64,000 nt of DNA from Claveliimonas bilis (GTDB lineage Bacteria > Bacillota > Clostridia > Lachnospirales > Lachnospiraceae): NCBI RefSeq assembly GCF_030296775.1, contig NZ_AP027742.1, forward strand, positions 2,914,001-2,978,000, read 5' to 3'. This document shows, in pieces, positions 1 to 64,000 of the stretch. Under the pieces are notes generated by a model. It was not told where the DNA came from and made no database searches. It was given only the letters and a program-made list of their open reading frames with translations. Each line of letters starts with the position of its first letter. Position 1 is the first letter of the stretch. A program made the translations under genes and the position numbers.

Positions 1-4
1 ACCC

Positions 5-50
5 AGGTATAATAACCACGCGGCTGCTATTATATGTGGTTATTATACCT
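5..50. repeat. Perfect 15-bp inverted repeat
   Basis: Two perfect 15-base arms at 5-19 and 36-50 (AGGTATAATAACCAC and its complement) are separated by 16 bases. It lies about 70 bases beyond the 3' end of the amidase gene. The arms are AT-rich and no U-run follows on the minus strand, so a Rho-independent terminator is possible but not convincing. It could also belong to a gene outside the window. Confidence 0.55.
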
Positions 51-118
51 AAAGTTTTTAAAAATTACCAGCACCGGAAAACAGAGACTATCGGAAGCGG
101 GAGGATCTCCATATGGGA

Positions 119-985
119 TCAGGACACAATCACAGTGGAATAACCTGCCCGTTTCAGCCGCCGTTCCATGTCGGCTGCTTCCTCCAATGTGTCATATCCG
201 CCCACCTGAACTCTTAAATAGCCGTCAGAATCCTCAATATACGCCGGAAAATCCTGCTCCAAAAGTTCCCCTCTAAGTCTCTCTGCATAAGTACGGTTGC
301 GGAAAGCCCCTACCTGCACGCGATAATCGTGGACTACTGCATTTTCAAATTCATTATTTTCATATTGACTGTCTGTATTTCCCCCTGTCATGCCGCTGTT
401 CCCACTGCCATTTACGCTTCCGGACGTATCTGCACTTCCTTCAATAAGTCCGTTCCGCTGCAGGGTATCGAGGATTCCCTCGGCAATGGCAAGTGCAATG
501 TCATCAAAATTCTGATCAAACAACATGTTATCGGTGTCAGAATTGATAAATCCGGCCTCCACAAGAACAGCCGGCATTTTTGTCCTCTTCAGCACGACCA
601 GATTCGGTCTTGCCTTGACGCCAAGATCCACAAACCCTATAGTTGCCAGCTCCTCATTGATCGCCTCCGCGATCTGGTACTTCAGTCCCGACAGATCGTA
701 CACCAGCGATTCCACACCGGACACCTCGTTGTCTCTTGGAAAAGAATTGCGGTGAATGGAAATAAAGAGATCCACTCCTGCCTGATTTGCTTCCATCGCT
801 TTTTCATATGGTGTCTCATAGACATCTGTCGTACGTGTATATTCTACATCAATACCTCTGTTCTGCAAAATTTCCCCTACAGCAAGCGCCAGGCGCAAGG
901 TATCGTCCTTTTCCTGACGCCCGTTGTACACTGCTCCCGGATCCCGTCCTCCGTGTCCTGCATCCAGCATGATTGAATATGCCAT
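119..985 (-). CDS. N-acetylmuramoyl-L-alanine amidase with C-terminal SPOR domain
   Basis: A cell-wall hydrolase that cuts the amide bond between N-acetylmuramic acid and the stem peptide. Residues 1-180 form an Amidase_3 domain: the zinc ligands can be seen as H11 in DAGHGGRDPG, E25, and H78 in SIHRNSF, and the catalytic Glu lies in VLVEAGFI. A Ser/Gly/Asn-rich linker (about 185-215) joins a SPOR domain (about 218-288, starting YRVQVGAF), which in this family binds denuded glycan. There is no signal peptide, as in CwlC-type spore mother-cell lysis amidases, so action at sporulation or lysis is likely. It stands alone, with a truncated sodC upstream. The family call is firm; the CwlC-like role is inferred. 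Confidence 0.9.
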   Translation of the reverse strand: MAYSIMLDAGHGGRDPGAVYNGRQEKDDTLRLALAVGEILQNRGIDVEYTRTTDVYETPYEKAMEANQAGVDLFISIHRNSFPRDNEVSGVESLVYDLSGLKYQIAEAINEELATIGFVDLGVKARPNLVVLKRTKMPAVLVEAGFINSDTDNMLFDQNFDDIALAIAEGILDTLQRNGLIEGSADTSGSVNGSGNSGMTGGNTDSQYENNEFENAVVHDYRVQVGAFRNRTYAERLRGELLEQDFPAYIEDSDGYLRVQVGGYDTLEEAADMERRLKRAGYSTVIVS

Positions 986-1059
986 AAAAATCCTCCTATT
1001 TGCACAGTCTTTCTACTCCAGCATATGCAGACAGGAGGCTTTTTGTTACATGGAAATGT

Positions 1060-1449
1060 TTATCGTATATCAGGATCTTCTGCCACGATCTGTCCGCAGG
1101 CAATCTTCTCTCCTGAATTTCCCGACGGCTGGGTGCAGAAATCATCAGGCATATCATGAATCACAACTGTCTTCCCCACCACTTCCTCCGGAAAAAAGCG
1201 GGTGGTATAGACCATCATCCACGCTGTTCCCTTATCGGATAGAAGAGGAGGCAGATCCCCCTCATGTTCCGGATGCATTTTACCCCGGGTCTGATAGTGG
1301 CCGTCTGTATCGGCAAATTCATCCGAAGTGGTTCCGGTACAGGCGCTTCCTTCATGAATATGAAATCCGTAAAAGCCGAGGCCTTGCCCTGTATTGTGCG
1401 GAGTAAGGCCGGAAATATTAGCACCGGCGCCAAAAGGATGTTCTTCTAT
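1060..1449 (-). pseudogene. sodC: 5'-truncated Cu/Zn superoxide dismutase remnant
   Basis: The minus-strand frame encodes the C-terminal two thirds of a Cu/Zn superoxide dismutase. Copper and zinc ligands are present in FYGFHIHEG, GHYQ, MHPEHEGDLPP and VVIHDMPDDF, and both disulfide cysteines are there (SACTG and KIACG). The frame is open from 1488 to the stop at 1060, but no ATG, GTG or TTG lies before the FHIHEG motif; the first ATG is at 1278, inside the domain. The missing part corresponds to about 30-40 residues forming the first beta strands. The upstream end runs into the last codons of the MoxR gene, so the 5' end was probably deleted when the two became adjacent. A start at ATA (1449), next to an AGAGGA sequence, cannot be excluded but would be exceptional. 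Confidence 0.75.
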
Positions 1450-2936
1450 GACATTTCCTCTAATTCTTCTAAGATCTTCTCTCTTCTTTCATCAAACAGA
1501 AGTCCTTTGTTGTATTTAAAATATTTATCACAGTCATTTTCTTTCAGATACTGGATGCTGTAGTAATTGGTATTCAGCTCGGTCACAAAGCAGACCATTT
1601 CCTGACTGTCCCCGAAGGCATCCTCCATAAAGTCAAAGGCGTGATCCAGCGCTTCTCCGGCCGCATCCACAGCCTGCTGCCGCTTATCAGCCTCCTTCGC
1701 AAACTCTGCCCGGACTCTCTCGAATGCCTCGTCTTTCTGCTCATCCTGTTCCAGATGTTCTTCCTTAAGGATCACAACATACCGCTCCAGTGTGTCCGCG
1801 ACTTTGCGGAGCATATGATCCGCCTCTTTTGTCAGCTGTCCTGCCCGGCGAAGCTTCTCATATTCTTTCTCCGCCTCTTCTTTGATATCAGCCAGATTTC
1901 CCTGTACCTTATACTTCTTAAGCCATCCGAACAGCCTGGTTACATACTGGTCTGCAAGGTAACTTGCCTGGAACAATTCGCTAAGCTTCCCGATCAGCAT
2001 CCCCACGACGCTTAAACGCTCGTCGAAGGAAGCAAATTTCAGCTTGTCCAGGGTATCTTTTCCATAGTGTCCTTCCAGGATTTTCTCCAGTCCGTAATCC
2101 TTTTTATATTTGTGAAAAAGCTCCAGATAATTGGCAAAATCCTTGGCGATCTTCCAGTGCTGCAAATACTGATGCACCACTTCCCGGTCCGCTTTTTTGC
2201 CGATCGCCTCGTACACCTTTAAAAGCTCTGAGAGATCCTCCCAGCCCCGGGCTGTTACAAATGTCCTGCCGTCCACCGTTGTCTCCATCCGATAAAAGCA
2301 GTCTTTCCGGATTTCCAGGTAGGAGAGGATGGCAGGATGGATCCCGGCGCGATAGGCGTATTCTCTCCACACCTCATAGTTTTCTTCCACATCGATCCGG
2401 CGGATCCTGTCCAGTGTCACCACGTCAAATTCCCGCACGGATTTATTGTACTCCGGCGGATTTCCGGCTGCCACGATGATCCACCCTTCCGGCACTTTCT
2501 GATTGCCGAACGTTTTGCACTGCAGAAACTGCAGCATAGTAGGCGCCAGTGTCTCCGAGACGCAGTTGATCTCATCAATGAAGAGGATTCCCTCTTTTAA
2601 TCCTGTTTCTTCCATTTTCTCATAGACAGAGGAAATGATCTCGCTCATGGTATATTCCGTGACGGAATATGTTTTCTCTCCGTAAGTTTTCTCTCTGATA
2701 AAAGGAAGCCCCACTGCACTTTGCCTTGTATGATGGGTAATGGTGTAGGAGACAAGGGCAATGCCGCAGTGCCTTGCCACCTGCTCCATGATCTGTGTCT
2801 TGCCGATCCCCGGAGGTCCCATCAGAAGGATGGGGCGCTGCCGGATAGACGGTATCATATATTCTCCGTAGGAATCTTTCTTAAGATAAGCCGTAACGGA
2901 GTCCTGAATTTCTTTTTTGGCTCGCTTTATATTCAT
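1446..2936 (-). CDS. MoxR-type AAA+ ATPase
   Basis: An AAA_5 (dynein-related/MoxR) ATPase of 496 residues. Walker A is GPPGIGKT at 40-47, Walker B is ILFIDEIN at 117-124, and sensor 1 is in AAGNPPEYN. The N-terminal 300 residues form the motor; the rest is a helical, charged region with likely coiled coil. MoxR ATPases act as chaperones that pair with VWA-domain proteins to mature or activate partners. The next gene upstream encodes such a VWA protein and overlaps this start by 4 bases (ATGA), so the two are translationally coupled. The client is not known. The downstream end abuts the sodC remnant. Confidence 0.85.
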   Translation of the reverse strand: MNIKRAKKEIQDSVTAYLKKDSYGEYMIPSIRQRPILLMGPPGIGKTQIMEQVARHCGIALVSYTITHHTRQSAVGLPFIREKTYGEKTYSVTEYTMSEIISSVYEKMEETGLKEGILFIDEINCVSETLAPTMLQFLQCKTFGNQKVPEGWIIVAAGNPPEYNKSVREFDVVTLDRIRRIDVEENYEVWREYAYRAGIHPAILSYLEIRKDCFYRMETTVDGRTFVTARGWEDLSELLKVYEAIGKKADREVVHQYLQHWKIAKDFANYLELFHKYKKDYGLEKILEGHYGKDTLDKLKFASFDERLSVVGMLIGKLSELFQASYLADQYVTRLFGWLKKYKVQGNLADIKEEAEKEYEKLRRAGQLTKEADHMLRKVADTLERYVVILKEEHLEQDEQKDEAFERVRAEFAKEADKRQQAVDAAGEALDHAFDFMEDAFGDSQEMVCFVTELNTNYYSIQYLKENDCDKYFKYNKGLLFDERREKILEELEEMS

Positions 2937-4276
2937 GCTGTATCTCCTTTTCTCTCCTCTGATTTTCCGGACATTTTCCGGACATCCTCCTCATTAAGGA
3001 TCAATTTCATGGCCCATGCAGGCACATTCACATCCTCATAATCCTCTTTCATAAAGACAAAGGCTGTCTCGTAAGGAGGCATTTTCTTCGGATAAACTCC
3101 CTGTCCGTCTGTAAAATAGATCAGTCCCCGAAGCTGTGAAAATTCTTTCTGCTCCAGAAGCTTCTCCACATGGGCAAAAGCCGGGCGGAAATCCGTCCCG
3201 CCCTCTCCTTTCAGTTCGAGATCGTCCATGTATGCCCTAAGCTCTTCTTCATTCGTAATCTTCCGATCCGACTGCACGGTGTCATCACACTGGATAATGT
3301 GGATATTCACTTTCCGGAAAAAGCTGTTCTGCTCACTTAACACCGTATAAGTCTCTTCCAGAAATTTTTGCACAAGTTCTCCTGAACAGGACATGGAGGT
3401 ATCGATCACGATCACGAAGTCCTCGATTTTCTTCGTCTCTTTCCATTCCTGCGGCTCGATCAGAGGCATGTTGCCGTAAAGCCTAAGTCCATAACTGTAA
3501 AAGGAATAATCGAAGGAATCATCATCCACTGCCATTTCCTCTCTTAAAACCACGAATTTCCTCAGGAAATCTCCGTACTTGAACCGCTCTTTATTCTCTA
3601 CTTTGACATGTTCCAGCAGATTCCCGGATGCCGAGGAAGCTTCCTTGGAAAATGTCTCCATGTCAGTCTCCATCTCTTCCGTCTTATTCTGCCACTGATT
3701 CTCAATCTCCTGGCGGCGATCTTCCTCATCATCGTCCGGCCAGTAAATATGACTGTCCGTATAAAATTCTTCCGCCAGCTCTCCAAGCTTTCTTTCGCTC
3801 AGATTCCAGTTTTCCAGGGAACCGTATACCTTTTCCGGAGTCAGTACTTTCATCTCTTGCTTCAGCTTCCGGTACGTCTCTCTTCGCAGAAAAGACCGGG
3901 ATCTTAAGACCGGCCGGTGCTGCATACTGTCGATCATGGATTCCGCCACAATATCACAGGACAGATTCCACAGATCTTCATCCCGCCCGTTTCTCCGGGT
4001 TAAATGATGAAACAGGCAGTGGAGTACCATATGAAGATAAAGCCGGTTCACCAATACCGCATCCTTACGATACATTTTGCTCAGATTCTCCGGATGATAA
4101 CAAATGGAAAATCCGTCTGTCCCTGCCGGATCGGCTGCCGGATCTGCCGCAAAATAGAAACTGCTTAAAGCCACGTCAAGAAACCTCATCTTAAGATAGA
4201 GCTCATTTCTTGCAAGAACCAGAATTTCTCTTCCGATTCCCTTCAGTTTCTCCGCATTTGTTCTTTCCTCTGTCAT
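2933..4276 (-). CDS. VWA-like / DUF2201 putative metallopeptidase-domain protein
   Basis: The 447-residue protein has two parts. The N-terminal region (about 1-200) carries a helix with HMVLHCLFHH at 82-91, the HxxxH-like signature of the DUF2201 putative metallopeptidase domain. The C-terminal region (about 285-440) is a von Willebrand A-like domain with the MIDAS-type sequence DTSMS in VIVIDTSMSCSG. A polar, acidic linker separates them. DUF2201 proteins are regular partners of MoxR ATPases, and this gene sits between the MoxR gene and the LRR gene with 4-base overlaps on both sides. Proteolytic activity has not been shown for the family; a scaffold role in a MoxR-VWA chaperone pair is the safer reading. 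Confidence 0.8.
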   Translation of the reverse strand: MTEERTNAEKLKGIGREILVLARNELYLKMRFLDVALSSFYFAADPAADPAGTDGFSICYHPENLSKMYRKDAVLVNRLYLHMVLHCLFHHLTRRNGRDEDLWNLSCDIVAESMIDSMQHRPVLRSRSFLRRETYRKLKQEMKVLTPEKVYGSLENWNLSERKLGELAEEFYTDSHIYWPDDDEEDRRQEIENQWQNKTEEMETDMETFSKEASSASGNLLEHVKVENKERFKYGDFLRKFVVLREEMAVDDDSFDYSFYSYGLRLYGNMPLIEPQEWKETKKIEDFVIVIDTSMSCSGELVQKFLEETYTVLSEQNSFFRKVNIHIIQCDDTVQSDRKITNEEELRAYMDDLELKGEGGTDFRPAFAHVEKLLEQKEFSQLRGLIYFTDGQGVYPKKMPPYETAFVFMKEDYEDVNVPAWAMKLILNEEDVRKMSGKSEERKGDTA

Positions 4277-5175
4277 AACTCAAATACCTTTTTCTGTTTT
4301 GGGAAATACCGGTGTCTTTCTTCCATCAGCACACTTAATATTTCCGTCTTTTCTTTTTCCGCCGCTTTCTCGATCGCACCCTCCAGCGTATCCCGGCTCC
4401 AGAAACCTTCTTTTCCGAAAAACCGCAGCATGTCCGATTCCTCTCTGTCAATATAGATTGACGCTGCCGCCATCAGGTGCTCTTTGACGTATTCTGCATA
4501 CTCCGCCTTTGCCGCCTGGGAGAGCTTATAAGGGTATCGAAGGCGCAGGGCTGCCATCTCTGACGCCGTTTCCTCTGTCTCTTCAGCCACCGCTCTTGGA
4601 AACAGCCTGTCGTACTCGCTGTAATTCAGTTCCCTGTCATAGAAGCACTGCCGGTAGTCTCCTCCGGAACCGTGATAATGGGTCTCTACAATTCTTGCCG
4701 GAGTATTTTCCACAGCCTCTTCATAGTGCTCCGGAAAGATCAGCTTTGCTCTTTCTTCCGATCCGTCTTCCCGGCAGTAGCGCATCGTCACTGTAAGGGC
4801 GTACCTGATCTCATCGGCAATAAATTTCAGTACGGATTTCTCTCCCTTATAGAGCCGTATCTCAATGTTCCGTATGGCGCTGCCTGTGAAGGCTCCTGCC
4901 CCCACATCATTCAAGGCGTCGGAAAAAGAAAGGCTTTTCAAATGAAAGCACCGGTAAAACACATAATTTCCAATCTGCTCCATATAGCGGGGCAATGCAA
5001 CAGACGTAACATTTGTCCTTGAAAACGCATAGGGAGCCGCCCAGCGGACCGGCTCCCCTTCTATCTGTTCCGGAATGATGACCGATCCGCTGCAGGCAGG
5101 ACACTTTTCCAGCAGTATCCCGCCTTCTCTCCTTGCGTATTCCAATCCGTCAATGATTCCGCTATTTTCCATCAT
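4273..5175 (-). CDS. Leucine-rich-repeat (BspA-like, LRR_5) protein
   Basis: This 300-residue soluble protein starts with a CPACS zinc-like pair (about 25-28). A short run of BspA-type LRR_5 repeats follows (about 35-110; IPEQIEGEPV, TSVALPRYMEQIGNYVFYRC, LKSLSFSDAL). The remaining 190 residues are mostly helical, and near the end read as one or two ankyrin-like helix pairs (MLRFFGKEGF, EILSVLMEE). It has no signal peptide or membrane segment, so it is probably cytoplasmic. It lies in a tight operon with the MoxR and DUF2201 genes, overlapping the latter by 4 bases and DUF3783 by 14. It may present a client or partner to the ATPase; its function is unknown. Confidence 0.65.
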   Translation of the reverse strand: MMENSGIIDGLEYARREGGILLEKCPACSGSVIIPEQIEGEPVRWAAPYAFSRTNVTSVALPRYMEQIGNYVFYRCFHLKSLSFSDALNDVGAGAFTGSAIRNIEIRLYKGEKSVLKFIADEIRYALTVTMRYCREDGSEERAKLIFPEHYEEAVENTPARIVETHYHGSGGDYRQCFYDRELNYSEYDRLFPRAVAEETEETASEMAALRLRYPYKLSQAAKAEYAEYVKEHLMAAASIYIDREESDMLRFFGKEGFWSRDTLEGAIEKAAEKEKTEILSVLMEERHRYFPKQKKVFEL

Positions 5176-5596
5176 TTCTGTTTTCTTCCTCTTTACCGCC
5201 GGCTCTCTTTGCCGCGATCATCTTCTGCATTTCTTCATGCTCCCTTACAAGCTCGTTATGAAGCTCCAATGTATTCCAATGCACATTGGTTGGGGTCAGG
5301 GCCGCTTTCAAAGGGATCTGCAGCCCTTCTTTCTTCAGATAGGCGAGCATCCGGTTCATCTGGGGATCTGTCAGGTGATTCAGCACCAGCATTTCCTCGT
5401 CAAACCCTTCTCCTTCATAGATCTCCTCTGTGCGCTCTATGCCCTCCACTCCTGCAAGGGCGCCGATCTTCTGGAGATAGTCCTCCTTCTCCACAGTCTT
5501 GATCTTAATTCCCATAAGGACAAAAATAAATTTTACTTTATCTGTTCTCTCTTTATCTTTGAAATTATATAATAATACACTTCCTCTAACTGCCAT
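5162..5596 (-). CDS. DUF3783 domain-containing protein
   Basis: A small, soluble 144-residue protein of the DUF3783 family. The core (about 10-90) starts SVLLYNF and contains the conserved-looking EMLVLNHLTDPQMN stretch, followed by a helical, charged tail rich in Lys and Glu. The ATG at 5596 was chosen because GAAAGGAGATACG precedes it; the longer open frame upstream (to 5656) has no such site. It is the first gene of the operon leading to the LRR, DUF2201 and MoxR genes and overlaps the LRR gene by 14 bases. The molecular function of DUF3783 is not known to me. Confidence 0.7.
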   Translation of the reverse strand: MAVRGSVLLYNFKDKERTDKVKFIFVLMGIKIKTVEKEDYLQKIGALAGVEGIERTEEIYEGEGFDEEMLVLNHLTDPQMNRMLAYLKKEGLQIPLKAALTPTNVHWNTLELHNELVREHEEMQKMIAAKRAGGKEEENRNDGK

Positions 5597-5627
5597 ACGT
5601 ATCTCCTTTCTGAAATAAAGAAAATCA

Positions 5628-5646
5628 TTTCCTGTCAGACAGGAAA
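5628..5646. promoter_or_regulatory. Palindrome upstream of the DUF3783-MoxR operon
   Basis: TTTCCTGTC-A-GACAGGAAA is a perfect 9+1+9 palindrome ending 32 bases before the DUF3783 start codon. The size and place fit an operator for a dimeric repressor. It sits beside a GC-rich hairpin (5646-5668; AGCGGCGGC/GCTGCCGCT on the minus strand) that may end the upstream gene. The binding protein is unknown. Confidence 0.4.
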
Positions 5647-5703
5647 GCGGCAGCAATAAGCCGCCGCTAACAGTATAGCAGATATTTCAGATTTGTACCA
5701 GCG

Positions 5704-5970
5704 CTACATACAGTCTACCAGAAGACCGGAAGCCTCCTCCAGCATCCCAAAGAAATCTTCTTCCCGGGACAGGGCTTTTCCCTTATCCCTGTCAATGCGC
5801 TCCGCCAGTTTTCTCACTCCCTCATTCTGCGGATCTTTTTCCAGGATGATCTGACACAGCTTGGACGCCGCCTCTGTAAGACGGATGGATCCATAGATCC
5901 TCGGCTCTCCCGGAAGACCCTGCGCACTTGTGATCAGATAGATCAAAAGCTCAAGTTCTTTGCTGTCCAT
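5704..5970 (-). CDS. Small helical protein, DUF6092-like
   Basis: An 88-residue acidic, helical protein beginning MDSKELELLIYLITSAQGL. The start at 5970 has the site AAAAGGAGA seven bases upstream; the longer frame reaching 6072 only overlaps the neighbouring nitroreductase gene. The N-terminal pattern (helix, LITSAQGLPGEPRIYG, then RLTEAASKL) resembles the DUF6092 family as I remember it, but I could not check this. It lies 32 bases after the nitroreductase stop and is probably cotranscribed with it. Function unknown. Confidence 0.55.
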   Translation of the reverse strand: MDSKELELLIYLITSAQGLPGEPRIYGSIRLTEAASKLCQIILEKDPQNEGVRKLAERIDRDKGKALSREEDFFGMLEEASGLLVDCM

Positions 5971-6001
5971 TCTCTTCTCTCCTTTTCGTTTTTTCTGGTT
6001 T

Positions 6002-6526
6002 TTATTCCTTTTCAAATGTATTAAAAAATGCGATGTCTTCTGCTTTCGGCCTTGCCGGACATCTTGGCTCACCCTTCGGGTAACCGATGGAGATCAGCGC
6101 CTCGATCCGGTATTCCTCCGGGATATTAAGGATCTTCCTTATGGCCGTATCGTTATAAGATTTAATGGCGCATGTGCCAAGACCATACTCCAGGGCGGCC
6201 AGCATCAGATTTTCCGCTGCCATGGAGGCATCCATCATGCAGCCGTAGATTTTAGAATTTTCTCCGCCTTTTTTCAGCGCCTTTTCCATATCGGAACAGA
6301 TTACCAGAATAACCGGCGGCTTCCCCGAAAGTCCCGGACTGAAAAAATCCACCTTTTCCCTGAGCGCATCTTCTGTGACAAAAAGGAATTTCCATGCCTG
6401 CAGATTACTGGCAGAAGGAGCTCTCTGGGCTGCGTCCGCCAGTTTGATGAGCACCTCTTTTGGCACTTTCTTTTCCTGAAAAGAACGGATGCTGTGTCTT
6501 TGCTCAATTGCTTTTAATATCTCCAT
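6002..6526 (-). CDS. Nitroreductase family FMN protein
   Basis: A 174-residue flavoprotein of the nitroreductase fold, probably a dimer using FMN and NAD(P)H to reduce nitro-, quinone- or enone-type compounds. The start of the domain shows the family FMN-phosphate site RHSIRSF (about 10-16). RAPSASNLQAWKF (about 34-46) is the PS(x)xNxQPWxF motif, and GLGTCAIKSY with IPEEYRIEALISIGYP forms the C-terminal half. ATG 6526 was chosen because GAGGTGA lies five bases upstream; a GTG three codons earlier is the alternative. The subgroup is short (F420/FMN-like, under 200 residues), and the physiological substrate is unknown. Confidence 0.85.
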   Translation of the reverse strand: MEILKAIEQRHSIRSFQEKKVPKEVLIKLADAAQRAPSASNLQAWKFLFVTEDALREKVDFFSPGLSGKPPVILVICSDMEKALKKGGENSKIYGCMMDASMAAENLMLAALEYGLGTCAIKSYNDTAIRKILNIPEEYRIEALISIGYPKGEPRCPARPKAEDIAFFNTFEKE

Positions 6527-6668
6527 GTTCTTCACCTCATCTGCCGCCGAAAGTATTTACTTTTTTCAGCGGATTCGTTAAAATATTTTCTGTTGCATAT
6601 GATATGACACCAAAGCGTTCTGCTTCCATGTCAGGAATCGTACGCTTCACATACAAAGGAGGACTTCT

Positions 6669-7418
6669 ATGTTTGGACTTGGAACGATCATCAACACCCT
6701 GGCTGTCATCGCCGGAGGACTTCTGGGCCTTTTTTTCAAAAAGGGCCTGCGGGAAAATGTACAGGATATTCTCATGAAAGGAAGCGGCATTGCCATTTTG
6801 TTTATCGGTATTTCCGGCACGCTCTCCTACATGCTGACAATCGAAAACGGTAACATAGGAACCCGTGGGACCATGCTTCTTATTTTTTCCATGACACTTG
6901 GTTCTCTGGCAGGAGAACTGCTTGATATCGAAGGGAGGATCGAGCATTTCGGGCTGTGGCTCCGGAATTTCTTCCATTCACACGGCGACTCCTCCTTTGT
7001 GGATGGTTTCGTAAACACATCCCTTATCATCTGCATCGGCGCCATGGCAATCGTGGGCTCCATCGAGGACGGCATTCACCATGACATTTCCATGCTCACG
7101 GCAAAAGCGATCCTGGACTTTGTCATCGTCCTTGTCAACGCCTCCATCTACGGCAAGGGCACGATCTGTTCCGCTATCCCAATCTTTGTCTACCAGGGAA
7201 GTATTACTGCCATTGCAGCCGTGGCCGGATCTTTTGCAAGCGATGCTCTCATCGCCCAGCTTTCTTTTGTAGGATCCGCCCTCATTTTCTGTATCGGTGT
7301 CAACACGACCTTCGGCAAGATCCTGAAGGTGGGCAATATGCTCCCCGCTCTCTTCTTCCCGGTCATCACACTGTTTCTGGGACACTTTTTCCCGGCGGCG
7401 GCTTCCTTTTTTTCCTAA
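6669..7418 (+). CDS. DUF554 family membrane protein (YdfK/YqgA type)
   Basis: A 249-residue integral membrane protein with about seven hydrophobic segments. It has the DUF554 opening GLGTIINTLAVIAGGLLGLF, the motif CIGAMAIVGSIEDGI near the middle, and a C-terminal IGVNTTFGKILKVGNMLPAL segment. An AAAGGAGG site lies six bases before the ATG. It is alone on the plus strand, between the nitroreductase and a minus-strand racemase, and ends in its own terminator. A transport role is often assumed for the family, but the substrate is not known. Confidence 0.88.
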   Translation: MFGLGTIINTLAVIAGGLLGLFFKKGLRENVQDILMKGSGIAILFIGISGTLSYMLTIENGNIGTRGTMLLIFSMTLGSLAGELLDIEGRIEHFGLWLRNFFHSHGDSSFVDGFVNTSLIICIGAMAIVGSIEDGIHHDISMLTAKAILDFVIVLVNASIYGKGTICSAIPIFVYQGSITAIAAVAGSFASDALIAQLSFVGSALIFCIGVNTTFGKILKVGNMLPALFFPVITLFLGHFFPAAASFFS

Positions 7419-7436
7419 AGGTTCGCCGCCCTTTTT
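7394..7436 (+). terminator. Rho-independent terminator of the DUF554 gene
   Basis: GGCGGCG (7394-7400) pairs with CGCCGCC (7424-7430), and a T5 run follows at 7432-7436. The left arm lies inside the last codons of the gene. Confidence 0.6.
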
Positions 7437-7445
7437 CGTTCTCTT

Positions 7446-8105
7446 TTATCTGCGGATGCTCTCATAGTAAGCGAACAGACCTTCTGCCAGCACCGGATCG
7501 ATCACCGGAAGACCGGTTGCCTCTTCCAGTTCTTTTGCCACGCCAATGGTGGCAAGACCTGTACATGCAAGGGCGATCACTTCCGCCCCTTTCTCTTTCA
7601 GATTCTTTCCGGAAGCGATCACCTGCTTTCTTCCTTCCGGAGTCATCAGATCCAGAGTACTGTCCACACCTTCCGGTTTTTCCAGGATCATTTTCCCTTC
7701 AAGCAGTCTTGCATAAGCGTCCGGAGCATAATCCGTGATCCCAAGGACTCCGATTTTCGAGCCATACCGAAGGGCCAGGGCCACTGTTGTCTCTCCGCCG
7801 CCGGTTACGGGCATCCCCGGAAGCGCCTCCCTTATCTGACGTACGCCCGGATCATCTGCACAGCTTACAATGATCATATCCACATTCTGAAAGGATTTCG
7901 CCGTTTCCACGATCTTCGGAACCGCGATCTCGCAAAGCCGGGGGCTGTGGATCCCCTCTGGCTGGTCGGGAATACATTTTGTCTCCACATCAAGAGTGGG
8001 AAACTTCTCCATGATCTGTCTTTGATGGGAATATAATACTTCCGGATCCTCACAGGTCAGAACCCGGATCAGTCCTACTTTAAACTTCTTTTCATGCTGA
8101 CTCAT
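7446..8105 (-). CDS. Aspartate/glutamate racemase family protein
   Basis: A 219-residue member of the Asp/Glu/hydantoin racemase superfamily, which works with two catalytic cysteines. They are visible in DMIIVSCADDPG and VIALACTGLATIG, each in its usual half of the pseudo-symmetric fold. Between them lies PVTGGGETTVALAL, a typical ligand-binding loop. The start has AAAGGAGG upstream. It is the last gene of the OPT-DUF917-DUF1177-AroM-M29 cluster, separated from the M29 gene by a hairpin terminator at 8134-8164, so readthrough may set its level. Epimerising an amino acid or hydantoin-like intermediate of the pathway is the likely job; the substrate is unknown. Confidence 0.8.
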   Translation of the reverse strand: MSQHEKKFKVGLIRVLTCEDPEVLYSHQRQIMEKFPTLDVETKCIPDQPEGIHSPRLCEIAVPKIVETAKSFQNVDMIIVSCADDPGVRQIREALPGMPVTGGGETTVALALRYGSKIGVLGITDYAPDAYARLLEGKMILEKPEGVDSTLDLMTPEGRKQVIASGKNLKEKGAEVIALACTGLATIGVAKELEEATGLPVIDPVLAEGLFAYYESIRR

Positions 8106-8133
8106 TTTGCTTCCTCCTTTTACTTTTATAAAA

Positions 8134-8164
8134 AACCCCGCAGCTTTTCCATTGCTGCAGGGTT
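8134..8164 (-). terminator. Hairpin terminator between M29-like and racemase genes
   Basis: AACCCCGCAGC (8134-8144) pairs with GCTGCAGGGTT (8154-8164), with one mismatch. On the minus strand the stem is followed by a T run. It sits within the cluster and would reduce, not abolish, transcription of the racemase. Confidence 0.65.
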
Positions 8165-8173
8165 CGCCTTTTT

Positions 8174-9118
8174 CTATACCTGGAACACTCCCTCTTTGAT
8201 AACAAGTGCATCATCAAGATAGAGCGTCGGCTTCAGTATAATGCCGTCCATGTGGCATTCTGCCTTGTTTACCCCGCCGAAGGATGTATTGGTTCCAAAC
8301 GCAATGTGTACGGTTCCGTACACTTTTTCATCTTCCAGAATAATGCCGTTCAGAATCGCTGCTTCGTTTGTTCCGATACCCAGTTCACACAGAGTACCGT
8401 TCACTTCGTTTTTCAGCAGGATGTCCAGATTTTCACTTTTTTCTCCTGTCACCTGGCGAAGCTTGCCGCCGCTGATCTTCATGTGAAGCGGGCTTTCCAG
8501 CTTTCCGATTCCCACCATGGAACCGTCTATGATCATCTCGCCGTCGGATCCGTCCTCCAGAGGTGCAATGTACGCTTCTCCGGAAGGAAGATTGCCGCAT
8601 TTCCCGGCTTCCTTATATACTCCCGGACTTGGCACGCCGTCTCTTCCTTTCAGACTGATGTTCAATACCATTCCGTCTTTTTCAATTCTTGCATTGTCTG
8701 CCTTTGTCAGCATATCGGTGATCTTTGCCGTCAGTTTCTCCACTTCGCCGTAATCGGCCGTCATAGCACCTTTGCTGAACATTTCTTTTGTGATTCCCGG
8801 CATGGTCGCAACTCTGGTTCCTGCTGCCGCAGCCTCGATCCTTGCACTTGTGTGAGTCAGAGATTTGGCAGTAGGCGCAATGACGACATCCGCCGCTTTC
8901 ATGGCTTCTGCCACTGCTTTAGGCGGCTCCTGTCCGCTTACTTCTCTCTCCTTCATCACAAGCAGCATTCCTTCACAGCCAAGATGGCAGGATGCTTCAT
9001 AGAGAGCCTCGCCGATCTCTTTTCTTGTGTCGTCAGTGATCACAAGTACGGATTCTTCTTTTTTTACTCCCAGACAGGAAACAAGTACCTGCTCTGCAAT
9101 TTTTACTAAGTCTTTCAT
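8174..9118 (-). CDS. M29-like (aminopeptidase T / leucyl aminopeptidase family) hydrolase
   Basis: A 314-residue protein of the thermophilic M29 aminopeptidase superfamily, which also contains the ring-cleaving dioxygenase NicX. The N-terminal half (1-150) is an alpha/beta domain (VLVITDDTRKEIGEAL). The C-terminal half carries candidate metal residues in ELGIGTNEAA, YGTVHIAFGTNTSFGG and AECHMDGII. In this family His, Glu and Asp in these loops bind two metals. It is shorter than classical M29 enzymes (about 400 residues), like the divergent group annotated as leucyl aminopeptidase. A second paralog occurs at 25529-26575 in the other PucR cluster. Whether it cuts peptides or opens a ring is open. 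Confidence 0.75.
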   Translation of the reverse strand: MKDLVKIAEQVLVSCLGVKKEESVLVITDDTRKEIGEALYEASCHLGCEGMLLVMKEREVSGQEPPKAVAEAMKAADVVIAPTAKSLTHTSARIEAAAAGTRVATMPGITKEMFSKGAMTADYGEVEKLTAKITDMLTKADNARIEKDGMVLNISLKGRDGVPSPGVYKEAGKCGNLPSGEAYIAPLEDGSDGEMIIDGSMVGIGKLESPLHMKISGGKLRQVTGEKSENLDILLKNEVNGTLCELGIGTNEAAILNGIILEDEKVYGTVHIAFGTNTSFGGVNKAECHMDGIILKPTLYLDDALVIKEGVFQV

Positions 9119-9125
9119 GGTATGT

Positions 9126-9812
9126 CTATCCTCTCTTTTTCAAATCTGTCAGCTCTGATACAACGCGTGCCAGAAGCGTTCTCGGAAGGACGACCATTTT
9201 CCCGGTCTTCTCCTCAAACATACGCTTCATTTCCTGTGTATAACCGATGCAGTCCAGGACGATCAGATCAGCGTCCATATCTTTCACCTGCTCCGCAGCT
9301 TTCTCCAGATCTTCCCACTCTCCGTAAGGTGATGCTGCGATGGATGTCACCTTATCCACATACTGACTCCATTTTCCTTCTGTCTGCGCAAGCTGCAGGG
9401 GTGACGGAGTCATGCAGATAATGTTGGATTTCTTTGTCATCAGAGGAACAATCCGATCCAGAATATCGCAGGGATAGAGCAGAGGAATGTTTTTGGACGT
9501 CAGTGTTTCCGGAAACTTTCCTGTGCAGAAGAACATGATCAGCCTGCAGCCGTCCTCCTCCATCCTGTCAATAGCCTCCTGGAGCCTCGGCAGGATATAG
9601 CGCTCTGCAAAGGTCACAGAAGTACCGTCCGTCAGACGGGAGACCAGCACATAGTCTCCCTCCTCCGGTTTAAACTTTGCAATCTCTTCCTTTGTCAGTC
9701 CGTCCAGGCCTCCTGCCTGCACCAGTTCAGCCTGCCCTTCAAAAATATCCATAATGTCTGCTGTCACATCGACTCTCGGCGCCTGCCCGATGGTGATCGC
9801 ACCAATTTTCAT
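9126..9812 (-). CDS. AroM family protein
   Basis: A 228-residue soluble protein of the AroM family, recognised from the opening GAITIGQAPRVDV, the segment GGLDGLTKEEI and the C-terminal LIVLDCIGYTQEMK. AroM folds like the Asp/Glu racemases and is often encoded beside amino-acid or hydantoin catabolism genes, but its reaction is not established despite its name from the E. coli aro region. C175-like DCIGY and the FFCTGKFPE loop offer two cysteines in racemase-like positions. It lies 7 bases after the next gene and is clearly cotranscribed with DUF1177 and M29. Confidence 0.82.
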   Translation of the reverse strand: MKIGAITIGQAPRVDVTADIMDIFEGQAELVQAGGLDGLTKEEIAKFKPEEGDYVLVSRLTDGTSVTFAERYILPRLQEAIDRMEEDGCRLIMFFCTGKFPETLTSKNIPLLYPCDILDRIVPLMTKKSNIICMTPSPLQLAQTEGKWSQYVDKVTSIAASPYGEWEDLEKAAEQVKDMDADLIVLDCIGYTQEMKRMFEEKTGKMVVLPRTLLARVVSELTDLKKRG

Positions 9813-9825
9813 CTGTATTCACCTC

Positions 9826-10764
9826 TTATTCCTGTCCCAGTGTCTGTAAATGATCCATCTTTCCATACAGTTTTACAAGACGTGCATATTCTGCTTCATC
9901 ATAGAATTTGCACTGTCCTCTTCCGAAGGCTTTTGCAACTTCCAGCATAAAGCGCGCTGCTTCTTCTACGTCCGCTGCATGGGTTGCTCCTGTCGCGCAT
10001 CCCGGCACCATAACTTCTGCTGTGATGGCGATTCCTACAACCGGAGCTTTTGTTGCAGTACACGGCTGCAGAACGCTGTTGATATGATGTACGTCATTTC
10101 CGTAAGGAGTAATATCCTGTGTTGCCAGAGGAAATACATAAGGAAGTTTTCCTGTTGTGATCTGCATCAGATCCAGCAGGTCTTCTGATGTTCTTAAAAT
10201 ATATCCTTCTTTTACAGTAGGAGAAATGGCGAATCCTCTTGTGTTGATCACGCGATTTCCCTTTGTTGTATCAACAGAGAGAATCGCATCCAGGTCGTCT
10301 GACACTTCTTCTTGGTTCACCTGTGACATCTCTACCGGAGATCCCATAAACGGAACCGGGTCATGAGGCTGTGTCGGCGCATCCGGACAGATATGTGTGG
10401 AGATCAGAACATCCCCCTCCAGCATATCTCCTTTGTTCTGCATATCCAGGATTTTAGCCGCAAGAGCAACTGCTGCAAGTGCTCCGTCACCGTCGGATAC
10501 GAATCCGATCCTTTCCGGGCGCGCTCCAAGACCTCCCAGTCTTCCAAGGAGTCCGATGGTCGGAGCGTTTCCTCCGTTTGTCTTTCCTTTGGATCCGGGG
10601 ATCCGCACTTTCAGCATATCTGTGGAACCTTTTGACCCTTTCAGTTCATATACTTCGATGTCTGCATCCGGTTTGATCGTTCTTAAATATTCTTCTACTT
10701 TCTTCCCTGTCACATTTCCATCATCCAGGATATCGTACGCTTCAATAATCTGTTTCATTAACAT
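9826..10764 (-). CDS. DUF1177 family protein
   Basis: A 312-residue soluble protein of the DUF1177 family. Seen in the sequence are LKVRIPGSKGK, the Gly-rich GLLGRLGGLGARPERIGFVSDGDGA in two adjoining stretches, STHICPDAPTQPHDPVPFMGSP with several His and Asp residues fit for metal binding, and VMVPGCATGATHAADVEEAARF. The ATG at 10764 follows GGAGATAAAAGCC; a longer upstream frame has no supported start. DUF1177 has no known reaction, but its distribution alongside OPT transporters, DUF917 and AroM, as here, suggests a step in degrading an imported compound. Confidence 0.8.
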   Translation of the reverse strand: MLMKQIIEAYDILDDGNVTGKKVEEYLRTIKPDADIEVYELKGSKGSTDMLKVRIPGSKGKTNGGNAPTIGLLGRLGGLGARPERIGFVSDGDGALAAVALAAKILDMQNKGDMLEGDVLISTHICPDAPTQPHDPVPFMGSPVEMSQVNQEEVSDDLDAILSVDTTKGNRVINTRGFAISPTVKEGYILRTSEDLLDLMQITTGKLPYVFPLATQDITPYGNDVHHINSVLQPCTATKAPVVGIAITAEVMVPGCATGATHAADVEEAARFMLEVAKAFGRGQCKFYDEAEYARLVKLYGKMDHLQTLGQE

Positions 10765-10849
10765 GGCTTTTATCTCCTTTTTCTGCTTTTCTATTTTGTT
10801 TTTCGTCCATGCTTTCCATGGAGCGCTGTACATTTCGCATTTTTGCCGC

Positions 10850-11929
10850 TTACAGGTAGCTTACCATCTCTTTTCCGACCACTTCTTCTGTCTGTTTCAA
10901 CAGTTCCGGATCAAACATGGTGGCAGACAGCTTCAGATTTTTCTTATCTGCCCCGATCACATAGACCTCCAGTCCTTCTTCCATCATAGCTGTGGTAACA
11001 GGCTCTCCGGTCTTTGCATTGATGGTCATAATAAGATCAGGGAAAGTCGCAAGCCGTTTTCCGTCCTTTTCCGCTGTGGCATACTCATTCCAGAATGTCA
11101 GCTGGCAGCCGTCTACTTCCGCATATCCCACATCAAATCCTCCTGTTGTTTCAATAGAGAAGTTTTTCACTTCTCCTTTTGCCAGGATAGAACCGCCGAG
11201 AAATTCACACACATTTTTTACCGCTTCCTCCACAGAAGTTTCCAGCCCTTTACGGAAAGCTTTTCCTGTCTCTATAGCAAAGCTGACACCGCCGATAGCG
11301 CAGTTTTCTTTTGCATAGGCAGCTGTCACCGGATTTCTGGCAACCGCCACCAGTCCTCCTGCCTCAATAGACGCCATGCGCACAAGTTTTGAGGTATGCT
11401 CGATGCTTCCTTCAAAGAAACACTCCACATGATCTCCTGTCTCCGGATTGCCTCCTACACATGCCTGAACCGTCTTGTAGTCCTTCTGCTTATGAAGGTT
11501 CATACTCCCCATAACTCCGGTAGGATGGGCACGCCCATTGCACGGTGCATCCACAAGGGGAAGACCGGAAATGGCAGCCTGAAGCCATCCGTTCACAGAC
11601 GCCTCTCCTCCCTGCTCATTTGTGATAATACCGCCCAGCTTCAGATCTGTATTCTTTTTGATCATCTCGATCGTATAAGCAAGATCCCTGGCTGTCATAA
11701 ACTGGTCTTTGGCATTTGGAGCTCCCACAAGGGAAGCGGTCAGAAGAACCGCGTCGTCATCAATCTCTTCAATCGGAATAAGACGAAGATCTGTATACTC
11801 TACCGCGATCTTTGCATATTTTCTTCCTTTTACCGGATCTCCTCCGCCTCCTCCGCCAAGGATCGTGCCTCCTGCGAGGACATCATCCAGTACTTCTTCT
11901 GTCAGTTTAAGTCCTTCCTTTTTCTCCAC
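10850..11929 (-). CDS. DUF917 family protein (S-methyl thiohydantoin desulfurase-like)
   Basis: A 359-residue DUF917 protein. Signatures are LAGGTILGGGGGGDP near the N terminus, LLTASLVGAPNAKDQ, ITNEQGGEASVNGWLQAA, and GLPLVDAPCNGRAHPTGVMG cut over two blocks. DUF917 includes an S-methyl thiohydantoin desulfurase and hydantoinase-linked proteins, so chemistry on a five-membered cyclic ureide is a reasonable guess. Translation starts at GTG (11929), preceded by GAAAGGGG. The gene is second in the cluster after the OPT transporter. The substrate cannot be deduced from sequence alone. Confidence 0.8.
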   Translation of the reverse strand: MEKKEGLKLTEEVLDDVLAGGTILGGGGGGDPVKGRKYAKIAVEYTDLRLIPIEEIDDDAVLLTASLVGAPNAKDQFMTARDLAYTIEMIKKNTDLKLGGIITNEQGGEASVNGWLQAAISGLPLVDAPCNGRAHPTGVMGSMNLHKQKDYKTVQACVGGNPETGDHVECFFEGSIEHTSKLVRMASIEAGGLVAVARNPVTAAYAKENCAIGGVSFAIETGKAFRKGLETSVEEAVKNVCEFLGGSILAKGEVKNFSIETTGGFDVGYAEVDGCQLTFWNEYATAEKDGKRLATFPDLIMTINAKTGEPVTTAMMEEGLEVYVIGADKKNLKLSATMFDPELLKQTEEVVGKEMVSYL

Positions 11930-11978
11930 TTGAAAATCCCCTTCTTTCCTTAAAATGATCTGCTTTATACTGCAAATG

Positions 11979-12005
11979 CCGGCATAAAGGAAAATCCCTT
12001 ACGCC
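11979..12005 (-). repeat. Hairpin between OPT and DUF917 genes
   Basis: On the minus strand GGCGTAAGGGA and TCCTTTATGCC form an 11-base stem with G-U pairs. There is no U-run after it, so it may be an mRNA-stability element or processing site between transporter and enzyme genes. Confidence 0.4.
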
Positions 12006-12023
12006 GACACTTGAACAGAGCCG

Positions 12024-13706
12024 CTATTCTTTCTTGCTTCCAAGGGCAAGCGTCGCCGTAAAGAAGCTGTACAGAGCCGCACCTGCCAGTGCGCCGGCAC
12101 CCAGAATGTTGAGTGTGTGCTCGTTTTCTTTGTTTCTCTTTACCAGGATCGCACGGATGATCAAGGCCACGATGATCGTAAGACCGTTGATGGTGCTTCC
12201 TACCAGAAGACCGGTTGCAAAAAGGATTCCCACCTGTCTGGAACCTCCAAGAAGCTGAATGATCGCCCCCGGAACAGCCCAGATCAGAAGCCATTTTGCA
12301 ACTTCTCCGCCTGCGCCCGCTTCAATCGTAGCTGCAAAGGTCGCATCTACCGGTGCGTACAACCCCTGCGAGAAGTAAGTCCGCGCAAGAAGAGCCACCA
12401 TAACAAATGCAACTATAAATCCTACAATTTCTGAAATAAACTGCTGTTTTCTTCCTACTTTTTCCAGCTCCGGATCTTTTCCGTATCCTCTGAGGATATA
12501 TCCGCATTTCAGGTCGTATGCCATATCAGAGAAAGCCGGGCCTGTCGCTGCCGTATAGGCAACCAGCACAGCCAGAGGCATACTCGGGAATCCGATCAGC
12601 ATACCTACCAAAAGGAAAATAAGCGCCGTTGCAAATCCTGGGAACCATCCGGAATACATAGCGGAAATTCCTACGATCAGCTCGGAAGCAATTGCCGCAA
12701 ATGCTGCATAAATGATCCAGATCACCAGCTTAAACGGTGTCATCTCTGACCAGATACCGGTAATAACCGCCAGAGCAATCGCTACGACGAAATATGCCAC
12801 ATATCCCCATCCAAGAGCGCTCTTCATATTTCCCATGCTGCGGCTGAATTTCCCCGCTGCACTTGCATCATCGCCTTTTTTGGCGAACAGCATTTTACAG
12901 ACCTGAAGAAGCGCGACGAGTCCTGCTCCGATCATGATTCCGTGAGGCATATACTGGAACATAGTCTGTGACATAAGATCTGCTCCCTCGCCGAAAATAT
13001 CTGTAACGACCGGAAAACTTTTTCCGAAAATATCAATAATAAAGCCGTTGGTATTAAGGACACCGATGACGATACTTCCGACACCAAGCGCTGCCATTGC
13101 CGCAAAGTCTCCGAACCAGGACACACCAAGAAGGTCTGTCGGGACACCGATGACTTTACCGCCGATACCGATCACCATACCTACCAGAAGCAGCATTGCC
13201 TTCCGGCCTTTTTCCACAACCGCAAGAATAGACTGCGCAGATGCAACTCCCGGAGGCCATGCTCCCTCTGCCGGGAACATTTCCGAATCAAATGTTTTAT
13301 AAAGGATTGTTGCGTCAATGATCGTTGCGATAAACACGCCGATCAGCATTGGAAACATCAGATCTTCTCTTCCCATAATAACCGGAATACCGATGGGAAG
13401 CAGCAAACTGTTGGCCGCTGAAAATGTTGCTCCTGATATAGAAGTCTGAATCATGTTCTGACTGTGGATACTCCTGTATTTCTGCAAAAATGCCAGAGGT
13501 ATCCTGGAAAGTATAATCGCAAACAGCGCTCCGACAATTGACGTATTAGGAGCCACGCCGGTACGTACGATCAATTCCAGCCCGATAATTGCTCCAAGCA
13601 CACTCATAATAATATTCAGTATGAGAACATGCGGAGCCAGTGCTTTAGGATGTTCAGCCGCTGTAATATGCAGCTGCTCAAACGATTTCTTCTCTTGTTC
13701 GTCCAT
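12024..13706 (-). CDS. OPT/YSL family oligopeptide transporter
   Basis: A 560-residue polytopic protein with about 12-14 membrane segments. It belongs to the OPT/YSL superfamily, whose members carry oligopeptides, modified peptides or metal chelates by proton symport. Recognisable parts are LGAIIGLELIVRTGVAPNTS, QNMIQTSISGATFSAANS, GAWPPGVASAQ and TAATGPAFSDMAYDLKCGY. ATG 13706 follows GGAGGAGAAAAT and gives MDEQEKKSFEQ as the start. It is the first gene of the PucR-linked cluster and presumably brings in the compound that the DUF917, DUF1177, AroM, M29 and racemase proteins process. The substrate is unknown. Confidence 0.85.
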   Translation of the reverse strand: MDEQEKKSFEQLHITAAEHPKALAPHVLILNIIMSVLGAIIGLELIVRTGVAPNTSIVGALFAIILSRIPLAFLQKYRSIHSQNMIQTSISGATFSAANSLLLPIGIPVIMGREDLMFPMLIGVFIATIIDATILYKTFDSEMFPAEGAWPPGVASAQSILAVVEKGRKAMLLLVGMVIGIGGKVIGVPTDLLGVSWFGDFAAMAALGVGSIVIGVLNTNGFIIDIFGKSFPVVTDIFGEGADLMSQTMFQYMPHGIMIGAGLVALLQVCKMLFAKKGDDASAAGKFSRSMGNMKSALGWGYVAYFVVAIALAVITGIWSEMTPFKLVIWIIYAAFAAIASELIVGISAMYSGWFPGFATALIFLLVGMLIGFPSMPLAVLVAYTAATGPAFSDMAYDLKCGYILRGYGKDPELEKVGRKQQFISEIVGFIVAFVMVALLARTYFSQGLYAPVDATFAATIEAGAGGEVAKWLLIWAVPGAIIQLLGGSRQVGILFATGLLVGSTINGLTIIVALIIRAILVKRNKENEHTLNILGAGALAGAALYSFFTATLALGSKKE

Positions 13707-13776
13707 ATTTTCTCCTCCTTTTCTCTCACTCGCCACTTTGCCTTTTTCAAGTCAAAACAGCGTCCAGGTACAAAGA

Positions 13777-13807
13777 AAGCCAATGTGACGATCACCCACA
13801 TTGGCTT
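13777..13807 (-). promoter_or_regulatory. Perfect inverted repeat between pucR and the OPT operon
   Basis: AAGCCAATGTG (13777-13787) and CACATTGGCTT (13797-13807) form a perfect 11-base stem with a 9-base loop, 71 bases before the OPT start codon and about 96 after the pucR stop. On the minus strand it is followed by TTCTTTG, so it could be a weak pucR terminator; the position also fits an operator or leader hairpin of the OPT operon. Confidence 0.5.
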
Positions 13808-13902
13808 AACACCTCTTTATTTTAGCACTTTATCAAATTGAAGTCTTTATTCTCCGAATCCAATTTTTAGTCAGAATCTTTGTGCCCGGCGCACAGCTTT
13901 TG

Positions 13903-15138
13903 TCAATTTTTTATCCTTTCCTTCCCGTTTTCTGTCAGATATCTTCTTACTAAACAAACAAATGCCAGTTCCTGCAAAGTTGTAAAATCTCCTATATTAC
14001 ACTTTAGTATTTCTTCAATCTTTTTTACTCTGTACATCATAGTATTTCTATGAAGATACAACTTTTCCGCCGTCTGCTTTTTCGATCCTCCGTTTTGCAG
14101 CATCACTTCCAATGTCTCCACAAGACCGGTCCCATGTTTCCTGTCATACTCTTCCAGACTGTACAACCGTTCTTCTACATAAGATCTCACTTGCGGAAGC
14201 CTGGAAATTTCCAGCAGCAGTTCTTCGTATTTCATTTCTTCCCACCAGAAAATCTTCTGGTCTTCAAAATCTTTTCCGGCAATCTGCGAAAGTTCCGATA
14301 TCTGATGAGCGGCTTTGGGCATATCAAAATACCCGTCTATTCTATCGGAAACAAGTATATGAAAATCCATTTTACATAATTTCTTCAAACTTTGCTCAAA
14401 CTCTTCCAGCTTTTCTTTAAAGGCTAAAATCCGCCCCGGCTCACAGAACAGGACCTCTATCTTTTCCGGAAGAGAAATCACTGTGTACCCGAGATTTTGT
14501 TTCATAAAAAATGTTTCCGCCAGCTGTTCCGCTTTTTCCTTTTTCTGACCGGACCACTGCTCTTCCGGATATTTCGTGCAGATCTCCATCATCCTTACCG
14601 GCATCATAGGCCAGTACAGAGAATTGGCCCTGATCTGCGCCTCTTCTTCCCGGTCAAACCTCTCCTGCACCAGGTCGAAATAAAATTTCCGATCCAGTTC
14701 CTTTTTCTCAATCTGTCCGATCTGATAGCGCGTCCGCATTTCTACCCCGTTTTTAGCCTCCACAATGGCAACCATTACCGGATACACAGCCTCAATAAAT
14801 CCCAGGGCATTGTTGAGAAAAAAGAGCGGAAACTGAAGCTGATCTGCTAGCTTCAGGGCCTCTTCCGGGAAATGGTCAAAAAATCGTGTCTTGATGGCCA
14901 GAGCAGCGGCCCCCGCTTCATTTAAATCCCGGATCAGATTAAGAACCGCCCCTTTGTCGTTACGGATGGCATATCCGGTAGTGATAAGCAGCATATCCGC
15001 CCTAAGCCATGGTTTGATATCCGGCTGTTCCATCATGTCATATACCACTACAGTACGGTCCAGCCCTTTTTCGCCCGCTACCAGCTCTGCTTGTCCGTTG
15101 TCCCACAATTTTTTTATATCTTTTACTGTCAGCCTCAT
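13903..15138 (-). CDS. PucR family transcriptional regulator
   Basis: A 411-residue regulator. The N-terminal PucR domain (about 5-125) begins LTVKDIKKLW and has WLRADMLLITTGYAI. A GGDEF-like central region (about 160-310) follows, and the C-terminal HTH_30 domain (about 345-400) contains NGGSKKQTAEKLYLHRNTMMYRVKKIEEIL. PucR-type proteins usually activate purine, ureide or amino-acid degradation genes in response to a pathway compound. The gene lies just upstream of the OPT cluster on the same strand and is its likely local activator. A second PucR regulator lies at 28136-29770. Confidence 0.85.
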   Translation of the reverse strand: MRLTVKDIKKLWDNGQAELVAGEKGLDRTVVVYDMMEQPDIKPWLRADMLLITTGYAIRNDKGAVLNLIRDLNEAGAAALAIKTRFFDHFPEEALKLADQLQFPLFFLNNALGFIEAVYPVMVAIVEAKNGVEMRTRYQIGQIEKKELDRKFYFDLVQERFDREEEAQIRANSLYWPMMPVRMMEICTKYPEEQWSGQKKEKAEQLAETFFMKQNLGYTVISLPEKIEVLFCEPGRILAFKEKLEEFEQSLKKLCKMDFHILVSDRIDGYFDMPKAAHQISELSQIAGKDFEDQKIFWWEEMKYEELLLEISRLPQVRSYVEERLYSLEEYDRKHGTGLVETLEVMLQNGGSKKQTAEKLYLHRNTMMYRVKKIEEILKCNIGDFTTLQELAFVCLVRRYLTENGKERIKN

Positions 15139-15220
15139 GCTATCGCTTCCCTTTTGTTTTGATTTTTTAACGATAACATTTCAGAACATATTTTTCAATA
15201 CCTGCAAAAATGAAGATTCT

Positions 15221-15285
15221 GTGAAAAAGATAACAGGACACGTAGTAAAATGCAACTTTACTACGTGTCCTGTTATCTTTTTCAC
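15221..15285 (-). terminator. 29-bp perfect palindrome at the 3' end of the NahK-like gene
   Basis: Arms at 15221-15249 and 15257-15285 are perfectly complementary over 29 bases with a 7-base loop, and the right arm contains the stop codon of the kinase gene. The core GGACACGTAGTAAA is shared with the hairpin at 61821-61853, so this may be a dispersed palindromic element that also ends transcription. The AAAAAG/CTTTTT base of the stem supplies a T-run on either strand. Confidence 0.7.
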
Positions 15286-16397
15286 ATATACTTCTTTACA
15301 ATCGACTGCATCGTATGCCACTTCTGTTCCATATCTTCCACTAACTTAAACTGCGTACGGCAGCGATCCAGATTATGACCTTCTCTGTGGATCTTGAAAT
15401 AAGTATCTCCCTGCAGATAATCAGTAAGGAACCTCATTCCGCACTCATATGTCATGGTCTTCGCCCCCATAGGAAGCTCCAGGATTTCCCGCTCTGTCAG
15501 CTTACCGCCGCATCCTTCGATATATCCTCTTGCGTAGATATCAAATAATTCCATGCTGCAGGATACAAGACTTAAATCTCTCTCATCTTCCGCTGCTGTG
15601 CTTGCTCCGAAACGGATGGAATCTCCGAAATCATTCATAGCAAGTCCCGGCATTACCGTGTCAAGATCGATCACGCAGATTCCTTTTCCGGTCTTGTCAT
15701 CGATCATAATGTTATTCAGTTTCGTATCATTGTGGGTAACGCGCAAAGGAAGCTCGCCTTTTTCCAGAAGTTCACTGAAATAATTGGCAATACCTTTTTC
15801 CCTGCTCCGCACAAATGCAATCTCTTTTTGCACAGATGCAGCCCGCCCCATTACGTCTTCTTCTACTGCTTTCTCAAAAACAGCAAATCTGGCTTTTGTA
15901 TCATGAAATCCTTTGATCGTTTCATGGAGTGTCTCAGCCGGAAAATCTGCCAGAAGACGCTGGAAATTTCCGAAAGCCACTGCGCTTTCATAGAAATCGG
16001 CCGGCTTTTCCACCTTATCATAGCTGGTGGCTCCGGTAATAAATTTATAGGATCTCCAACAATTCCCTTCAGAATCTTTATAATAAGAGCTGCCATCTTT
16101 TGTCGGTATTACATTCAGAGTCTCCCTCTCCGGATCTCCCCCGTTTTCTGTAATCCTTTCTTTCAGGTATGATGTCACATTTACAATATTCTCCATCAGC
16201 TCTTCCGGTTTTTCAAACACTTCTCCATTCATTCTCTGCAGAATAACTTTGATCCTTCCCATTACCCCTATTTCATAGGAAAGCAGATAAGTGTCGTTAA
16301 TATGTCCGCTTCCATATGGACGGCACTCTGTCATTTTCCCTTCAAATGCAAAATTTTCAATTGCTTCATTTAATCTTTCCAAGGTTACTTCCTTCAT
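15282..16397 (-). CDS. Aminoglycoside-phosphotransferase-fold sugar kinase, NahK-like
   Basis: A 371-residue kinase of the APH/choline kinase fold. The catalytic loop is LRVTHNDTKLNNIMID (about 218-233) and the Mg-binding motif is CVIDLDTVMPG. The N-lobe has PYGSGHINDTYLL. Length and sequence pattern match N-acetylhexosamine 1-kinases (NahK), which phosphorylate GlcNAc or GalNAc at C1 after mucin or milk glycan disaccharides are cleaved. A GGAGGG site precedes the ATG. No lacto-N-biose phosphorylase or UDP-sugar genes are nearby, so the substrate is a family inference; other sugar or methylthioribose-like kinases share the fold. Confidence 0.72.
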   Translation of the reverse strand: MKEVTLERLNEAIENFAFEGKMTECRPYGSGHINDTYLLSYEIGVMGRIKVILQRMNGEVFEKPEELMENIVNVTSYLKERITENGGDPERETLNVIPTKDGSSYYKDSEGNCWRSYKFITGATSYDKVEKPADFYESAVAFGNFQRLLADFPAETLHETIKGFHDTKARFAVFEKAVEEDVMGRAASVQKEIAFVRSREKGIANYFSELLEKGELPLRVTHNDTKLNNIMIDDKTGKGICVIDLDTVMPGLAMNDFGDSIRFGASTAAEDERDLSLVSCSMELFDIYARGYIEGCGGKLTEREILELPMGAKTMTYECGMRFLTDYLQGDTYFKIHREGHNLDRCRTQFKLVEDMEQKWHTMQSIVKKYM

Positions 16398-16519
16398 TTT
16401 TTTCCCTCCTGAAAATCCCTGCTCTATGCAGTGATCTTCTCTTAATATGAAACAATTGTAATATAAGAAAAAAGGAAAATCTTTGTCCTATTTTTCCCTT
16501 ATTTTGTATTATCGGATAT

Positions 16520-17380
16520 CTATTCTGTAGGCTTCTGATAAAACTTCCCTGCAATCTGCTCAGTTTTCATCAGATTAACAAAGGCCTCGGGATCCGCTTC
16601 GTTTATCGCTTTCAGCACGCGCTTACTTTCAGCACTGGATACGACCGAATACACGATCTTACGCTCTCTTTTCTCATAAGAGCCCTCTCCTTCAATAATA
16701 GTCGCCCCGTGATTTGTTGTCCTGGCGATTGCCTCATAAACCTCTTTCGCCTTATTTGTCACTACAAAAAGTGTCTCCTGCTGATATTTTTTATAAAGCA
16801 TGTGGAGTACCTGTGTAGACGTATACTGGAAAATGATGGAGTACAATGCCTTGTCCCATCCGAATAAAATACCTGCTGCGGCAAGGATCACCACATTAAG
16901 TCCCAGCACCATATTCCAGGAATCAATCCCTTTCCGCTCTGACAGAAATATGGCGATAAAGTCTGTTCCTCCTGTTGTTGCATTCATCATCAGACACATA
17001 CTGATCACCAGGCCGTTGATCAGCCCGCCAAAAATACTGATCAGCAGCGTGTCATAAGTAATCACATATCCCGGCAGGATATCCGTCAGTACACTGGTAA
17101 GCACGATCATCAGACAGGAATACAGCGTAAATTTTTTCCCGATAAATCGAAATCCTATATAGACCGGCACTGCATTCAGGGCTACATTGACAATGGTATA
17201 TGGTATTGTCACATGAAAAAACAATTCCCCCATCCGCTGCAGAAGCAGGGTAAGCCCTGTTGCTCCGCCCGGATATAATCCGCCTGTCCGCACGAAAGAT
17301 TTGATATTCAAGGCCATGATCACTGCTGCCAGACAGACGATGATGATTCTCTTTATGTCTTTTTTAGGTTCAAATTTCAT
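16520..17380 (-). CDS. YitT family membrane protein
   Basis: A 286-residue protein of the YitT family. The first 200 residues hold about five or six membrane segments, including SFVRTGGLYPGGATGLTLLL and the repeat-like MNATTGGTDFIAIFLSERKG. The C-terminal 85 residues form a soluble DUF2179 domain (TLFVVTNKAKEVYEAI, GATIIEGEGSYEKRERKIV), a small-ligand sensor fold. It overlaps the end of the amidohydrolase gene by 11 bases and is coupled to it. YitT proteins are numerous in Firmicutes and their cargo is not known. Confidence 0.88.
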   Translation of the reverse strand: MKFEPKKDIKRIIIVCLAAVIMALNIKSFVRTGGLYPGGATGLTLLLQRMGELFFHVTIPYTIVNVALNAVPVYIGFRFIGKKFTLYSCLMIVLTSVLTDILPGYVITYDTLLISIFGGLINGLVISMCLMMNATTGGTDFIAIFLSERKGIDSWNMVLGLNVVILAAAGILFGWDKALYSIIFQYTSTQVLHMLYKKYQQETLFVVTNKAKEVYEAIARTTNHGATIIEGEGSYEKRERKIVYSVVSSAESKRVLKAINEADPEAFVNLMKTEQIAGKFYQKPTE

Positions 17381-18983
17381 AAATTCTTTTTCCTTTAATA
17401 AATACTTTCTGTACTTTTATCTTATCAATTTCCTCTTCCGGAATTTCAAAGATATTTCGATCCAGGACAACAAAATCTGCCCTGTATCCTCTTTTCAGCT
17501 GCCCCATCTCCGGAAAGCCAGCCGCTTTCGCCGACTCTCTCGTATATAGTTTCACCGCTGTCTGAATATCAACAGCCTGGTCCCTGCCGCAGTCTGTTCC
17601 GTCCCATGCTCTGCGTGTTACGGCTGCTTTTATACAGGGGAAAGGGTCAGATGGAACTGCCCACGATGTGGCCGGTGCATCGGTTGAAAAACACAGCTGC
17701 ACCTTTCTATCCAGCATCCGTTTTACCGGATAGCATTCTTTCATCCACTCTTTTCCCAGATTTTTCAGGTAGCTCTCGATCTCCGCATACATGAAAATCG
17801 GCTGTGTTACAAATGCAATTCCTTTTTCTGCCGCTTTTTGAATGCTTTCTTCAGAAGGATCTGTAATGTGCTCCACTCTTGCATATGGTAGATTTTCCTT
17901 GCCTTCCATCCAGTCATCCTCCAGGCAAAGCCTGTCTACCGCCCGTTTGATCGCCTTCCCGCCCATAGCGTGTACAGACAGCTGGCAGTGCTTTCTTTTG
18001 CAGAAGGAAACTGCCGACTCTACCAGCTCGTCTGAACAGACCGGCAATCCGTACTCTTCTGTCCGACCCAGATAAGGACGGCTCATCCAGGCAGTCCGTC
18101 CGGACACGCTTCCATCTCCGATCAGCTTAAGACCCGCTGCAAATATCTGCTGATCCCGGTCCCTCTTTTCTCCTGAAAGGTCGAAGTCTTTGTCTTCGGC
18201 AAAAAAATCCCACATATAGTAAATCCCGGTTTTCAGTTCCCAGCCCCGTTTTGCCGCTTCCTCATAAAGGGGATAATTGTCCCCTTTATCCAGGTTGCCC
18301 ATGTCTGTCACTCCCACAATTCCCTGCGAAAGAAGAAGCTGTCCCAGAGCTATCAGATTCTCTACCTTCTCTTCCCTGGTTGGAACCGGCATAAATGGCG
18401 TAACCAAATTTCTCGCATTCTCTTTCAGGACGCCTGTCGGTTCGCCGTCTGCATCACGCTCAATTTCTCCTCCCTCCGGATCCGGTGTATTCCTGTCAAT
18501 TCCGGCAATCTCCAGAGCTTTGCTGTTGACGCACCGGATATGACCGCAGGTGCGGATGATACAGACAGGCATATCGCTGCAGCCTTCATCCAGATCATAC
18601 CGGGTAAGCGCTCTTTGCTCCGCAAATTTCCCTTCGTCATATCCCCATCCTTCGATCCATTTCCCATCCTGCTTGTCTGCAAACTTTTCTTTCCTCACCC
18701 TCCGGATTTCTTCAATGAGTTCTGCAATAGAATTTACTCTTGGAGGGAGAGCCGATATCTGCTGCGAGAAATCTGCCAGCATCACAGGATGCATATGTGC
18801 ATCGATCAGTCCCGGTATGACGCACGCTCCATTGAGATCCACTCTTTCATAACTGCAGGAAGGCATCTCCGCCCGCCTGCCGATCCACGCTATTTTCCCT
18901 TCTTCCACGATCATGGAATCCGCATAAAGATTTTCGTCATCAGATGTAAAAATTCTGGCATTTTCAAAAATTTTATTTTCCAT
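17370..18983 (-). CDS. Amidohydrolase, YtcJ-like
   Basis: A 537-residue metal-dependent hydrolase of the Amidohydro_3/YtcJ group. The metal motif is GLIDAHMHPV (about 57-66). Further ligands appear to be in QLSVHAMGGKAI (His), VEHITDPS (His) and CFSTDAPAT (Asp). The C-terminal RGYRADFVVLDRNIFEIP closes the small beta domain. Enzymes of this group hydrolyse amide or ester bonds in varied small molecules; the substrate is unknown here. It lies 32 bases after the BrnQ gene and overlaps yitT, suggesting a three-gene operon for taking up and processing amino-acid derivatives. Confidence 0.82.
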   Translation of the reverse strand: MENKIFENARIFTSDDENLYADSMIVEEGKIAWIGRRAEMPSCSYERVDLNGACVIPGLIDAHMHPVMLADFSQQISALPPRVNSIAELIEEIRRVRKEKFADKQDGKWIEGWGYDEGKFAEQRALTRYDLDEGCSDMPVCIIRTCGHIRCVNSKALEIAGIDRNTPDPEGGEIERDADGEPTGVLKENARNLVTPFMPVPTREEKVENLIALGQLLLSQGIVGVTDMGNLDKGDNYPLYEEAAKRGWELKTGIYYMWDFFAEDKDFDLSGEKRDRDQQIFAAGLKLIGDGSVSGRTAWMSRPYLGRTEEYGLPVCSDELVESAVSFCKRKHCQLSVHAMGGKAIKRAVDRLCLEDDWMEGKENLPYARVEHITDPSEESIQKAAEKGIAFVTQPIFMYAEIESYLKNLGKEWMKECYPVKRMLDRKVQLCFSTDAPATSWAVPSDPFPCIKAAVTRRAWDGTDCGRDQAVDIQTAVKLYTRESAKAAGFPEMGQLKRGYRADFVVLDRNIFEIPEEEIDKIKVQKVFIKGKRIYEI

Positions 18984-19015
18984 TTTATCCTCCCCTGTTC
19001 TTTTTTCTGTGATTC

Positions 19016-20353
19016 TTATCTTCTGCTGCTCTTGTCTTTATCTGCAAAATTTCCCCACAGCGCTCCCACTGCAAATCCGATTATTGTAGGAATCAGCCAT
19101 GCGAAACCTTCCTTTGCCAGAGGAATTTTATAAACCCTCTCCATCACTCCGGAAATATCCGCTTTTAGAAGTCCTGAGGCGTGAGCAACATTTAAAGCGT
19201 CAAAAACAGACATCAGCGCCGCCATAAAGACAGAGCCCTTCCACGCCCCGTCATTGGGAACATACTTTTTCAGTAAGCCGAGAAATGTCATAACTACTGA
19301 CATCGGAAACAGCACAGTAAACAAAGGTCCGGAAATAGCAAGCACATTGCTGACTCCTGTAGATGATACGAAGAAAATGGCTGCTGTAATGAGAAGTGCC
19401 GCCAGCTTATAGGACAGCTTCCCTTTCGTCCATCCTTCCACCCACTCTCCTGTTGTGGCGATCATTCCCACCGCGGTTGTCAGACATGCAAAAATAACAG
19501 CCAGCGACAGTACCACACTGCCTCCATAACCGGCCATCCGCCTTACCAGGTCAGTTAAAAGAAAGGTAGTATCCACATCCGCCGGGTAAATTTTTGTTCC
19601 CTGCGCGCCCAGATACGCAAGCCCGCCATACACAACAAAAAGAAGCGCAAAACCGACAGCTATGATACCAAACATGGCCTTTTTATATTCCTTTCTTTCC
19701 GTATAACCTTTATTCCGGAACGCTTCAATAAATATCCCGGCACAGATGATTCCCGTTCCTACATCTCCGGTATTATACCCGGTCAGAAATGCATTGACAA
19801 ATGCCTCTGTTCCGCTTGTGATCTCCCCTTCCCCCAGCCTGTCAATGGGGTGAACAATTGCCAGAATGATCACTGCAACCAGGCTGACCAGAAGAAGCGG
19901 CGTAAGGTAATTCCCTATCTTATCTATTACACTTGACTTATTCATGGCGAAATAGTAGGACACAGCAAAAAATAACAGCAGAAAACCAATTCTCACGTAA
20001 GACGGCATGCTGCCAAAGATTCCTTCCAATCCCGATTCATAGGCAACGCCCCCGCATCTTGGGATCGTTCCGAATATTACTGCCAAAAGACCGATCCCCA
20101 TATAGAAATAGTGCCACCATGGCGTAACATGGCGCATCATATCCTTCAGGTCATATCCTGTATTCCCCACAGCTGCCACCGCCATCATAGGAAACAGGAT
20201 ACCGGTAAGGGCAAGGCCTGCCATGGCCGCCGGTACATACTGTCCCGACAAAAGACCTACCTGAGGCGGAAATATAAGATTTCCCGATCCGAAAAAGACG
20301 GCAAACAGTGCAAAACCCGTAATTAAAATGTCCTTTCTCATATTCTTTTTCAT
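19016..20353 (-). CDS. brnQ: Branched-chain amino acid transport system II carrier protein
   Basis: A 445-residue LIV-II carrier with about 12 membrane segments. It has the family opening FALFAVFFGSGNLIFPPQVG, followed by GIIPMMAVAAVGNTG-like and VYGGLAYLGAQGTKIYP segments. BrnQ imports Leu, Ile and Val with sodium or protons. The start is preceded by CGAAAGGAAAG within a repeat-containing leader (20378-20502). It is probably the first gene of an operon with the amidohydrolase and YitT genes. Confidence 0.92.
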   Translation of the reverse strand: MKKNMRKDILITGFALFAVFFGSGNLIFPPQVGLLSGQYVPAAMAGLALTGILFPMMAVAAVGNTGYDLKDMMRHVTPWWHYFYMGIGLLAVIFGTIPRCGGVAYESGLEGIFGSMPSYVRIGFLLLFFAVSYYFAMNKSSVIDKIGNYLTPLLLVSLVAVIILAIVHPIDRLGEGEITSGTEAFVNAFLTGYNTGDVGTGIICAGIFIEAFRNKGYTERKEYKKAMFGIIAVGFALLFVVYGGLAYLGAQGTKIYPADVDTTFLLTDLVRRMAGYGGSVVLSLAVIFACLTTAVGMIATTGEWVEGWTKGKLSYKLAALLITAAIFFVSSTGVSNVLAISGPLFTVLFPMSVVMTFLGLLKKYVPNDGAWKGSVFMAALMSVFDALNVAHASGLLKADISGVMERVYKIPLAKEGFAWLIPTIIGFAVGALWGNFADKDKSSRR

Positions 20354-20377
20354 TTTATCTTTCCTTTCGCTTCGCTA

Positions 20378-20502
20378 CATGACGGCCGCTTGCCCGGCTT
20401 ATCTGTTCGATACCGCAGGCAGCTCACGGCAAAGCCGTTCGCTGTCCGTTGCCAGGCAAATGTCCGTTCATGCAAGCATGACGGCCGCCTGCCTGGCTTA
20501 TC
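20378..20502. repeat. 26-bp imperfect direct repeats in the brnQ leader
   Basis: CATGACGGCCGC(T/C)TGCC(C/T)GGCTTATC occurs at 20378-20403 and 20477-20502, with two mismatches and 73 bases between. On the minus strand the region is an open frame with the reading DKPGxRPSC at each repeat. I do not think it is a gene: it has no ribosome site, and it overlaps the brnQ leader. It looks like a dispersed intergenic repeat. Confidence 0.55.
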
Positions 20503-20533
20503 GCGCAAAATGAAGGGTACCTGTTCTGCATTC

Positions 20534-20576
20534 CATAGAACCAGGACACCCTTCACATTTTCCCGCATCATTTTAA
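20534..20576 (-). terminator. Possible hairpin terminator downstream of the HD gene
   Basis: On the minus strand GAAGGGTGTCCTG and CAGGTACCCTTC can pair, with an 18-base loop, about 30 bases after the HD-domain stop codon. No strong U-run follows. The boundaries are approximate. Confidence 0.35.
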
Positions 20577-20603
20577 CATATTATTCTCTGTGGCTTTATT
20601 TTT

Positions 20604-21374
20604 TCACATATTCAGCCGTCCGTCAATATACTTCTCCAATTCTTCTGAAATCTTCCGCATTGTAGCCTTTGTCTCCGGGTTTGAATATGGAATCCTCCCT
20701 GCTATTTTTCCCACATAATTATTTTCTTTTACAATTTCCAGGCTTTCTTTAAAATTAAGATCATAAAAGTACGCCAGATAAGATACCCAGAAATCCATAT
20801 CCGTTATCCGGTCCGAGGACAATATACTCTTCCCTTTTAAAATATCATCACGAACCTTTTCTGTAATCTTCTGTTCTCCAATTTCCTGTGCTGAAGCATT
20901 CATAAACGTTTCCAGCGGATCCTCTAATTTTACACGACAGTTATCCAGTTTATCTGCATCACGGATCAATCTGGCATGAAGCAAAGTCCTCTGATCTTCT
21001 ATGCCGGACAAAATATAGTCACTGTGTTTCCGGATAGCCTCTTCTATAATAGAATCCCAGGTATCCTCCTCCAGAAAGCGCCGGATAAGCCCTCCTTTAA
21101 AAAGAATATCCGCTCCATATGCCGCATGATCCATTGTTTCCGGCAAAAAGCTGTCATACCGCTTCAACTGTTCAAATCTTCCGATATCATGAAGAAGAGC
21201 GATCATCTTCGCAAGTTCCCTGTCCTCTGCCGAAAGTCCCATCCTTTCTGCAATCTGGCCGCTTCTTGCCACAACACCATATGTATGAGTAATCTTCAGC
21301 TTTACTTTGCCGTCTGTCCGGTCATAATCATTCAGATACTGCTCAAATTCCATCCTTGCCTGATTATAGTCCAT
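20604..21374 (-). CDS. HD-domain phosphohydrolase
   Basis: A 256-residue soluble HD-superfamily protein. The first metal His is in KITHTYGVVAR, the HD pair in IALLHDIGRFEQ (about 58-69), later ligands in MDHAAYGADIL and IRKHSDYIL, and the last Asp in LIRDADKLDN. This is the complete set of a metal-dependent phosphohydrolase. ATG 21374 was chosen because AGAGGAGAAGGCAGC precedes it; the frame extends 24 codons further up without support. It is flanked by the MFS gene 76 bases upstream. The substrate is unknown; nucleotide or cyclic nucleotide cleavage is usual for the superfamily. Confidence 0.82.
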   Translation of the reverse strand: MDYNQARMEFEQYLNDYDRTDGKVKLKITHTYGVVARSGQIAERMGLSAEDRELAKMIALLHDIGRFEQLKRYDSFLPETMDHAAYGADILFKGGLIRRFLEEDTWDSIIEEAIRKHSDYILSGIEDQRTLLHARLIRDADKLDNCRVKLEDPLETFMNASAQEIGEQKITEKVRDDILKGKSILSSDRITDMDFWVSYLAYFYDLNFKESLEIVKENNYVGKIAGRIPYSNPETKATMRKISEELEKYIDGRLNM

Positions 21375-21449
21375 GCTGCCTTCTCCTCTTCCGCCCCGCT
21401 TCAAACGATTTCTTAAGTCCGCTGACAGCGGTATTTTATCTTCCACCTA

Positions 21450-22661
21450 TTATAGACGATATGTTCCGGCAGAACAAGCATTTCTGCGGAAGACAGATAT
21501 TACATTCTGCAGTCTTTCATGCATATACAGCATGATACACAAAATGGCCAGCAAATAAAAAGGGAAAAGGGAAATACTGATATGATTTGCCATCAGCCCG
21601 AATACCGGCGGCATAAGGCAGGTTCCCACATAAGCAAACGCCATCTGGACACCGATCATGGCCTGGGATTTATCCGCCCCAAAGTACCCCGGGGTAGAAT
21701 GAATAATAGACGGATAAATGGGCGCACAGCCAAGGCCGATAAAAATCAGTCCCAAAAGCGCGCTTCCATTTCCAAACGGAAGCAAAAGCAGGATAATTCC
21801 AAACAGAATAATCCCCTGCCCCAGCCGTATCATCTGTCTGTCATTCAATTTCAGCGTCAGGAACCCGGACAGCCCTCGTCCCACTGTAATTCCGATAAAA
21901 AACAGACTGGCAAAATTCGCGGCAGTTTCCGAAGGAAGTCCTTTATGCAGTACCAGATAACTGCTGGCCCAAAGGCCGGTTGTCTGCTCCAGAGCACAAT
22001 AACAGAAAAAAGTAATCATAATTTCTTTGGCTCCGGGAATCCGTATGATCTGAGGCAGTGTCAGAACTTCTCCTTGTACCGTCCTCTCTTCCGCCTTGTC
22101 TTCTCCTCCGGCAGCGGACTTTGGCCAAAGAGGAAGACTAAAAAACAAAACAGCAGTTAAAATCAGCTGGAGAAACGAAATATAGCGGTACCCCATATTC
22201 CATCCCTGTCCGTGAAACAACGCAAATCCCATAATGTAAGGGCCGACAGACGCACCTACTCCCCACATACAATGAAGCCAGCTCATATGACGGCTGGCAT
22301 AATGAAGCGCCACATAGTTATTCAACGAAGCATCCACACAGCCCGCCCCCAAACCATAAGGAACAGCCCAAAGACACAGCTCCGCAAAAGAATGACTGAT
22401 AGAAAATCCAAACAATGCCGCTGCAGTCAGTAATACACTGAAAGCCGTTACTTTCCCTGTTCCCATCTTCCTGGTAAGGCGGTCACACTGCAGACTGGAT
22501 ACGATCGTCCCTGCTGCAATGATCATGGAAACAATTCCTGCATAAGAAACCGGAACCGAAAATTCCGGATACATACTGGGCCACGCGGAACCCAAAAGGG
22601 AATCCGGCAGCCCCAGACTGATAAATGCCAGATAAATAATCGCTAACAATAATTGAAACAT
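21450..22661 (-). CDS. Major facilitator superfamily transporter
   Basis: A 403-residue, 12-segment MFS protein. The first segment opens LAFISLGLPDSLLGSAWP, a pattern seen in the FucP/YbjJ-like sugar branch. The cytoplasmic loop motif between segments 2 and 3 is DRLTRKMGTGK, and segment 5 has CMWGVGASVGPYIM. Segments 7-12 are intact up to LFPFYLLAILCIMLYMH. The start follows CAGGAGGAAAACA. It is divergent from the AraC gene at 22852, which may control it. The cargo is unknown. Confidence 0.85.
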   Translation of the reverse strand: MFQLLLAIIYLAFISLGLPDSLLGSAWPSMYPEFSVPVSYAGIVSMIIAAGTIVSSLQCDRLTRKMGTGKVTAFSVLLTAAALFGFSISHSFAELCLWAVPYGLGAGCVDASLNNYVALHYASRHMSWLHCMWGVGASVGPYIMGFALFHGQGWNMGYRYISFLQLILTAVLFFSLPLWPKSAAGGEDKAEERTVQGEVLTLPQIIRIPGAKEIMITFFCYCALEQTTGLWASSYLVLHKGLPSETAANFASLFFIGITVGRGLSGFLTLKLNDRQMIRLGQGIILFGIILLLLPFGNGSALLGLIFIGLGCAPIYPSIIHSTPGYFGADKSQAMIGVQMAFAYVGTCLMPPVFGLMANHISISLFPFYLLAILCIMLYMHERLQNVISVFRRNACSAGTYRL

Positions 22662-22755
22662 TGTTTTCCTCCTGTCTGCTCCGGACTGCTTTGGATGTCC
22701 CCGCTCCGGCAGCCCGTCATACTTTCCGTCTCATAATATTAGCGACTTTTTCCTG

Positions 22756-22784
22756 TTGAAACAACCCAATTTTGGACATATAAT
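22756..22784 (+). promoter_or_regulatory. Sigma-A-type promoter of the araC-like gene
   Basis: TTGAAA (22756-22761), a 17-base spacer and TATAAT (22779-22784) lie 68 bases before the AraC-type start codon. Spacing and boxes are close to consensus. Confidence 0.7.
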
Positions 22785-22851
22785 ATAAAAAAACCGACAA
22801 TTGCAACAATAACGGATTTTGTAATACAAACCTGGAAAAGGAGGAACTTTT

Positions 22852-23748
22852 ATGGCGCTTCACGAATGCGGGCTGAATCTGAACCGGGGATTAAAAGAAC
22901 TCCAGATGCATGGCACCTTAGATTTCCCCTGTGCCGGTTATGCCGCTTTCTATACCGACAATCCGGAAGATACGATACCATGGCACTGGCATGAGGAAAT
23001 GGAATTAGTCTATGCAGCAGAAGGAAGTATGGAAGTGCGAATCCCTTCCTCTTCTTTTTGCGTCAGGAAGGGGGACCTTTTTGCTATCAATTCCAACACC
23101 CTGCACTTTGCATCTTCCCTCGAAGGCTGTCTGCTTCACTCCCTTGTTTTTTCTCCCTCTCTTGTGACCGGAACAGACAACTCTGTCTTTGCAAAAAAGT
23201 ATGTGCACCCCCTCCTTTCCTGCCCGTCCTTCTCCGGCTTTTTATTCCCATCGTCAAAGTACCCGGAAATCATCCGGGATTTCTGCGCTGCCTTTGAGGT
23301 CATGAAAAAAGAACCGCCTGGATTTGAATTTATTGTGCGGGAAAAGCTATCTTGCATCTGCTTTTTCCTCTCCCAAAAATTCAAAGAAGAGATGGTCATT
23401 TCTTCTTCCACTTCAGGTCAAAATGATCTGCGTATCAAAAAAATGCTGGAATATATCCATCAAAATTATTCCAGCGAAATTACTTTACCGGAAATCGCCA
23501 GGACTGCTGATATCGGAGAGCGGGAATGTCTGCGCTGTTTTCAAAAAACAATCCAGACCTCCCCTATTCAATATCTGTTGAAATACCGGAGCATGCAGGC
23601 TGCAGATCTTCTCCTTCGGGAACCCGAAAGAAGTATTTCTGATATATCTGTTTCCTGCGGTTTTGACAGTCCGAGCAACTTCGCCAAAGTATTCCGCCGT
23701 TTCTATCACTGCACACCTCGGGAGTATAGAAAAATGCCTGCAATCTGA
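22852..23748 (+). CDS. AraC family transcriptional regulator with cupin domain
   Basis: A 298-residue regulator. The N-terminal half is a cupin-like sensor (about 25-110; WHWHEEMELVYAAEGSMEV gives the HxH...E pattern). The C-terminal half (about 195-298) is an AraC-type double HTH: ITLPEIARTADIGERECLR and the second motif SISDISVSCGFDSPSNFAKVF in two blocks. It follows AAAGGAGG and a clear promoter at 22756. It is divergent from the MFS transporter, whose gene is the probable target. The effector is likely a sugar or small organic compound; this is not shown by the sequence. Confidence 0.88.
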   Translation: MALHECGLNLNRGLKELQMHGTLDFPCAGYAAFYTDNPEDTIPWHWHEEMELVYAAEGSMEVRIPSSSFCVRKGDLFAINSNTLHFASSLEGCLLHSLVFSPSLVTGTDNSVFAKKYVHPLLSCPSFSGFLFPSSKYPEIIRDFCAAFEVMKKEPPGFEFIVREKLSCICFFLSQKFKEEMVISSSTSGQNDLRIKKMLEYIHQNYSSEITLPEIARTADIGERECLRCFQKTIQTSPIQYLLKYRSMQAADLLLREPERSISDISVSCGFDSPSNFAKVFRRFYHCTPREYRKMPAI

Positions 23749-23775
23749 CCGGAATCATCCGGCCGGATTACAGGC
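23730..23775. terminator. Bidirectional hairpin between araC-like and M19 genes
   Basis: TGCCTG...CCGG and CCGG...CAGGCA arms around AATCATC can form a long imperfect stem between the converging genes, overlapping the end of the AraC-type gene. Short T or A runs follow on both strands (AAAAAGAA on the plus strand, read as TTCTTTTT on the minus strand). Arm limits are approximate. Confidence 0.45.
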
Positions 23776-23792
23776 ATAAAAAGAAGGGTCTG

Positions 23793-24776
23793 TTATTTCC
23801 ATACTGTCTGAAAAACACGATAAAAATTTTTATAGGCAATGGCATCTAACTGTTCCTGATTATATCCTCTCTTTTGCAGCACTTCCAGAAGATTTCCCGC
23901 TTCCGCTTCATTGGAAATCCCTTTTCCACTGGGAGAGTCCAAATTGGAACTGAAAGAGCCAAGCGCCTCTTCTTCCAGATAATCGTCAAAATCAAATCCC
24001 AGACCGATATGCTCAATACCGATCAACTCTGCAATATACTCTACATGATCTGCAAGGCGCTCTACCGTTTGCTTCTCGCGATTTTCATCTATAAATTCCC
24101 GAAGACTGTTTATTCCCGTCAGCCCTCCTGTTCTCGCAATTTCTTTCAGCATATCATCTGACAGATTTCTCATGGCAGGACACACAGATCTGGCATTGGA
24201 ATGAGATGCGATCACCGGTCCCTGGGCCAGATTCATGATATCCCAGAATCCCTTGTCATTGATATGAGAGACATCCATCACCATCCCAAGTTCCTGGATT
24301 CTTCTTACCGCCTTTTCTCCAGCCTCTGTCAATCCTCGCCTTGGATCCCCCGGCCATCCGCTTGCAAGGGCATTCTCTTCATTCCATGTAAGCATGGCAT
24401 GCCTTACGCCAACCTCGTCATAAAAGTAATTGATCAGGTCTATATCTTCGCCGATCTGACTTAGCCCTTCCATTCCTGTCACTGCATTGATTTTTCCTGC
24501 TGCTGTTCCTGCTGCAAGGTCTGAAAATTTCTTCACCGGATTTAAAATATCTGACGCATCTTGAAGTTCGCACTGGATACTTTCTACAATCTCTTTTGAA
24601 CGTTTGACAGGATCTGCATCATACGGCGGATCGAGCCAGATAACGAATATCCCTCCGTTCACACCGCCTTTTTGGAATTTCTCCAGATGATACTTACGGA
24701 AAATATCTCTCTCTTTGTTTTTGATCCTTTTGTTGGTGACATCTGTCCATATGTCTCCATGACCGTCAAAAATCAT
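23793..24776 (-). CDS. Membrane dipeptidase family protein (peptidase M19)
   Basis: A 327-residue M19 (renal dipeptidase-like) metallohydrolase. Metal site residues: DGHGD (4-8, His-x-Asp), Glu in TGMEGLSQ, His in VMDVSHINDKGFWD, and His in VIASHSNARSVCP. The typical GLGFDFD segment lies near the C terminus. M19 enzymes cut dipeptides, including those with a D-residue at the C terminus. Here the gene ends the second PucR cluster, after a permease, an M29-like peptidase and a solute-binding protein. There is no signal peptide, so it acts in the cytoplasm. The substrate is probably a dipeptide or dipeptide-like compound. Confidence 0.88.
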   Translation of the reverse strand: MIFDGHGDIWTDVTNKRIKNKERDIFRKYHLEKFQKGGVNGGIFVIWLDPPYDADPVKRSKEIVESIQCELQDASDILNPVKKFSDLAAGTAAGKINAVTGMEGLSQIGEDIDLINYFYDEVGVRHAMLTWNEENALASGWPGDPRRGLTEAGEKAVRRIQELGMVMDVSHINDKGFWDIMNLAQGPVIASHSNARSVCPAMRNLSDDMLKEIARTGGLTGINSLREFIDENREKQTVERLADHVEYIAELIGIEHIGLGFDFDDYLEEEALGSFSSNLDSPSGKGISNEAEAGNLLEVLQKRGYNQEQLDAIAYKNFYRVFQTVWK

Positions 24777-24788
24777 ACCTTTTCCTCC

Positions 24789-25394
24789 TTATGCCTGCTC
24801 TCCGGCCGCATCGAAATCATCCCTTACTTTCTCTTCACGGAACATGACATATAACGGTCTGTAGTATGTCAGTGCAGGAGCAGGATACAACGTAACATTA
24901 TCGGACATAAGATATTCTTTCACGCCCTGATCCAGCACTCCGAAATCAACTTCACCGTCATAAATTCCCTTAAGGACTGCCGCTGCATCTGGAAATTCCA
25001 CTTTGCATGAAGCCGATAAGCTGTCGATCTCAGGACCATTTGCAAAATCTGCGATCACTCCCAGACGGTAGTTCTCCAGTTCCGAATAATTTTGAATGTC
25101 CTTTAATGTTTTATCAGCAGTCACCACTTCCGTTACAGCATCCCGAAGCTTCTTTGATAAATAAAATTTTTCCAGACGTTCCGGCGAATCCTGCGCCTGA
25201 AACAGAACATCCTGCTGGCCGCTTTCAAATTCAGGATAAATCTGATTCCAGGGTGCAATACAAACTTCCGTTTCATAGCCCGCTTTGTGAAGCCTTCCGG
25301 CAACAAGTTCATAATCTCTTCCTTTTACACATCCGTCCTTGTCAATATACTGATAAGGTGGAAAAGGATCTGCACATATTTTTAATTTTCTCAT
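24789..25394 (-). CDS. Solute-binding protein family 3 domain protein lacking a signal peptide
   Basis: A 201-residue protein with the fold of family 3 (amino-acid type) periplasmic binding proteins: LKICADPFPPYQYIDKDG at the start, GRDYELVAGRLHKAGYE, the hinge region YRLGVIADFANG, and DFGVLDQGVKEYLM. It is shorter than usual (about 240-270). No leader or lipobox precedes the mature-like domain, although AAAAGGAG sits right before the ATG. No ABC permease or ATPase gene is next to it. It may therefore be an intracellular ligand-binding or sensing protein, or an export-deficient relic. It lies 12 bases before the M19 gene in the PucR2 cluster. Confidence 0.72.
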   Translation of the reverse strand: MRKLKICADPFPPYQYIDKDGCVKGRDYELVAGRLHKAGYETEVCIAPWNQIYPEFESGQQDVLFQAQDSPERLEKFYLSKKLRDAVTEVVTADKTLKDIQNYSELENYRLGVIADFANGPEIDSLSASCKVEFPDAAAVLKGIYDGEVDFGVLDQGVKEYLMSDNVTLYPAPALTYYRPLYVMFREEKVRDDFDAAGEQA

Positions 25395-25423
25395 ATTGCC
25401 TTCTCCTTTTCATTTCTAATTTT

Positions 25424-25453
25424 AATGGCAGATGCGGTATCACATCTGCCATT
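25424..25453 (-). terminator. Hairpin between M29-like and SBP genes
   Basis: AATGGCAGATG (25424-25434) and CATCTGCCATT (25443-25453) are perfect complements with an 8-base loop. On the minus strand it lies 30 bases before the SBP start; no clear T run follows, so it may be a weak attenuating or stabilising hairpin. Confidence 0.5.
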
Positions 25454-25474
25454 TTATACAGCCAATCAACAGCT

Positions 25475-25518
25475 GCAGTGCCCAAAGCCAGTGGGGGCTT
25501 ATGAGCTTTGGGCGCTGC
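25475..25518 (-). repeat. Second inverted repeat after the M29-like gene
   Basis: GCAGTGCCCAAAGC (25475-25488) and GCTTTGGGCGCTGC (25505-25518) pair over 14 bases with one G-U. It starts 11 bases after the M29-like stop codon. No U-run follows; together with the hairpin at 25424 it makes a structured 135-base gap. Confidence 0.5.
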
Positions 25519-25528
25519 ATATACCCTG

Positions 25529-26575
25529 CTATTTCCCTAACTTTTTCGCTAACTCTGCCAGTTCAGGTTCAATAAATTTGCCATCTTCCAGAATCTTCTT
25601 GTCATCCAGATAAATTGTACAGTTCAGACAGATTCCGTCGATATGGCTCTTTGCTTCACGGGGAGCTCCTCCGGAATAGCAGGATCCCTGATGTCCGAAT
25701 CCCCATTCTGTACTGCCCCATACACGTTCGTCCTCTGTCGTGCATCCTTCCAGTTTTGCATTTGGATTTACTCCGTAACATACATGTGCAGCTATGTACA
25801 TATTCGGATCGTCCAGTTTCTTATAATAAGCGCGGAGAATATCTGCCTGCTCACCGCCTTTGATTTCCTGGATCCTTCCCTCTTTTACGATATAGGATAC
25901 CGGCTCTGTAAGGTGGCCAAGCTCTGCATCGCCTCCTCCGGAAATTGTTCCGTCAAATGCGATCACTCCTTCGATCGTCTCTTCCTTCGGAGCCCATCCG
26001 ATCTGTCCGATGAGGAAATGTCCTCCTGCAAAACTGTAATCGCATTCATTTCCGATCGGGCGGTTCGGATCATTTTCAAACGTTACATCCGTGCCTGCCG
26101 CATTGGTAATCCTCATACGTTTTGTCGCTCTTGTCATTTCAGTTAATCTGTTCTGGAATGCCTGCTGTGCCTCAAGATCCACTTCTCCGATACAACGTAC
26201 AATTCTCTCAATGCTAAGTCCGCCAAGCATAACCTGTCTTGTTCTTCCATTATTTACTGCCTTATCCCATATTGGAGAATACAGAAGCCACTGATCATTC
26301 ATTTCTACCCAGACATCTGTCTTATCCACACAGGCAATCAAAGGATCCGGAAGATAAGGCATTGTCAATGCGCCATATCCCTTCGGGGTGGAATGCCAGG
26401 CAACCATTGTTTTTGCTCCCAGCACTTCAGCAGCCTTTGCCATTTCTTCTACTACCCGGAAATCCGGTTTGGAATCTGCTGTAATCAGTACGCTTTCCCC
26501 TTTCTTTACCTGAATCAGATCATGCATCAATTTGTAACATGCATTTGCCAGTTCCAGTTCCATATAACTTGCCAT
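25529..26575 (-). CDS. M29-like leucyl aminopeptidase family protein
   Basis: A 348-residue member of the M29/aminopeptidase T superfamily, paralogous in design to the gene at 8174-9118. The N-terminal domain has SVLITADSKPDFRVVEEMA. Candidate metal-site loops in the C-terminal half are FDGTISGGGDAELGHLTEP, the conserved AAHVCYGVNPNAKLEG, EWGFGHQGSCYS and AKSHIDGICL. AAGGAGGACAATACT precedes the ATG. It sits 67 bases after the NCS1 permease gene. It probably hydrolyses the imported amide or peptide, though ring-cleaving relatives exist. Confidence 0.75.
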   Translation of the reverse strand: MASYMELELANACYKLMHDLIQVKKGESVLITADSKPDFRVVEEMAKAAEVLGAKTMVAWHSTPKGYGALTMPYLPDPLIACVDKTDVWVEMNDQWLLYSPIWDKAVNNGRTRQVMLGGLSIERIVRCIGEVDLEAQQAFQNRLTEMTRATKRMRITNAAGTDVTFENDPNRPIGNECDYSFAGGHFLIGQIGWAPKEETIEGVIAFDGTISGGGDAELGHLTEPVSYIVKEGRIQEIKGGEQADILRAYYKKLDDPNMYIAAHVCYGVNPNAKLEGCTTEDERVWGSTEWGFGHQGSCYSGGAPREAKSHIDGICLNCTIYLDDKKILEDGKFIEPELAELAKKLGK

Positions 26576-26641
26576 AGTATTGTCCTCCTTATATATAAAA
26601 TTTTATTTTTTACATTTTGCTTTTATTTTTAATTTCCAATA

Positions 26642-27967
26642 CTATTCTCTAATCTCTTCTTCTTCGATCTCTTCCCCTATGATTCCCTGTCCGCTCTTAC
26701 TGAATATTTTCATAAGGATCAGGTAAGCCACTACACTGACTACAAGAGAGTTGATAGAAGCAATTCCTGCATTTACGGTAAATCCGACTATCATACCTAT
26801 GATCATTCCTGCAAAAGCCCAAATATTTACTTTGCAGTACTTTGTTCCCGGCCCATACTCATAATGGCGATGCCGGATCAGATAGTAATCACATATGATA
26901 ACTCCGGCAACAGGCGGAAGCGCTACTCCCAGGACATTCAGCCATGTTGAAAAGTAATCTGCCAGCCCCAGGGTACCGGTAAGTGTTGCCAGAAGACCTG
27001 TCACAATAACAATCTTCTTCTTTGGGAATGGCAGACAGTTGGATAATCCAAGACTTGCTGTATAAAGGTTATTGTCATTTGTCGTCCACTGTGCCAGGAT
27101 CAGAATCAGAAGAGCTGCTACGCCAAGTCCCATTGCCAGGAACGCAACCGGGAGATCACTTTCTCCTGTTGTCGCTGTAATCAGATATCCTGACATAATA
27201 ATAAATGTATTGGCAATCAGATATCCGAAAATAGTACCGCCCCAGGAGGCTTTCCAGTCTTTGGCATAACGGGTAATATCCGACTGTGCCGCTGCTCCTC
27301 CTGCAAAGGATCCTACAATAGTAACAATTGCCGTTCCTATCGTCATTGGTTCTGTAGGAACCACATTCTGTACAGCTGCCCAGCCGCCTGCTCCTTTGAT
27401 CGCCAATCCGACACCGACTACAGAAAGAATGAAAATCAATGGAACAGCTATATAACTTAAAATATTTAATCCTTTATATCCGAAATAAGCGGTCAGCATC
27501 ATCAAAATACCGCCCCAGGCTGCTGCTACATATTGAGATGTAATGAATCCTCCTTCCGGGAAAAGAGCTGACATTGTAGATCCAAAGAACCCTACCTGCA
27601 CAGCATACCATCCTGCCATAACAACTGCTAATAAGATACCGATCACTTTGGATCCTTCTCTTCCGAAACTGTGGCGGGCCAGAATAGAAGATGACACTCC
27701 TTCTCTTGCACCTGCTGCCCCGATCAATCCTCCATAAACACTCAAAATAATATTTCCTACTAAAGTCGCAATGATCGCATCCCGGAAATTCATCCCAAAT
27801 GCAATGGCTGAACCGGTATATAATCCGGACATACAGATACAAAATCCGGCACAGACAAACGCCACACTCCAAAAGCCTTTCTGTTCGGCTTCCGGCACTC
27901 GCTGCGTCGCATTATCATTTGACGAATGTACTGTTTTCTTTTCTGATACGTTGTTCACACTACCCAT
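26642..27967 (-). CDS. Cytosine/purine permease family (NCS1) transporter
   Basis: A 441-residue protein with about 12 membrane segments of the NCS1 family (CodB type): SVAFVCAGFCICMSGLYTGS, GAAGAREGVSSSILARHSFG, the Trp-rich QVGFFGSTMSAL and NNLYTASLGLSN. NCS1 carriers import cytosine, purines, allantoin, hydantoins or thiamine with sodium or protons. The ATG at 27967 has AAGGAGG seven bases upstream; the ATG two codons earlier is too close to it. A PucR regulator lies upstream and M29 and M19 hydrolases downstream, so a ureide, hydantoin or cyclic dipeptide-like substrate is likely, by inference. Confidence 0.85.
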   Translation of the reverse strand: MGSVNNVSEKKTVHSSNDNATQRVPEAEQKGFWSVAFVCAGFCICMSGLYTGSAIAFGMNFRDAIIATLVGNIILSVYGGLIGAAGAREGVSSSILARHSFGREGSKVIGILLAVVMAGWYAVQVGFFGSTMSALFPEGGFITSQYVAAAWGGILMMLTAYFGYKGLNILSYIAVPLIFILSVVGVGLAIKGAGGWAAVQNVVPTEPMTIGTAIVTIVGSFAGGAAAQSDITRYAKDWKASWGGTIFGYLIANTFIIMSGYLITATTGESDLPVAFLAMGLGVAALLILILAQWTTNDNNLYTASLGLSNCLPFPKKKIVIVTGLLATLTGTLGLADYFSTWLNVLGVALPPVAGVIICDYYLIRHRHYEYGPGTKYCKVNIWAFAGMIIGMIVGFTVNAGIASINSLVVSVVAYLILMKIFSKSGQGIIGEEIEEEEIRE

Positions 27968-28085
27968 CTTCATTCCTCCTTACGTTGACTTTCCTTGTTA
28001 GTATACGCTGATGCCAGCACCGGTACTCTCTTTTGTTTATATCTTAACAAAACCGTCCGCCCTTTGTCTCCGTGTAGCCATACAC

Positions 28086-28124
28086 AAAAAAAGGGCTGCT
28101 GTGTGCAGTCGCACACAACAACCC
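28086..28124 (-). terminator. Rho-independent terminator of the second pucR gene
   Basis: GGGCTGCTGTGTGC (28093-28106) pairs with GCACACAACAACCC (28111-28124), with G-U pairs. On the minus strand a run of seven T follows (28092-28086). The permease gene starts over 100 bases later. Confidence 0.8.
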
Positions 28125-28135
28125 AATATCCATTT

Positions 28136-29770
28136 CTATTTTCCCTTCAAAATATCAAAAACGATCAGGAAATTTAAAAGGTGAGGCATCTCAAAAGGTG
28201 AGTAGCCCAATAATTCTATAATTTTATTCCTTCGCTGCAGAACTGTATTTTTGTGGACATACATCTGCGAAGCAGCTGTGTGAGTATTTCCATTATTTTC
28301 CAAAAGAATACGCAGTGTGTCAACCAGCTCCGTCCCATGTTCCTCATCATAGGACGCCACCGGGCCGATAAAACGCTGACATACCTCGTATGTCTCATCC
28401 TGAGCGCCCATTTTTCGCAGCTTCTGAAAGAAATAGACGGCATCATAAAAAATGACCTTATTCTCACCGTAATGCTCTCTTCCGATGACAGCAGCTTCAA
28501 AAGCCTGAAAATAAGCATCCGGCATTTTCGTCACCTCTGTGAATGAATTGCTGACACCAACGGAAACCGACAGATTTGGCTTCCCCTGGAAAAGCCCCAG
28601 GAGCCTTCCGCAGAATTTTTTCATATCAATCTTGCTGTCCCGGTTATCCATAAACAGAATAATTGTATCGCTCCGAAGGGCGAGCCAGTTATCTGTATTA
28701 TAAGATTTCATGAACTCTTCAATTTTGCCCAGCAGAACCCGTTTCACATAGTCCTGTATTTCCTGCTGTACTTTAGGGCTTGTCATCTGTTGGATAGAAT
28801 TAATATTGATCAAAACAATACAATTCTTGTCCAGAATGGTAAGCCCCAACTCATATCCCCGTTCCACCGCTCTTTCATTGGAAGGGAAATTCCATACAAG
28901 AAGGTCCGCCGCATATTCCTGCACTGCCTTTTCTCTTAAATCTGCCATCCTGTTCTTTCGTCTGAGAATAAGAGAGCCCGATACCACCAAAGGATGGATC
29001 AGCTTTTCCTCCATTTCTTCAGAAAAGGTTTCATCATAATCTGTAATAAAAAGCCCGAACAAATTTTTCTGGGAACGGATCAGAACGATCAGACATTCCT
29101 TTCCTTCTATAGACTGCACTGTATAGCCTTTTTTACTGCATGCATAAAGAACATGATTGAAGTTGTATTTCAGGTACTCTTCTTCTTTTTGGATATCAGC
29201 ATCATCCCTGTCGGAAAAAATAATTTTCCCATAGGTATCATAATAGGAAATGCGTTTTTCCAGGCGTTGATTCATCTGCTGGAAGACCACATTCATATTC
29301 TCCTCGTTAATGATCAGGTTAAGAAAATCATTTCTGATTCCCGTCTCATTGTTTGGCTCAAGTGCAGGTGCATTCTCCTTATAGAGAAGATTCTGGATCG
29401 GGTTCATGATCTCAATATAGGACACATCCTGGCGAGCCTGAATGAGAGGGAACCCTGCCTCATTACACAGATCGATAATTTCCTGATCTATCTGCTGGAC
29501 CCATGTCCCCACATAACAGAGCACCAGTCCACAGCCCCCGTAATCGATCAAAGTCTGAATTACAACTTTCTGCTGTTCTACGTTGTCACAAATGGCATAA
29601 AATGCGGTAATGTAAAGCTGCTTTTTCAAAACCCAGTGTGAAATATTCCTGTCTGCTATTTCCAGAACACTTACACTCTCAATGGGAATATCCAATCCCT
29701 CTTCTCCCGCAACGACAGTTGCCCCGAATAAGCCGCCGAATTTCAGGGCTTCTCTGATCGTCAGAGACAT
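28136..29770 (-). CDS. PucR family transcriptional regulator
   Basis: A 544-residue PucR-type regulator. The N-terminal PucR domain starts LTIREALKFGGLFGATVVAG (1-125). A long middle section contains a GGDEF-like part (about 300-430; LSVSVGVSNSFTEVTKMPDAYFQ in two blocks). The HTH_30 domain at the C terminus has NGNTHTAASQMYVHKNTVLQRRNKIIELLG in two blocks. It follows a good promoter (29826-29854) and ends in its own terminator, so it is monocistronic. It probably activates the NCS1 permease/M29/SBP/M19 genes that follow. The ligand is unknown. Confidence 0.87.
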   Translation of the reverse strand: MSLTIREALKFGGLFGATVVAGEEGLDIPIESVSVLEIADRNISHWVLKKQLYITAFYAICDNVEQQKVVIQTLIDYGGCGLVLCYVGTWVQQIDQEIIDLCNEAGFPLIQARQDVSYIEIMNPIQNLLYKENAPALEPNNETGIRNDFLNLIINEENMNVVFQQMNQRLEKRISYYDTYGKIIFSDRDDADIQKEEEYLKYNFNHVLYACSKKGYTVQSIEGKECLIVLIRSQKNLFGLFITDYDETFSEEMEEKLIHPLVVSGSLILRRKNRMADLREKAVQEYAADLLVWNFPSNERAVERGYELGLTILDKNCIVLININSIQQMTSPKVQQEIQDYVKRVLLGKIEEFMKSYNTDNWLALRSDTIILFMDNRDSKIDMKKFCGRLLGLFQGKPNLSVSVGVSNSFTEVTKMPDAYFQAFEAAVIGREHYGENKVIFYDAVYFFQKLRKMGAQDETYEVCQRFIGPVASYDEEHGTELVDTLRILLENNGNTHTAASQMYVHKNTVLQRRNKIIELLGYSPFEMPHLLNFLIVFDILKGK

Positions 29771-29825
29771 ATTGACCTCCTCCTGTTCTTATCTAATCTG
29801 TCTCACTTAATCTAGCTCCCCCTTT

Positions 29826-29854
29826 ATTATAATCACTATTTTCGAAGGTCACAA
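29826..29854 (-). promoter_or_regulatory. Sigma-A-type promoter of the second pucR gene
   Basis: On the minus strand TTGTGA (29854-29849), a 17-base spacer and TATAAT (29831-29826) lie 56 bases upstream of the start codon. Confidence 0.65.
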
Positions 29855-29878
29855 GTTAAGAAATCACCCATTTTTTTC

Positions 29879-30244
29879 CTATCTTTCTTGTCTGGTCAAT
29901 AACAGATACTTTCGCAGTTTTTCCAACACAGTTTTAATATCGCCCTGATATTCAATGACACTTACACCATGAACTTCTATGACTCTTTGAAATTTGGTCC
30001 CTATCTTTGTGCACACGATATAATCACAGTCTTTTATTTTCTGTACTTTTTCATCTTCTACAAAGTCATGTCTCCCTTGCCTGATACCATTGGAAGATAA
30101 GATTCTTTTTTCTAGCAAATCTGTCTCTTTTCTTCTCTCTACTTTATAGATAAGTCCAACATCTGTTTTCCCAAAAGGAAGATTCACATTTTTCATATCA
30201 CTTGTACATATACAAACCTTCCAAATATCCTTTTTCCTATCCAT
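29879..30244 (-). CDS. NifX / NifB C-terminal domain (dinitrogenase iron-molybdenum cofactor) protein
   Basis: A 121-residue protein of the Nitro_FeMo-Co family, the fold found in NifX, NafY and the C-terminal part of fused NifB. It binds and shuttles iron-sulfur cofactor precursors. Visible parts are WKVCICTSDMKNVNLPFGKT at the start, GRHDFVEDE, DCDYIVCTKIGTKFQRVIEV and VIEYQGDIKTVLEKL. ATG 30244 overlaps the NifB stop by 8 bases (ATGGATAG), pointing to translational coupling; an ATG at 30262 is an alternative. It is the last gene of the nitrogenase-like operon and probably supplies in trans the domain missing from the neighbouring NifB. Confidence 0.8.
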   Translation of the reverse strand: MDRKKDIWKVCICTSDMKNVNLPFGKTDVGLIYKVERRKETDLLEKRILSSNGIRQGRHDFVEDEKVQKIKDCDYIVCTKIGTKFQRVIEVHGVSVIEYQGDIKTVLEKLRKYLLLTRQER

Positions 30245-31121
30245 GTGAAAAATTGCTGTCATCACCTTCCAACAACTCATAAAGTTCTTGTCTATACTCA
30301 CTGATCCCAGGTATACCAACTGCATCAGCCCGACAATGCTGACAGTGACGGAAAACTTTGATATGCTTTTCCGCCTCTTTTCTCGCATCAGCCAATTGCT
30401 CACACCCGGGTGCATCATAATCTTTCAGCTGATACTGTGGAATCAGAGGAATGATATTAATCATATGAGCTCCCCAGCTTTTCACAGCTTCAGCCACTTC
30501 TGCAATGTGTTTATCATTAATTCCGGGAATCAATACAATATTTACTTTTATAATCAATCCCAGCAAAGCCGCCTTTTGTATGCCCTCTTTTTGTTTGTTA
30601 ATTAATATCTGCGCTGCTTCTTCTTCCAAATAACGTCTTCCTTGGTAACGAATCCCTCCACATATTTGTCTTACTATTTCAGGATAAATGCCATTGACTG
30701 TAACTGTTAATGTATTAAGTCCAATCTGCGCCAATTCTTCTGCCCGCTCTTCCAATAGTAGTCCATTAGTACTTAAACATAATAATAAATTCGGAAAATC
30801 CTTTTTCACCAGTCGGAACGTTTCAATCGCATGATCGGTAGCCAACGTATCACCAGGTCCGGCAATTCCCACCACCCGAAGATTGTCACAAATTTTTACA
30901 GCTTTATGTACAATATCCAGCGCCTGTTTCGGAGATAAAATGCGCTTGGCAACGCCTGGTCTTTCGTCATTATCATTAATTGATCTGATACAATATTTAC
31001 ATATTATATTACAGCTTGGACAGACAGGCAGATGTATTCTTGCCAAATTAGGACGCTTATAAAGTGCAAAGCATGGATGATTTTGAGACAAATATTCCAG
31101 CTGTCTTTCTCTCTCCTTCAT
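30237..31121 (-). CDS. NifB-type radical SAM cofactor maturase
   Basis: A 294-residue radical SAM enzyme of the NifB family. The SAM-cluster motif CNIICKYC (CX3CX2C) sits about residues 37-44, after CPS, another Cys typical of NifB. Further NifB features are GIAGPGDTLA, LCLSTNGLLLEE, and the C-terminal HCQHCRADAVG that ligates an accessory cluster. NifB builds the carbide-centred 8Fe core (NifB-co) of nitrogenase cofactors. The C-terminal NifX-like domain is absent and encoded by the next gene. Start 31121 was preferred because AAGGAG lies nine bases upstream; ATG 31130 abuts the ribosome site. No NifEN scaffold is present, as in the methylthio-alkane reductase system. Confidence 0.9.
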   Translation of the reverse strand: MKERERQLEYLSQNHPCFALYKRPNLARIHLPVCPSCNIICKYCIRSINDNDERPGVAKRILSPKQALDIVHKAVKICDNLRVVGIAGPGDTLATDHAIETFRLVKKDFPNLLLCLSTNGLLLEERAEELAQIGLNTLTVTVNGIYPEIVRQICGGIRYQGRRYLEEEAAQILINKQKEGIQKAALLGLIIKVNIVLIPGINDKHIAEVAEAVKSWGAHMINIIPLIPQYQLKDYDAPGCEQLADARKEAEKHIKVFRHCQHCRADAVGIPGISEYRQELYELLEGDDSNFSHG

Positions 31122-31134
31122 GTCTGTCATCTCC

Positions 31135-31980
31135 TTATTCCTGCCGATCTATCAATATTTTTCCCCAGTGTTCCGACCACTCCCTCAGTTCTGCCTGTTC
31201 AAGTGCCTGCGGTACCTTTGACTCCGTATGTGCCTCTATCCTTTTTGCTAATTCCATATAAATACCTGCTTGTTTCGACTCTGGCAGGGCTTCAATAGTT
31301 GTCTTCCCCTGCAGCTCGCTTTTAGTAACCTCAACAGAACGCGGAATATACTGAAGAATTTTGGTATCTGTCCTTTTTGCAAAATCATCCACAATTTCTT
31401 TCTGGTATTCCTCATTAATAGAATTTGCAATAATTCCTCCCAGAAGAGCTCCTCCTGTGTTGGCATACTTTTCGATTCCTTTAAACAGATTATTTGCCGC
31501 ATATACAGACATAAAATCCGCCGATGACACCGTGAAAACATGATCTGCTATGCCTGCACGAATAGGCATAGCAAAGCCGCCGCATACTACATCTCCCAAG
31601 ACATCATATATTACATAATCAATCTCTAATTCTTCAAAAGTTCTCTGCTGCTTAAATAAATCGACTGCGCTGATAATTCCTCTTCCGGCGCATCCTACTC
31701 CTGGCTGCGGTCCTCCAGACTCTACACAATAAATTCCGTTAAACCCTTTATAGACAACATCCATCGCCTTCACCTTGGGCTTTTCCCTCATCATATCCAG
31801 AACGGTAGGAATATATTTTCCTCCACGCAATGTATTGGTAGAATCACTTTTCGGATCACAACCAAATTGCATGACTTTATATCCCATCTTTGACAAAGCA
31901 GCGCTTAGATTTGATGTCGTTGTAGATTTTCCAATTCCGCCTTTTCCATAAATTGCAATTTGTTTTATCTTATGACTCAT
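31135..31980 (-). CDS. NifH-like reductase iron protein of a nitrogenase-like system
   Basis: A 281-residue P-loop ATPase and iron-sulfur reductase of the NifH/BchL family. Walker A is GKGGIGKS (12-19), switch I is in [10 protein letters not shown], and the two cysteines that hold the shared [4Fe-4S] cluster in the dimer are C97 (GVGCAGRG) and C133 (VVCGGFAMP). R100, the ADP-ribosylation Arg of NifH, is kept. It passes electrons, with ATP hydrolysis, to the catalytic component encoded just upstream. It lies between the D-like and NifB genes in one transcription unit. Its grouping outside true NifH needs a tree; context decides the call. Confidence 0.9.
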
Positions 31981-31999
31981 CTTTCTGTATTCCTTCCCA

Positions 32000-33472
32000 C
32001 TAAATAGTTTCTCCTGATTTTATATAAGAAAACGGCTCTTTCTCATACCAACTTTCCTGATACGGCAACCGAAGATTCTCCCTCAGATTTTTATAGAACT
32101 GGATATTTCTTGTCATTCTTGCCAGACCTCTGGCTATTTCAAATACTCCCGTAAATCCAAAATAGTTATTGGGTTTGTAAAACAACGGATATACCGGTAT
32201 TCCCTGTTTTGCCGGCTGTACACATTGTCCGTTATGCCCTACATAGATATCTGGCTTCATCCGTTCCAGAAGATTTGCTTTTTCGAAAGGCTGTCCTATA
32301 GCTACGCTGTAAGTCATTTTTTCGTTGTTTTTTCTTTTTTCCAGCAATTCATTAGAAAATCTGTCGTGATGTCTTGTCTCAATTCCTAAAACTTCTACTC
32401 CCAGCCTCTCTAATGTATCTGCTGTCGCTAAAGATCGTGGTTCTCCCCCATGAATAAAAGCTGTTTTTCCTGAAAGTATCTTTCGATACGGTGCAAGGGC
32501 TCTTTCCAATTTTCCTACTTCCTGTTCAATGACTTTCTCTGCTTCTTTTTCTTTCCCAAAAAATTTTGCAACCTCTCGCAGCCATAAGCTGGTATTCCCA
32601 ATACCTACTGGAATATTTTTCATTACATATGGTATTCCATAAACTTCTTCCATATATTGAAATAAATATTCATCATGAGTTGTACAGATACTTACATTTA
32701 AAGATGCATCTACCATTTCTGTTAAATACTTTGTAGGTGAATCATATGGAAGTATCCTCACTTCTAATCCCAATAGCTCTAATAGCCTTTTTAACTCATC
32801 CTGATCGGCATGACTGGTTGATGATGTATTAAAAAGGTTGACTTTTTTCCCGTTATTTTTTCTTAAATTAGCTTCTACTTCCTCTTCCTTTTCCCGTAAA
32901 TAAGTTTTTATAATTCCATGATAAAGTGCATCATATGCTGACGCTGGTATCTTGGACTTAAATCCAGCACAGTATACTGGCATAATATTGGCTTTCACTT
33001 CACTTTTTACGGAGTCTATTACTGCATCAGCATCATCTCCTGTCAAAGTAGGGACACATGTCATCATTACAAAAATATTTTCTGGATGAAATTTCTCTTC
33101 CGCATACAAAATTGCTTCTCTTAATTTATCTTCTCCACCGCTGATAACATCTGTTTCACTTAAATTTGTATTAATTGTTCGTACATATCTCAATTTATCC
33201 GGTTCATCAAAAAACAATTCTCTCATGAACATATTCATTCCACCACAGCCCACCGGGGAATGCATAATGACAACCGGATCCGAAACAGTATCTACCCACG
33301 ACAAACTCAGACTTGACTGACACAACTGAGTCTGATGAAATCTGCGGCAGGCCAAATTCATACATCCTCCCTGTGCACATTCCAATAAATCTTTTACATT
33401 TCCCCCATAACTATTACAGGATCCCAGACGATTTTCTCTGACAGCAGGTTCCTTAGAATCATAGTATTCCAT
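32000..33472 (-). CDS. Nitrogenase-like component 1, D-like (cofactor-bearing) subunit
   Basis: A 490-residue nitrogenase component 1 family protein. P-cluster-type ligands are C51 (LCQSS), C76 (SPVGCGG) and C139 ([12 protein letters not shown]), spaced as in NifD C62, C88 and C154. C263 in [13 protein letters not shown] aligns with NifD C275, which ties the cofactor. The position of NifD H442 (GIPFREMHSW) reads [10 protein letters not shown] here, a Phe at 431, so the Mo-side histidine is missing. An N-terminal Cys set (C19, C32, C37, C42) is extra. The subunit thus looks able to hold a NifB-co-like cluster but not FeMo-co. It is probably the substrate-reducing subunit with the K-like partner. 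Confidence 0.85.
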
Positions 33473-33484
33473 AATTTTCCTCCT

Positions 33485-34831
33485 TTATCTGCAGGCAACT
33501 AATTGAGTAAATAAATCTTCCAGCATATTCAGGCCACCTTCCCAGCCTGCATAGCCTTTGTTGATAATCACACGATTTGCAATCGGATAAGATACACTTA
33601 AATGTAATGCGCCTATTCTTTCAGCGAACTCTCTGTCCATGGAACTTCCAATCACGAAAGCCGGATCAAAACTGTCATGATACTCGCCATCTTCCTCTTC
33701 CACAGGCCATATCTCTCTCAAATGACCCTCCACGTTTCCAGTATCCGTATCAAAAAAAACATGAGGTGCTATTCCGGACTTGTAATTTTCAAACCTTTTT
33801 CTTACCTTCTCTTTTTCTCCTTCATCCAACTGGTCTGTTATCACAATCACATCTGGTATCCATCCTATATCGTCTGACAGATATCTGCTGACAGCCGGTG
33901 CATAGTTTGCATCGCTTATTACTGCAGCATACCTCTGAAAATCACAGTCTGTATACAGATCAACCACTTTCTCTACATAGCGATAGTACTCTTTGCGATG
34001 CTTTTCTATTACTCGGTTAATCGTTTTTTCTGAAATTCCGGCAGCAGTCCCGACTTCATAGAGGAAATCTGCTGTTGCTCCGTCACCTATCGGAAAAGCT
34101 GTGGTAATATAGGGAACACGGTGGATATCCTCATAACATTTCGCTGTTTGAATCCCATATGTATCTGATACAACAATATTCAATGCTGCCTTGGAAGAAT
34201 ATTTCAGGTTTTCCAGAGTTTCAAATTCTCCGAAAAATGTGTTAACCTCAAGCCCTATCTCTTGAAGAAGTTCCTTTAAAATTGACAGATCTCTTTTCCA
34301 GAAAATATCCATAATAGGAACGACTCCCAATAAGTTGACCATCTTTTTATTCTTTTCCTGTGACGGTTCCACATAATCCTTCACCAACGTTTCCATAAGC
34401 AGATCATACCCATCATAGGAATCCCCTCTGAATCCTCCCGTTTCAAGAGCGAATACCGGTTTATCATTTGTAGAGAATCTGGAAACAACACTTTTTACAT
34501 CATCACCTACGATTTCCACCATACAGGCAGTCATTACAACAAACAAATCCCCATCCATAATCTCCAGCGTACTTTCAATTTGTTCTTCAAGTCTGTCTTC
34601 TCCACCGAAAATCAAATCTTTTTCTGTTACACAGGTACTGGACACAGCTTGATTTGAAGCATACCCGCTTCCTGCATAGGCAGCAGATAAAGAAATTGTA
34701 TATCCCAGATTTCCTCCGCATCCTGGTGCTGCATGAATAATAGGTACTACTTTTCCAGGCAATGCTTTCAATGTTCCAAGCGCCCCACCCAAAGTACATG
34801 TAAATCTGGGACGATCAATAATATTACTCAT
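33485..34831 (-). CDS. Nitrogenase-like component 1, K-like subunit
   Basis: A 448-residue nitrogenase component 1 family protein that pairs with the D-like subunit to form the reductase core. P-cluster-type cysteines are C12 (FTCTLGG), C38 (PGCGGNLG, 26 residues later, as in NifK C70/C95) and C103 (TACMVEIVGDD, the NifK TTC.AEVIGDD motif). C67 lies in SSTCVTEKDLIFGGEDRL. No Cys occurs where a D-type subunit binds the cofactor (VVSDTYGIQT), supporting the K-like role. The N terminus is short compared with NifK. The gene follows the permease gene by 24 bases, tying the enzyme and importer into one operon. Confidence 0.85.
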   Translation of the reverse strand: MSNIIDRPRFTCTLGGALGTLKALPGKVVPIIHAAPGCGGNLGYTISLSAAYAGSGYASNQAVSSTCVTEKDLIFGGEDRLEEQIESTLEIMDGDLFVVMTACMVEIVGDDVKSVVSRFSTNDKPVFALETGGFRGDSYDGYDLLMETLVKDYVEPSQEKNKKMVNLLGVVPIMDIFWKRDLSILKELLQEIGLEVNTFFGEFETLENLKYSSKAALNIVVSDTYGIQTAKCYEDIHRVPYITTAFPIGDGATADFLYEVGTAAGISEKTINRVIEKHRKEYYRYVEKVVDLYTDCDFQRYAAVISDANYAPAVSRYLSDDIGWIPDVIVITDQLDEGEKEKVRKRFENYKSGIAPHVFFDTDTGNVEGHLREIWPVEEEDGEYHDSFDPAFVIGSSMDREFAERIGALHLSVSYPIANRVIINKGYAGWEGGLNMLEDLFTQLVACR

Positions 34832-34855
34832 TTTTTTCTCCTTTTCTTGTATTCA

Positions 34856-35521
34856 TTAATGTTTTTTCATCCAGTGATAAATCCGCACACCGCTAACCTG
34901 TAAAATTTCCACCAATATGACTAAAATAATGACTGTACCGTACATAATCACTCTGTTAAATCCCTGATAACCGTATGTAATGGCAATAGCACCCAAGCCA
35001 CCGCCTCCAATCGTTCCGGCCATAGCCGTCATTCCCAAAATATTGATAATTAAAATCGTACTTCCATAAATCATAATAGGCATAGAATCCTTTAATACGA
35101 TTTTATATATAATCTGCCAATTGGAAGCCCCAAAGGACTGTGCCGCTCTTATCAGACTTTTATCTACCTCATTCAAATTCCCTTCTATCAGTCTTGTGGC
35201 GGATGCGGCTCCCGCTATACTAAGAGGAAAAATCGCAGCTACATTTCCTATTGGAGTTCCAACTACCGCTCTCGTCACTGGAATCAATGCAACCACTAAA
35301 ATGATGAATGGGAAGGAACAAATAACATTAATAATTGTATTGATGACTCCATAAATAATTCTATTCTCCTTCAAGCCATCTTTATTGGTAACAAACAAAA
35401 TAATAGCGAGAATAAATCCAACTATAATAGAAATAATTGTCGCCCAAAACAGCATGAATGCAGTCTCCGCAACTGCTGATGGAACAATCTGTTTAAATAA
35501 TTCCCATTGTCTTAAATCCAT
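34856..35521 (-). CDS. metI: MetI-type ABC transporter permease
   Basis: A 221-residue permease with five membrane segments of the methionine-type (MetI) importer family. The EAA loop that contacts the ATPase appears in RLIEGNLNEVDKSLIRAAQSFGAS in two blocks, and the C-terminal segment is GGGGLGAIAITYGYQGFN. It starts two bases before the end of metN, showing close coupling. Known members import D- and L-methionine and some methionine analogues. Here it lies between its ATPase gene and the nitrogenase-like genes, so the natural substrate may be the compound reduced by that enzyme. Confidence 0.87.
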   Translation of the reverse strand: MDLRQWELFKQIVPSAVAETAFMLFWATIISIIVGFILAIILFVTNKDGLKENRIIYGVINTIINVICSFPFIILVVALIPVTRAVVGTPIGNVAAIFPLSIAGAASATRLIEGNLNEVDKSLIRAAQSFGASNWQIIYKIVLKDSMPIMIYGSTILIINILGMTAMAGTIGGGGLGAIAITYGYQGFNRVIMYGTVIILVILVEILQVSGVRIYHWMKKH

Positions 35522-35522
35522 C

Positions 35523-36488
35523 CTATACCACCTCCGCCTTGATCGATTTCATATGCAAATATTCGATAACCTTATCTACGTCTTCCACATCTACATTAAT
35601 ATAAACAGACCCCATCAGCTTGTCCCTGTATCTGTCCATAGAACCGTATACCAGAGTATAATTGATACCAAGATCTCTGCTCAGCTGTGAGAAAATCTTC
35701 TCCGGATGAGAATCCTTTGTATATACAATCCGAATATTTTTTCCTTCAGTCGGCAAAATTTTTGTCTCATCTTCTCCTGTAAATGCGGCAAACACCTGGG
35801 GAGAATGAAGTAAAATGTCCTCTACTGTCCCTTCCACAGCGACCTTTCCTTCATCCAGTACAGCCACTCTGTTACAAATTTGCTTTACAACTGACATCTC
35901 ATGAGTGACCACTACAATCGTCACTCCCAATGTTTCATTCACTTTTCTTAACAGAGCCAAAATATCCTTCGTGATTTTAGGATCAAGAGCGGAAGTTGCC
36001 TCATCGCACAATAAAATTTTAGAATCCAACGCCAGTGCTCTTGCAATAGCTACGCGCTGCTTCTGACCGCCACTGAGATTTTTTGCCTTCTCTTTTATTT
36101 TTTCTTCCAACCCAACCAGTCTTACCAGCTCTTTTACCTTTTTATCAATTTCACTCTTCTTATATTTCCAACACTCTAACGGAATTGCTATGTTTTTATA
36201 AACTGTTTCTCTGTCTATGATGGCAAACTGCTGAAAAATCATTCCTATGTTTCGTCTAAACTCTCGTATTTCAAAATTTTTTTTAAGGTCTTTCACCTCT
36301 ATTCCATCAACTTTCAAACTTCCACTTTCATATTTCTGCAGTCCGTTAATGCAGCCTAATAATGTCGACTTTCCAGCTCCGCTTTGTCCTATGATTCCGT
36401 ATATATCGCCATCATAAATATTTAAATTAATTCCATTTAGTACTTCCAACTCTCCATAGGACAACTGTAAATCTGATATTTCAATCAT
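35523..36488 (-). CDS. metN: MetN-type ABC transporter ATP-binding protein with NIL domain
   Basis: A 321-residue ATPase. The nucleotide-binding domain (1-235) has Walker A GQSGAGKST, signature LSGGQKQRVAIARAL, Walker B ILLCDEATSALDP and the switch His in VVVTHEMSVV. The last 75 residues form the NIL (ferredoxin-like) domain (IRIVYTKDSHPEKIF, LVYGSMDRYRDKLMG), which in E. coli MetN binds methionine and stops transport when it is plentiful. The presence of NIL argues for a methionine-like or organosulfur ligand. It is preceded by GAGGTGTAAGGC and lies 88 bases after the binding-protein gene. Confidence 0.9.
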   Translation of the reverse strand: MIEISDLQLSYGELEVLNGINLNIYDGDIYGIIGQSGAGKSTLLGCINGLQKYESGSLKVDGIEVKDLKKNFEIREFRRNIGMIFQQFAIIDRETVYKNIAIPLECWKYKKSEIDKKVKELVRLVGLEEKIKEKAKNLSGGQKQRVAIARALALDSKILLCDEATSALDPKITKDILALLRKVNETLGVTIVVVTHEMSVVKQICNRVAVLDEGKVAVEGTVEDILLHSPQVFAAFTGEDETKILPTEGKNIRIVYTKDSHPEKIFSQLSRDLGINYTLVYGSMDRYRDKLMGSVYINVDVEDVDKVIEYLHMKSIKAEVV

Positions 36489-36575
36489 GCCTTACACCTC
36501 ACAATAGTTATAAAAATAGGTGCACAAGTCCGAAAACCTGAGCACCTGTTTCTCTAAGACAGTTTTGTTTTAATT

Positions 36576-37433
36576 CTAAAAAACGATGATAAAGCTTCCG
36601 TCATTTGCTTCTTCCAGATTTTTTCTTGCTGTTTCCGAAGTAAACGCCGTCATCAGGTCTTCTACCCATGGTTCATCTTCATTATCTCCATTAATTACCA
36701 CACCCTGTGCCAATGATGACAGTTCATCAGTATATTCTTCCGTATACAGCAATCCGCTCGTATCATAATCGCCTGCATACATAGTTGGATTATAAGCAAC
36801 TATCATATCTACATCATTTAACGTAGTTGGAACATTTGGTTCTTCTGCTTCTATAAATTCAATGTTCTTTGAATTATCTACAATATCTTCCGCAACATAA
36901 TAGTCCCCATACTGTGGTGATTCAGCTAACTTGATCAATCCCATATCTTCCAATAGTTTTAAAGAACGATCTTTATTGGAAGCATCACTACATATAGTCA
37001 CCTGCGCACCATCTGACAAATCATCAATGCTTTCGTATTTACTAGAATAGCAACAAAATGGTCCGAAAATAATTGGTCCCATAAATTTCAAATTATATCC
37101 TTGTTCGTCATTGAATGTCTGCATATATGCCTCATGCTCATTAAATGATGCATCAATCTCACCAGCATCTAATGCAGTATTTGGCTGAACCGGATCCTGG
37201 AACATTACAATTTCCATTTCATATCCTTCTTCTTCCAGGGCATCTCTAATCGCTTCTGTTACCTGTTCATTTGTTGCAGTTGTCCCGATTTTTAGGACAT
37301 CTTTTTCACTTCCTGTCTCTTCTTCTGATGCATCACTTTGAGTTTCCTCTGATTCATTTGTACTTCCGCAGCCTGCCATTAAGGAAACAGCCATAGCAGC
37401 GCATAAGAATGCACTTACAACTCTCTTCTTCAT
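36576..37433 (-). CDS. metQ: MetQ/NlpA-type substrate-binding lipoprotein
   Basis: A 285-residue lipoprotein. The signal peptide MKKRVVSAFLCAAMAVSLMA ends in lipobox LMAGC (Cys22), followed by an acidic linker. The mature domain (from about 47; DVLKIGTTATNEQVTEAI) is an NlpA/MetQ type II binding fold with ALDAGEIDASFNEHEAYMQ, the family motif that lines the pocket. It captures the ligand outside the cell for the MetNI transporter. As the first gene after an operator-like palindrome it leads the operon with the nitrogenase-like genes. Classical MetQ proteins bind methionine; the true ligand is to be tested. Confidence 0.88.
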   Translation of the reverse strand: MKKRVVSAFLCAAMAVSLMAGCGSTNESEETQSDASEEETGSEKDVLKIGTTATNEQVTEAIRDALEEEGYEMEIVMFQDPVQPNTALDAGEIDASFNEHEAYMQTFNDEQGYNLKFMGPIIFGPFCCYSSKYESIDDLSDGAQVTICSDASNKDRSLKLLEDMGLIKLAESPQYGDYYVAEDIVDNSKNIEFIEAEEPNVPTTLNDVDMIVAYNPTMYAGDYDTSGLLYTEEYTDELSSLAQGVVINGDNEDEPWVEDLMTAFTSETARKNLEEANDGSFIIVF

Positions 37434-37457
37434 TTTTTCCTCCTGTCATCACTATTT

Positions 37458-37489
37458 TAGTTATTATAGTATATTTACTATAGTAACTA
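37458..37489 (-). promoter_or_regulatory. Operator-like palindrome and promoter region of the metQNI-nitrogenase-like operon
   Basis: TAGTTATTATAGTA (37458-37471) and TACTATAGTAACTA (37476-37489) are 14-base arms with one mismatch and a 4-base centre, 25 bases before the metQ start codon. On the minus strand one arm holds TATAAT, a fair -10 box; no strong -35 box was seen. The XRE regulator encoded next to it is a candidate binder. The palindrome would cover RNA polymerase and so suggests repression. Confidence 0.55.
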
Positions 37490-37573
37490 TAAATAAAAAT
37501 TTTCTAAAAGTAAAATTGCTTTTATCTATAATTTCAATCAATATATCGTCTTTTTCTATATATCTAGACAACA

Positions 37574-37604
37574 AAAAAACTGCATACCTTATGGTATACA
37601 GTTT
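37574..37604 (-). terminator. Rho-independent terminator of the XRE gene
   Basis: AAACTGCATACC (37577-37588) and GGTATACAGTTT (37593-37604) pair with one mismatch around TTAT. A T-run follows on the minus strand. It separates the XRE gene from the operon that follows. Confidence 0.8.
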
Positions 37605-37610
37605 CGCTCC

Positions 37611-37946
37611 CTATCTTTTCTTTAGTTTCAGAGCCTGCTTAATCAGCTGCAGGATAATCACTTTATCCTCTTCTTCCTGATCACGCAATTGATTTAAAAT
37701 TTGAATCGTGACCGCATCAACCTTTTGTTCAGGAAGTGTCTCTTCAGCAAAAAATTCCGATAATCCCATTCCCAATGCGTCACAAATTTTTGATATAACC
37801 AGTATTGTGGGATTTTTTTCATTTCTTTCTATTTGTCCTAAATATGCTGTAGTAATTTCTGCTGCAAAAGCCAGCTGCTCCTGACTTAGATGATTCTTCT
37901 TCCTCAGTTTTCTGACTCGTTCACCTGTACTAAAGTTATTACTCAT
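37611..37946 (-). CDS. XRE family HTH regulator
   Basis: A 111-residue protein. Residues about 10-65 form a Cro/C1-type HTH: VRKLRKKNHLSQEQLAFAAE, then ITTAYLGQIERNEKNPTILV. The C-terminal tail (about 70-111) is acidic then basic, and probably a helix for dimerisation. AAGGAG precedes the ATG. It ends in its own terminator, and a palindromic candidate operator lies about 120 bases beyond. It is probably the local regulator of the metQNI-nitrogenase-like genes, perhaps responding to sulfur or methionine status; it might also have arrived with the nearby IS element. Confidence 0.82.
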   Translation of the reverse strand: MSNNFSTGERVRKLRKKNHLSQEQLAFAAEITTAYLGQIERNEKNPTILVISKICDALGMGLSEFFAEETLPEQKVDAVTIQILNQLRDQEEEDKVIILQLIKQALKLKKR

Positions 37947-38059
37947 AATACGCTCCTTTAGTTAATATTACATGAATAAGCCGTCTCACTCAACGTACTA
38001 TAATTATGCAAACAACATCAACTATAATTTCCATTTTCTGGCATATTTCGACAAACATA

Positions 38060-38860
38060 TTTAATCCCTCAGTCGCCCCCACCCGTAAAACGGGTGGCTC
38101 GGGACGCAGGCTCTAAGCCCGCCCTACTTGGCTGCGCCTCAAGGCGCTGGCTTTCTCTTTAAATGCTATGGGAAGTCTGCTGCGCATTCTTCCCACAGCT
38201 CCGTTCAAGCCACATTGCTATTGACTCGTCGCTGCCCCTAAAGGGGCGTTGATACTACTCAGCCCTGACCCTTAAAAGGGTCTTCATATTCTTTCACGCT
38301 GAGTTTGTCTTGCATCATATCTGCTTTTTCCTGATCTTGTATATACTTCTTTATGGTGGCTTCGTTTAATCCAACTGTGCTTACATAATATCCTTCTGAC
38401 CAGAAATGACGGTTCCCAAACTTGTACTTTAAATTTGCGTGCCTGTCAAACATCATCAGGGCACTTTTCCCTTTCAGGTATCCCATAAACGAAGATACGC
38501 TGATTTTCGGCGGTATGCTTACCAGCATATGCACATGATCCGGCATCAGATGTCCTTCCAATATCTCCACCCCTTTATAGCTGCATAACTGTTTTAATAT
38601 GTCTCGCAGGTCAGCTTTGTATTGATTATATACAATTTTTCTCCTATACTTAGGGGTGAAGATGATGTGATATTTACACATCCACTTCGTATGTGCGAGC
38701 GAATTCGTTTGCTTTGCCATAAAATCACCTTTCCTTTCTTTAATAGTGGCCTGAACAACCCTATTATAACGGAAAGGTGATTTTTTGTATAACAAACGTC
38801 GCGCACCCGCATAGCAGGTGGTTTCTATTTCGCACGTTTCCGTTTCTCTGTTGAGAAACT
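38060..38860 (-). mobile_element. IS200/IS605-family element, tnpA only
   Basis: A single Y1 transposase gene with no tnpB lies between two stem-loop ends. The left end has CACCCGT-AAA-ACGGGTG (38080-38096). The right end has CACCCGC-ATA-GCAGGTG (38804-38820, one mismatch). Such subterminal hairpins without inverted terminal repeats are typical. About 160 bases between the left end and the gene contain more small hairpins. The exact cleavage sites were not determined, so limits are approximate. It is inserted upstream of the XRE gene. Confidence 0.75.
38259..38720 (-). CDS. tnpA: IS200-type Y1 transposase TnpA
   Basis: A 153-residue HUH/Y1 transposase. The HUH pair is in MPDHVHMLVSIPP, and the catalytic Tyr is probably that of YIQDQ in the C-terminal helix. 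The opening IIFTPKYRRKIVY is typical. ATG 38720 follows AAAGGTGATTTT; the longer upstream frame is not supported. Length is normal, so the enzyme is probably intact and the element may move by single-strand peel-and-paste at stem-loop ends. Confidence 0.93.
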   Translation of the reverse strand: MAKQTNSLAHTKWMCKYHIIFTPKYRRKIVYNQYKADLRDILKQLCSYKGVEILEGHLMPDHVHMLVSIPPKISVSSFMGYLKGKSALMMFDRHANLKYKFGNRHFWSEGYYVSTVGLNEATIKKYIQDQEKADMMQDKLSVKEYEDPFKGQG

Positions 38861-39136
38861 CCAACATACTCAACAGGGTCTATCCGACCCGTAAAAAAAT
38901 ACTCTTTGAATCATAACACCATGACTCAAAGAGTATTTTCTCTTAATTTATGGAATTAAATTTTCACACTGTCTCCTTCCCACATTCCCTGCTCAGAGTG
39001 TCTGCAAAACTTCTTCGAAGCTCCTTTCTTTCAGAATAAGAAAATCTCTTCCCACTATCATAATTATAAATAGGATAAATATAAAAGCCTCTGAAAGCGA
39101 GTATTTAAACTCTATTTCCAGAGACTTTTATTAATA
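38721..39136. other. Non-coding stretch: IS right end plus two terminators
   Basis: The first 140 bases belong to the IS200-type right end. At 38896-38909 and 38926-38939 a perfect 14-base inverted repeat (AAAATACTCTTTGA and its complement) with T-runs on both sides looks like a terminator. At about 39084-39128 AAAAGCCTCTG pairs with CAGAGACTTTT just after the xylB stop and is the probable end of the pentitol operon. I see no gene in it. Confidence 0.6.
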
Positions 39137-40594
39137 TTAGTAAAGATTTTTCACCGCCGGATAAATCTCTCTGAAACGCCGGTACTGACGTTCATATTTT
39201 TCTACTAATTCGGGTTCCGGCTCCACGGTCCGTACCACCTTTACAATCTTTTCTACCGCCGCTTCTACAGTGGGATATTCTCCGCATCCTACTGCAGCCA
39301 GCATAGCGCCGCCAAGCGCCGGTCCTTCTTCACTTTCCGTCTCGTCCACTTTCAGATTCATGACATTAGCAATGATCTTCTTCCACAGGGAGCTTCTGGC
39401 TCCTCCTCCGCATATTTTCGTCCGGCTGACTGTAATGCCTAAGTTTCTTGCCGCTTCAAGAGAATCTCTCAAACCGAAAGCAACTCCTTCCAGAACAGCC
39501 TGGGTCATATCCTGCCGTGTAGTATCCATGGACATTCCGATAAACAAAGCTCTTGCCTTCGGATCATTATGAGGGGATCTTTCTCCCATCAGATAGGGAA
39601 GATAAAATACGGAGTTTTCTCCAAGATGCTCAATCTTGCTCTGTTCTGCTTCATAATCTTTTGTATTTAAGATTTCATCCATCCACCATTTATTGCAAGA
39701 TGCCGCGCTCAGCATACATCCCATCAAATGATAGTAGCCGTCTGCATGTGCAAAGGAATGGATGCTGTTATATTGATCAACTCCGAAATTTTTACTTGAT
39801 ATGAAAACAGTTCCTGATGTTCCAAGGGAAATATTACAGCGTCCCTCTCCTACCGTTCCTGTTCCCACTGCTGCTGCCGCATTATCCCCGGCACCTGCCA
39901 CAACTTTGACCTTCTCGGTCAGTCCGGCTTTTTCCGCCATTTGAGGGCGGAGCGTGCCTGCTACTTCATAGCTCTCGCAAAGCTTCGGAAGCATCTGTTC
40001 TGTGATTTGGCATATCTCGATCATCTCCTGGGACCAGCACCGGTTTTTTACATCCATGAGCAGCATTCCTGATGCATCCGACATATCTGTACAGAACATT
40101 CCTGTCAGTTTATAGACCACATAATCTTTCGGCAGCATGATCTTAGCTATACGTTTGAAATTTTCCGGCTCATTCTTTTTCATCCAAAGTATTTTTGGGG
40201 CTGTAAAGCCGGCAAATGCAATGTTTGCCGTATATTCTGAGAGTTTCTTTTTTCCCACTTCTTCATTGAGATAGCGGGTCTCCTCTTCCGATCTTCCATC
40301 ATTCCACAGTATGGCGGGGCGTATCGGACGATCCTGGTCATCCAACGTAACCAGTCCATGCATCTGCCCTCCCACACCTATTCCTGCAATCTGCTGCGAA
40401 TCGTATCCCCTGGTAAGTTCCTGAAGCCCTTCCAGTGTCTTCTCCAGCCAGTCCTCCGGATTTTGTTCTGACCATCCCGGATGCGGCAAGAACAATGGAT
40501 ATTCTTTTGACACAATATTTCTTATAGTTCCATCCGCCTCCATTAAGAGGAGCTTCACTGCAGATGTTCCTAAATCCACGCCCACATACAACAT
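39137..40594 (-). CDS. xylB: Xylulokinase
   Basis: A 485-residue FGGY-family kinase that phosphorylates D-xylulose to xylulose 5-phosphate for the pentose phosphate or phosphoketolase pathway. The N-terminal phosphate motif is GVDLGTSAVK (5-14). The sugar-binding part has IGVGGQMHGLV (QMHG is the xylulokinase hallmark) and ILWNDGRS. The ATP side has NISLGTSGTVF and the FGGY-type ICGGGARSSLWKKI. Length is normal. It is the last gene of the operon after the polyol dehydrogenase, by 10 bases. The dehydrogenase makes its keto-pentose from an imported pentitol. Confidence 0.92.
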   Translation of the reverse strand: MLYVGVDLGTSAVKLLLMEADGTIRNIVSKEYPLFLPHPGWSEQNPEDWLEKTLEGLQELTRGYDSQQIAGIGVGGQMHGLVTLDDQDRPIRPAILWNDGRSEEETRYLNEEVGKKKLSEYTANIAFAGFTAPKILWMKKNEPENFKRIAKIMLPKDYVVYKLTGMFCTDMSDASGMLLMDVKNRCWSQEMIEICQITEQMLPKLCESYEVAGTLRPQMAEKAGLTEKVKVVAGAGDNAAAAVGTGTVGEGRCNISLGTSGTVFISSKNFGVDQYNSIHSFAHADGYYHLMGCMLSAASCNKWWMDEILNTKDYEAEQSKIEHLGENSVFYLPYLMGERSPHNDPKARALFIGMSMDTTRQDMTQAVLEGVAFGLRDSLEAARNLGITVSRTKICGGGARSSLWKKIIANVMNLKVDETESEEGPALGGAMLAAVGCGEYPTVEAAVEKIVKVVRTVEPEPELVEKYERQYRRFREIYPAVKNLY

Positions 40595-40604
40595 AATTTT
40601 TCTC

Positions 40605-41651
40605 CTAAATTTTAATAACTGCTTTTACAAGATCTGTCTTATTGTTGACAGCCTCATCAAAGGCCTCCTGTATATTGTCCAGCTCAAATCTGTGTGTAAC
40701 GATTTTCTTCACATCAATCGCGCCGCTTGCCACTGCTGCGATTGCTTTCGGATAAATATTGCGGTAACGGAATACACTCTTGATCTGTGCTTCCTTATCC
40801 ATGATCTGTGCAAAATTGAAAGAAATCTCTTCCTGTGAAGAAATACCTACGAGAGTGATGGTACCACCTCTTCTTACAATAAACGGTGTCTGCGCGATGG
40901 TTACCGGAGAACCTGCTGTCTCAAATACCACATCTGCTCCTCTGCCATTTGTAAGTTTTTCTATCTCTTTTAAGACGTCTCCATTTCCGCCGTTTACTAC
41001 ATAGTCTGCACCAAGCTCTTTTGCCTTTTCAAGCCGGGCATTTACAACATCAGATACGATAACAGTTCCTGCTCCGTGAGCCTTGCATGCAAGGAGAGTC
41101 ACTAGGCCGATGCACCCTGCTCCAAGGATAACTACCGTATCTCCCGTCTGAACTTCACCCTGATTTGCTGCATAAAATCCAACGGAAAGAGGCTCGATCA
41201 GCGCGCCTTCTTCTGTGCTCATATTATCCGGAAGCTTAAAGCACATATCTTCAGGGAAAGCGATATACTCTTCATAGCATCCCTGTACAGGCGGTGTCGC
41301 AAGGAACACTACATCCGGGCAGAGATTATAGTGCCCGGTTTTGCAAAATTCACATTTTCCGCATGTGATTCCCGGTTCCAGAGCAACTTTATCCCCTTCT
41401 TTCAGGCTCTTGACATTTGCTCCTACTTTTTCTACAATTCCTGCACATTCATGTCCAAGCATAAAATCTTTTTCCAGATCCACTTTGTAGGCTCCGCAGC
41501 TGCCGCTGTGGAAATAATGTACGTCCGACCCGCATATCCCCACATATTCCAAATGGACAAGAACTTCGTTATCCCCGATTTCAGGAACCGGTATCTCTTT
41601 GATCACCATTTTGTCAATGCCTCTCATGTAGGCCGCTTTCTGCATCTTCAT
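40605..41651 (-). CDS. Zinc-dependent polyol (xylitol/sorbitol-type) dehydrogenase
   Basis: A 348-residue MDR-family dehydrogenase. The catalytic zinc site includes GICGSDVHYF (Cys), LGHECAGIVEKVG (His, Glu), and the structural zinc set CGKCEFCKTGHYNLC. The NAD site is VVILGAGCIGLV followed by an acidic residue in IVSDVV, which favours NAD over NADP. The sequence resembles sorbitol/xylitol dehydrogenases. With xylulokinase next to it, oxidation of xylitol or D-arabitol to D-xylulose is the best guess. ATG 41651 has GGGAG seven bases upstream; the ATG two codons earlier is too close. Confidence 0.87.
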   Translation of the reverse strand: MKMQKAAYMRGIDKMVIKEIPVPEIGDNEVLVHLEYVGICGSDVHYFHSGSCGAYKVDLEKDFMLGHECAGIVEKVGANVKSLKEGDKVALEPGITCGKCEFCKTGHYNLCPDVVFLATPPVQGCYEEYIAFPEDMCFKLPDNMSTEEGALIEPLSVGFYAANQGEVQTGDTVVILGAGCIGLVTLLACKAHGAGTVIVSDVVNARLEKAKELGADYVVNGGNGDVLKEIEKLTNGRGADVVFETAGSPVTIAQTPFIVRRGGTITLVGISSQEEISFNFAQIMDKEAQIKSVFRYRNIYPKAIAAVASGAIDVKKIVTHRFELDNIQEAFDEAVNNKTDLVKAVIKI

Positions 41652-41682
41652 ACTCATTCTCCCTTCGTTCTTTTATAAAATA

Positions 41683-41710
41683 TGCCTGACAAGCCGAGAC
41701 TTGTCAGGCA
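41683..41710 (-). terminator. Intra-operon hairpin between SBP and dehydrogenase genes
   Basis: TGCCTGACAAG (41683-41693) and CTTGTCAGGCA (41700-41710) form a perfect 11-base stem followed by TATTTTAT on the minus strand. It probably lets binding-protein mRNA accumulate over the downstream enzyme genes. Confidence 0.65.
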
Positions 41711-41759
41711 ACCATTACACATTTTATACGCCTGCTAAAGTCAGGACTTCTTTTCTGTT

Positions 41760-42827
41760 TTATGACAAAGTTCCGTCTTCTGAAATCTCGCCGTTGTCAA
41801 TGTAGATCTGGATATATTCTTCTACATTATCTGCATTGATCTCCGGAGCGTCAACGTAATCGTTTACCTCTGTCACTTCCATTTCTCCTGTTACAACCTT
41901 ATGAGCATAATCCATGTTCATTTCTGCCAGCTCTGCTGCATTCTGGAGTGCTGTGGATGTAAGAAGGCCTTCCTGGATCAGAAGACATCCCTGTGCAGTT
42001 CCGTCTACTCCATATGCGAAGAAACTTGTTGTTCCATCTGCATTTACATAGTCTGTATCTTTTCTGATTGCTTCGATAGCGCCGGCTGCCATATTATCAT
42101 TCATAGAAATGATCGCATCAATATGTGTTCCGGACTGTACCCATGATTCCATGAGTGCCAGTGCTTCATCACTATTCCAGTTTGCATAGTCTTCATAAAG
42201 AATTGTTACATCTGGTCTTTCTTTGAAGAAGTATGTATCCCATGCTTCTCTTCTCTTTTCTGCATGGTAGTTTCCGGATGGTCCTCTAAGTACGACTACA
42301 TTTGCATTCTCCGGTACTTCTTCTACTGCTCTTTCTGCACTTACTTTTGCCTGCTCGATCGGATCAGCGTCTACTGTTCCTGTTCCTTCCATTACGGAAT
42401 CGTCATCGCTTCCGTCAAGGTCACTCTGATGTGTTGTCGGGTTTGTTGTAATAACCGGGATGCCTGCATCTACCAGCTGTTTTACATACGGAGCCTGTGC
42501 TGCATTGTTGTTGGACTGAACAATAACAAGATCATATTCCTGTGTGATACAGTCTTCAAGAAGACCGTTCTCTGTATTGTCATCTCCCTCACCGCTGACA
42601 CAAGTCAATTCAATATCATCATACTGTTCAGCTGCTGCCTGCATCTCTGTTGTCATCCATGCAGCAAATGTATCGGCGCTTGCCCTTGCTACAAAACATA
42701 CTCTGTACTTGTCCCCACTGCCCTCGCCGGAATCAGAAGATCCGCTGTCGCTGGAACTGCTGCACGCTCCAAGGGTCACTACCATGGCTGCGCTCAATAA
42801 TACTGCACTGATTTTTCTCCATTTCAT
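41760..42827 (-). CDS. Sugar ABC transporter substrate-binding lipoprotein (RbsB-like)
   Basis: A 355-residue lipoprotein of the Peripla_BP_4 (ribose/galactose-type) family. Signal peptide with lipobox LGAC (Cys22) and a Ser/Gly/Asp linker precede the mature domain (YRVCFVARASADTFAAWMT). Pocket and hinge features: VIVQSNNNAAQAPYVKQLVD, VVVLRGPSGNYHAEKR, DAIISMNDNMAAGAIEAI and YGVDGTAQG. It delivers a sugar or polyol to the permease and ATPase encoded just upstream. With the dehydrogenase and xylulokinase downstream, a pentitol is likely. Confidence 0.88.
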   Translation of the reverse strand: MKWRKISAVLLSAAMVVTLGACSSSSDSGSSDSGEGSGDKYRVCFVARASADTFAAWMTTEMQAAAEQYDDIELTCVSGEGDDNTENGLLEDCITQEYDLVIVQSNNNAAQAPYVKQLVDAGIPVITTNPTTHQSDLDGSDDDSVMEGTGTVDADPIEQAKVSAERAVEEVPENANVVVLRGPSGNYHAEKRREAWDTYFFKERPDVTILYEDYANWNSDEALALMESWVQSGTHIDAIISMNDNMAAGAIEAIRKDTDYVNADGTTSFFAYGVDGTAQGCLLIQEGLLTSTALQNAAELAEMNMDYAHKVVTGEMEVTEVNDYVDAPEINADNVEEYIQIYIDNGEISEDGTLS

Positions 42828-42890
42828 AATAATTCCTCCTCTTTGTTGTTGATTGGTGATTTTAAAATAAAATGTGTAATGTATAATACG

Positions 42891-43874
42891 TTATTTTGAG
42901 GTTTCTTTCTTCTCTTCTTTTACAACGATTACCTTTTGCGTCTTTTTCGATTTGCTCATTACGTCGAAAGCTACTGCCAGAACAATGATAGCTCCCTGTA
43001 CGATCTGCTGGATGTAGGAGTTGACACCCATCAGGTTCATAACGTTTTCCAGGAATCCGATGATGAATGCACCGGCGATAGTTCCGCTGACTGTTCCGAT
43101 TCCTCCTGTAAATGAAGTTCCGCCGACGATCGCTGCTGTAAGTCCTGTCATTTCATAACCTACTGCTCCGTTTGGAAGTCCGGCATTATTTCTTGCCATG
43201 AAGATCATTCCTGCCAAACCTACCAGAAGTCCGTTTATGATATAGGACTTATAAATGCTTCTCTTGGAATTGATTCCGCTGGCCTCCGCAGCGCTTCTGT
43301 TTCCTCCGATCGCGTAGATCCCGCGTCCGTAACGGGTCTGGTTTACTACATACCAGATAACCACCGTTATGACAATAACGAGGATGACAGGTACAGGTAT
43401 CGGTCCTACCATTCCCTGTCCGATCTCTACAAAATCTCCAAGCTGGAGGATATTCTGTCCGTTCGTATAATAGAGGGCAATACCTCTGGCAGCCTGCTGC
43501 ATTCCCAATGTTGCGATAAATGCAGGCACGTTGCAGTTTGCTACGAAAAATGCATTTACAATATTACAGGATACCGCTACCACCAGGGCAACCAGCACAG
43601 CTGCTGTCATGGACTGTGTCTGCTGATAAGTAGATACAGATAACACTCCTGCAAGAGCAAGAACAGAACCTACTGACAGATCCAGAAAACCACTGATGAT
43701 CAGGAGCATTTCTCCGTAAGCAATCAAAATACCTACACTTAACTGCCTCGACACATTGATCAGGTTATTGCTGTTCAGGAAGTATGGGCTGAGCATACTA
43801 CAGACAATGAACAGGGCAACCAGTACAATGTAAATACTGAATTTTTGTGAATAATGTGAAACTTTTGTTTTCAT
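42891..43874 (-). CDS. Sugar ABC transporter permease (RbsC-like)
   Basis: A 327-residue permease of the BPD_transp_2 family with about 9-10 membrane segments. Typical parts are SGFLDLSVGSVLALAGVLS, NVPAFIATLGMQQAARGIAL, YAIGGNRSAAEASGI (the EAA-like coupling region) and the C-terminal GAIIVLAVAFDVMSK. ATG 43874 was chosen because GAGAGGAAGAAGGAA lies just upstream; the longer frame overlaps the ATPase stop. It acts with RbsA- and RbsB-like partners in the same operon. Confidence 0.88.
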   Translation of the reverse strand: MKTKVSHYSQKFSIYIVLVALFIVCSMLSPYFLNSNNLINVSRQLSVGILIAYGEMLLIISGFLDLSVGSVLALAGVLSVSTYQQTQSMTAAVLVALVVAVSCNIVNAFFVANCNVPAFIATLGMQQAARGIALYYTNGQNILQLGDFVEIGQGMVGPIPVPVILVIVITVVIWYVVNQTRYGRGIYAIGGNRSAAEASGINSKRSIYKSYIINGLLVGLAGMIFMARNNAGLPNGAVGYEMTGLTAAIVGGTSFTGGIGTVSGTIAGAFIIGFLENVMNLMGVNSYIQQIVQGAIIVLAVAFDVMSKSKKTQKVIVVKEEKKETSK

Positions 43875-43896
43875 TTCCTTCTTCCTCTCCTTTCTC

Positions 43897-45390
43897 TCAT
43901 TCGCCCAGACCTGCCGCATACTTCATGATCGTTTCCTGTGAAAATTCATTTCTTTCCACACATCCCGTGATCCGGCCCTGGCACATGATATAGATGCGGT
44001 CACACATTCCAAGAAGTTCCGGAAGTTCTGAAGATACCATGACAACTGCTCTTTGCTCTTTCACGATATCTGTCATGAGCTTATATATTTCAAATTTGGC
44101 GCCTACGTCAATTCCGCGGGTAGGCTCATCCAGTATCATTACTTCCGGATCACAGAGCATCCATCTTGTAAGGAGAACCTTCTGCTGATTACCACCGGAC
44201 AGCTTGGATATTTCCGTGCTCATCGAAGGAGTTTTTACGTTCATCTTCTCAAACATTTCCGTGACAGCTTCCCGCTCCTTTTTCTTGTGGGCAAATCCGC
44301 TGAAAAAGAAATTTTTCAAAGAAGCCAGACTTGCATTTTCAAGCACGCTTCTTGGCGGAATGATTCCGTCCTCCCGCCGGTTTTCGGAAAGCATGATCAG
44401 TTTCTTCCCGATTGCGTCCTGAGGTGATTTTATCTTCACTTCTTCGCCGTCAATCTTTATCGTACCGGAATCATGGGGATCCAGACCAAATATGGCTCTC
44501 ATAGTCTCTGTACGTCCGGCGCCTACAAGTCCGGCAAATCCCACGATCTCTCCTTTTTTAACATGAAAACTGATATCCTCGAAAAGTCCGTCCTTCGTCA
44601 GGTGCTCTACCTCCAGCGCCATCGATCCCACAGGAATATCTTCTTTTGGATAGACATTCTCGATCTTACGTCCTACCATCCGGGCGATCACGGTATCCAT
44701 ATCGATATCCTCTGCCCGGTCTGTTGATACTACGCTTCCGTCTCTTAAAACTGTGATATCATCTGCGATCTGGAACACCTCATCCATCTTATGAGAAATA
44801 TAGATGATGGCTACTCCCTTCTTTTTCAGTTCTGCAATTTTTTCAAAAAGCAGCCCGACCTCCCTCTCTGTAATGGATGATGTAGGCTCATCCATGATAA
44901 TAATCTGGGCGTTATTGGTGATCGCTTTAATGATCTCAAGCATCTGGATATCCGATACTGTCAGCGTTTTCAACTTCTGGTCCGGGGCATAGGAAAGACC
45001 CTCGTCTGCCAAAAACTGCTTTGCCTCTCTTCGAACCTTTTTCCAGTCCACCTTTCCATACTTTGTGACCGGAAGCCTGCCAAGAAACAGATTTTCTTCT
45101 ACCGATAATTCAGAAACATAATTCAACTCCTGGGCGATCATCGAAATCCCCATTTCCATTGCCTGGATAGGACTTCTGATCACTACAGGCTCTTCATCTA
45201 TATATATCTGTCCCTTATCAGCCTTGTAAAGTCCCATAATGATCTTCATCAATGTAGATTTCCCTGCACCATTCTCTCCGCAAAGTGCATGAACCGTTCC
45301 TTTTCGGACAGAAAAATCTATATTACTGAGCGCCTTTACACCGGGAAAAGATTTTTCAATTCCGGATACCCGCATTTTAATGTCGCTCAT
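43897..45390 (-). CDS. Sugar ABC transporter ATP-binding protein (RbsA/MglA-like)
   Basis: A 497-residue double ATPase. The first half has Walker A GENGAGKST (about 36-44), signature in LTVSDIQMLEI and Walker B IIIMDEPTSS. The second half has the degenerate P-loop GLVGAGRTE, signature LSGGNQQKV and Walker B VMILDEPTRG, as usual for carbohydrate CUT2 importers. It is the first gene of the pentitol operon and follows a clear promoter at 45436-45464. It energises uptake through the RbsC-like permease. Confidence 0.9.
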   Translation of the reverse strand: MSDIKMRVSGIEKSFPGVKALSNIDFSVRKGTVHALCGENGAGKSTLMKIIMGLYKADKGQIYIDEEPVVIRSPIQAMEMGISMIAQELNYVSELSVEENLFLGRLPVTKYGKVDWKKVRREAKQFLADEGLSYAPDQKLKTLTVSDIQMLEIIKAITNNAQIIIMDEPTSSITEREVGLLFEKIAELKKKGVAIIYISHKMDEVFQIADDITVLRDGSVVSTDRAEDIDMDTVIARMVGRKIENVYPKEDIPVGSMALEVEHLTKDGLFEDISFHVKKGEIVGFAGLVGAGRTETMRAIFGLDPHDSGTIKIDGEEVKIKSPQDAIGKKLIMLSENRREDGIIPPRSVLENASLASLKNFFFSGFAHKKKEREAVTEMFEKMNVKTPSMSTEISKLSGGNQQKVLLTRWMLCDPEVMILDEPTRGIDVGAKFEIYKLMTDIVKEQRAVVMVSSELPELLGMCDRIYIMCQGRITGCVERNEFSQETIMKYAAGLGE

Positions 45391-45435
45391 CTGTATTTTC
45401 CTCCCTTCTTCCTTTTTTCTTTACCTCTTAAATAC

Positions 45436-45464
45436 ATGATAGTTTTTGACTTATATTTTGTCAA
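45436..45464 (-). promoter_or_regulatory. Promoter of the pentitol operon
   Basis: On the minus strand TTGACA (45464-45459), a 17-base spacer and TATCAT (45441-45436) lie 46 bases before the ATPase start. The inverted pair TTGAC-N9-GTCAA (45446-45464) overlaps it and might serve a regulator. The whole 45391-45732 gap is AT-rich, divergent and otherwise without a gene. Confidence 0.7.
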
Positions 45465-45602
45465 TTACTTTATTTATCTTCTCTCTATTATATAACTAAA
45501 CAGCTCATTTTTTGTGCATTTTGTATATTTATTTGTTAAATTTTTATCTTTTTTATAAAAATAATCACTAACTTAAATAAAACACTTAATTTATTCAAGC
45601 CT

Positions 45603-45647
45603 GAAATTTCTAATTTCATTGACTATCAGGCCGTATTACCGTATATT
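45603..45647 (+). promoter_or_regulatory. Promoter of the ROK gene with overlapping palindrome
   Basis: TTGACT (45619-45624), a 17-base spacer and TATATT (45642-45647) form a promoter 86 bases before the ROK start. The palindrome GAAATT-TCT-AATTTC (45603-45617) touches the -35 box and may be an operator, possibly for autoregulation. Confidence 0.6.
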
Positions 45648-45732
45648 TAAGATATATTGGAAACTAAAATATATCAGGAGTAAGAGACACGTACTTTTAA
45701 TCATATTAATTAAAATGGAACGGGAGACTTTT

Positions 45733-46848
45733 ATGACAGGTGAAAGGTTTAAAACAAGAGATTTTGGAAATGTATTTCGGCTCATTTATTCCGAAAAACA
45801 GTGTACACGTCAGCAGATTTCTGCAAAACTCGGGATTAGCCTGCCTACAGTTACACATAATCTGAATTTACTCGAAGAAAGCGGCTTAATCTATAACGCA
45901 GGCGCACAGCAGGCAACCGGCGGCCGAAAGGCCCATATGTTCCAGTGCATTGCCAACGCCCGCCTTGCTTTGGGTATTGATATTACAAGGCATCACTTGT
46001 CCCTTGTTTTGATCAATATGAATCTGGATATTCTCTGCAAAAAGAGATTTCGCTGTACATTTGAAGACTCTCACGCATATTTTGAAAATCTGCGAAATGA
46101 GATCGAGCAGCTTCTGTCAGAGAGTCAGACAGATCCCGGAAAACTTTTGGGGATCGGCATATCTATGCCTGTTATCATCAACAGAGATCAGAAATCTATT
46201 TCTTATGCAACAGTCATCAATCTATCAGGCAACATATATGAACGCATGGCTTCCCACATTCCTTATCCATTCCTGCTATTTAATGACGCCAATTCCGCCG
46301 GACTTGCAGAAAGCTGGTTTTCCGATTCCAGCGAGACCATAACTTACCTTTTTCTCGGCAGTTCGGTGGGCGGAGCCTATATGACCGGAAGACAGATCCA
46401 AAACGGCGCCAATCGAAGAGCGGGAGAATTTGGCCATATGTGCATCGTTCCAGGCGGCGCACCTTGCTACTGCGGGCAGAAAGGATGTCTGGACGCTTAC
46501 TGTTCCGCAAAGGTTCTGTCTGATTTTACAGACGAAAATCTCAGCGTTTTTTTTGAAGAATTGAAAAAAGGAGAAAATCCCGGATACCTCAAGATCTTTA
46601 ACCAATATATGGATCATCTTGCCATCGCCGTCAAAAACCTCCGCATGTGTTATGACTCTGACATCGTATTGGGAGGATCTGTCGGACCATATATGGCTGA
46701 TTATATAAATGAATTCCGAAAAAAAGTATCTTCTCTCAATCCCTTTGAGCAAAACGGAGATTATGTACGAGTCTGCCACTACCAGACAGAAGCTGCCGCC
46801 GTAGGAGCCGCCATATACTACATCAACGAATTTATCGAAGACTTATAA
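45733..46848 (+). CDS. ROK family transcriptional regulator (XylR/NagC type)
   Basis: A 371-residue regulator. The N-terminal winged HTH (about 8-60) has TRQQISAKLGISLPTVTHNL. The ROK domain follows: LALGIDITRHHLSLVLINMN (ATP-site-like loop), LFNDANSAGLAE, and the zinc motif HMCIVPGGAPCYCGQKGC over two blocks. ATG 45733 has GGGAG nearby; an ATG at 45715 is possible. Divergent from the sugar ABC/xylitol-type operon, it probably represses that operon until a pentose or pentitol is bound. An IS481-like element sits just after its stop codon. Confidence 0.87.
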   Translation: MTGERFKTRDFGNVFRLIYSEKQCTRQQISAKLGISLPTVTHNLNLLEESGLIYNAGAQQATGGRKAHMFQCIANARLALGIDITRHHLSLVLINMNLDILCKKRFRCTFEDSHAYFENLRNEIEQLLSESQTDPGKLLGIGISMPVIINRDQKSISYATVINLSGNIYERMASHIPYPFLLFNDANSAGLAESWFSDSSETITYLFLGSSVGGAYMTGRQIQNGANRRAGEFGHMCIVPGGAPCYCGQKGCLDAYCSAKVLSDFTDENLSVFFEELKKGENPGYLKIFNQYMDHLAIAVKNLRMCYDSDIVLGGSVGPYMADYINEFRKKVSSLNPFEQNGDYVRVCHYQTEAAAVGAAIYYINEFIEDL

Positions 46849-46870
46849 TGCAGCATACTCAAAGCTTCCT
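46845..46870 (+). repeat. Left 26-bp direct repeat flanking the IS481-like element
   Basis: The 26 bases starting ATAATGCAGCATACTC recur exactly at 48038-48063, on the other side of the element. The left copy begins inside the ROK stop codon (TTATAA). If it is a target-site duplication it is much longer than usual for the family. Confidence 0.8.
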
Positions 46871-48037
46871 TGTTGGGGTACAATAGATAGGTAACAAAAT
46901 AAGAACAAGGATTCACCTTGATGTGATATATTGGAATTGTCGAGAAACCAATAGTCAGATCGAAAGGAGAATCCTTGTATGTCGAGTTTATCACACCCGA
47001 AATATCAGCGTCAACGTATTGTTAAATATGCGCAAAAACATTCTGTAACAGAAACGGCAATCCGATATAAAGTGAGCCGAAAAACAGTATATAAATGGCT
47101 TTCCCGATATGATGGGACGGCATCCAGTCTGGAGGATCGTAGCCACAGACCTAAAACATCGCCAAGAAGTCATACAGAACAGGAACTCCGTCAGATCCGT
47201 CGACGATTAAAGAAATATAAATGGTCGGACTTACTCCTGGCGTATCAGGAACTGGTAGAAATAGACGGTTATACACGCAGCTATGGAGGATTTAAACGAA
47301 TCGCAGCCCGGTTAAAGGATTTGAAACCACCGAAAAAGAAGAAAAAGAAACGAAAGTTGAAGCCGTATCGGCGGGCAGATTATCCAGGACAGAAAATACA
47401 GATTGATGTGAAATATGTGCCTTCGTATTGCATAGCAGACGGGAGAAAATATTATCAATATACTGCAGTGGATGAATGCAGCAGATGGACATACAGAGAG
47501 TTGTATGATGAACATAGCACCTATAGTTCCAGAGATTTTCTGGAAAAACTGATTCGTCATGCGCCGTTTCCGGTCAGGGAGGTGCAGACGGATAACGGGA
47601 CAGAGTTTACCAACCGCCTGCTAGTGATCAAGAGTAAACATCTGACTCTGTTTGAAAAGGCCCTGGAGGAGCTGGGGATCGTGTATCACCGGATACAGAT
47701 AGCAACGCCGAGACATAACGGGAAAGTAGAACGCCAGCACCGGACAGATGAAGCGAGATTTTATAAGCAGATGCGGATGTATAGCCTGGAAGACGGCCGG
47801 AAACAGCTGGAAGTGTACCAGAGGAGATCGAATAACTACATCAAGACGTGTCTGGGGATGAAAAGTCCGAATACGATCGTAAAAATGTATCAAGGAGTCA
47901 TGTTTTAAAGTAGATAAGGACGGCAGGATTATATCACAAAGAGAATGTCAGAGTCAGGTGGTATTCCCCCAAGGGGCCTCCATCTCCCTTGACATTTCTT
48001 TCAGGGTGAAGTGTTACCAATCATTGACACCTATACA
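46871..48037 (+). mobile_element. IS481-like insertion sequence
   Basis: A 1167-base element starting TGTTGGGGTACAAT and ending in ...TATACA. The first and last 26 bases are imperfect inverted repeats sharing TGT at the tip and GGTAACA at the inner end. One transposase gene fills most of it. It is inserted between the ROK stop codon and the promoter of the marR-type gene, and is flanked by exact 26-base direct repeats. Confidence 0.85.
46979..47908 (+). CDS. IS481-like DDE transposase
   Basis: A 309-residue transposase. The N-terminal HTH (about 15-55; AIRYKVSRKTVYKWLSRYDG) is followed by a basic linker (PPKKKKKKRKLK) and an rve integrase core. The catalytic Asp residues are in QIDVKYVP and EVQTDNGTEFTN, and the Glu in TPRHNGKVERQHRTD. 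All three are intact and there is no frameshift, so the enzyme may be active. GAAAGGAG lies nine bases before the ATG. Confidence 0.93.
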   Translation: MSSLSHPKYQRQRIVKYAQKHSVTETAIRYKVSRKTVYKWLSRYDGTASSLEDRSHRPKTSPRSHTEQELRQIRRRLKKYKWSDLLLAYQELVEIDGYTRSYGGFKRIAARLKDLKPPKKKKKKRKLKPYRRADYPGQKIQIDVKYVPSYCIADGRKYYQYTAVDECSRWTYRELYDEHSTYSSRDFLEKLIRHAPFPVREVQTDNGTEFTNRLLVIKSKHLTLFEKALEELGIVYHRIQIATPRHNGKVERQHRTDEARFYKQMRMYSLEDGRKQLEVYQRRSNNYIKTCLGMKSPNTIVKMYQGVMF

Positions 48038-48063
48038 ATAATGCAGCATACTCAAAGCTTCCT
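48038..48063 (+). repeat. Right 26-bp direct repeat flanking the IS481-like element
   Basis: Identical to 46845-46870. It lies just before the -35 box of the marR-type gene. Confidence 0.8.
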
Positions 48064-48067
48064 TCTC

Positions 48068-48096
48068 TTGAAATCCCTCCAAAACTGCGCTATACT
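48068..48096 (+). promoter_or_regulatory. Promoter of the marR-type gene
   Basis: TTGAAA (48068-48073), a 17-base spacer and TATACT (48091-48096) lie 45 bases before the start codon. The -35 box is 5 bases past the right direct repeat of the IS. Confidence 0.65.
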
Positions 48097-48140
48097 TGAC
48101 TCATATATTTTGTTAAGGCTTTACTAATTAAGGAGTTAAG

Positions 48141-48599
48141 ATGAACGACAAATTGAGAGAAGAATTTTTCTGCTCTATGGCATGCTTTAAAAAACTGGAA
48201 TCACTTTTTTCTCTGGAATGCGAAATGCAGATCAATGAGATGGCGATCCTTCATGATATTTCCGGCGGATGCAGCTGCAGCGAAGAGTCCTGCACTAATT
48301 TGAATGTACCAAAAATGCAGGAACGTCTGCGCATCTCCAAACCAGCCGTTTCCTATATTCTCAATACACTGGAGAAAAAGAACTATATCACGCGGACTAT
48401 CGATCCAAAAGACAGGCGGAAAATTTCCATCAGCACAACTGCTGAAGGACAGGCTGCCGCACAGCACTCTATGGAGAAATGTGAAGAAGCCTGGGAAAAA
48501 CTTCTTCTGGAATTTGGCGAAGATAATATGGAGCAATTAGTTCATCTTTTAAATCGTCTGAACGAACTTTTCTATACATTTGAAAAACCGGAAAAATAA
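48141..48599 (+). CDS. MarR family transcriptional regulator
   Basis: A 152-residue winged-helix regulator. The recognition helix region is MQERLRISKPAVSYILNTLE (about 58-77) and the wing is ITRTIDPKDRRKISIS, the usual DxRxxxI motif. An unusual Cys-rich loop (GGCSCSEESCTNL, about 38-50) precedes the HTH and could sense oxidants or metals. AATTAAGGAG precedes the ATG. No obvious target gene lies in the same operon; it ends in a bidirectional terminator. Confidence 0.88.
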   Translation: MNDKLREEFFCSMACFKKLESLFSLECEMQINEMAILHDISGGCSCSEESCTNLNVPKMQERLRISKPAVSYILNTLEKKNYITRTIDPKDRRKISISTTAEGQAAAQHSMEKCEEAWEKLLLEFGEDNMEQLVHLLNRLNELFYTFEKPEK

Positions 48600-48631
48600 A
48601 AATGCTGCCGCATTTTAAGCGGCAGCATTTT
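48599..48631. terminator. Bidirectional terminator between marR-type and araC-type genes
   Basis: AAAATGCTGCCGC (48599-48611) and GCGGCAGCATTTT (48619-48631) are perfect complements around a 7-base loop, with T-runs on both strands. Confidence 0.88.
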
Positions 48632-48635
48632 TACG

Positions 48636-49490
48636 TTATGACTGCTTTTTCTTTACAGGTATCCACACTTCATAGGTTGTCTTTTGCGGATCGGGATTAA
48701 AGTAAACCTCTATGTCCGGCCCTTCCGTAAACTCAAACCCGGAAGTGGGAAGCCACTCTGTTACAATACGTTTCTCTAATTCCTGAATGGATTTCCCCGT
48801 GCCGGCGCCGGGAAAAATTGCCCACATACTTTCCGGGATGATATATTCTTCCAAAGAATCATCAATATCCGCCGAAGACGAAACTGCTATATAGTATCTC
48901 CACTGCTCATCATCACTGCAGGCGCTTATGCCTAAGACTCCCTGAGGCTGCGCATTCATCAGTGAAATGATTTTTTTGATCGTACCATCCTCAACGGCCT
49001 CATCCCACATCTGCGGCACTTCTAAAAAGTTCTGTTCGATTTCCCGGCTTAATGGATATGACTTTCCAACGATACGAAACGCCCCTTTTGTTTCTATGCG
49101 ATAATTCATTTCTTCCACTCCTTTGACCATGATCTTGAATGTAATAGGAGGAAATGATTTTATTGCTGTCCCCTCATTCTTTACCGAGGACGGGGTGATC
49201 CCATGGACCGACTGAAACGCTCTGTTAAATGCAGTAGGCGAGGCATAACCATATTTTGCCGCTATATCAATGACTTTCGCTCCGTCTTCCTGCAAATCAA
49301 CAGCCGCTAACGACATCTTCCTTTTGCGGATATATTCTGATAACGGCATGCCGGCCATATAAGTAAACATTCTCTGAAAATGGTAAGCAGAGCAGCAGGC
49401 AATTTGTCCCAGTTTTTCGTATTCTATTTTGCCTGTGAGATTTTCTTCTATATAGCGAATCGCCTCATTTAACCGTTCAATCCAATCCAT
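48636..49490 (-). CDS. AraC family regulator with GyrI-like effector domain
   Basis: A 284-residue regulator of the Rob/BmrR-like plan. The N-terminal AraC HTH (about 8-105) has GKIEYEKLGQIACCSAYHFQ and then KVIDIAAKYGYASPTAFNRAF. The C-terminal GyrI-like domain (about 125-280; MNYRIETKGAFRIVGKSYPL, WAIFPGAGTGKSIQELEKRI, YEVWIPVKKK) binds small, often cationic or aromatic compounds. It sits just downstream of the MATE efflux gene on the same strand and may control it. AAAGGAG lies nine bases before the ATG. Confidence 0.9.
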   Translation of the reverse strand: MDWIERLNEAIRYIEENLTGKIEYEKLGQIACCSAYHFQRMFTYMAGMPLSEYIRKRKMSLAAVDLQEDGAKVIDIAAKYGYASPTAFNRAFQSVHGITPSSVKNEGTAIKSFPPITFKIMVKGVEEMNYRIETKGAFRIVGKSYPLSREIEQNFLEVPQMWDEAVEDGTIKKIISLMNAQPQGVLGISACSDDEQWRYYIAVSSSADIDDSLEEYIIPESMWAIFPGAGTGKSIQELEKRIVTEWLPTSGFEFTEGPDIEVYFNPDPQKTTYEVWIPVKKKQS

Positions 49491-49572
49491 TTTTCATTTC
49501 TCCTTTTACAATTTCATTTTATCAGTCTGCAAAGGATCCGTCCTCGCTTTTCCTGCACGAAAAAGAGAGCCC

Positions 49573-50898
49573 TTATCCCGCCAGCTTCCGAGTATAATTT
49601 CTCATCATCACAACTGCATAAACTGCCGTAAACAGTTCTGTAATCGGCATTGCAAACCACAGGGCGTCTGCTCCGGCCAAAGCCGGAAGAAGCAGGATCA
49701 GAATTCCGCTGATAACAAGTCCTCGTGATACTGATACCACAAATGCTGCCTGGGGCTTCATAACAGCCTGGAAATAATAAGTTGAAAAAATATTCAGCGG
49801 CAGCAGCAAAAACGAGATCCCGTAGCTTCGTATAATAGAAGGCGCAATCTGCAGTACTGCCTCTGTAGGATCCATGAAAATACGGATAAACTGATTGGGA
49901 ATCACCATACAAAGCACTACCCAGACAATGCCGAAAAACGTGGTAGTTCCCAGGGAATATTTCAATGTCTCCCGAATCCTGCTTCCCTTTCCTGCCCCGA
50001 AATTTGCGGACAGAATCGGCTGGGATGCCTGTCCCACACTATAAGCACAGCACTGTACAAATGTACTGATATTGACGATCACGCCATAAACCGAAAGCGC
50101 GTTTGTTCCCAGATAAGCCATGATCTGACGGTTAAACAGGATCGTTAATATTCCCATTGCAATATCAATGAAAAAGGTAGCAAATCCGGTCACAATAACC
50201 TCGCGGAATTTCTTCATTATTCCGGAAGGCCGTACCAGACGCAGTGTGTTTTTCTTTGTAAAGAAATGGGACAGCATCGCCAATATAGAAATAACAGAGC
50301 CGATCGCCGTTGCAAGGCCGGCACCAAACGCTCCCATATCACATATAAACACAAAGAAATAATCTCCGAATATATTAAAAATTCCTCCTGCCAGCACTGC
50401 CCCGGTAGCCAGGCCCGGATTTTTGTCATTTCTAAGATAGGCTGCCAGCATCTGTGTAAAGAGGAAGCAAGGCACAACAAATTTAATCGGTTTTACATAT
50501 TGCAGTGCCAGCGGAAGCGTTTCTTCTCCCGCTCCAAAAAGCAAGAGCAGTTCCCGATCCAGGAAAATAATAACCGCCCATGCGATCAGAGCCAGAATCA
50601 CCGAACCGATCACTGAAATAGTAAAATATTCGTTAGATCGTCGGATCTCATTTCCCTCTCTTCCTCTGATCGTACTGAAAAGGACGGACCCGCCGATTCC
50701 CATTAAAAGTCCCATGCTGTAAATAATGTTCCAGACGGGAGCCACAACCGCCAGGGCCGCCGCACCTTCCGGGCCATGATACTGCCCCACCATGGCCATA
50801 TCTACAATAGAATAAATAGAAGTAATCAAGGCGCTGCCAAACGCCGCTGCCAGATATTTAAAGTAAAGTGTCTTGATTTTTCCATTTAGGAAGTCCAT
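49573..50898 (-). CDS. MATE family efflux transporter
   Basis: A 441-residue MATE protein with 12 membrane segments in two halves. Motifs: SIVDMAMVGQYHGPEGAAAL over two stretches, the DinF/NorM-like MGIGGSVLFSTIRGREG, and in the second half CAYSVGQASQPILSANFGAG. It exports cationic or other drugs using sodium or proton gradients. ATG 50898 follows AAGGAG by nine bases; the TTG two codons earlier is too close. A promoter and terminator hairpin in the 5' region suggest control by attenuation, and a GyrI-like regulator gene follows. Confidence 0.9.
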   Translation of the reverse strand: MDFLNGKIKTLYFKYLAAAFGSALITSIYSIVDMAMVGQYHGPEGAAALAVVAPVWNIIYSMGLLMGIGGSVLFSTIRGREGNEIRRSNEYFTISVIGSVILALIAWAVIIFLDRELLLLFGAGEETLPLALQYVKPIKFVVPCFLFTQMLAAYLRNDKNPGLATGAVLAGGIFNIFGDYFFVFICDMGAFGAGLATAIGSVISILAMLSHFFTKKNTLRLVRPSGIMKKFREVIVTGFATFFIDIAMGILTILFNRQIMAYLGTNALSVYGVIVNISTFVQCCAYSVGQASQPILSANFGAGKGSRIRETLKYSLGTTTFFGIVWVVLCMVIPNQFIRIFMDPTEAVLQIAPSIIRSYGISFLLLPLNIFSTYYFQAVMKPQAAFVVSVSRGLVISGILILLLPALAGADALWFAMPITELFTAVYAVVMMRNYTRKLAG

Positions 50899-50959
50899 TT
50901 CCAATCTCTCCTTTCACAAATAACGGAGCGTTTTACTTAATCAAGAATTTCGTTCCCGC

Positions 50960-51086
50960 TTAAATAAAAAAGCCGGATAAAGAGACAGGCGTTTCAGCCT
51001 GTGCCCTTATCCAGCTCGTCATTTCCAACGAATGATCTGCCCTCCGTGCACTTCATAATGATATGGACTTTTTTTGCTTTTGTCAA
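50960..51086 (-). promoter_or_regulatory. Promoter and candidate attenuator leader of the MATE gene
   Basis: On the minus strand TTGACA (51086-51081), 17 bases, TATCAT (51063-51058) form a promoter just after the clpC gene. A 20-base stem-loop (50971-50990 with 50997-51016, four non-Watson-Crick positions) then a T-run at 50970-50966 resembles a terminator, before the MATE start at 50898. A short frame from ATG 51022 to the TAA at 50962-50960 reads through the whole stem, with a GGAGGG further upstream (17 bases, weak; TTG 51028 is better spaced). The hairpin may also end clpC transcripts. Confidence 0.5.
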
Positions 51087-51115
51087 GAAAAATAACGGAA
51101 AATTTCAGAAAGTTT

Positions 51116-53551
51116 CTACCGCTGCACCGCCAGCCTGATTTCTTTTTCTTCTGCCTCTGCCAACAGTGTCTTGTCCGGGTCAAAACCCTCTTCCAGCATC
51201 TTATCCGCTACAAGGTTCTGCAACGTAGACTGCAGAGTCCGACGAAGAGGTCTTGCTCCATAGCGGGGATCATATCCTTTTTCTGCCAGCACATCCACCG
51301 CCGCCTCGGAGATATGAAGATGGATTCCCTGTCTTTCCATTCTTTCTACAAATTTTTCTGCCATGTGTGCAGCGATCTTTTTCACGTCTTCCTCTTCAAG
51401 CTGCCTGAATACGATAATTTCATCCAGACGGTTCAGAAATTCCGGCTGGAATGTCCGTTTTACTTCATCCATGACCCGGCCTTCTATTTCATCGTTTTTC
51501 AGGCTGCTGCCCCGGCTGCGGTCTGTCACAAATCCAAGGGACGTTTTTCCTGTAATATCTCTTGCTCCCACATTTGATGTCATGACAATGATGGTATTTT
51601 TAAAGCTTACCAGTCTTCCCTGGGCATCTGTCATCCTTCCGTCATCCATGATCTGAAGCAGCGCATTCCAGACATCGGGATGCGCTTTTTCGATCTCATC
51701 AAAAAGAAGAATGCTGTAGGGATGTTTTCTCACCTGTTCTGTCAGCTGACCGCCCTCATCGTGACCTACATATCCCGGAGGTGAACCGATCAGTTTCGAC
51801 ACCGTATACTGCTCCATATATTCTGACATATCCAGACGGATCATGGCATTTTCATCCTGGAACAGCACTTCGGCAAGAGCCTTGCAAAGTTCTGTTTTTC
51901 CTACTCCGGTAGGTCCGAGGAAGAGGAAAGAACCGATGGGCCTTCCGGGATCTGCCACACCCGTCCGGCCGCGCCGGATCGCACGGGCCACTGCCTTTAC
52001 CGCCTCATCCTGCCCTATCACTCTTTGGTGCAGGGATTCTTCCAATGTACGCAGTCTCTCCTTTTCTTTCATCGTCAACATTGTGACCGGGATTCCTGTC
52101 CACGCTGATACGACTGCTGCGATATCTTCTCCTGTGACAACTCTTCTTTGCTGTTCCTGCCACCGCCTTATCTCATCTTCCCGCTGTTTTTTCCATTCAT
52201 TCTCCCTGTCTCTTAAGACAGCTGCCTTTTCATACTCCTGACGCTTTGCAGCTTCCTTTTTCTCCTTCTCCGCCCGGCTGATGGCATCTTCCAGCTCCTT
52301 AAGTCCGGCAGGTTCTGTCATACACCTGGTACGGATACGGGACGCCGCTTCATCCAGAAGATCTATCGCCTTGTCCGGCAGGAAACGGTCCTGAATATAG
52401 CGGCTCGATAGATGAACCGCTTCCTGAAGCGCTTCTTCTGTAATCGTCAGACCATGAAACTTCTCATACCGTTCCTTCAGTCCTCTCATGATCAGCAGAG
52501 CGTCTTCTTCTTTTGGCTCCTCCACCGAAACAGGCTGGAAACGCCGCTCCAGAGCAGCATCCTTCTCAATATGCTTCCGATATTCCTCACGGGTCGTCGC
52601 CCCTATAATGCGCAGGTTTCCTCTGGCAAGAACCGGCTTCAGCATATTGGCCGCATCCATGGCGTCACTGGTTCCGGCTCCCGCTCCCATGATCATATGA
52701 AGCTCATCCAGGAAAAGGATAATGCTGTCATCTCTTTGCGCTTCTTCCAGAAACTTCTGCATACGCTCTTCAAAATCTCCCCGAAATCTGGTTCCTGATA
52801 TCATTCCCACCAGATCCACAGAGACAATTTTCTTATTTTTCAAATGAACCGGAACATTGCCGGCGGCAATTCTCTGGGCAAGCCCTTCCACCACTGCCGT
52901 CTTGCCGACTCCGGGTTCCCCTGTCAAAACCGGATTATTCTTTGTCCGTCGCGACAGTACCTGAATGAGGCGATCCACCACATCCTCCCGGCCGATCACC
53001 GGATCATACTCATCCTGCGACGCTTTTTCCGTCATATTTTTTCCAAACTTCCAAAGCAGGGAATCTCCTTCTTCCTCTGTTTCTTCCATTTCTTCTTCCC
53101 AAAAAAGCTTCTGGTTCTGATTTTCCTCCAGGTCTTTTTTCAAGTCTTCCAAAGAAATATCAAAGGACGCAAGAAGCTGCGCGGCAGCGCTTTCTTTTGC
53201 CCCTGCAATTCCATAGAGAAGATCTTCCGGTTCTGTTTTCTCATGTCCGGCTTCTTTTGCCCGATCCTGTGCAAGTCCCAGAACCGTATCCGCCTCCCCC
53301 GACATCTGGATCGCACGGGCCCCGATTCCGGAAGCCGCGCCATTGTCGTAACGGCTGATATATTCCCCGATCAGATTTGCATCAAGTCCATATTTCCCCA
53401 AAATCTCTGTGATAAATCCCGTCTCCTTTGCAAGGCCCCATAGAAGGTGCTCACTTCCAAGGAAACGATGTCCTTTCTCTTTCGCACACCTTAAAGCTTT
53501 CTGAAAAACGTTCAGCATTTGGGGACTGTACAGTTCCAAATTAACCTTCAT
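51116..53551 (-). CDS. clpC: ATP-dependent Clp protease ATP-binding subunit ClpC
   Basis: An 811-residue Clp/Hsp100 unfoldase. It has two Clp_N repeats (about 1-140; [20 protein letters not shown]), then AAA domain 1 with Walker A GEPGVGKT and Walker [10 protein letters not shown]. The UVR-containing M domain is around [20 protein letters not shown], and AAA domain 2 has [21 protein letters not shown] and the C-terminal D2-small domain. It feeds unfolded proteins to ClpP. ATG 53551 overlaps the mcsA-like gene by 11 bases. Missing beside it are ctsR and mcsB, usual operon partners in Bacilli. Confidence 0.9.
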
Positions 53552-53909
53552 GGGCGCACACCTCCTTCTCCATCCGGGCAATATGATCCCGAAGCTGCGC
53601 CGCTTCCTCATATCTTTCCTGGGCCGCCGCTTCTTTCAGCTGAATTTTCAGGATCGAGAGCTGTCTCTTTTTCTTCAGTTCTGTATCAGCCTTCTCCGGA
53701 AATACTTTTTCCCCGAATTTTCTCGGCTCGGGCTGTCCCGGCCACCATCCGGAATAGTTCTGAAAGGCTTCTGTATATCTGGACGCCAGCGACTGCTGCC
53801 ACATTTTCTGCAGGCAGCTTTCACAGACGGAAAACTGGTACTCTGTATTCATATGATCTACATAAAAAATTCTGTCCGCTTCATTTTTATGACAAAATTG
53901 ACATTTCAT
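53541..53909 (-). CDS. McsA-like UvrB/UvrC-motif protein
   Basis: A 122-residue protein with an N-terminal zinc-ribbon-like half (CQFCHKNEADRIF, then CESCLQKMW) and a C-terminal UVR motif (LKEAAAQERYEEAAQLRDHI). This resembles McsA, the activator of the protein-arginine kinase McsB, though it has only two CxxC pairs instead of four. ATG 53909 follows AGAGGTGA by eight bases; the GTG upstream is weaker. It is translationally coupled to clpC. With no mcsB nearby it may act as a ClpC adaptor. Confidence 0.78.
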   Translation of the reverse strand: MKCQFCHKNEADRIFYVDHMNTEYQFSVCESCLQKMWQQSLASRYTEAFQNYSGWWPGQPEPRKFGEKVFPEKADTELKKKRQLSILKIQLKEAAAQERYEEAAQLRDHIARMEKEVCAHEG

Positions 53910-54143
53910 ATCAACTTTCACCTCTTTACATTTGTAACAAACATTTAATAGTTAAGTTTTTAATAATATAGTTCATAACAATATGAAAGTCAATATTCTG
54001 TCATTGTTTTTATATTTTTTTAATATTCTTGACAAATTCAGTATACAATTTCTCCTCCCCTTCCATCTTTGCGCGATTTACTCATGCGCTTACAAAAAAA
54101 GGCTTATATAATGCCATCATACGATAACGAGAGGAGTGATATC

Positions 54144-54893
54144 ATGCGTACGATCTTAAAAGCAGAACATGTAACAAAAGTCTATAACAAAGGGCAAAAG
54201 CCCAGCCTCCACAATGTGTCTTTCGACGTCTTCAAGGGAGAGTTTATCGGGATCATGGGCGCGTCCGGCTCCGGAAAGACAACGCTCTTAAATGTCCTTT
54301 CCACGATTGATAAGCCGACAGACGGAGAAATATTCATCAACAATGTCAATCTGAAGTCCCTGAATGATCTAAAGGCAGCAGATTTTCGACGGGACAATCT
54401 GGGATTTATTTTTCAGGACTATTTCTTACTGGACAGCCTGACTGTCTTTGAAAACATTGCAGTTCCCCTTACTTTACAGAAAGTACCTCCGAAAAAGATC
54501 GAAAAAACGGTAAACAGCCTGGCGCAGCGTTTTGGAATCGCTTCACAACTGGACAAATACCCCGGTGAGTTATCCGGAGGACAGCGGCAGAGAACATCAG
54601 CCGCAAGGGCCATCGTCAAAAATCCCGGTATTCTATTTGCAGATGAACCTACGGGAGCATTGGATTCCAATTCCGCAACAGAGCTTCTAAATACTCTGCA
54701 GGAAGCCAACAGGGATCTGCAGACGACTATCTTAATGGTGACCCATGATCCTTACGCCGCAAGTTTTGCAAACCGCATTTTCATCTTCAAAGACGGAGGC
54801 ATTGTGAAGGAACTGCAGAAAAGGGAAACTTCCAGGCAAGCCTTTTATGAACGGATCATAGAAGAAACCGCAAAACTGGACACCAACAGATAG
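54144..54893 (+). CDS. ABC transporter ATP-binding protein, BceA-like
   Basis: A 249-residue ATPase of the MacB/BceA family: Walker A GASGSGKTT (about 43-51), Q-loop FIFQDYFLLD, signature LSGGQRQRTSAARAI, Walker B ILFADEPTGALD and switch His in MVTHDPYAA. ATG 54144 follows GAGAGGAGTGATATC. With the FtsX-like permease encoded 11 bases after it, it forms an antimicrobial-peptide resistance or lipid-II-cycle protecting transporter of the BceAB type. The cargo (bacitracin, lantibiotic or other) is not deducible. The upstream 235-base gap holds no gene I can see. Confidence 0.88.
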   Translation: MRTILKAEHVTKVYNKGQKPSLHNVSFDVFKGEFIGIMGASGSGKTTLLNVLSTIDKPTDGEIFINNVNLKSLNDLKAADFRRDNLGFIFQDYFLLDSLTVFENIAVPLTLQKVPPKKIEKTVNSLAQRFGIASQLDKYPGELSGGQRQRTSAARAIVKNPGILFADEPTGALDSNSATELLNTLQEANRDLQTTILMVTHDPYAASFANRIFIFKDGGIVKELQKRETSRQAFYERIIEETAKLDTNR

Positions 54894-54904
54894 GAGGAAT
54901 GGAC

Positions 54905-56926
54905 ATGAATACGTTTTCTATGGCTGTAAAAAATCTTAAGAAGAACCTTTCTTTCTATTCTTTATATCTGGTGTCCGCCGCTTTTGTCATCACCGTATTT
55001 TTTGCCTTCACTTCTTTTTCCGTCAATACGGTAATGCTGGAAAAAATTTCTACAGACGGCAGGGTAGAAACCATGTGTCATACCATCTCTCTTTTCCTGA
55101 TGGTATTTGTGGTTTTTTATATGGCTTATTCCAACCGATTCTTTTTGCGGCGCCGGACAAAGGAGCTGGGCATTTATGCTCTGTTGGGATATCGAAAGGC
55201 CGATATTTTATCCCTGCTGACTTTTGAAAATCTTTTGATCTGTTTTGGCGCATATATTTTAGGAATGTCAGCCGGCGGTCTCGTGCATAAAGGAATTGTC
55301 TGTTTCATCAATCATCTGCTCCATTTAGGAATTGATACTTCCCGGATTCCCTTTTGGAATTTTTCCGCCGTATCCAGAACAACGCTCTTTGTATCTGCAG
55401 TCGTTTTGGTATTGAGCCTTTCTAACGCACGTTTCCTGTACAAAACAACATTGATGAATTTAGTACGTTTTGAAAAAAGCGCGGAAAAAAAGATGCGCCT
55501 CCGCAGATTTCCTGCACTTCTGGGATTTCTTATGATCACAGGCGGATATATCCTTGCCCTGAATATCCTTCGGGGAAATTGTTCTCTGTGGATCCGGGCA
55601 GGATTCTATCAGACAGGTCTTCTGACCTTGTTCCTTGTAGTCTGCGGAACCGTATTATTTATTGCTTCTTTCCTTCCCTATATGATGGAACGGAGCAAAA
55701 AGCAAAAGCGGAGGTTTTACACCGGCACAAACATCATCACGACACCGAATTTTATTTACCGGATCCGCTCCAATGCCAGGACATTGATCATGCTCACTTT
55801 GCTGTCCGCGGCCGTCCTGACAATCTCCAGCGTCATGGCACTGACGCTGTACTATCCGGCAGCTGCCGTGTCCCGCATTGCTCCGTCAGAAATTGAATTT
55901 AGAATAGAAAAGGACGGTCAGATAAAGGCTATAGAGCAGATACTGAAAAAATACGTTCCCGATACCCAGGACATTACTCTGACGAGAACAGATATATACA
56001 ACGTCACCTCTGATTCCGAAAATCTTCCGGCGGAATATTATTTAGGGTCTGCCCAAAACGAGGCGGATCAAAAAACGCTTCTCAGAGAAGCCGGATTTGA
56101 ATGTATTTCCTATTCTCAATATGCAGAATTACTGGAAGCCCAAGGAAAAAAATCTGCACCGGATCAGCCTGGCGCCCTGTCAGATGATGAATGTATCTTG
56201 ATAAAATATCTTCCGGATGAAGATAACCAAAGCGAAAAAGGAGACCAATATGTTTTACAGACAGGCAATCGAGAAAAAACAGTCACTGTAAAAGCAGTAT
56301 CCCTGGATAATGCCATCTCTTTTGCAAACAGTATCGGAACACTCGTAATCAGCGACAGCCTGTATTCGGAAATAAGCCAACACCAGACGCCGTCCGCAAG
56401 TATTGTGAGTTTAAACGGAAGGCCACTGGAAAACAACGAAGAATTGTATCAGGCATTATCGGATTACCTGGATGGCAGCCCCTATCTGCAGGGAAATTCT
56501 CACAGGGTAAACGAACTGATGTATCTGAACAGCTCCACTTTTCTTTTGATCGGTTTCCTTGTTGCCCTTTTCTTTATCGCAGTTGGGAGCATTTTATATT
56601 TCAATAATCTCTCGGCCGTAATAGATTCCAGAGCAGACTATGAGATCCTGGGAAAAATGGGATACAGAACGAGTCAGATCAGACGGATCATCAGAAAACA
56701 GACCTTAACCTTTTTCGGCATACCTTTTATTCTGGGGCTCTTAGACTGTATCTTTGCAACGATCGTTTACAAGATCGGACTGATGCAGAATATTTTAGGA
56801 AATTCTCCAAGCCAATACGTTCCTGTCATAATCGCAGTTTTACTGACAGCTTTGATATACGGCATATATTACTTCCTGACTGTCCGATCATGTTACAAAG
56901 CAGCTAAAATCTGCTATAATACATAA
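54905..56926 (+). CDS. FtsX-like ABC transporter permease, BceB-like
   Basis: A 673-residue permease with ten membrane segments: one, then groups forming FtsX domains (about 15-250 and 535-670). A large extracellular domain (about 320-530) lies between segments 7 and 8, as in BceB. The opening MAVKNLKKNLSFYSLYLVSA and the RRRTKELGIYALLGYRKADIL loop are characteristic. ATG 54905 has AGGAGG seven bases upstream; an ATG two codons earlier overlaps the site. The extracellular domain is where peptide antibiotics are sensed in family members. Confidence 0.88.
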   Translation: MNTFSMAVKNLKKNLSFYSLYLVSAAFVITVFFAFTSFSVNTVMLEKISTDGRVETMCHTISLFLMVFVVFYMAYSNRFFLRRRTKELGIYALLGYRKADILSLLTFENLLICFGAYILGMSAGGLVHKGIVCFINHLLHLGIDTSRIPFWNFSAVSRTTLFVSAVVLVLSLSNARFLYKTTLMNLVRFEKSAEKKMRLRRFPALLGFLMITGGYILALNILRGNCSLWIRAGFYQTGLLTLFLVVCGTVLFIASFLPYMMERSKKQKRRFYTGTNIITTPNFIYRIRSNARTLIMLTLLSAAVLTISSVMALTLYYPAAAVSRIAPSEIEFRIEKDGQIKAIEQILKKYVPDTQDITLTRTDIYNVTSDSENLPAEYYLGSAQNEADQKTLLREAGFECISYSQYAELLEAQGKKSAPDQPGALSDDECILIKYLPDEDNQSEKGDQYVLQTGNREKTVTVKAVSLDNAISFANSIGTLVISDSLYSEISQHQTPSASIVSLNGRPLENNEELYQALSDYLDGSPYLQGNSHRVNELMYLNSSTFLLIGFLVALFFIAVGSILYFNNLSAVIDSRADYEILGKMGYRTSQIRRIIRKQTLTFFGIPFILGLLDCIFATIVYKIGLMQNILGNSPSQYVPVIIAVLLTALIYGIYYFLTVRSCYKAAKICYNT

Positions 56927-56955
56927 CCAAAGAACCATCAGGGGAGGGAAAATGA

Positions 56956-58521
56956 TTGAAAAGCCCGGCTATTAAAATTTTACTGTTTATAAATCACATT
57001 TTCATCATCTTACTTTTAGGCGTCACAGCAACCGACGCACCGCCTTTATCTGTTCAAAACACTGTGCCTCTTCTGCTTGCCACATTACTGCTTGCCGACA
57101 TCACTTATATTGCCTCCTGCAATGTGAAGGAAAACTCTGTTCTTTTTCTATTCTGCGGTCTATTGGCGGCGGATAGCTGGTACCTGCTTTTTGATTCAGG
57201 GACGCAGCCGGCAGACAGTATATTCTTCCGGGTCCTTGGTCCCGTTATCATGTACCTTTCCCTTAAATTCTGCTTTTTATTTTTATTTCAGGGATATAAC
57301 TATAAGCTCAAAAAGATCACCGACATTTTAATTCTCCTTTTCTGTATCAGTGCTGCCGCCGGCGCTTTTCTTTCTGATACCATATACGCCTGGGCTTATG
57401 GGATTCAATTTACGGGAAGCATCCTTTGCTTTGCCATGATTCTTTTACATCATCGAAAAAGAGTGAGTTTCGTTTTGCGGAGTGAAAAACGCCCCATTCT
57501 TTTCTCACTCTTTATTACAGCGGCTACTTTTGGAATCTACTATGTGATGACCAGAAATATCGAAAATCATATCGGAAATTTCGGCGTTTATATTGTGGTG
57601 CTGATCTTTTCACTGAGCGTTCACGGCATTATTCTGAAAGAGAAAAACAGCATTCCCTTATCCGCCGTATTCAGCCTGAAACAGCGGCTGCTCCTCGGCG
57701 CTGTCAGCCTAAGCGTTTTATGTATGGTCTGCCTTGCATTTAACAGCTCCTTCACTTTGTTTCTTCTTTTGAATTTGCTGCTGGCATTGATTTTCTTCTG
57801 CAATATTTTATTAGGGGAAAATCTGAAACACAAAAAGAACATTGCCGCCGCCCCCGGCAGATATGCCCTGGCATTAGACAGATTAAAACAGGAAGAAAAC
57901 CTGAAAGCAGAATTTGCAAATTTCCTCCACGATGAAGTGTTGCAGGATCTATTGTCCGTAAAAAATATGACCCCCAAAAGTTACCGTCCGGAAATACAGG
58001 ACATTATGATCGAGACTCTTGACAACTTAAACGTCCGCATCCGCAATCAAATGCAGGATTATCACCCGGTCATCCTGAAAACACTTACGCTGAAAGAAAA
58101 CTTAATAAGTCTCATCGAAAATGTTTCCGCCGCATTTCCCCAGCGGAGTCTGAAAGTGTCCTTTGATTGCCCTGATACCCTGTTCATTGCAGAGCCGTAC
58201 GATCTATTAGTGTACAGACTGATAAAAGAACTTTTAACTAATATCTACAAGCATTCCGACGGAACTCACGCATGGATCACCGTTTCTTCGAAAAAAGATA
58301 CGGTAAATCTCAGCGTCTGTGATAACGGGAGCGAAAATCCTCTGAACGAGAAATTCGAAACCAACAGCCCACTTTGGCATAAAGGAATTTTTTCCATAAA
58401 AGAACAGATTTCGGACTTAAACGGAACCATGTCTATTTCCGACAATATCCCTCATGGGGTCCGGATCGAGATTTCATTTTTGATGAAAGGAGATGTTTCT
58501 TATCAATATTTTGTTAGTTGA
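56956..58521 (+). CDS. Sensor histidine kinase, NarX/LiaS-type
   Basis: A 521-residue membrane kinase. Residues 1-290 contain about eight to nine hydrophobic segments. Then come a HisKA_3-type dimerisation helix with the phospho-His H325 in FLHDEVLQDLLSVK and a HATPase domain (N-box LTNIYKHSDG, G-box VCDNGSEN). Translation begins at TTG 56956 with GGGGAGGG upstream; the nearby ATG is out of frame. It overlaps the response regulator gene by 29 bases. Position after the BceAB-like genes suggests it reports on the same antimicrobial compound. Confidence 0.85.
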   Translation: MKSPAIKILLFINHIFIILLLGVTATDAPPLSVQNTVPLLLATLLLADITYIASCNVKENSVLFLFCGLLAADSWYLLFDSGTQPADSIFFRVLGPVIMYLSLKFCFLFLFQGYNYKLKKITDILILLFCISAAAGAFLSDTIYAWAYGIQFTGSILCFAMILLHHRKRVSFVLRSEKRPILFSLFITAATFGIYYVMTRNIENHIGNFGVYIVVLIFSLSVHGIILKEKNSIPLSAVFSLKQRLLLGAVSLSVLCMVCLAFNSSFTLFLLLNLLLALIFFCNILLGENLKHKKNIAAAPGRYALALDRLKQEENLKAEFANFLHDEVLQDLLSVKNMTPKSYRPEIQDIMIETLDNLNVRIRNQMQDYHPVILKTLTLKENLISLIENVSAAFPQRSLKVSFDCPDTLFIAEPYDLLVYRLIKELLTNIYKHSDGTHAWITVSSKKDTVNLSVCDNGSENPLNEKFETNSPLWHKGIFSIKEQISDLNGTMSISDNIPHGVRIEISFLMKGDVSYQYFVS

Positions 58522-59113
58522 CGATCATGCCCTTTTCGCCAAAAGTCTGGCGATCGCATTAGAAGAATATTCCGAGATCGAGCATTTCATCATCACACAG
58601 GAAACAGAAGGCCTGTCAGATCTTGTGCTCCGGGAACATATTGACATTGCCCTGATGGACATTAACCTGGGAAAATTAAGCGAAAACGACGGACTGACGC
58701 TGGCCCGGCGCTTATTGAAAGTCATTCCGGATTTAAAAATTATCATCCTTACCGGCTACGACCTGCCCGTTTACCGGCACGAAGCAAAAAAATCCGGCAT
58801 ATCCGGATTTCTCAATAAAAATATAAATCCTGATAAACTACTGGATTCTATCCTCTCAGTTTATCATGGCCGCTCCTGTTTTCCGCCGGACGAAAACGAA
58901 CCGGTTATCGAAGAACTGACCAACACGGAAAAACAGATCCTGCAGTTAATTTCCTCCGGGAAAAAGCGTAAAGACATCGCAAAAGAACTCTATATCAGCG
59001 AACGGACACTTTCCAATCATTTACAGCATATTTATGAAAAACTGGGCGTGACTTCTTCCATCGAAGCAGTTGCCAAGGCGTTTCAAATGGGGTATATTGC
59101 GCCTTTGGGGTGA
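58493..59113 (+). CDS. LuxR/NarL-family response regulator
   Basis: A 206-residue regulator. The receiver domain (1-125) has the acidic pair in LLVDDHALF, the phospho-Asp in ALMDINLG (about residue 55) and the Lys in FLNKNI. The LuxR-type HTH at 145-206 includes ISSGKKRKDIAKELYISERT and LSNHLQHIYEKLGV. The ATG 58493 abuts AAAGGAG, so a start a few codons later is possible, but the receiver domain begins at once. It overlaps the kinase gene. It probably controls the BceAB-like transporter genes. Confidence 0.9.
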   Translation: MFLINILLVDDHALFAKSLAIALEEYSEIEHFIITQETEGLSDLVLREHIDIALMDINLGKLSENDGLTLARRLLKVIPDLKIIILTGYDLPVYRHEAKKSGISGFLNKNINPDKLLDSILSVYHGRSCFPPDENEPVIEELTNTEKQILQLISSGKKRKDIAKELYISERTLSNHLQHIYEKLGVTSSIEAVAKAFQMGYIAPLG

Positions 59114-59147
59114 GGGGCGGAATAAGCCCATTGCCTCAACTCTGCCA

Positions 59148-60239
59148 TTATCTGAATCTGTATTTTCCTTTTCCATGACCGGATACTGGCACAATGACTT
59201 CATGCTTTACCAGTTCCTTCAAAAATTCTGATGCTCTGGAGGCCTTAATGTCAATTACCTTCATCACATCCGAACGTCCGAAGATCTCCTGACCAGGAAA
59301 TGCCTCGCGAAGCTTTAAGATATGTCTTGCCGTTTTGGGGTGAAATAACTCTCCAATGTCCGGTTTCAATTCTCCAATGTCCGGTTTCAATTCTCCAATG
59401 TCCGGTTTTTTTACTTTTTTGAAAGTACCACTGATATGCAATGTCCGATTATGAAGCGGATGATTTTCATCCAACAAAAGATTTCTTAAAAACACCTCCA
59501 GAAATTCTGTCGTCTCGTGTGTACCATTTTTCAGGTCATTATAGTTAGCTCGAACAAGAGCATTACGAAAGTACCACGCATTCTCTGCAAAAATATCATT
59601 TGTTACGTCAAAACCAAGGGTCTTCAAATATTTGATGAAGAACACTGCCGTAGTTCTGGTATTCCCCTCTTCGAACACGTGAATCTGCCATAATTTTGAA
59701 ATAAATACCGCAAGATGACGAATGATCTCATCCATGGAAAGATTTTGATAAGAGAACTTTCTTTCTTCTGAAAAATCATAATCCAAAGTCGCCCTCAACT
59801 CTGTGGCACTTCCATAGAGTACAGTTGCTCCATCAAGCACCCACTCTTTCTTTGTGATATTGTAATCCCGGATACACCCTGCATGAGGATAGATGCCATT
59901 AAACAGCTTTCTGTGAATAGAAAGATATTGGTTTGGCGTGAAGCTGAACGCTTTCTCTGAAAGAAGCTCCGCAATTCTGACAGAGACCTTATCCGCCTCC
60001 TCTGTGCGATCTGACGCATTGCGAGCAGGATTCTCTTCATAATAGTCATACAGAAGCGCATTTGCCTCTTCAAAGGATATCTCCCCCTCAATATTACGGA
60101 CAGCTGTATGCACCAGATATTCAGATGTTTTCAAACCATCAACAGCCTGAAGGCCAATGGCAGTATGCCATGCATACCCCTTATCCCGTTTATCCGGTTC
60201 TGACTCTCTGATATATTCTTTAAAAGGATCTTGGTTCAC
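59148..60239 (-). CDS. Fic family protein with internal heptad repeat
   Basis: A 363-residue Fic-domain protein, an enzyme class that transfers AMP or other nucleotides to proteins. The catalytic loop is HVFEEGNTRT (consensus HPFx[DE]GN[GK]R): the His, acidic residue, GN and Arg are kept, but Pro is Val and Gly/Lys is Thr. An IEG sequence in NIEGEISFEEA recalls the inhibitory helix of class II Fic proteins, but the expected Ser/Thr is missing. Then comes three-times repeated KPDIGEL (encoded at 59351-59413) and a C-terminal wHTH-like part. It starts at GTG 60239, after GGAGGTGA. No separate antitoxin gene was seen. Confidence 0.82.
   Translation of the reverse strand: MNQDPFKEYIRESEPDKRDKGYAWHTAIGLQAVDGLKTSEYLVHTAVRNIEGEISFEEANALLYDYYEENPARNASDRTEEADKVSVRIAELLSEKAFSFTPNQYLSIHRKLFNGIYPHAGCIRDYNITKKEWVLDGATVLYGSATELRATLDYDFSEERKFSYQNLSMDEIIRHLAVFISKLWQIHVFEEGNTRTTAVFFIKYLKTLGFDVTNDIFAENAWYFRNALVRANYNDLKNGTHETTEFLEVFLRNLLLDENHPLHNRTLHISGTFKKVKKPDIGELKPDIGELKPDIGELFHPKTARHILKLREAFPGQEIFGRSDVMKVIDIKASRASEFLKELVKHEVIVPVSGHGKGKYRFR
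59351..59413. repeat. Three 21-bp tandem repeats inside the fic gene
   Basis: Three near-exact copies of a 21-base unit (CTCCAATGTCCGGTTTCAATT) encode KPDIGEL repeated in frame. Copy changes would alter only linker length. Too few copies and no spacers, so this is not a CRISPR array. Confidence 0.85.
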
Positions 60240-60394
60240 TCCATCTCACCTCCATTTTCTGCCCAACAATATGAAAAAAGTATACCACCTGTTCTCCAAG
60301 GTCTATCCCCTTGGGTAAAGCAATTTCCACATACCCATTCTGCGGAAACAGAAACATACAGTCATTTTACCCAGAATCGGAAGAAGTCCTTGAT

Positions 60395-61774
60395 TTACTG
60401 GGCTTTTCTCGTCAGCCGAACAACCGTCTCCACATGCACCGTCTGCGGAAACATATCCACCGCCCGAACTCTCTCCAGTTCATATCCTCTTTCCCTTAAA
60501 TACTTCACATCCCTTGCAAGTGTCGCTGAATCACAGCTTACATATACAATTCGGTCAGGCTGCATTTTTACCATAGTGTTTAATACTGCTTCCTCGCATC
60601 CTTTTCTTGGAGGATCCACTACAATTACATCTGCGTAGATTCCCTCTTTTTCATATTTTTCAGGAAGAACGTCTTCTGCTTTTCCAACATAAAAGTCTGC
60701 ATTATCAATGCTATTTATCCTGGCATTATTTTTCGCATCATCAATGGCCTGCGGTACAATCTCAACTCCATATACCTGCTTTGCCTTTTGTGCAAGGAAC
60801 AAAGAAATTGTCCCGATTCCGCAGTATAGATCCCATACCGTTTCTTTTCCGGTAAGGCCCGCATACTCCAAGGCTGTCCCATAGAGCTTTTCTGTCTGTA
60901 TTGGATTCACCTGATAAAAAGACAGGGGAGAAATCTGATATTTTACATTTCCAATGTAATCCGTAATATAGTCTTTGCCCCAGATTGTTTTTATACAGCT
61001 TCCCATAATGACATTTGTTTTTTCCTCATTCACACTATATGAAATACTCGTCATTCCCTCAATATGGGTAAGCTGTCGGACCAGTTCATCACTGTGCGGC
61101 AGCGTTTTTCCATTAATCACAAGACAGACCATCATTTCTTTTGTTGTAAAGCCTTTTCGGATCAGGATATGACGCACCAATCCCGTATGCGTTTCTTCAT
61201 TGTAGGCTTCCACTTTGTACTTTTCCATGAAAGTCAAAATTATCTGAAGTACTTCTCGATTCTCTTCCGCTCCAAGCGCACAGTCACCGTCAGGTACCGG
61301 TATGATCGAATGGGTTCGCCCTGCATAGAATCCTACTGTCAGTTTCCCGTCCCTCGTTCTTCCAATGGGGAACTGAGCCTTGTTTCGGTACCGAAACGGC
61401 TGCTCCATGCCGCATATGGGCTCCATCACTTTGTCCAGCATTTCCGGACTGATATCGCCAAGGCGAATCAGATTGTTGCGGACTTTTTCATGTTTAAAGG
61501 CAAGCTGGCTGTCATAGCTCATTTCCTGGATCTGACATCCTCCACATTGACGTGCGGCCGGACACCTTGCCGAAATTCGTTCATCAGATGATTGAATAAT
61601 ATTCATTAATTTTGCATATCCATAATTTTTCTTAGCTTTCATAATTTTGGCTTCCACCACATCGCCAACTATGGCGTCTTTAATGAACAGAGTATATCCA
61701 TCTACCTTTCCGATTCCCTCTCCTCCGATGCCAATATCCTTGATTTCTACTGTAACAATATCATTTTTCTGCAT
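60395..61774 (-). CDS. rlmD: 23S rRNA (uracil(1939)-C(5))-methyltransferase RlmD
   Basis: A 459-residue RumA/TrmA-type methyltransferase. An N-terminal TRAM domain (about 1-60; VTVEIKDIGIGGEGIGKVDG) is followed by the iron-sulfur cysteines in CPAARQCGGCQIQ. The SAM-binding region is WDLYCGIGTISLFLAQ, with VVVDPPRKGC and the catalytic Cys in VYVSCDSATLARD. It methylates a conserved uracil in 23S rRNA; because several Firmicutes paralogs (RlmCD, TrmA-like) share the motifs, the exact target is inferred. Confidence 0.87.
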   Translation of the reverse strand: MQKNDIVTVEIKDIGIGGEGIGKVDGYTLFIKDAIVGDVVEAKIMKAKKNYGYAKLMNIIQSSDERISARCPAARQCGGCQIQEMSYDSQLAFKHEKVRNNLIRLGDISPEMLDKVMEPICGMEQPFRYRNKAQFPIGRTRDGKLTVGFYAGRTHSIIPVPDGDCALGAEENREVLQIILTFMEKYKVEAYNEETHTGLVRHILIRKGFTTKEMMVCLVINGKTLPHSDELVRQLTHIEGMTSISYSVNEEKTNVIMGSCIKTIWGKDYITDYIGNVKYQISPLSFYQVNPIQTEKLYGTALEYAGLTGKETVWDLYCGIGTISLFLAQKAKQVYGVEIVPQAIDDAKNNARINSIDNADFYVGKAEDVLPEKYEKEGIYADVIVVDPPRKGCEEAVLNTMVKMQPDRIVYVSCDSATLARDVKYLRERGYELERVRAVDMFPQTVHVETVVRLTRKAQ

Positions 61775-61820
61775 AAAAATACTCCATTTTTACAAAAATA
61801 CCCACCATTAATATCAATTT

Positions 61821-61853
61821 GGGACGTAGTACTTTTGAAGTTTACTACGTCCC
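61821..61853 (-). terminator. Hairpin after yhaM sharing the core of the palindrome at 15221
   Basis: GGGACGTAGTA (61821-61831) and TACTACGTCCC (61843-61853) pair perfectly, with further CTT/AAG pairing in the loop. It starts 21 bases after the YhaM stop codon. Its core ACGTAGTA and TTTACTACGT match the palindrome at 15221-15285. Confidence 0.65.
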
Positions 61854-61873
61854 CGTTAACAGTTTATTCACAT

Positions 61874-62815
61874 TTATATCGATGTTTTCCGCAGGTTTGT
61901 CTCGAACAGGCGATTATATCCCAGCCAGTCTTTGCTGTTTTTGTCTTTGAAGATTTCTGTCAGTGTCTGCATTTTTGCGTCTGTGCAGTCTGCGAAGTGA
62001 AGCGCCATCGCCTCTGCCAGAGCCGGCTTTTTCGGTGAACCGTATTCCAATTCGCCGTGATGAGCGATAACGCAGTGTTTCAGTTCATTTGCCAGTTTTT
62101 CCGGAAAGTCCGGTATTTCTCTGATTGCGTCGCTGATCATTTCCACGCCGATCACAATATGTCCGAGAAGCTGACCATCGTCGGTATAATCGTTTGTCGG
62201 AAAGGGGGAAAGTTCTTTCATTTTCCCGATATCGTGGCACATTGCTGCCGTATAGAGCAGATCCCGGTTGAGGATCGGATATGCACCTGCCATGTACTCG
62301 CAGAATTTCACGACACTTAATGTATGTTCCAAAAGGCCTCCGGAAAATCCGTGATGTACGCTTTTGGCTGCCGAATGTGCTTTAAACTTTTTAATAAATT
62401 TTTCGTCTTTTTCAAAATAATATTCTATCACCTGACGAAGATATGGATTTTTAATCTGTTTGCCGTACGCCAGTAGTTCCTGATACATACTCTCCGGATT
62501 TTTCTCGGTTGTCGGCATATAATCAGCGGCGTTGTATTCGTCTTCATATGCCTTCCGTATCTGTTTAATATTCATCTGAAGCGCATTGTTATAGCTGATG
62601 ATCTCTCCATACACTTCAATAAAATCCATTTCATCATAATCTGCGATTCCTCCGGAATTTGGATCCCAGACCTTCCCGTCCAGTGTTCCTGTCTTGTCCT
62701 GTAGGATCAGATTGTCATATGGTTTCCCGTTTCTTGTTTCTGCAGAACGTTTTCCTTTGCAAAGATAAATGTTCCGAATTGTCTCTCCCTCGCAGAGAGT
62801 ATTGATATATCTCAT
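61874..62815 (-). CDS. yhaM: 3'-5' exoribonuclease YhaM family protein
   Basis: A 313-residue protein with the YhaM layout and length: an OB-fold nucleic acid domain (about 10-90; PYDNLILQDKTGTLDGKVWD) then an HD domain (about 155-290). The latter shows KSVHHGFSGGLLEHTLSVVK, the HD pair in AAMCHDIGKMKEL, and VIAHHGELEYGSP. YhaM degrades RNA and single-stranded DNA from the 3' end in a metal-dependent way. GAAAGAGGCAGCTAT precedes the ATG. It lies 29 bases after the HtrA-like gene. Confidence 0.88.
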   Translation of the reverse strand: MRYINTLCEGETIRNIYLCKGKRSAETRNGKPYDNLILQDKTGTLDGKVWDPNSGGIADYDEMDFIEVYGEIISYNNALQMNIKQIRKAYEDEYNAADYMPTTEKNPESMYQELLAYGKQIKNPYLRQVIEYYFEKDEKFIKKFKAHSAAKSVHHGFSGGLLEHTLSVVKFCEYMAGAYPILNRDLLYTAAMCHDIGKMKELSPFPTNDYTDDGQLLGHIVIGVEMISDAIREIPDFPEKLANELKHCVIAHHGELEYGSPKKPALAEAMALHFADCTDAKMQTLTEIFKDKNSKDWLGYNRLFETNLRKTSI

Positions 62816-62844
62816 ATAGCTGCCTCTTTCTAGTCTGATTTTTG

Positions 62845-64000
62845 TTATTCTTTACTTCCTATGGCCACTGTAAAATCAATGTCCACGTAACCGCCGTTTC
62901 CCTGTCTTTTTCCTTCTACTTTAATTTCTTTTCCAGCATCCAGTTCCATCAGGGCATTCGTATATCCACTCAGCGTGGAAATACTGGTTTTTCCAATGCG
63001 GGTGATCACATCCCCGCTTTGAATCCCTGCCTTCATGGCCGGAGAATCCGCTGCAACTTCCTGCACATAAATTCCTTCCGGAAGCCCCTGCTGTTCTGCA
63101 AGATCCTCTGTTACTGTCACGCTTAAGATTCCAAGATAAGGAACGGCTTTATTATTCGACAGAAATTCAACGGCTTTTTTCAAATCAGAAATGCCATAGG
63201 CGATGACCTGCCCCTGCCCTTCTTCACCCAAAAGCGTCTGATCTATGATTCCAACGATCTGTCCGTCCGTATCAGCCAAAATACCTGTCCCTGCCTGTGA
63301 AGACGGGATGTCTGTGCAAATGAGATCATATTGCCCATCATACTTCATTACTCTATTTGCAGTAGAAGCCGCAATGCCGATCCCCATTCCTCCGTAATAA
63401 CCGAATGGACTTCCCAAAGCAAGGATTACCTCACCTTTCAAAATACTATTGGAACTTCCCAATGTAGCAATCTGAATCTGATTCCATGCAGATTCCGACA
63501 CTGTATTTTTGGCTACAGCCAGAACCGCAATACCCAGATTATCGTCTCTCTTTTTCAGGCTTGCCGGATAAGTCTTCCCGTCCGCCAGTTTGACCGTGAT
63601 ATTTGCACTGCCGCTTAATACTCTGCTGCTTCCCAAAATAAGAAGTTCTGTCCCATTATCTTCAAAGAGTACTCCTGCTGCACTGGATACCGCCGGTTCC
63701 TCATCCGACTCTTTACCGCTCCCTTCTGCCCTGATCTCCACGATGCTGCGGTTTACAGTATTTCCTATATTTATAAGAGCCCGATTCATTTCCTCATAGT
63801 CTTCAACTGTCAGAGTCTGCGCCTCCTGCGTTTCTCCCTGCCCTTCTGCTTCTGTCTCTTCTTCTTCCTCTTCAGGAATTGTAATTTTCTGCGGATTGCC
63901 GGCAAATTTTTCCTCTGCCCAGGGTTTGAGCGCACAAAATCCTATGCATGCCGCAAGGCCAAAAACAAGACCAAGGCCTGCATACTTTAAAACGATATTC
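62845..64000 (-). CDS. HtrA/DegP-like membrane protein, probably catalytically inactive (5' partial)
   Basis: The gene runs past the window end; 384 codons are visible. A membrane segment (LGLVFGLAACIGF) is followed by an acidic linker (PEEEEEETEAEG), a trypsin-like domain and a C-terminal PDZ domain (about the last 90 residues; GIYVQEVAADSPAMKAGIQS). The usual TNNHVV reads LGSSRVL, so His is replaced. The DLAVL Asp reads GIAVL, and the GNSGG loop reads SQAGTGI, losing the Ser. All three triad positions appear lost, so this is likely a pseudoprotease working in binding or signalling at the membrane. Whether the alignment at Ser is exact needs structure modelling. Confidence 0.8.
   Translation of the reverse strand, partial: NIVLKYAGLGLVFGLAACIGFCALKPWAEEKFAGNPQKITIPEEEEEETEAEGQGETQEAQTLTVEDYEEMNRALINIGNTVNRSIVEIRAEGSGKESDEEPAVSSAAGVLFEDNGTELLILGSSRVLSGSANITVKLADGKTYPASLKKRDDNLGIAVLAVAKNTVSESAWNQIQIATLGSSNSILKGEVILALGSPFGYYGGMGIGIAASTANRVMKYDGQYDLICTDIPSSQAGTGILADTDGQIVGIIDQTLLGEEGQGQVIAYGISDLKKAVEFLSNNKAVPYLGILSVTVTEDLAEQQGLPEGIYVQEVAADSPAMKAGIQSGDVITRIGKTSISTLSGYTNALMELDAGKEIKVEGKRQGNGGYVDIDFTVAIGSKE

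Follow-up and report, generated by a model that had tools for sequence, protein, structure and literature searches.

A divergent nitrogenase-like operon with a linked MetQNI-family importer in Claveliimonas bilis and its predicted role in organosulfur use

Within the window, the 64,000-nucleotide stretch of the Claveliimonas bilis genome analyzed here, eight minus-strand genes follow one another as metQ-metN-metI-K-D-H-nifB-nifX (Table 1). An earlier note made from this DNA had described them as a single operon, and order, strand, coordinates and short gaps were all confirmed, each of the eight reading frames being open in the ORF check. Intergenic gaps measure 87 bp between metQ and metN, 1 bp between metN and metI, 24 bp between metI and K, 12 bp between K and D, 19 bp between D and H and 4 bp between H and nifB. 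The mechanically called nifX frame (29879-30418) overlaps nifB by 182 bp. Because its PF02579 match begins only at residue 76, translation probably begins from the ATG at 30244 instead, and the frame then overlaps the nifB stop by a few bases. No clear ribosome-binding site was seen at this start.

Table 1. Features in and around the nitrogenase-like operon (positions within the window)
Feature	Position	Strand	Details
Island, insertion lacking in a second conspecific genome	about 29865..39130		9.3 kb, genome comparison
NifX/NifB-C-terminal-like cluster-binding protein, predicted	29879..30244	-	PF02579 (Nitro_FeMo-Co) 38 bits; start inferred
NifB-like radical SAM protein without NifX domain	30237..31130	-	297 aa; radical SAM 79 bits
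H subunit, MarH-type Fe protein	31135..31980	-	281 aa; Fer4_NifH 335 bits
D subunit, nitrogenase-like reductase	32000..33472	-	490 aa; Oxidored_nitro 237 bits
K subunit, nitrogenase-like reductase	33485..34831	-	448 aa; PF00148 (Oxidored_nitro) 218 bits; MarK 244 bits
metI-like permease	34856..35521	-	221 aa; BPD_transp_1 58 bits
metN-like ATPase, C-terminal NIL domain	35523..36488	-	321 aa; ABC_tran 127 bits, NIL 46 bits
metQ-like substrate-binding lipoprotein, altered methionine pocket	36576..37433	-	285 aa; PF03180 (NlpA lipoprotein) 176 bits
Perfect palindrome 5' of metQ, possible operator	37475..37486		TTACTATAGTAA; genome C1:2951475-2951486
Terminator-like hairpin 3' of XRE gene	37576..37605	-	7 such sites in region, 4.9 expected
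XRE-type regulator	37611..37946	-	111 aa; NCBIfam HTH matches, all under cut-off
IS200/IS605-family transposase	38259..38873	-	NF033573 158 bits, cut-off 55; called ORF exceeds domain

The earlier note had located the feature correctly, yet its extent was too small, as the operon is part of a larger insertion that the conspecific genome G296 lacks. GC content is 0.36-0.43 inside this island and 0.43-0.46 in its flanks, and the operon, the XRE gene and the IS200/IS605 transposase gene are all located on the low-GC DNA. The palindrome TTACTATAGTAA has no other exact copy anywhere in the genome. Because a terminator-like hairpin follows the XRE gene, metQ probably has its own promoter. Among Rfam families, with E values up to 1, no riboswitch was found upstream of metQ. 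Rfam gave just two matches overall, both at 38.9 kb to a plastid family and both under its gathering score (E 0.04 and 0.79). When a viral carrier was sought with a single-protein query, which detects close relatives only, none of the 20 pattern-matching stretches in viral contigs encoded a relative.

The reductase genes had been read as D, K, H and NifB without NifE, NifN or NifV, and the genome search bears this out. A search with D returned D and K alone at E 1e-3, so the genome holds no NifE or NifN; H is the only full-length NifH-family match, and no genome protein reaches the 463-bit NifV cut-off (three weaker matches, the best at 143.5 bits). Against curated models, D scores 146 bits to NifD (cut-off 654) and K 75 bits to NifK (cut-off 427), while H passes the nifH cut-off (TIGR01287, 405 bits versus 394). 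The positions of NifD Gln191 and His195 are Pro and Tyr in the window D. The proposal of a nitrogenase-like enzyme rather than a nitrogenase is supported, and curated HMM scores likewise place the proteins short of DPOR, chlorophyllide reductase or CfbCD: K scores 105 bits to BchB (cut-off 490), D 54 to CfbD (cut-off 268), and H 230 to BchL (cut-off 345) and 354 to CfbC (cut-off 402). The NifB-like protein matches archaeal NifB at 286 bits and the NCBIfam nifB model at 270 bits, below its cut-off of 344. From the list of motifs that we take to characterize NifB, HPC, CX3CX2C, AGPGD, TVTVN and CX2CRADA are present in the protein; ExRP was not found there.

By sequence, D, K and H come closest among solved structures to methylthio-alkane reductase (MAR; MarBHDK, PDB 9FMG and 9D9U; PMC12552129), and D does so by fold as well. 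MAR and the window operon have in common D, K, H and a NifB-like protein and the lack of NifEN. MAR is the best PDB match of all three subunits, and the predicted D model superposes on 9FMG with Z 39.6 (451 residues), the next entry reaching 33.6. D has Cys51, Cys76 and Cys139 at the P-cluster positions, and its Cys263 and His413 align as equivalents of Cys270 and His429, the ligands of the MAR Fe8S9C cluster. Cys12, Cys38 and Cys103 of K align with MarK cysteines and do not vary among five aligned sequences. H is 71% identical to MarH over 273 aa (452 bits, versus 282 for the next match, NifH), and groups with MarH in the H tree. Trees were built after thinning of sequences more than 82% identical for D (139 to 96), 70% for K (126 to 63) and 85% for H (66 to 43).

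The likeness to MAR that the earlier note had put forward does not extend to the clade of the catalytic subunits, as D and K both fall in a clade separate from MAR. Forcing the window D together with eight MAR-clade rows was rejected by the AU test (lnL 157.8 worse, p-AU 6e-41) on a 46-row tree hand-chosen from the 96 rows, the AU-test groups having been named after the tree was seen. Arg428, beside the His429 ligand, has been proposed as a possible MAR hallmark (PMC12552129). It is found in 11 of 11 MAR-clade rows and in 0 of 58 in the window's clade, where all 58 and the window D have a gap; Arg also stands here in 11 of the 16 remaining group IV rows, so the residue is not exclusive to MAR. 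In the alignment with MAR, Phe199 is Tyr and Trp195 is Pro in the window D, and His375 is kept. Trp195 of MAR also occurs in 8 of the 58 members of the window's clade. Identity with MAR, our first hypothesis, was given up in view of the trees of both catalytic subunits and the test of Arg428 and Phe199. Further differences from MarBHDK are the importer linked to the window operon and the ties of the window's relatives to cysteine synthase.

The window D sits in a clade with 58 other rows, and the window K is inside this clade too. D is at most 48% identical to its clade relatives and its branch is long (0.94 to 1.6). Gene neighborhoods were scanned at 100 loci; in 99 of them D was 33.2% identical or more, and at 75 of the 99 CysK was encoded no more than 8 genes away from D. 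At nine of the 99 (L042 and L047-L054), six of them with linked CysK, the best D belongs to a neighboring clade, so that the count for the window's clade is 69 of 90; the linkage is not confined to that clade. At the level of the 58 thinned clade members, 38 have CysK within 6 genes and 20 show none at this distance, so cysK is not required for membership. No gene for a sulfur enzyme, cysK and metY included, is present in the window operon itself. Importers near the 58 members were Ssu-type in 28, metQ/metI in 6 and amino-acid type in 1, with none seen in 23; these labels come from local BLAST at identities down to about 22%, and many contigs are short, so that apparently absent neighbors are undercounted. 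A metQ or metI match is present at 11 loci, seven of which have all three genes (L037, L041, L115, L116, L139, L144 and L152). L093 has only metQ, on the opposite strand, and L141 has metN and metI at a contig end; both are among the six counted. Six changes of importer type on the D tree, counted without a shuffled control, are not used as evidence here.

Co-location of nitrogenase-like genes with ABC transporters and cysteine synthase was noted in 2012 (PMC3464626), a cysteine-synthase link has been described for a spirochete (PMC13067680), and a 2023 preprint links 'group IV-A' to a methionine transporter (PMC10418091); the name group IV-A (Nfa) is taken from PMC10418091 and PMC9147875. With the cysteine-synthase-linked group IV proteins the window D shares its clade, the His429 ligand, Tyr199 and the lack of Arg428. 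It differs in its identity of no more than 48%, its long branch and an operon without cysK, and its MetQNI lies outside the methyltransferase-MetQNI subclade. Identity with the MetQNI-methyltransferase clusters was rejected when the window D was forced together with four of their D proteins (p-AU 2.7e-4, this group too having been named after the tree was seen). The MetQ pocket of those clusters is altered differently from that of the window MetQ. The operon is a divergent new variant of already noted cysteine-synthase/methionine-transporter-linked systems. To call a nitrogenase-like system with a dedicated importer uncharacterised, as had been done, is too wide, given these noted links (PMC3464626, PMC10418091) and the characterised isethionate reductase (Isr) with SsuCAB (PMC11423573).

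The window MetQ is the only full-length MetQ match in the genome, and in structural comparison its model best resembles chains of the MetQ family (Z up to 25.7). Seven methionine-contact residues were scored: R156, N213, N238, Y81, F98, H100 and Y103. Two of the four thioether contacts are replaced, Tyr81 by Pro and Phe98 by Asn; among 29 homologues from the same bacterial family Tyr81 is present in 25 and Pro in none, and Phe or Tyr at position 98 in 28 and Asn in none. His100, Tyr103, Arg156 and Asn190 are kept, the last probably being the counterpart of N213 as estimated from the alignment. The N238 region is ambiguous, altered or shifted, and the model has pLDDT under 50 exactly at residues 216-222. 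MetQ, MetN and MetI all score below the NCBIfam curated methionine cut-offs. Compared with the MetNIQ importer described in PMC6739813 and PMC12357092, all three parts, the NIL domain and the MetQ fold are the same, whereas Tyr81, Phe98 and the Asn238 region differ. An importer of the MetQNI family in the operon stands, but methionine as its ligand is weakened, because two of four thioether contacts are replaced and none of the three proteins reaches the methionine cut-offs. The MetQ proteins of L041 and L093, also linked to nitrogenase-like genes, keep the methionine signature.

Elsewhere in the genome, cysK (C1:1169443) adjoins a TIGR01326 OAH sulfhydrylase gene, and a second TIGR01326 gene is present. 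A search for sulfite reductase gave no NIR_SIR match in this genome, while 11 of 14 control genomes match. An organosulfur substrate, already suggested in the earlier note, is the best reading, with substrate and activity both predicted. We consider it about an even call that the operon serves sulfur scavenging, by reductive C-S cleavage of an imported non-methionine organosulfur compound on an Fe8S9C enzyme. MetQ would bind an organosulfur compound other than plain methionine, perhaps amino-acid-like because, of the three residues holding the amino-acid group of methionine, Arg156 and an Asn are kept, and MetNI would import it. NifB and NifX would supply the [Fe8S9C] cluster, and H would pass electrons, with ATP hydrolysis, to the P-cluster in DK and on to the [Fe8S9C] cluster. 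DK would then cleave the C-S bond reductively to give sulfide or a small thiol, which CysK and the MetY-type OAH sulfhydrylase, encoded elsewhere, could convert to cysteine, homocysteine or methionine. We infer the cluster identity, the reaction, the substrate and the release of sulfide or thiol. Some observations speak against sulfur scavenging. The operon carries no sulfur enzyme gene of its own, its sulfur role is extrapolated from relatives no more than 48% identical in D, and a D on so long a branch may do something else. The MetQ, with His100, Tyr103, Arg156 and Asn190, could still bind methionine, H reaches the curated nifH cut-off, and CysK linkage extends beyond the window's clade.

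Other explanations were weighed against this. Import of methionine itself by MetQNI, to serve NifB as SAM precursor, to provide sulfur or to be cleaved by DK, is rather unlikely: the MetQNI family assignment by HMM and by fold and the NIL domain agree with it, as do the signature kept at L041 and L093 and the absence of another full-length MetQ from the genome, yet neither replacement occurs in any of the 29 homologues, the N238 region is ambiguous or altered, the methionine cut-offs are missed and no riboswitch was found upstream. Slightly less probable is a substrate that is not organosulfur, such as an organic selenium or arsenic compound or another small molecule, in which case the sulfur context of the relatives would not apply to this divergent copy. 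The long D branch, the lack of a sulfur gene in the operon and an Ssu-type SBP at L036 that also resembles SaoX, below cut-off, would fit; the conserved cluster ligands, the clade shared with CysK-linked proteins and the binding of methionine by the MetQ proteins discussed in PMC6739813 argue otherwise. A true MAR, or an enzyme acting on the same small methyl thioethers with methanethiol passing to methionine synthesis, appears improbable. The MarH-type H, the MAR matches of D and K, the two OAH sulfhydrylases, the occasional Trp195 in the clade and the kept His375 favor it, but the rejected constrained tree and the changes at Arg428, Phe199 and Trp195 do not, and volatile MAR substrates would hardly need an amino-acid-type importer.

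A sulfonate reductase like Isr, releasing sulfite, is very unlikely, even though IsrBHDK with SsuCAB likewise combines a nitrogenase-like reductase, a radical SAM protein and a dedicated ABC importer (PMC11423573) and Ssu-type importers accompany 28 of the 58 clade members. IsrD has one P-cluster Cys and IsrB is closest to BciD (PMC11423573), whereas all three P-cluster positions are Cys in the window D and the radical SAM protein here is of NifB type. The D tree was sampled without IsrD. The importer is MetQ-type and the host genome lacks a sulfite reductase match. To our knowledge, MetQNI is not a sulfonate importer type. Least credible of all is a minimal group IV nitrogenase fixing nitrogen, as reported for Endomicrobium (PMC9147875). 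A 2026 paper reports N2-reducing systems from L-cluster-bound assembly platforms (PMC13245594), and H passes the nifH cut-off. However, there is no NifEN and no NifV over cut-off, Pro and Tyr stand at the Gln191/His195 positions, and N2 is not reduced by MAR, which carries a cluster of the same type (PMC12552129).

In the literature consulted, few functions are established for group IV nitrogenase-like enzymes: Cfb in F430 synthesis, MAR, Isr and the reported nitrogen fixer. A broad group IV clade extends across several bacterial phyla, often beside cysteine synthase. An importer in the same operon offers a handle, as the ligand can be found via the binding protein without guessing the enzyme chemistry. 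We raise only tentatively, and as something that may well prove wrong, a third kind of C-S-cleaving nitrogenase-like enzyme, belonging to the cysteine-synthase-linked clade and served by a MetQ importer re-tooled for an S-substituted amino acid, that would use an Fe8S9C cluster to convert such an environmental amino acid to sulfide or thiol in an anaerobe without sulfite reductase. If confirmed, the system would add to the known roles of nitrogenase-type clusters in sulfur nutrition. The family of the host is common in animal guts, and for this reason the imported compound could matter for the formation of sulfide or thiols in the gut.

Eight minus-strand genes follow one another in the order metQ, metN (with NIL), metI, K, D, H, nifB-like and nifX-like. 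They are separated by 87, 1, 24, 12, 19 and 4 bp, and the final pair overlaps. This closely spaced metQ-to-nifX order had been claimed in the earlier note, and the open reading frames, the gaps and the profile searches, which back the family assignment of each gene, agree with it. The host genome is a single contig of 3.11 Mb in which no second D/K pair was found at E 1e-3. The MetQ search of this genome returned no second full-length MetQ; a single match passed E 1e-20, and the ten others were at E 1e-9 or worse and covered at most the first 115 residues.

The operon lies in a segment that is missing from G296, a second genome of the species, where about 70 different bases stand between flanks 91% and 97% identical to the window. 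Also encoded within the segment are a regulator of the XRE type and a transposase of the IS200/IS605 family. Searches of G296 for D, and for MetQ at E 1e-20, found no match. GC content drops from 0.43–0.46 to 0.36–0.41 across the operon. Absence from G296 and base composition together argue that the operon is accessory and was probably acquired. A perfect palindrome upstream of metQ, the sole exact copy in the host genome, and a terminator-like hairpin after the XRE gene suggest that the operon may be under its own controlled promoter. The genes adjoining the island belong to the flank that is also present in the island-free strain.

Coordinates of the operon, its surroundings and two features of related loci
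Feature	Sequence	Positions	Strand	Remarks
Segment absent from G296	window	~29865-39130		
metQ to nifX-like operon	window	37433 to 29879	minus	eight genes
Palindrome	window	37475-37486		
Genes adjoining the island	window	25529-29770		PucR-type regulator, cytosine/purine-type permease, M29-like peptidase ORF (peptidase named by reading the sequence)
Ssu-type binding protein	L036	4591-5688		next to reductase
D protein	L039	5902		in G278

Likeness to methylthio-alkane reductase (MAR; MarBHDK, PDB 9FMG), as put forward in the earlier note, holds in part. The best PDB matches of D, K and H are all MAR chains (198 bits against 116 for the best non-MAR entry, 244 against 96 for the next, and 452 against 282 for the next, respectively). 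The D model (pLDDT 87.6) aligns with 9FMG at Z 39.6 and rmsd 2.2 over 451 residues, the next entry reaching Z 33.6. In the H tree the window protein clusters with MarH and with the Fe proteins that similar operons encode (22 rows, SH-aLRT 99; 21 rows, SH-aLRT 95); H also exceeds the curated nifH cut-off (405 vs 394 bits). However, the 96-row D tree places window D in a 59-row clade separate from the 12-row MAR clade, and the K tree likewise sets K apart from MAR. Constraining window D with eight MAR-clade rows in a 46-row D tree was worse by 157.8 log units (p-AU 6e-41, with groups defined after the tree had been seen), and with both trees placing D and K outside MAR, membership of the MAR clade was rejected. 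The separate trees of D, K and H give a divided answer, H falling with MarH and D and K in another clade.

In MAR, Cys270 and His429 are ligands and Arg428 with His429 is a possible hallmark (PMC12552129). Both ligands are kept in window D, as Cys263 and His413, and His375 is conserved. The Arg428 position is a gap in window D and in 58/58 clade relatives; it is Arg in 11/11 of the MAR clade and also in 11/16 further group IV rows, so that by sequence its presence is wider than MAR. At Phe199, window D and all 58 relatives have Tyr, while Phe occupies 11/11 MAR-clade and 15/16 further group IV rows. The Trp195 position is Pro in window D, whereas 39/58 clade relatives have Met there and 8/58 have Trp. 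In both D and K, Cys occupies the three P-cluster positions, in register with MAR and without variation in the sets aligned. The NifB-like protein scores 286 bits against archaeal NifB; it carries most of the motifs typical of NifB, ExRP not being found in it. From the conserved ligand residues, a P-cluster and an Fe8S9C cluster would be expected.

According to PMC6739813, NmMetQ contacts the amino-acid group through R156, N213 and N238 and surrounds the thioether with Y81, F98, H100 and Y103. Window MetQ has Pro81, Asn98, His100, Tyr103 and Arg156, with Asn190 probably equivalent to N213; its N238 region reads AYNPTMYAG, where the alignment is ambiguous. Among 29 homologues of the same bacterial family (loci of the best matches among the 198 genomes that matched), 25 carry Tyr at position 81, three Ser and one Val; at position 98, 21 have Phe, seven Tyr and one His; Arg156 is found in 25. 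Methyltransferase-linked MetQ is altered otherwise (81 to Asp/Asn, 98 to His), and the MetQ of two loci with D relatives, L041 and L093, retains the methionine signature. We infer a predicted ligand with methionine's amino-acid group and a different side chain.

Scanning a genome collection of 84,980 species, by its own description, gave 116 relatives, of which 80 were retained (top identity 48%, Paenibacillus). These include Moorella, Sporobacter, Faecalicatena and many Treponema, Synergistaceae and Planctomycetaceae assemblies, many of which are presumably of termite-gut origin. A cysteine-synthase-like gene lies within eight genes of D in 75/99 loci examined; at 9/99 loci the best D belongs to a neighbouring clade and six of these nine have CysK, so the window's clade is not alone in this link. 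The CysK protein searched scored 446 bits against TIGR01139 (cut-off 351). In the thinned set, 38/58 clade members have CysK within six genes, and their importers are Ssu-type (28), metQ or metI (6), amino-acid-type (1) or none seen (23). These counts indicate that the enzyme class is tied to sulfur assimilation while importers change. Earlier publications connect proteins of this kind with cysteine synthase, OAH sulfhydrylase and ABC transporters (Dos Santos 2012, PMC3464626), describe a spirochete group IV operon with cysteine synthase (PMC13067680), place MarHDK homologues alongside methionine transporters and methyltransferases (preprint PMC10418091), and report that isethionate reductase, which is nitrogenase-like and has an importer of its own, supplies sulfur assimilation (PMC11423573).

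Other arrangements occur among the relatives. L037, L113, L115, L116, L135, L139, L144 and L152 share a recurrent cluster, in most with metN-metI-metQ and cysK beside D and K. MtaA-like methyltransferases also belong to the cluster, as do a corrinoid protein and a RACo-type activase; these family assignments rest on searches of L037 genes. The pocket of the cluster's MetQ is altered in a way of its own, with Asp or Asn at 81 and His at 98. L037 carries a glutamine-synthetase-like ligase between cysK and methyltransferase; near that place the other loci have a gene of 436-458 aa, likened to the ligase by length and place. At L036 the Ssu-type binding protein also matches SaoX, at 99 bits against a cut-off of 300. 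The L039 D protein, from a genome of the window's family, is 58% identical to R. rubrum MarD, has a window-clade D nearby and is probably a true MAR. Two D (or D/K) sets stand close together at L073, L083, L091, L099, L103, L104, L108, L121, L124, L125, L131, L145 and L147. One set comes from the window's clade and the other from the MAR clade or a neighbour of it, a pairing that suggests C-S chemistry in two steps, e.g. thioether to thiol to sulfide. The long proteins of L158 (738 aa) and L159 (757 aa), with H as best local match, an adjoining K-like gene and D also matched in the genome search, are NifH-D fusions, a type mentioned in PMC3464626.

The window's clade has been seen previously, and the copy in the window represents a divergent form whose importer is altered; searches of a library of open-licence papers found no functional study of the clade. 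Host cysK adjoins a TIGR01326 OAH sulfhydrylase gene, and a second TIGR01326 gene is also in the genome. The NIR_SIR sulfite reductase family had no match in the host genome and was matched in 11/14 control genomes. Sulfide or thiol, if released, could be used by the host at once, but we know of no route for its use of sulfite, which favours a predicted C-S cleavage yielding sulfide or thiol. Most likely, an imported organosulfur compound would be reductively cleaved to obtain sulfur, with substrate, reaction and cofactors all predicted.
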